The notes under the pieces were generated by a model. It saw only the letters and a program-made list of their open reading frames with translations, ran no database searches and had not been told where the DNA came from. The position numbers were made by a program, and so were the translations under genes. From the NCBI GenBank assembly GCA_027021085.1, contig JALUVB010000148.1, positions 1 to 9,079 of the forward strand: a DNA stretch of 9,079 bases, written 5' to 3'. This document shows, piece by piece, positions 1 through 9,079 of this stretch; positions within the stretch are counted from its first letter, which is position 1; every line of letters starts with the position of its first letter. Source of the DNA: a bacterium (GTDB lineage Bacteria; CAIJMQ01; JAADFP01).

Positions 1-1
1 T

Positions 2-283
2 GCATACAATACGGGGGTTCTCGCTGCAATATTTAAGACTCTGGGAGCAAGAGTAAGGCACCTGCATCTCCAGGATACCTTTTTTGCTAAAGATGCCCAC
101 CTGATTCCGGGGGAGGGGGAGCTGCCCTGGGAGGAAATTATGCTACAACTAAGAAGGATAGATTATTCGGGAGCCCTTCTCCTGGAAATAAGAGAGCGAA
201 AAGAGGCCTCTTTAAAAGAAGCTTTGCAACGGTCCCGGGAAAGTGTCATCAGGCTCCGGGAAATGCTAAAGGGGAAGGGATAA
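2..283 (+). CDS. Sugar phosphate isomerase/epimerase-like TIM-barrel protein, C-terminal part only
   Basis: The reading frame is open from the left edge of the window to a TAA at 281-283, giving the last 93 residues of a longer protein. The visible part contains H-L-H-L-Q-D (residues 20-25), then D-A-H-L-I-P-G-E-G (31-39), and Glu62 at the end of a hydrophobic strand. This order of His, Asp/His and a late Glu is that of the metal-binding residues in the xylose-isomerase-like TIM-barrel family (AP_endonuc_2 fold). Members isomerise or epimerise sugars or sugar phosphates, or cleave abasic DNA; the H-L-x-P-G-x-G segment is the form usual in the sugar enzymes. The tail is helical and basic. The true start and most of the barrel lie outside the window, so the substrate cannot be named. 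It shares its strand with the glycan genes downstream, 52 nt away. Confidence 0.75.
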   Translation, partial: AYNTGVLAAIFKTLGARVRHLHLQDTFFAKDAHLIPGEGELPWEEIMLQLRRIDYSGALLLEIRERKEASLKEALQRSRESVIRLREMLKGKG

Positions 284-311
284 CCGAGGCAAAAATCTTT
301 GTTTTACGCAT

Positions 312-317
312 TATAAT
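312..317 (+). promoter_or_regulatory. Possible -10 box (TATAAT) before the nucleotidyltransferase gene
   Basis: A perfect TATAAT lies in the 52-nt gap between the isomerase-like gene and the nucleotidyltransferase gene, 18 nt before the ATG at 336. No good -35 box sits 16-18 nt upstream and there is no extended -10 TG, so this may be chance in an AT-rich spacer. If real, it would start the nucleotidyltransferase-GT4-GT39 transcript with a very short leader. Confidence 0.25.
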
Positions 318-335
318 CTTCTAATATGCCTGAAA

Positions 336-1535
336 ATGGAGAGTGTATTACTTTTCCGGCGCAAGGAATACCCGGTAAGAAGGGAAAATGCATTTCTTCT
401 CAGGGCTGTTTCACCGCTTAAAAGAGAATTTACAGATACCGATGGGCTGGACTGGGAATATATCTACCGCAATGCCTGCCAGCACAGGGTTTCCGGAATT
501 GTTTATAACCGCATAAAAGCAACCCCTTCCCTACTCCATTCCATACCTCCCCTGTACCTGGGGAGGTTTGCCCGGGGAAAAAGAGAGATACTGCAACACA
601 ACGAAGCCCTGCTGCAGGAATTCCTAACTCTCCACCAGGAGTTAAAAAAGCTACAGGTGGAAATAATTCCCATAAAGGGAATGCTTCTTCTCAAGCACAT
701 CTTCCACGACTTATCCCTGCGCCCCCTATCGGATATTGATATTTTAATCCGGGAGGAGGATTATCCGCGGGTAAAGGATTTCCTCCTGCATTACGGCTAC
801 TCCCTGCTCCTGGAAAGGCGCAAAGAGAGTTACTGGAGAAGACACCAGTGCCATGTAAAATTCTCCCGCCGGATAAATTCCCGAAAAATATTACTGGAAG
901 TTCACTGGACATTCCTTCCTCCCCGTCCCTATCCAGTCTCGCTTTCCTCTCTATGGAAAAGGCTACAGGTTACTCACTGGGAAGGGGGAAAAATACTCAT
1001 TCCCTCTCCTGAAGATATATTCATTCTCACTTTTTCCCATATATACCTGCACCTTCGCTTCATCCCTTTACGGATAATCCACGATTTTTCCTGGCTTACC
1101 CTGCACTTCAAAGATATCTATGACTGGGAGTATATATGGCAGGAAACAGCGGCGAATCACCTGGAAAACATCCTCTACTTCTGCCATCTGGTGGCTCAGG
1201 AATTGCTTTCCCTCTCTTACTTTCCTCTAAGAGAAAAATTAAACAGGCAAAGTTTGAAAACCGTTTTACTTCGCCAACTTCCTTTAAGGGAGCTGGTTTT
1301 CCCCCTGCGTTCCTCTTCCTTAAGGAAGAATGAGTTTATTCTCCGCCATCTTTTGTCCGGAGCCAACGGAGCAATGCTTCGCTATTTCCTTTTCCCGCCC
1401 CGGGAAGAAGTAACAAGATTTTTCACCCTCCCCTCCTCTTCCTGGCAATCCGGGGTGGCATACCACCTGCGTTTTCTTTATTTACCCCTCTGGGCTTTCT
1501 GGCAGGTAGTGAAAGGAGGCAAAGATTCCGGTTAG
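336..1535 (+). CDS. Nucleotidyltransferase family protein (NTP_transf_5 type)
   Basis: This 399-residue cytosolic protein has the hallmark of the uncharacterised NTP_transf_5 family. I-P-I-K-G (111-115) is followed by L-R-P-L-S-D-I-D-I-L (128-137), where Asp133 and Asp135 form the D-x-D metal site of the polymerase-beta fold; E-V-H-W (188-191) supplies the probable third acidic residue. The rest is helical with many aromatic and basic residues, and the length is normal for the family. Its substrate is unknown. Homologues occur in glycan clusters and in some lasso-peptide clusters; I recall PsmN of the pseudomycoidin cluster, reported to act after a kinase to add hexoses to the peptide. There is no clear Shine-Dalgarno, so the ATG at 336 is probable, not certain. 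The 3' end holds the ribosome binding site of the next gene and overlaps it slightly if that gene starts at 1525. Confidence 0.85.
   Translation: MESVLLFRRKEYPVRRENAFLLRAVSPLKREFTDTDGLDWEYIYRNACQHRVSGIVYNRIKATPSLLHSIPPLYLGRFARGKREILQHNEALLQEFLTLHQELKKLQVEIIPIKGMLLLKHIFHDLSLRPLSDIDILIREEDYPRVKDFLLHYGYSLLLERRKESYWRRHQCHVKFSRRINSRKILLEVHWTFLPPRPYPVSLSSLWKRLQVTHWEGGKILIPSPEDIFILTFSHIYLHLRFIPLRIIHDFSWLTLHFKDIYDWEYIWQETAANHLENILYFCHLVAQELLSLSYFPLREKLNRQSLKTVLLRQLPLRELVFPLRSSSLRKNEFILRHLLSGANGAMLRYFLFPPREEVTRFFTLPSSSWQSGVAYHLRFLYLPLWAFWQVVKGGKDSG
1512..1519 (+). promoter_or_regulatory. Strong Shine-Dalgarno that points to an AUU start for the GT4 gene
   Basis: AAAGGAGG lies inside the end of the nucleotidyltransferase gene. 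Five bases separate it from ATT at 1525. The first standard start codon, GTG at 1543, is 23 nt away, too far for this site. An in-frame TGA at 1510-1512 closes the frame upstream, and no ATG, GTG, TTG or CTG lies between it and 1543. Confidence 0.6.
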
Positions 1536-2625
1536 AATTTCCGTGATAGGCTCACGCGGCATACCCGCACAATACAGCGGAGTAGAAAGAGTTATTGAAG
1601 AAGTGTGTAAAAGGCTTGGAGATAAGGGATACGAATTCTCTGTATACGGGTGGAGGCAATATGCCCGTGCGCAAGGCTCCCTGCCTTCCTCCCTGAAACT
1701 TTTTTACCTGCCCACACTGTCTTTTCGCTACCTGGGGACACCGGTAAATACGCTTCTCTCCATTTTTCATGCCCAGATGCAGGGCGTGGATATTATTCAT
1801 CTCCATTCTCTCAGCCCTGCTTTCTTCTCCTTTCTTCCCCGTCTTTTCGGTAAGAAATGCGTGGTAACCATCCATGCCCTGGACTGGAAGAGAAAAAAGT
1901 GGGGATGGATAGGAAAATTACTGCTTCGCTTAGGAGAGCTATCTGCCATGATTTTCGCTCACCAGGTGGTAGTAGTCTCACACAGCATAAAAAACTACTA
2001 CGAAAAAAGCTACCGCAGGAAAATTATTTTTATCCCCAATGGAGTAAGCAGCAAGGAAAAAGCTCCCCCTTCCGATGCACTGGATAAATTCGGACTTACT
2101 CCCGGAGCTTACCTGCTTTTTGTGGGGAGAATAGTTCCGGAGAAAGGGCCCCATTATCTTATTACTGCCTTCAAAGAGGCTGGCCTGGAGACAGACCTGG
2201 CAATAGTGGGAAAACCGAGTTTCACCCACAGCTATCTTCGCTACCTGAGAAAAATCTCCCCTCCCCGGGTGAAATTCCTGGGCGAGGTAAGAGGAGAAAG
2301 CCTGCATGCCCTCTATGCTTATGCCTCCCTATTCGTGCTACCTTCGGATGTAGAAGGATGTCCCTTATCCCTGCTGGAAGCACTTTCCTGGGGAACACCT
2401 GTGCTTACCAGTGATATTCCCGAATGCAGGGAGATTGTAAGAGAAATCGGGCATACATTCCCGGGCGGAGATAGAAAAGAATTAAGAAAAAAGATAGAAG
2501 TCCTTATTAAAAAAAACACAGGGGAAGGGGAGAAGAAGAAAATAAGAGAGGAAATAAGGCAGAGATACTCCTGGGATAAATTAAGCAGAGAATGGGAAAA
2601 AGTTTACCAATCCCTAATATCATGA
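1525..2625 (+). CDS. Glycosyltransferase family 4 (GT-B fold), probable AUU start
   Basis: A retaining, nucleotide-sugar-dependent glycosyltransferase of about 366 residues, probably acting at the cytosolic membrane face on a lipid-linked or cell-surface glycan. The N-terminus reads R-I-S-V-I-G-S-R-G-I-P-A-Q-Y-S-G-V-E-R, like the DUF1972/rhamnosyltransferase-type GT4 enzymes in which a conserved first strand leads into a Gly loop. Counting from the GTG at 1543, F-V-G-R-I-V-P-E-K-G is at 193-202 and the C-terminal E-x7-E motif is Glu271...Glu279 within E-G-C-P-L-S-L-L-E, the GT4 donor-sugar signature. Starting at GTG 1543 would remove most of the first strand, while ATT at 1525 has a perfectly placed AAAGGAGG; hence the start given. 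If AUU is wrong, the gene is 1543-2625. The donor sugar cannot be told. It overlaps the nucleotidyltransferase gene by 11 nt and the GT39 gene by 4 nt (ATGA). Confidence 0.88.
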   Translation: MPVRISVIGSRGIPAQYSGVERVIEEVCKRLGDKGYEFSVYGWRQYARAQGSLPSSLKLFYLPTLSFRYLGTPVNTLLSIFHAQMQGVDIIHLHSLSPAFFSFLPRLFGKKCVVTIHALDWKRKKWGWIGKLLLRLGELSAMIFAHQVVVVSHSIKNYYEKSYRRKIIFIPNGVSSKEKAPPSDALDKFGLTPGAYLLFVGRIVPEKGPHYLITAFKEAGLETDLAIVGKPSFTHSYLRYLRKISPPRVKFLGEVRGESLHALYAYASLFVLPSDVEGCPLSLLEALSWGTPVLTSDIPECREIVREIGHTFPGGDRKELRKKIEVLIKKNTGEGEKKKIREEIRQRYSWDKLSREWEKVYQSLIS

Positions 2626-4451
2626 ATATTAGTAACAGGAAGAAATACATTATGGCACTTTTTGGGCTGGGGGCCCTTCTCTTCCTGGGAAACATTTTCT
2701 GGATAATTAAAGACAGAACCCCTCTTCTCTACGACAGTTACTGGAACTTCCTTCTCAGCCTGAAATTGTTCCAGGGCATTAAAAGCGGTAGTCTTTCGGA
2801 AATCCACCGCATAATCTCCTATTACAGAATCCCTTTTCTCATCCCTCTCATTGCTACTCCCTTTTACTTTATTTCGGGAATCAACCAGGATATGGCAGTA
2901 ATAGCAGGCAGCACCCTCACCTTAGGAATCCTGCTTTTCTCTCTCTTCAAACTGGGGGAGGAGATATCCGGGTACCGGGCTGGCTTCTGGAGTGTATTCG
3001 TATTTCTGATGTATCCCCTGGTATTTACCCAACAGAGAACGTTTATGATGGATTTGCCTCTCACTGCTTTTATTTCCCTGTCTATCTACCTGCTTATAAA
3101 AAGCGGAGAAGTCCCCCGCTCCTCTTCCGCAGGTGAAACTTCCCCTCACATTATCCCGGAAACAGTTCAGCACCAGAACAGAGATTTTACCAGACTACGA
3201 TTCTCTCTGCTTTTTGCTGTCGTATTCGTACTTGGCTTACTGATTAAGGTAAACTTTATTCTTTTCGTGCTTCCTCCCTTATTGTGGATGGGGATGAAAA
3301 GGTGGAAAGAATGGAAGCTAAGAAACAAGCTCATTCTTCTTGTCCTGCTGTTTACAGGTATTTTATTTTTTTTCTTCTTTTTCCTCGGCACGGGGGAAAG
3401 CGGGAAAGCATGGACCTCTTTCATAAAAAGAGGCATGTTGGGAAAAGAATACTGGATATATCTTGTTAAAAATACTTTCTTGCTGGTAAGCGAAGGAACA
3501 AGCTTCTTTTTTGCCCTGATTTTCCTGGCAGCATTTTCATCTTACCGCCGGATTCCCTTGAAACATCGCGATGTGCTCGCCCTGTGGTTCTTCCCCGCTT
3601 TTTTCCTGCTCACCTTTTTCCGGGTAGATAGAAGGATTTTCCTCCCCCTTCTTCCCGTCCTGGCCCTGGTAAGCGGTGCAGGGATAGCGAGCCTGAAGAG
3701 AGGAAAGCTACGCGGTTTAATTCTAAGCCTGGTATTACTGGTAGGAGGCATTCAATACTTTGCCATTTCTTTTGGCCTGGATTTTCTTCCCCTTAGCATC
3801 ACGCTCAACGAATACCCGGTGGAAAAATCAGAGAAGATGCCTTTTACCCGCGGCCTGCTGCACCTCACCCTGTTCACCCAGATAGTCAACATACCTCCCA
3901 ACCCCTTACAGTTTTCCCATCCCTCTCCCTACGACTGGAAGGGTAAGGAAATGTTTGAGCTCATAAAAAGCAGGGGAAAAGAAAACAGCAGGGTAGTTAT
4001 TCTGAGCAAAAGAAAAGATATATGGATGCTTATCCACTATTACTCTTCCCGCCAGAATTTCCCCCTGGAGATATGGAGCCTGGATGGCAGTCCCCTTCTG
4101 TACGAGATAAAGGGCTGGGAGAAAAACGGGGAACAGGAAATCTCCCTGCTGGGAAACTTTCTTCCCCTATTTGAAAAGGCAGATTTCATCATCAGAGAAA
4201 CCAGCAAAGAGGAGAAAGTTGATAAATTCCCCAACCAATATGCCCGGGAACTCTACCAGAGACAGGAGAAAACCAGGAGAATGATAGAGGAGAGTGATGA
4301 AGAAGTATATCCCCAGCTGATAAAAAAGCTGCAGAAAATAAACGACTGGATAGATAAAAAATCTTCCTTCAAACCGATTAAAGAAATCTTGCTACCTGAC
4401 CACACCCATCTCCAGATTCTGATGCGGCAGAATTTGGTGAACAGTAAATAG
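2622..4451 (+). CDS. Multi-spanning membrane glycosyltransferase, GT39/PMT_2 (ArnT-like)
   Basis: An integral membrane protein of 609 residues with a GT-C layout. A basic N-terminal stretch (N-R-K-K) precedes a first membrane helix (about 11-29), then a periplasmic loop with D38-S-Y-W, where the catalytic acid of the family is expected. Around ten more hydrophobic segments follow, including F-M-M-D-L-P-L-T-A-F (141-150). A late loop, V-D-R-R-I-F-L-P-L-L-P, resembles the R-x-x-x-P-x-x-P segment of PMT_2 proteins. Such enzymes move a sugar from a polyprenyl-phosphate carrier to a lipid, glycan or protein outside the membrane. About 200 soluble residues form the C-terminus. A Ser/Pro-rich insert (about 164-188) looks like a flexible cytosolic loop. 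The ATG at 2622 overlaps the GT4 stop as ATGA; an in-frame ATG at 2592 and one at 2652 are alternatives. The stop codon lies inside a tandem repeat. Confidence 0.85.
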   Translation: MNISNRKKYIMALFGLGALLFLGNIFWIIKDRTPLLYDSYWNFLLSLKLFQGIKSGSLSEIHRIISYYRIPFLIPLIATPFYFISGINQDMAVIAGSTLTLGILLFSLFKLGEEISGYRAGFWSVFVFLMYPLVFTQQRTFMMDLPLTAFISLSIYLLIKSGEVPRSSSAGETSPHIIPETVQHQNRDFTRLRFSLLFAVVFVLGLLIKVNFILFVLPPLLWMGMKRWKEWKLRNKLILLVLLFTGILFFFFFFLGTGESGKAWTSFIKRGMLGKEYWIYLVKNTFLLVSEGTSFFFALIFLAAFSSYRRIPLKHRDVLALWFFPAFFLLTFFRVDRRIFLPLLPVLALVSGAGIASLKRGKLRGLILSLVLLVGGIQYFAISFGLDFLPLSITLNEYPVEKSEKMPFTRGLLHLTLFTQIVNIPPNPLQFSHPSPYDWKGKEMFELIKSRGKENSRVVILSKRKDIWMLIHYYSSRQNFPLEIWSLDGSPLLYEIKGWEKNGEQEISLLGNFLPLFEKADFIIRETSKEEKVDKFPNQYARELYQRQEKTRRMIEESDEEVYPQLIKKLQKINDWIDKKSSFKPIKEILLPDHTHLQILMRQNLVNSK

Positions 4452-4464
4452 TGAACAATGAATA
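4437..4464 (+). repeat. Tandem pair of 14-nt repeats at the end of the GT39 gene
   Basis: Two adjacent copies, 4437-4450 and 4451-4464, share the consensus GTGAACARTRAATA and differ at two positions. A partial third copy (GTGA) begins at 4465. The first copy covers the last codons of the membrane glycosyltransferase, and the TAG stop spans the junction (4449-4451). The role is unknown; such strings look like slippage-generated spacer DNA. Confidence 0.75.
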
Positions 4465-4473
4465 GTGACTTGG

Positions 4474-4514
4474 TATCCTGGTGGCCTGGTAATCCTGGTA
4501 TCTCGGTATCCTGG
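4474..4514 (+). repeat. Five degenerate 8-9-nt tandem units in the convergent spacer
   Basis: Five units related to TATCCTGG run head to tail at 4474-4481, 4482-4489, 4490-4498, 4499-4506 and 4507-4514. The first and last are identical and the middle three each carry changes. The units lie between the two convergent gene sets and encode nothing plausible. A simple-repeat spacer from replication slippage is the plainest reading. Confidence 0.7.
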
Positions 4515-4571
4515 AAGCAAGCAGGCAGAACAGCAGCTGAACCAGCTCCTATGAGGCAGGAGAAAGTCTAT

Positions 4572-4799
4572 TTACTGCGCTCCTGGAGAACCTGCTCCGC
4601 ATCCTCCGCCGGTAGCCGCAGCACCAGGGTAGCATCCTCCACCCGTGGCCGCAGAGCCGGCATAACATCCCCCTGTACCGGAAGCACTGGACCCCGAGGT
4701 GCAAGCTGCGGCCAACGCGTCTGCCTGGCCAATATTTTCCCCTAATTCGACGATAGCGGGAGGGACATAATCGGAACCGTCTTTCCCCCTCTTACCCAT
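4572..4799 (-). CDS. Candidate RiPP precursor peptide with four C-x-x-G repeats
   Basis: A 75-residue peptide, last in the minus-strand operon, probably the substrate of the enzymes encoded before it. The leader (about 1-32) is polar and carries Y11-V-P-P14-A-I16-V-E-L-G20, matching the Y-x-x-P-x-L/I-x-x-x-G pattern bound by PqqD-like domains in lasso-peptide leaders. Next comes A28-L-A30, then the first Cys. The core is almost only Gly, Ala, Ser, Thr, Cys, Tyr and Pro: C33-T-S-G, C45-Y-A-G, C56-Y-P-G and C67-G-A-G, spaced 12, 11 and 11, with T-G-G or T-G-G-G before the last three Cys. It has no signal peptide or membrane segment. The ATG at 4799 follows AGGAGG by 5 nt, the clearest ribosome site on this strand. 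I recognise no named precursor family. Thioether or other Cys-centred crosslinks by the SPASM enzymes are inferred. Confidence 0.82.
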   Translation of the reverse strand: MGKRGKDGSDYVPPAIVELGENIGQADALAAACTSGSSASGTGGCYAGSAATGGGCYPGAAATGGGCGAGSPGAQ

Positions 4800-4801
4800 A
4801 T

Positions 4802-5773
4802 TTACCTCCTATTCTCCAGTAAACACTCCACTTTTTCCCAGCAGAGTTTTTCCCCTGTAAAACAAATTGCATAAGCAGGAATTGCGCTGAATACTTCTCC
4901 GCATAAATTAAAGGCCAACCTGCACATATGATTTGTATTATATCTCAGACATTGCACAAAATGCAAAAGAGTCTTTCCCATGGCCTCACCCGGCGTGAGC
5001 TTAATAGGAGCCCCTTCTTTCTTGAGGAAAAAAACTACCTTTAAAGGGTAATGGTGCAGGTAACTATCTTCTTTTACAGTCTTTGCCCAGGTATTTTGTC
5101 GCCAGGGTGAGCCAAAAACGTGCAATTCTCCTTTTATCTTTCTCACCACCACCCCATCATCTGCCAGTAATCCCTCCCCCTTGCGAGAGCGGGATATAGT
5201 GGTCTTCCCACCCCGGGAAGGAGCTAAAAATACATAGCCTGCTCCCTTGTGATGAAATCCGGCCCCATGCAAAATCACTCCCTGAAAAGATGGGAAAAGA
5301 ATGGAACAGGCAAAATACAAGCCAGCCTCCAGACTGCGGGACAAAGGAGGAGCGCTTGCAAGATTAATAAAATATCTTGCCACATTGTGAGCAGTATCCA
5401 CTATCACCACACCACCGTGGGTTATTTGGATAGAGAATTTCCCTTTTGCCTGCTGTTGCAAAACCTCCCGGAAAGAAGCTAAAGAAAGAAAAGAAGTAAG
5501 ATAGAGTGTATCCTGCAAAGCCTTTTTCTCGGGATTGCTTTCCCGGGGAAACTTGTTGTAAATATCCAGGAAATACTCGTAAACCGGCTCCAGCAAAGAG
5601 GGCACCTCGCCTCTCTCTCTGGCAGGTTTTTTCATTCCGTTTATTTCCATAACTATCCCGGGAGCAGAGGGAGGAGATACGTAACCGTGAAATATGCGGG
5701 AGAGCTCCTTTTGAGGAAAATCATCCAGGTCAGACTTAATCCGGATGGTAACTCCGCCTATATTTACATACAT
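4802..5773 (-). CDS. HPr-kinase-like P-loop protein, candidate peptide kinase
   Basis: A 323-residue protein whose second half matches the HPr kinase/PEP-carboxykinase-like P-loop fold. H-G-A-G (169-172) precedes the Walker A loop A184-P-S-R-G-G-K190-T-T, and L-L-A-D-D-G-V-V-V (202-210) supplies the paired Asp residues. The first Walker A residue is Ala, not Gly, a mild departure. The N-terminal half (I-G-G-V-T-I-R-I...) is like that of the stand-alone HPrK-like proteins found with PqqD genes. In lasso clusters a homologue (PadeK of paeninodin) phosphorylates a precursor Ser; by analogy this one may act on the Ser/Thr-rich peptide encoded next, but that is inference. The ATG at 5773 is chosen because it forms a TGATG overlap with the radical SAM gene before it; the same frame can be read upstream to 5890, but that extra stretch is the shadow of the SAM gene. 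The precursor starts 2 nt beyond its stop. Confidence 0.82.
   Translation of the reverse strand: MYVNIGGVTIRIKSDLDDFPQKELSRIFHGYVSPPSAPGIVMEINGMKKPARERGEVPSLLEPVYEYFLDIYNKFPRESNPEKKALQDTLYLTSFLSLASFREVLQQQAKGKFSIQITHGGVVIVDTAHNVARYFINLASAPPLSRSLEAGLYFACSILFPSFQGVILHGAGFHHKGAGYVFLAPSRGGKTTISRSRKGEGLLADDGVVVRKIKGELHVFGSPWRQNTWAKTVKEDSYLHHYPLKVVFFLKKEGAPIKLTPGEAMGKTLLHFVQCLRYNTNHMCRLAFNLCGEVFSAIPAYAICFTGEKLCWEKVECLLENRR
4805..4810 (-). promoter_or_regulatory. Ribosome binding site of the precursor peptide
   Basis: On the minus strand AGGAGG is followed by TAAAT and the ATG at 4799-4797. The site is built into the last sense codons of the kinase-like gene, just ahead of its TAA (4804-4802). It is the best Shine-Dalgarno in the operon; most other genes there rely on overlapping stop/start codons. 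This suits high output of a small substrate peptide relative to its enzymes. Confidence 0.8.
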
Positions 5774-6810
5774 CAGACAAGCCGCGTGAGGGGAAAGATT
5801 CCTTCCCGGTAAGCCTGCTCGCACAACCAGAAAGGAGCAGTCAGTCTTTCTGTCCTTAAAAAAGCCTCTGCCCGACAGAAGCCCAGGCAAAAGGATTTAA
5901 AGATACATTTGCCGCATACCCCTTCCAACTTTCCGGGAATGCTTTCCCTCATCTCTTTTAATAAGGGAGAATCATGCCAGATATCTTTAATGCTTATTTC
6001 CCCTATTTTTCCCATTACCAGTTCTTTTATCCCGGAACCTATCCCACATATAGATACCCGGGAATCAGGAAGAATACCCAGGATATGATGAATAAGACAC
6101 CTCTGGTTTCCCCTGGTGCGCAGGCTGTCTACCGGCCAGAAAGCAAAAGGAATATGCCAGAAAACTCCGGCATACTTTGCATACCGCTGGAAGAGCGAAA
6201 GAATCTCTCCTGCACTCAGTAACTGGTTCTCTTCTTTCAACTCTTTTCCTCTTCCCATGGGCAAAACAGGGGTAAACTTGAGGATTTCTACCCCCAGGGA
6301 CTGGGAAAGAGAAATGATATCCTCTATCTCGCCCATATTACCCCGGTGAAGAGCACACACCAGAGATACTGGAATCCCCTGCTCCACCAGCAAGCGTATT
6401 CCTGCCAGAGTGCCCTGGAAACTCCCCTCTCTTCCCCTGAATCCGTCATGAGTAGCAGGGTTAGCCCCATCCAGGCTTATAGAGACACTGTAAACACCCA
6501 GTCGGTAGAGGTCACTTGTTATTCCTTTGTTTATCATGGTTCCATTTGTCTCCAGTCTCACCCCCAGCCCTAATGCGCGTATTTCTTCTATAAGCTTTAT
6601 CAGGGTAGGTTCGCAGAAAGGCTCTCCCCCGGTAATTTTTACGCTTCTGAGCCCCAGAGGAAGTGCCTTCTCAATCTCTGAGATAAGGATTTTCTGGTCT
6701 ATTTCTTCCTGGTTTCCCTCGGGCGGAATCCAGCAATGCGCACACGAGAGGTTACAGCGATAAGTCAAGTAAAGATATATTTCCCGCAGGGGTGGAATTC
6801 TATTCTGCAT
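5773..6810 (-). CDS. Radical SAM/SPASM peptide-modifying enzyme (second in operon)
   Basis: A 345-residue cytosolic iron-sulfur enzyme. C19-N-L-S-C23-A-H-C26 is the C-x3-C-x2-C motif that binds the SAM-cleaving 4Fe-4S cluster, and T-G-G-E-P (60-64) binds SAM. The C-terminal SPASM domain shows seven Cys: C238, C255, then C299-x2-C302-x5-C308-x3-C312-x17-C330, the full set expected for two auxiliary clusters. G-E-I-S-I-K-D-I-W (270-278) is the usual SPASM segment before the last Cys group. Enzymes of this layout make thioether or C-C crosslinks, or other radical changes, in ribosomal peptides. It clearly differs in sequence from the other SPASM enzyme in this operon, so the two probably do different jobs. 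The ATG at 6810 has no strong ribosome site. Its TGA overlaps the kinase-like ATG by one base. Confidence 0.9.
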   Translation of the reverse strand: MQNRIPPLREIYLYLTYRCNLSCAHCWIPPEGNQEEIDQKILISEIEKALPLGLRSVKITGGEPFCEPTLIKLIEEIRALGLGVRLETNGTMINKGITSDLYRLGVYSVSISLDGANPATHDGFRGREGSFQGTLAGIRLLVEQGIPVSLVCALHRGNMGEIEDIISLSQSLGVEILKFTPVLPMGRGKELKEENQLLSAGEILSLFQRYAKYAGVFWHIPFAFWPVDSLRTRGNQRCLIHHILGILPDSRVSICGIGSGIKELVMGKIGEISIKDIWHDSPLLKEMRESIPGKLEGVCGKCIFKSFCLGFCRAEAFLRTERLTAPFWLCEQAYREGIFPLTRLV

Positions 6811-6943
6811 AATTCATTATGGCCGCTCTTTTCCCGGAAACTGAGCAGAAAAGAACTTTACATCCTACAGGCAAATTCTTAACCTGCCCCTTCCCAGGAG
6901 AAGCAGAGAAACTGGTTAGCCGTCCTGGATAAAAATAATCCAT
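6800..6943 (-). CDS. Possible 47-residue small ORF between the two radical SAM genes
   Basis: The only long gap in the operon (157 nt, 6811-6967) is almost filled by an ORF from ATG 6943 to TAG 6800. It overlaps the start of the next radical SAM gene by 11 nt in another frame. It begins M-D-Y-F-Y-P-G-R-L, has a basic, Ser/Gly-rich middle, two Cys (28 and 33) and ends A-A-I-M-N-Y-A-E. A purine-rich G-G-G-G-G-A-A-G stretch lies just upstream but is not a canonical Shine-Dalgarno. It shares no motif with the precursor at 4572-4799, and I do not recognise it. Chance is quite possible. If it is not coding, the gap shows no other gene, and no clear terminator or promoter. Confidence 0.25.
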   Translation of the reverse strand: MDYFYPGRLTSFSASPGKGQVKNLPVGCKVLFCSVSGKRAAIMNYAE

Positions 6944-6967
6944 CTGTCACTTCCCCCACTTCCCGGG

Positions 6968-8065
6968 CTAAAGGCTCCCGCCCGCAGACCTGCCAGCCCG
7001 CTTTATCCCTGCATCAGGATTGGCTATCCAACAAAAAGGGTCAGGGTACTTGAATGCTCCGTAGGAGTAATAAGCTGAAGCGCGACAACCTGCATTACAA
7101 ACATCCCTGCGGGAGCAATCTTTACACAGGGGAATCTGTTCCAGGGAAATATCCGGCAAGCTTCTTATTTCCCGCAACACAGGGGAATTATGCCAGACCT
7201 CACTGAAACCTTTTTCTTTAATATTTCCTGCCTTCACATCGGGCATGGCATCGCAGGGAATCACCGAACCATCCGCCATTATGCCCGCTACCGTAACCCC
7301 TGCGCTGCAAGCTTGTAGTTTACCACCCCTTACCGGCACGGGAATTTCTGCACTTTCCAGAATCTTTGCCCAGTAGAGGAAACTTCCGGTGATAAAAGAG
7401 GGGAAATCCCTGTTCAGGGAAATTACGGTCTCCAAAAGCTGTTTTCTTTCCCTGGCTTGCAGAGCCAGATGATTTTTGTATTCGCCGGCTCTTCCCGTCA
7501 TTACCAGGGGACAAAGCTCCACACTCAACCCTCCCCACTCCATACAACGGTGCACCACCTGCGGAATATCTGCAATATTCAACCTGGTTACCACACAGAA
7601 AAAACGAAAAGGTATGCCTTCGCTGCGAAGATTATCCACCGCTTTTCTCACTCTCTCAAATGTTCCCTTTCCCCGCAGAGCATCGTGGGTCCGGGGAGAG
7701 GAGCCATCCAGCCCTATCTGGATATGACGCAATTTCAGGTTGTTTTCAAGCATTGATTTGATTGAAAGCACCAGCGGACGCTTCAAAAGTGTTCCATTGG
7801 TATTAATTGAAACAGTAAAATGAGAGTCAGCAATATTTTCCAGGAGCACGGGGAAATCCTTTCTGAACAGGGGCTCTCCCCCCGTTAAGTTTAAGCGAAA
7901 TACCTTGATTCTCCTGAGTTCGGCAAAAAGAGAAAGCCACTCCTGAGTAGTAAGCTCTCCCCCTGCCGAGCAGGAGGAGGAAACAATACAGTGTTTGCAG
8001 GTAAGATTACAGCGATTGGTCAGCCGGATGGCAACAAGAAAAGGGGCAGAGGGATAATTAAGCAT
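6968..8065 (-). CDS. Radical SAM/SPASM peptide-modifying enzyme (first in operon)
   Basis: A 365-residue iron-sulfur enzyme with C19-N-L-T-C23-K-H-C26 for the radical SAM cluster and T-G-G-E-P at 61-65. The SPASM domain is textbook: C253-x12-G266-x4-C271, then C314-x2-C317-x5-C323-x3-C327-x17-C345, seven Cys for two auxiliary clusters. G-N-I-K-E-K-G-F-S-E-V-W (280-291) links the two groups. Cys30-region residues just after the SAM motif are S-S-S-C-S, so Cys32 is an extra Cys near the cluster. The family modifies ribosomal peptides; the likely substrate is the Cys-repeat peptide encoded last in the operon, delivered by the PqqD proteins encoded just before. The start at 8065 overlaps the PqqD gene by 8 nt, which suggests coupled translation. 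The C-terminal tail after C345 is basic and Gly-rich. Confidence 0.9.
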   Translation of the reverse strand: MLNYPSAPFLVAIRLTNRCNLTCKHCIVSSSCSAGGELTTQEWLSLFAELRRIKVFRLNLTGGEPLFRKDFPVLLENIADSHFTVSINTNGTLLKRPLVLSIKSMLENNLKLRHIQIGLDGSSPRTHDALRGKGTFERVRKAVDNLRSEGIPFRFFCVVTRLNIADIPQVVHRCMEWGGLSVELCPLVMTGRAGEYKNHLALQARERKQLLETVISLNRDFPSFITGSFLYWAKILESAEIPVPVRGGKLQACSAGVTVAGIMADGSVIPCDAMPDVKAGNIKEKGFSEVWHNSPVLREIRSLPDISLEQIPLCKDCSRRDVCNAGCRASAYYSYGAFKYPDPFCWIANPDAGIKRAGRSAGGSL

Positions 8066-8330
8066 TATTCACAATCAGCAGGTTTCTTTTCAGCAGGGAG
8101 CCTATGAAACTTTTTACGTCTTTTCCCAGGCTCTCTTTCCCTACCTCAGGGAAAACTTCCTCTAATTTGCCTATTATTATCTCTTCCGAAAGAGGCTCTT
8201 TACACCATTCCCATATATAACAGGCTACCTGGTTTAAAAGATAGAGACGGTCTTCTCCCGGATGAAAAAGGAAAGCATCTTCCCCCTCCTGCCGATAAAC
8301 CACCTCTGGGTTTTGCCGGTAATATCTCAT
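8058..8330 (-). CDS. PqqD-family peptide chaperone (RiPP recognition element)
   Basis: A 90-residue protein with the PqqD winged-helix layout. The first strands contain the pattern F-L-F-H-P-G-E-D-R-L-Y-L-L-N (20-33), in which a hydrophobic strand, an acidic turn and L-L-N lead into A-C-Y-I-W-E-W (36-42). This is followed by helices with E-E-x-I-I-x-K-L-E-E-V-F and a final F-I-G-S-L-L-K-R-N-L-L-I. Such proteins bind the leader of a precursor peptide and present it to the radical SAM partner, whose gene overlaps this one by 8 nt. It starts inside the stop of the protease fusion (ATGA at 8330-8327). The role is well supported by family and context, though pairing with this particular precursor is inferred. 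It is not pqqD of PQQ synthesis: no other pqq gene is near. Confidence 0.88.
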   Translation of the reverse strand: MRYYRQNPEVVYRQEGEDAFLFHPGEDRLYLLNQVACYIWEWCKEPLSEEIIIGKLEEVFPEVGKESLGKDVKSFIGSLLKRNLLIVNNA

Positions 8331-9022
8331 TTAATTTTCCCCGGGTAGGCTAACAACGCAAAAAACCTTCTTCTCAGTCCCTTCATTTTCTTCTTCCAGC
8401 CTTTATCCCCAAAGGAAGAGAAGATTCTGTGCAAGATAACAATCAAGTTCCAGCGGAGACTTCCGGGAGCCAGAAAGCATTCCCCATCCAGAGAAACTCC
8501 CACCACTTTTCCCACAAATTCTTCCTTTTTAACCACCTCGCTGGTAGGATTGCCATCGCCACGCGTAACTAAAAATTCTCTGCCTTCTTCATCCTGCCCT
8601 TTTCCAAGTAATCTATGCACTATCCTTGCCCCTTTTCTCTTAAAGATTATCACATCTCCTGCTTCCAGTTCATCAATGCTAATTTCTTTAATTCTCAATA
8701 TTGCTCCGTCCGGCAGGAAAGGATGCATGCTGTATCCCTTAAGATTCACCTCGCTGGTAGCATCCTGCCGGATGATTCCCTTTCTCCGCAGAAAATCTTT
8801 TAACCTGCTTATATCACTCCCTGCCCTTTTTTTGCTTATCCTGAATTCCTCCTGCAGATTATCTGCGATTCTATCTTCATCCGCTCCCTGTTCCAGCCCC
8901 TTCCAGATTAAAGCCGCAGTGGAGTTAAGCAGGTAGGGGATATTGGTCTTTAAATCAAAAATTACGCTTTCTCCCGGGAAATCCCACTTAATCACCTCCG
9001 AAGAAAGCTCAGTCATATCCAT
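8327..9022 (-). CDS. PqqD domain fused to an S26 signal-peptidase-like serine protease
   Basis: A 231-residue fusion. Residues about 10-85 form a PqqD-like domain (S-V-I-F-D-L-K-T-N-I-P-Y-L-L-N at 19-33, then T-A-A-L-I-W and helices). Residues about 93-177 resemble signal peptidase I: G-Y-S98-M-H-P carries the nucleophile, then A-G-D-V-I-I-F (121-127), I-V-H136-R and T-R-G-D-G-N (153-158). His where bacterial enzymes have Lys is the archaeal/ER-type (S26B) pattern. There is no N-terminal membrane anchor. The C-terminus has a short hydrophobic stretch (about 191-203) followed by a very basic tail, perhaps for loose membrane contact. Joining a leader-binding domain to a protease suggests it removes the precursor leader; the A-x-A before the first core Cys suits signal-peptidase specificity. 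The ATG at 9022 lacks a Shine-Dalgarno; a second ATG lies two codons later. Confidence 0.85.
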   Translation of the reverse strand: MDMTELSSEVIKWDFPGESVIFDLKTNIPYLLNSTAALIWKGLEQGADEDRIADNLQEEFRISKKRAGSDISRLKDFLRRKGIIRQDATSEVNLKGYSMHPFLPDGAILRIKEISIDELEAGDVIIFKRKGARIVHRLLGKGQDEEGREFLVTRGDGNPTSEVVKKEEFVGKVVGVSLDGECFLAPGSLRWNLIVILHRIFSSFGDKGWKKKMKGLRRRFFALLAYPGKIK

Positions 9023-9051
9023 TTATACCAGATTGCATCGGGATAAATCAA
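9022..9051 (-). promoter_or_regulatory. Possible promoter of the RiPP operon
   Basis: On the minus strand TTGATT (9051-9046) and TATAAA (9027-9022) are separated by 18 nt, a fair match to a sigma-70-type promoter. The -10 box overlaps the first ATG, so transcription would begin near the second ATG (9016-9014) and give a leaderless message. The operon may equally continue upstream beyond the window: two of the three frames are open to the right edge, one ending in a TAA just before the ATG. Confidence 0.25.
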
Positions 9052-9079
9052 TGAATACCCGCAGACAGCCCCCTGCTCT

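Follow-up and report, generated by a model that had tools for sequence, protein, structure and literature searches.

The closest annotated counterpart of the locus described here is SynChlorMet, which is already known as an annotation family and is represented in NCBIfam by models for ScmA and ScmC-F (TIGR04248-TIGR04252). Its gene set combines a precursor peptide with an HprK-like protein (ScmC), a PqqD protein (ScmD), ScmE and ScmF. Searches of a mainly open-access literature returned neither a mention of SynChlorMet or TIGR04249-TIGR04252 nor any paper joining radical SAM enzymes with CxxG in a precursor peptide. Other described systems share part of these features. Ranthipeptides with repeated Cx3D units, such as freyrasin, carry one ring per motif, made by a SPASM enzyme with an Asp side chain as acceptor, and in sactipeptides a radical-SAM/SPASM maturase adjoins a Cys-containing precursor. 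Streptosactin (GggA/GggB), a 14-residue product of streptococci with two rings made by one enzyme, has unnested sactionine rings, the second of which is closed by a Cys31-Gly34 bond from sulfur to alpha carbon and is thus a C-x-x-G ring (PMC8172795). In the systems of Bacillota that make linear polyphosphorylated peptides (LPP; LppA, K, B, S, D, N), an archaeal-type signal peptidase cuts off the leader with the help of an RRE, and discrete RREs bind a [Y/W]xxP motif (PMC13381572). In both LPP and paeninodin-type systems, the latter making phosphorylated lasso peptides, an HprK-like kinase phosphorylates a core Ser (PMC13381572, PMC9266682).

The window that we analysed is a stretch of 9,079 nucleotides of bacterial DNA whose minus strand carries a tight operon running from 9022 downward. 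It codes for a fusion of a PqqD domain with an archaeal-type S26 signal peptidase (8327..9022; TIGR02228 above cut-off, PF05402), a PqqD-type, ScmD-like peptide-binding protein (8058..8330; PF05402, 47 bits), two radical SAM/SPASM enzymes, one ScmE-like (6968..8065) and the other ScmF-like (5773..6810), an HprK-like, ScmC-like kinase (4802..5773) and, as the last gene, a ScmA-like precursor peptide (4572..4799). The contig stops at 9079, and further genes ahead of the operon may exist. Domain and family profile matches thus bear out the flanking genes named in the initial annotation. All five members of the SynChlorMet gene set occur in this operon, as in most of its relatives, and SynChlorMet is the best family for both radical-SAM enzymes, for the small PqqD protein and, weakly, for the kinase. 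Nevertheless, the scores stay below the equivalog cut-offs for ScmF (TIGR04251; 291 of 400 bits), ScmE (TIGR04250; 198 of 400), ScmD (30 of 100) and ScmC (TIGR04249; 23 of 125), and the PqqD-S26 fusion is a further difference from SynChlorMet. Even with E values up to 1 allowed, the ScmA model (TIGR04252; 49 residues, cut-off 35 bits) gave no match to the window peptide; at the same limit it matches 11 of 25 related precursors, the Chlorobium one (L120) with 21.8 of the 35 bits. Pfam and PADLOC searches assigned the precursor to no family. Since the window proteins score below the cut-offs while all 14 compared relatives match the ScmF model (best E 5e-180), the window cassette belongs with SynChlorMet as a divergent branch. 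The peptide had initially been called undescribed-looking and without a named class, which is in part too strong because the SynChlorMet models are close; the part that stands is that the window proteins fall below those models' cut-offs and that the ScmA model does not match.

Both SPASM enzymes contain the motifs of SPASM peptide maturases and, in the alignment of 14 ScmF sequences, the CxxxCxxC radical-SAM motif and seven SPASM cysteines are invariant. In the HprK-like protein, a P-loop and a DD motif are present and kept in most relatives, and a confident structure model shows the HprK/PEPCK fold. Its gene starts at the ATG at 5773, overlapping the ScmF stop; a TTG at 5890 was discarded as start because the orthologue in a same-genus genome, G001, has a stop upstream of the ATG equivalent to 5773. 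Ser98, His136 and Asp156 are all present in the S26 domain and form a triad conserved across 52 aligned sequences and of the same Ser/His/Asp type as that of LppS (PMC13381572), so that the fusion, also found in three relatives, is predicted to be the leader peptidase. On the opposite strand, the plus-strand region 336-4451 converges with the operon and holds a PF14907 nucleotidyltransferase (336..1535), a GT4 glycosyltransferase and a mannosyltransferase-like membrane protein; the first of these is possibly associated with the cassette. Several relatives are also flanked by polysaccharide genes, like LPP clusters (PMC13381572). Between the two convergent operons, at 4437-4520, lie a short AT-rich 14-nt tandem repeat and a run of CCAGGATACC-like words.

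The precursor ORF (4799 to 4572) begins with an ATG 2 nt past the kinase gene, has the strongest ribosome-binding site of the operon (AGGAGGT) and codes for 75 amino acids, MGKRGKDGSDYVPPAIVELGENIGQADALAAACTSGSSASGTGGCYAGSAATGGGCYPGAAATGGGCGAGSPGAQ. Scans with promoter and terminator consensus sequences around this gene found neither. The leader, YVPPAIVELGENIGQADA, includes the motif YVPPAIVELGE (Y-x-x-P-x5-L-G; 4737..4769, minus strand), a candidate PqqD/RRE binding site. Aligned precursor leaders read K-x-x-Y-E-x-P-x3-D-L-G, with an invariant Pro and the Tyr in at least 90%, and the window leader has YxxP alone in common with the LPP consensus YxxPxVLxHQxIxFETxxS. The core (4572..4703, minus strand) contains the units CTSG, CYAG, CYPG and CGAG with a periodicity of about 33 nt, and its DNA includes a 33-nt tandem repeat at 4600-4670 in step with them. 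Translation of the ORF reproduces exactly the pattern that had drawn attention to this peptide, namely four cysteines (33, 45, 56 and 67) that all lie in C-x-x-G, with spacings of 12, 11 and 11. On its own, this arrangement would arise by chance with P = 0.016 when the Cys positions are fixed, a mild improbability that reflects the Gly-rich core, and the claim therefore needs relatives. When a rigid or solenoid-like repeat structure was looked for with AlphaFold, run on the window peptide with 27 relatives, no confident fold emerged, and the core had no predicted fold of its own (pLDDT 57, pTM 0.20).

The same-genus genome G001 has the same gene order, with ScmF 85% and the HprK-like protein 81% identical. 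In the co-linear parts of the two precursor genes, 23 codon differences are synonymous and six non-synonymous, one of these six in the core, which points to purifying selection on the peptide sequence. The G001 precursor (L003 1202-1495, minus strand, on contig C6) lacks 5 nt between units 2 and 3 and is frame-shifted there; beyond the gap it leads to the GAGSPGAQ end of the window peptide in a different frame. Both halves are otherwise conserved, and the shift may reflect either decay or an assembly error. The window genome and its sister also contain a second, different cassette (G000 contig C239, L042 5464-11177, minus strand; G001 contig C114, L043 6190-11912, plus strand) with PqqD, three radical-SAM, HprK-like and PF14907-like genes and a precursor of 67-69 amino acids (MKRKYTEPVVKVVKLNPEQAVLQHC...) that lacks C-x-x-G.

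The relatives are numerous and widespread. A profile built from the 14-sequence ScmF alignment found 80 loci which, after removal of one repeat (L108, of L029) and addition of 14 other loci, gave 93 loci spanning many bacterial phyla and methanogens. ScmF loci occur in Methanothrix, Methanospirillum, Syntrophaceae, Desulfobacteraceae, Omnitrophota, Aminicenantes, Anaerolineae, Fermentibacteria, Chlorobium, Bacteroidales, Riflebacteria, Nitrospirae and others, and peptides that share the unit come from methanogens, Desulfobacterota, Omnitrophota, Chloroflexota, Acidobacteriota and others. The precursor profile matches in 75 of the 93 loci and a weaker but recognisable peptide is found in four more (L036, L047, L058, L070). 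Homologous C-x-x-G peptides thus adjoin homologous enzyme sets at about 79 of the 93 loci, strongly supporting the initial proposal of a RiPP precursor, and several of the loci without such a peptide are cut off by contig ends. Where the context is full, with 3.5 kb or more on either flank (45 loci), exactly one ScmE and one ScmF are present in 40, and a C-x2-3-G peptide accompanies 39 of these 40 but only one of the five ScmF-only loci, counts that include four weak peptides accepted by eye after a first tally. HprK-like, PqqD, S26 and PF14907 proteins are found in 41, 36, 33 and 31 of the 45, respectively. ATPases of the ABC-transporter type lie near 42 of 85 loci, a loose count, such genes being common. 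Four ScmF-only loci (L034, L054, L060, L092) have neither ScmE nor a nearby C-x-x-G peptide and possibly represent another use of ScmF-like enzymes.

Across 386 genomes, the precursor profile gave 15 matches, 12 in the 13 ScmF genomes and three, weak or low-complexity, in the other 373 (Fisher 3e-19, or 1.5e-10 without the profile-building genomes and the sister genome). The missed ScmF genome, G193, has a two-unit peptide beside ScmF (locus L036). That the ORF should code for a Gly-rich structural repeat protein or have arisen by chance, instead of coding for a substrate, is hardly credible: its low-complexity core and the chance value of the four units would be compatible with this, but it is contradicted already by these co-occurrence data, with a tight link to the cassette across phyla, and also by the purifying selection and the lack of a predicted fold. 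Judging from these sequence comparisons, the window peptide is almost certainly the precursor of the ScmE/ScmF-like enzyme pair.

The units themselves follow a simple code. In 78 related precursors, the window peptide included, Gly stands at +3 from 414 of the 437 core cysteines; the other 23 comprise 22 with Gly at +4, of which 15 read C-x-P-x-G. At one position or the other, Gly thus follows 436 of the 437, which places C-x-x-G beyond chance, although nearly all of these precursors were picked for at least three C-x-x-G and the Gly percentage is biased upward. When precursors were picked by the leader motif only, the same two peaks appeared, with a Gly frequency of 0.50 at +3 against a background of 0.12. 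A third conserved column is position +6, with Ala in 45% and Pro in 22% (1.32 bits) and some tolerance of Val, Asp and Phe; the last window unit, CGAGSPG, has neither Ala nor Pro there. Positions +1 and +2 are unconserved, and +4 and +5 highly variable. As read from the alignments, the unit code is C-x(2,3)-G-x-x-[AP], the last position being less strict. Cysteine spacing peaks at 10-11, and the number of cysteines per precursor ranges from 2 to 20, being odd in 47 precursors and even in 33. One Cys per unit and the more frequent odd counts favour independent units over Cys-Cys pairs, and disulfide ladders were judged unlikely on the same odd counts. This regularity suggests that each C-x2-3-G unit very probably receives one modification. 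The longest member seen, of 236 residues (L040 3026-3736, plus strand), has about 20 cysteines, nearly all in C-x-x-G.

What this modification might be can be approached from the conserved residues and from the enzymes. A Cys/Tyr-centred crosslink, one of the two options initially put forward, finds no support, Tyr making up only 1.9% of the core residues in the 78 precursors and +1 and +2 being unconserved. The other option, small rings in a chain, each closed by a thioether between Cys and a backbone carbon close by, is plausible by analogy with known thioether peptides. By its unit code and the streptosactin precedent, we tentatively take the bond to join the Cys sulfur to the Gly alpha carbon. 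An alpha-carbon acceptor would fit an invariant residue, Gly, that has no side chain, in contrast with the Asp of the Cx3D ranthipeptides, which otherwise resemble the window peptide in their repeated Cys motif and SPASM enzyme; the C-x-P-x-G variant fits a ring one residue larger. The window peptide shares C-x-x-G with streptosactin but differs in its number of units and enzymes and in its accompanying PqqD, kinase and S26 set. It likewise shares with sactipeptides a maturase adjoining a Cys-containing precursor, and a bond of their kind is suggested here by the code and by streptosactin. We do not rate a Cys-Gly bond more highly because two radical-SAM enzymes exceed the need of one bond type and the Ala/Pro preference three residues past Gly is left unexplained; Gly may be needed for a turn or for recognition and not as bond acceptor.

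The nearest solved structures to the window radical-SAM enzymes include the sactisynthase SkfB and PqqE, as well as others that we take to be SuiB and the thioether enzyme CteB (entry 5wgg), with anSME among the more distant relatives. CteB-type SPASM enzymes form bonds to beta or gamma carbons. A thioether with another acceptor, either such a carbon, as in ranthipeptides, or the Ala/Pro at +6, with Gly shaping the turn, would account for that third conserved column as well as for the proximity of CteB. We regard it as unlikely, since Gly is almost universal while +6 accepts five different residues, and +4 and +5 are too variable for acceptors. Radical-SAM chemistry that forms no Cys-Gly bond, such as formylglycine formation as by anSME, epimerisation or a C-C bond, possibly with the enzymes acting in sequence, would agree with the conservation of two distinct SPASM enzymes together in most full-context loci and with the distant relationship to anSME, which also targets a C-x-P/A motif. 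Such chemistry is improbable: for formylglycine, the Arg of the sulfatase motif is missing, the universal Gly would have no role in the reaction, and the best NCBIfam matches are ScmE and ScmF, not anSME.

The remaining genes of the cassette recall other peptides. The window shares with LPP clusters an SpI-type peptidase, an RRE, an HprK-like kinase, an NTP transferase (here on the opposite strand), a YxxP leader and a polysaccharide-gene neighbourhood (PMC13381572). Paeninodin-type peptides have in common with it a PqqD-like B1, an HprK-like kinase, a nucleotidyltransferase in some cases and a [Y/W]xxP leader; by contrast, the macrolactam cyclase (C) and B2 protease of lasso systems are absent from the window (up to 9079), which has radical-SAM enzymes instead. 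The product could then be conceived as an LPP- or paeninodin-like linear peptide, phosphorylated or glycosylated, whose Cys units merely form disulfides or bind metal. In line with this, the four processing proteins common to LPP clusters (HprK-like, RRE, S26 and PF14907; PMC13381572) are present in most full-context loci. Such a product is nonetheless highly unlikely, as no radical-SAM enzyme or C-x-x-G core is reported for LPP, whose cores are variable (PMC13381572), whereas the C-x-x-G code tracks the ScmE/ScmF pair and odd Cys numbers prevail.

We therefore come back to Cys-to-Gly thioether rings made by a divergent SynChlorMet-type cassette, with the window ORF as its RiPP precursor, as the best explanation as a whole and on balance a probable one. 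The comparative evidence strongly supports its being a precursor, its link to both enzymes and the unit code; which bond is made, how the two enzymes share the work, in what order the steps run and what the product does are inferences. The PqqD domains would hold the Y-x-x-P leader and hand the precursor to the ScmE-like and ScmF-like enzymes, which would carry out one modification at every C-x(2,3)-G unit, most likely a thioether that ties the sulfur of the Cys to the Gly alpha carbon at +3 (or +4). Unnested rings of four or five residues would in this way line a Gly/Ser/Thr/Ala chain, and the PqqD-S26 fusion would then cut off the leader. The peptide may also be phosphorylated or decorated by the HprK-like kinase, perhaps together with the PF14907 enzyme. 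Phosphorylation is possible since kinases of this kind act on a core Ser in LPP and paeninodin-type pathways; in the cores of the 78 precursors, no Ser or Thr proved strictly conserved. A bolder and more doubtful proposal is that ScmE and ScmF together mark out a RiPP class, widespread among anaerobes and methanogens, in which the code C-x(2,3)-G-x-x-[AP] directs a modification new to peptides (or a two-step one, on Cys, Gly and +6), repeated between 2 and about 20 times along each chain and possibly accompanied by phosphorylation.

Beyond the existing annotation, what is new here is the breadth of the family, its near-universal unit code and its tie to LPP-type processing. The family is far larger than the single existing precursor model, ScmA, suggests, and the near-invariant C-x(2,3)-G unit gives an uncharacterised radical-SAM pair a substrate code that is simple and can be tested directly. 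Because the cassette joins radical-SAM chemistry to LPP-type kinase and signal-peptidase machinery, its product could carry phosphate in addition to several ring units. The window gene codes for the raw peptide of a widespread natural-product family, in which two radical-SAM enzymes probably make one ring per Cys-x-x-Gly.
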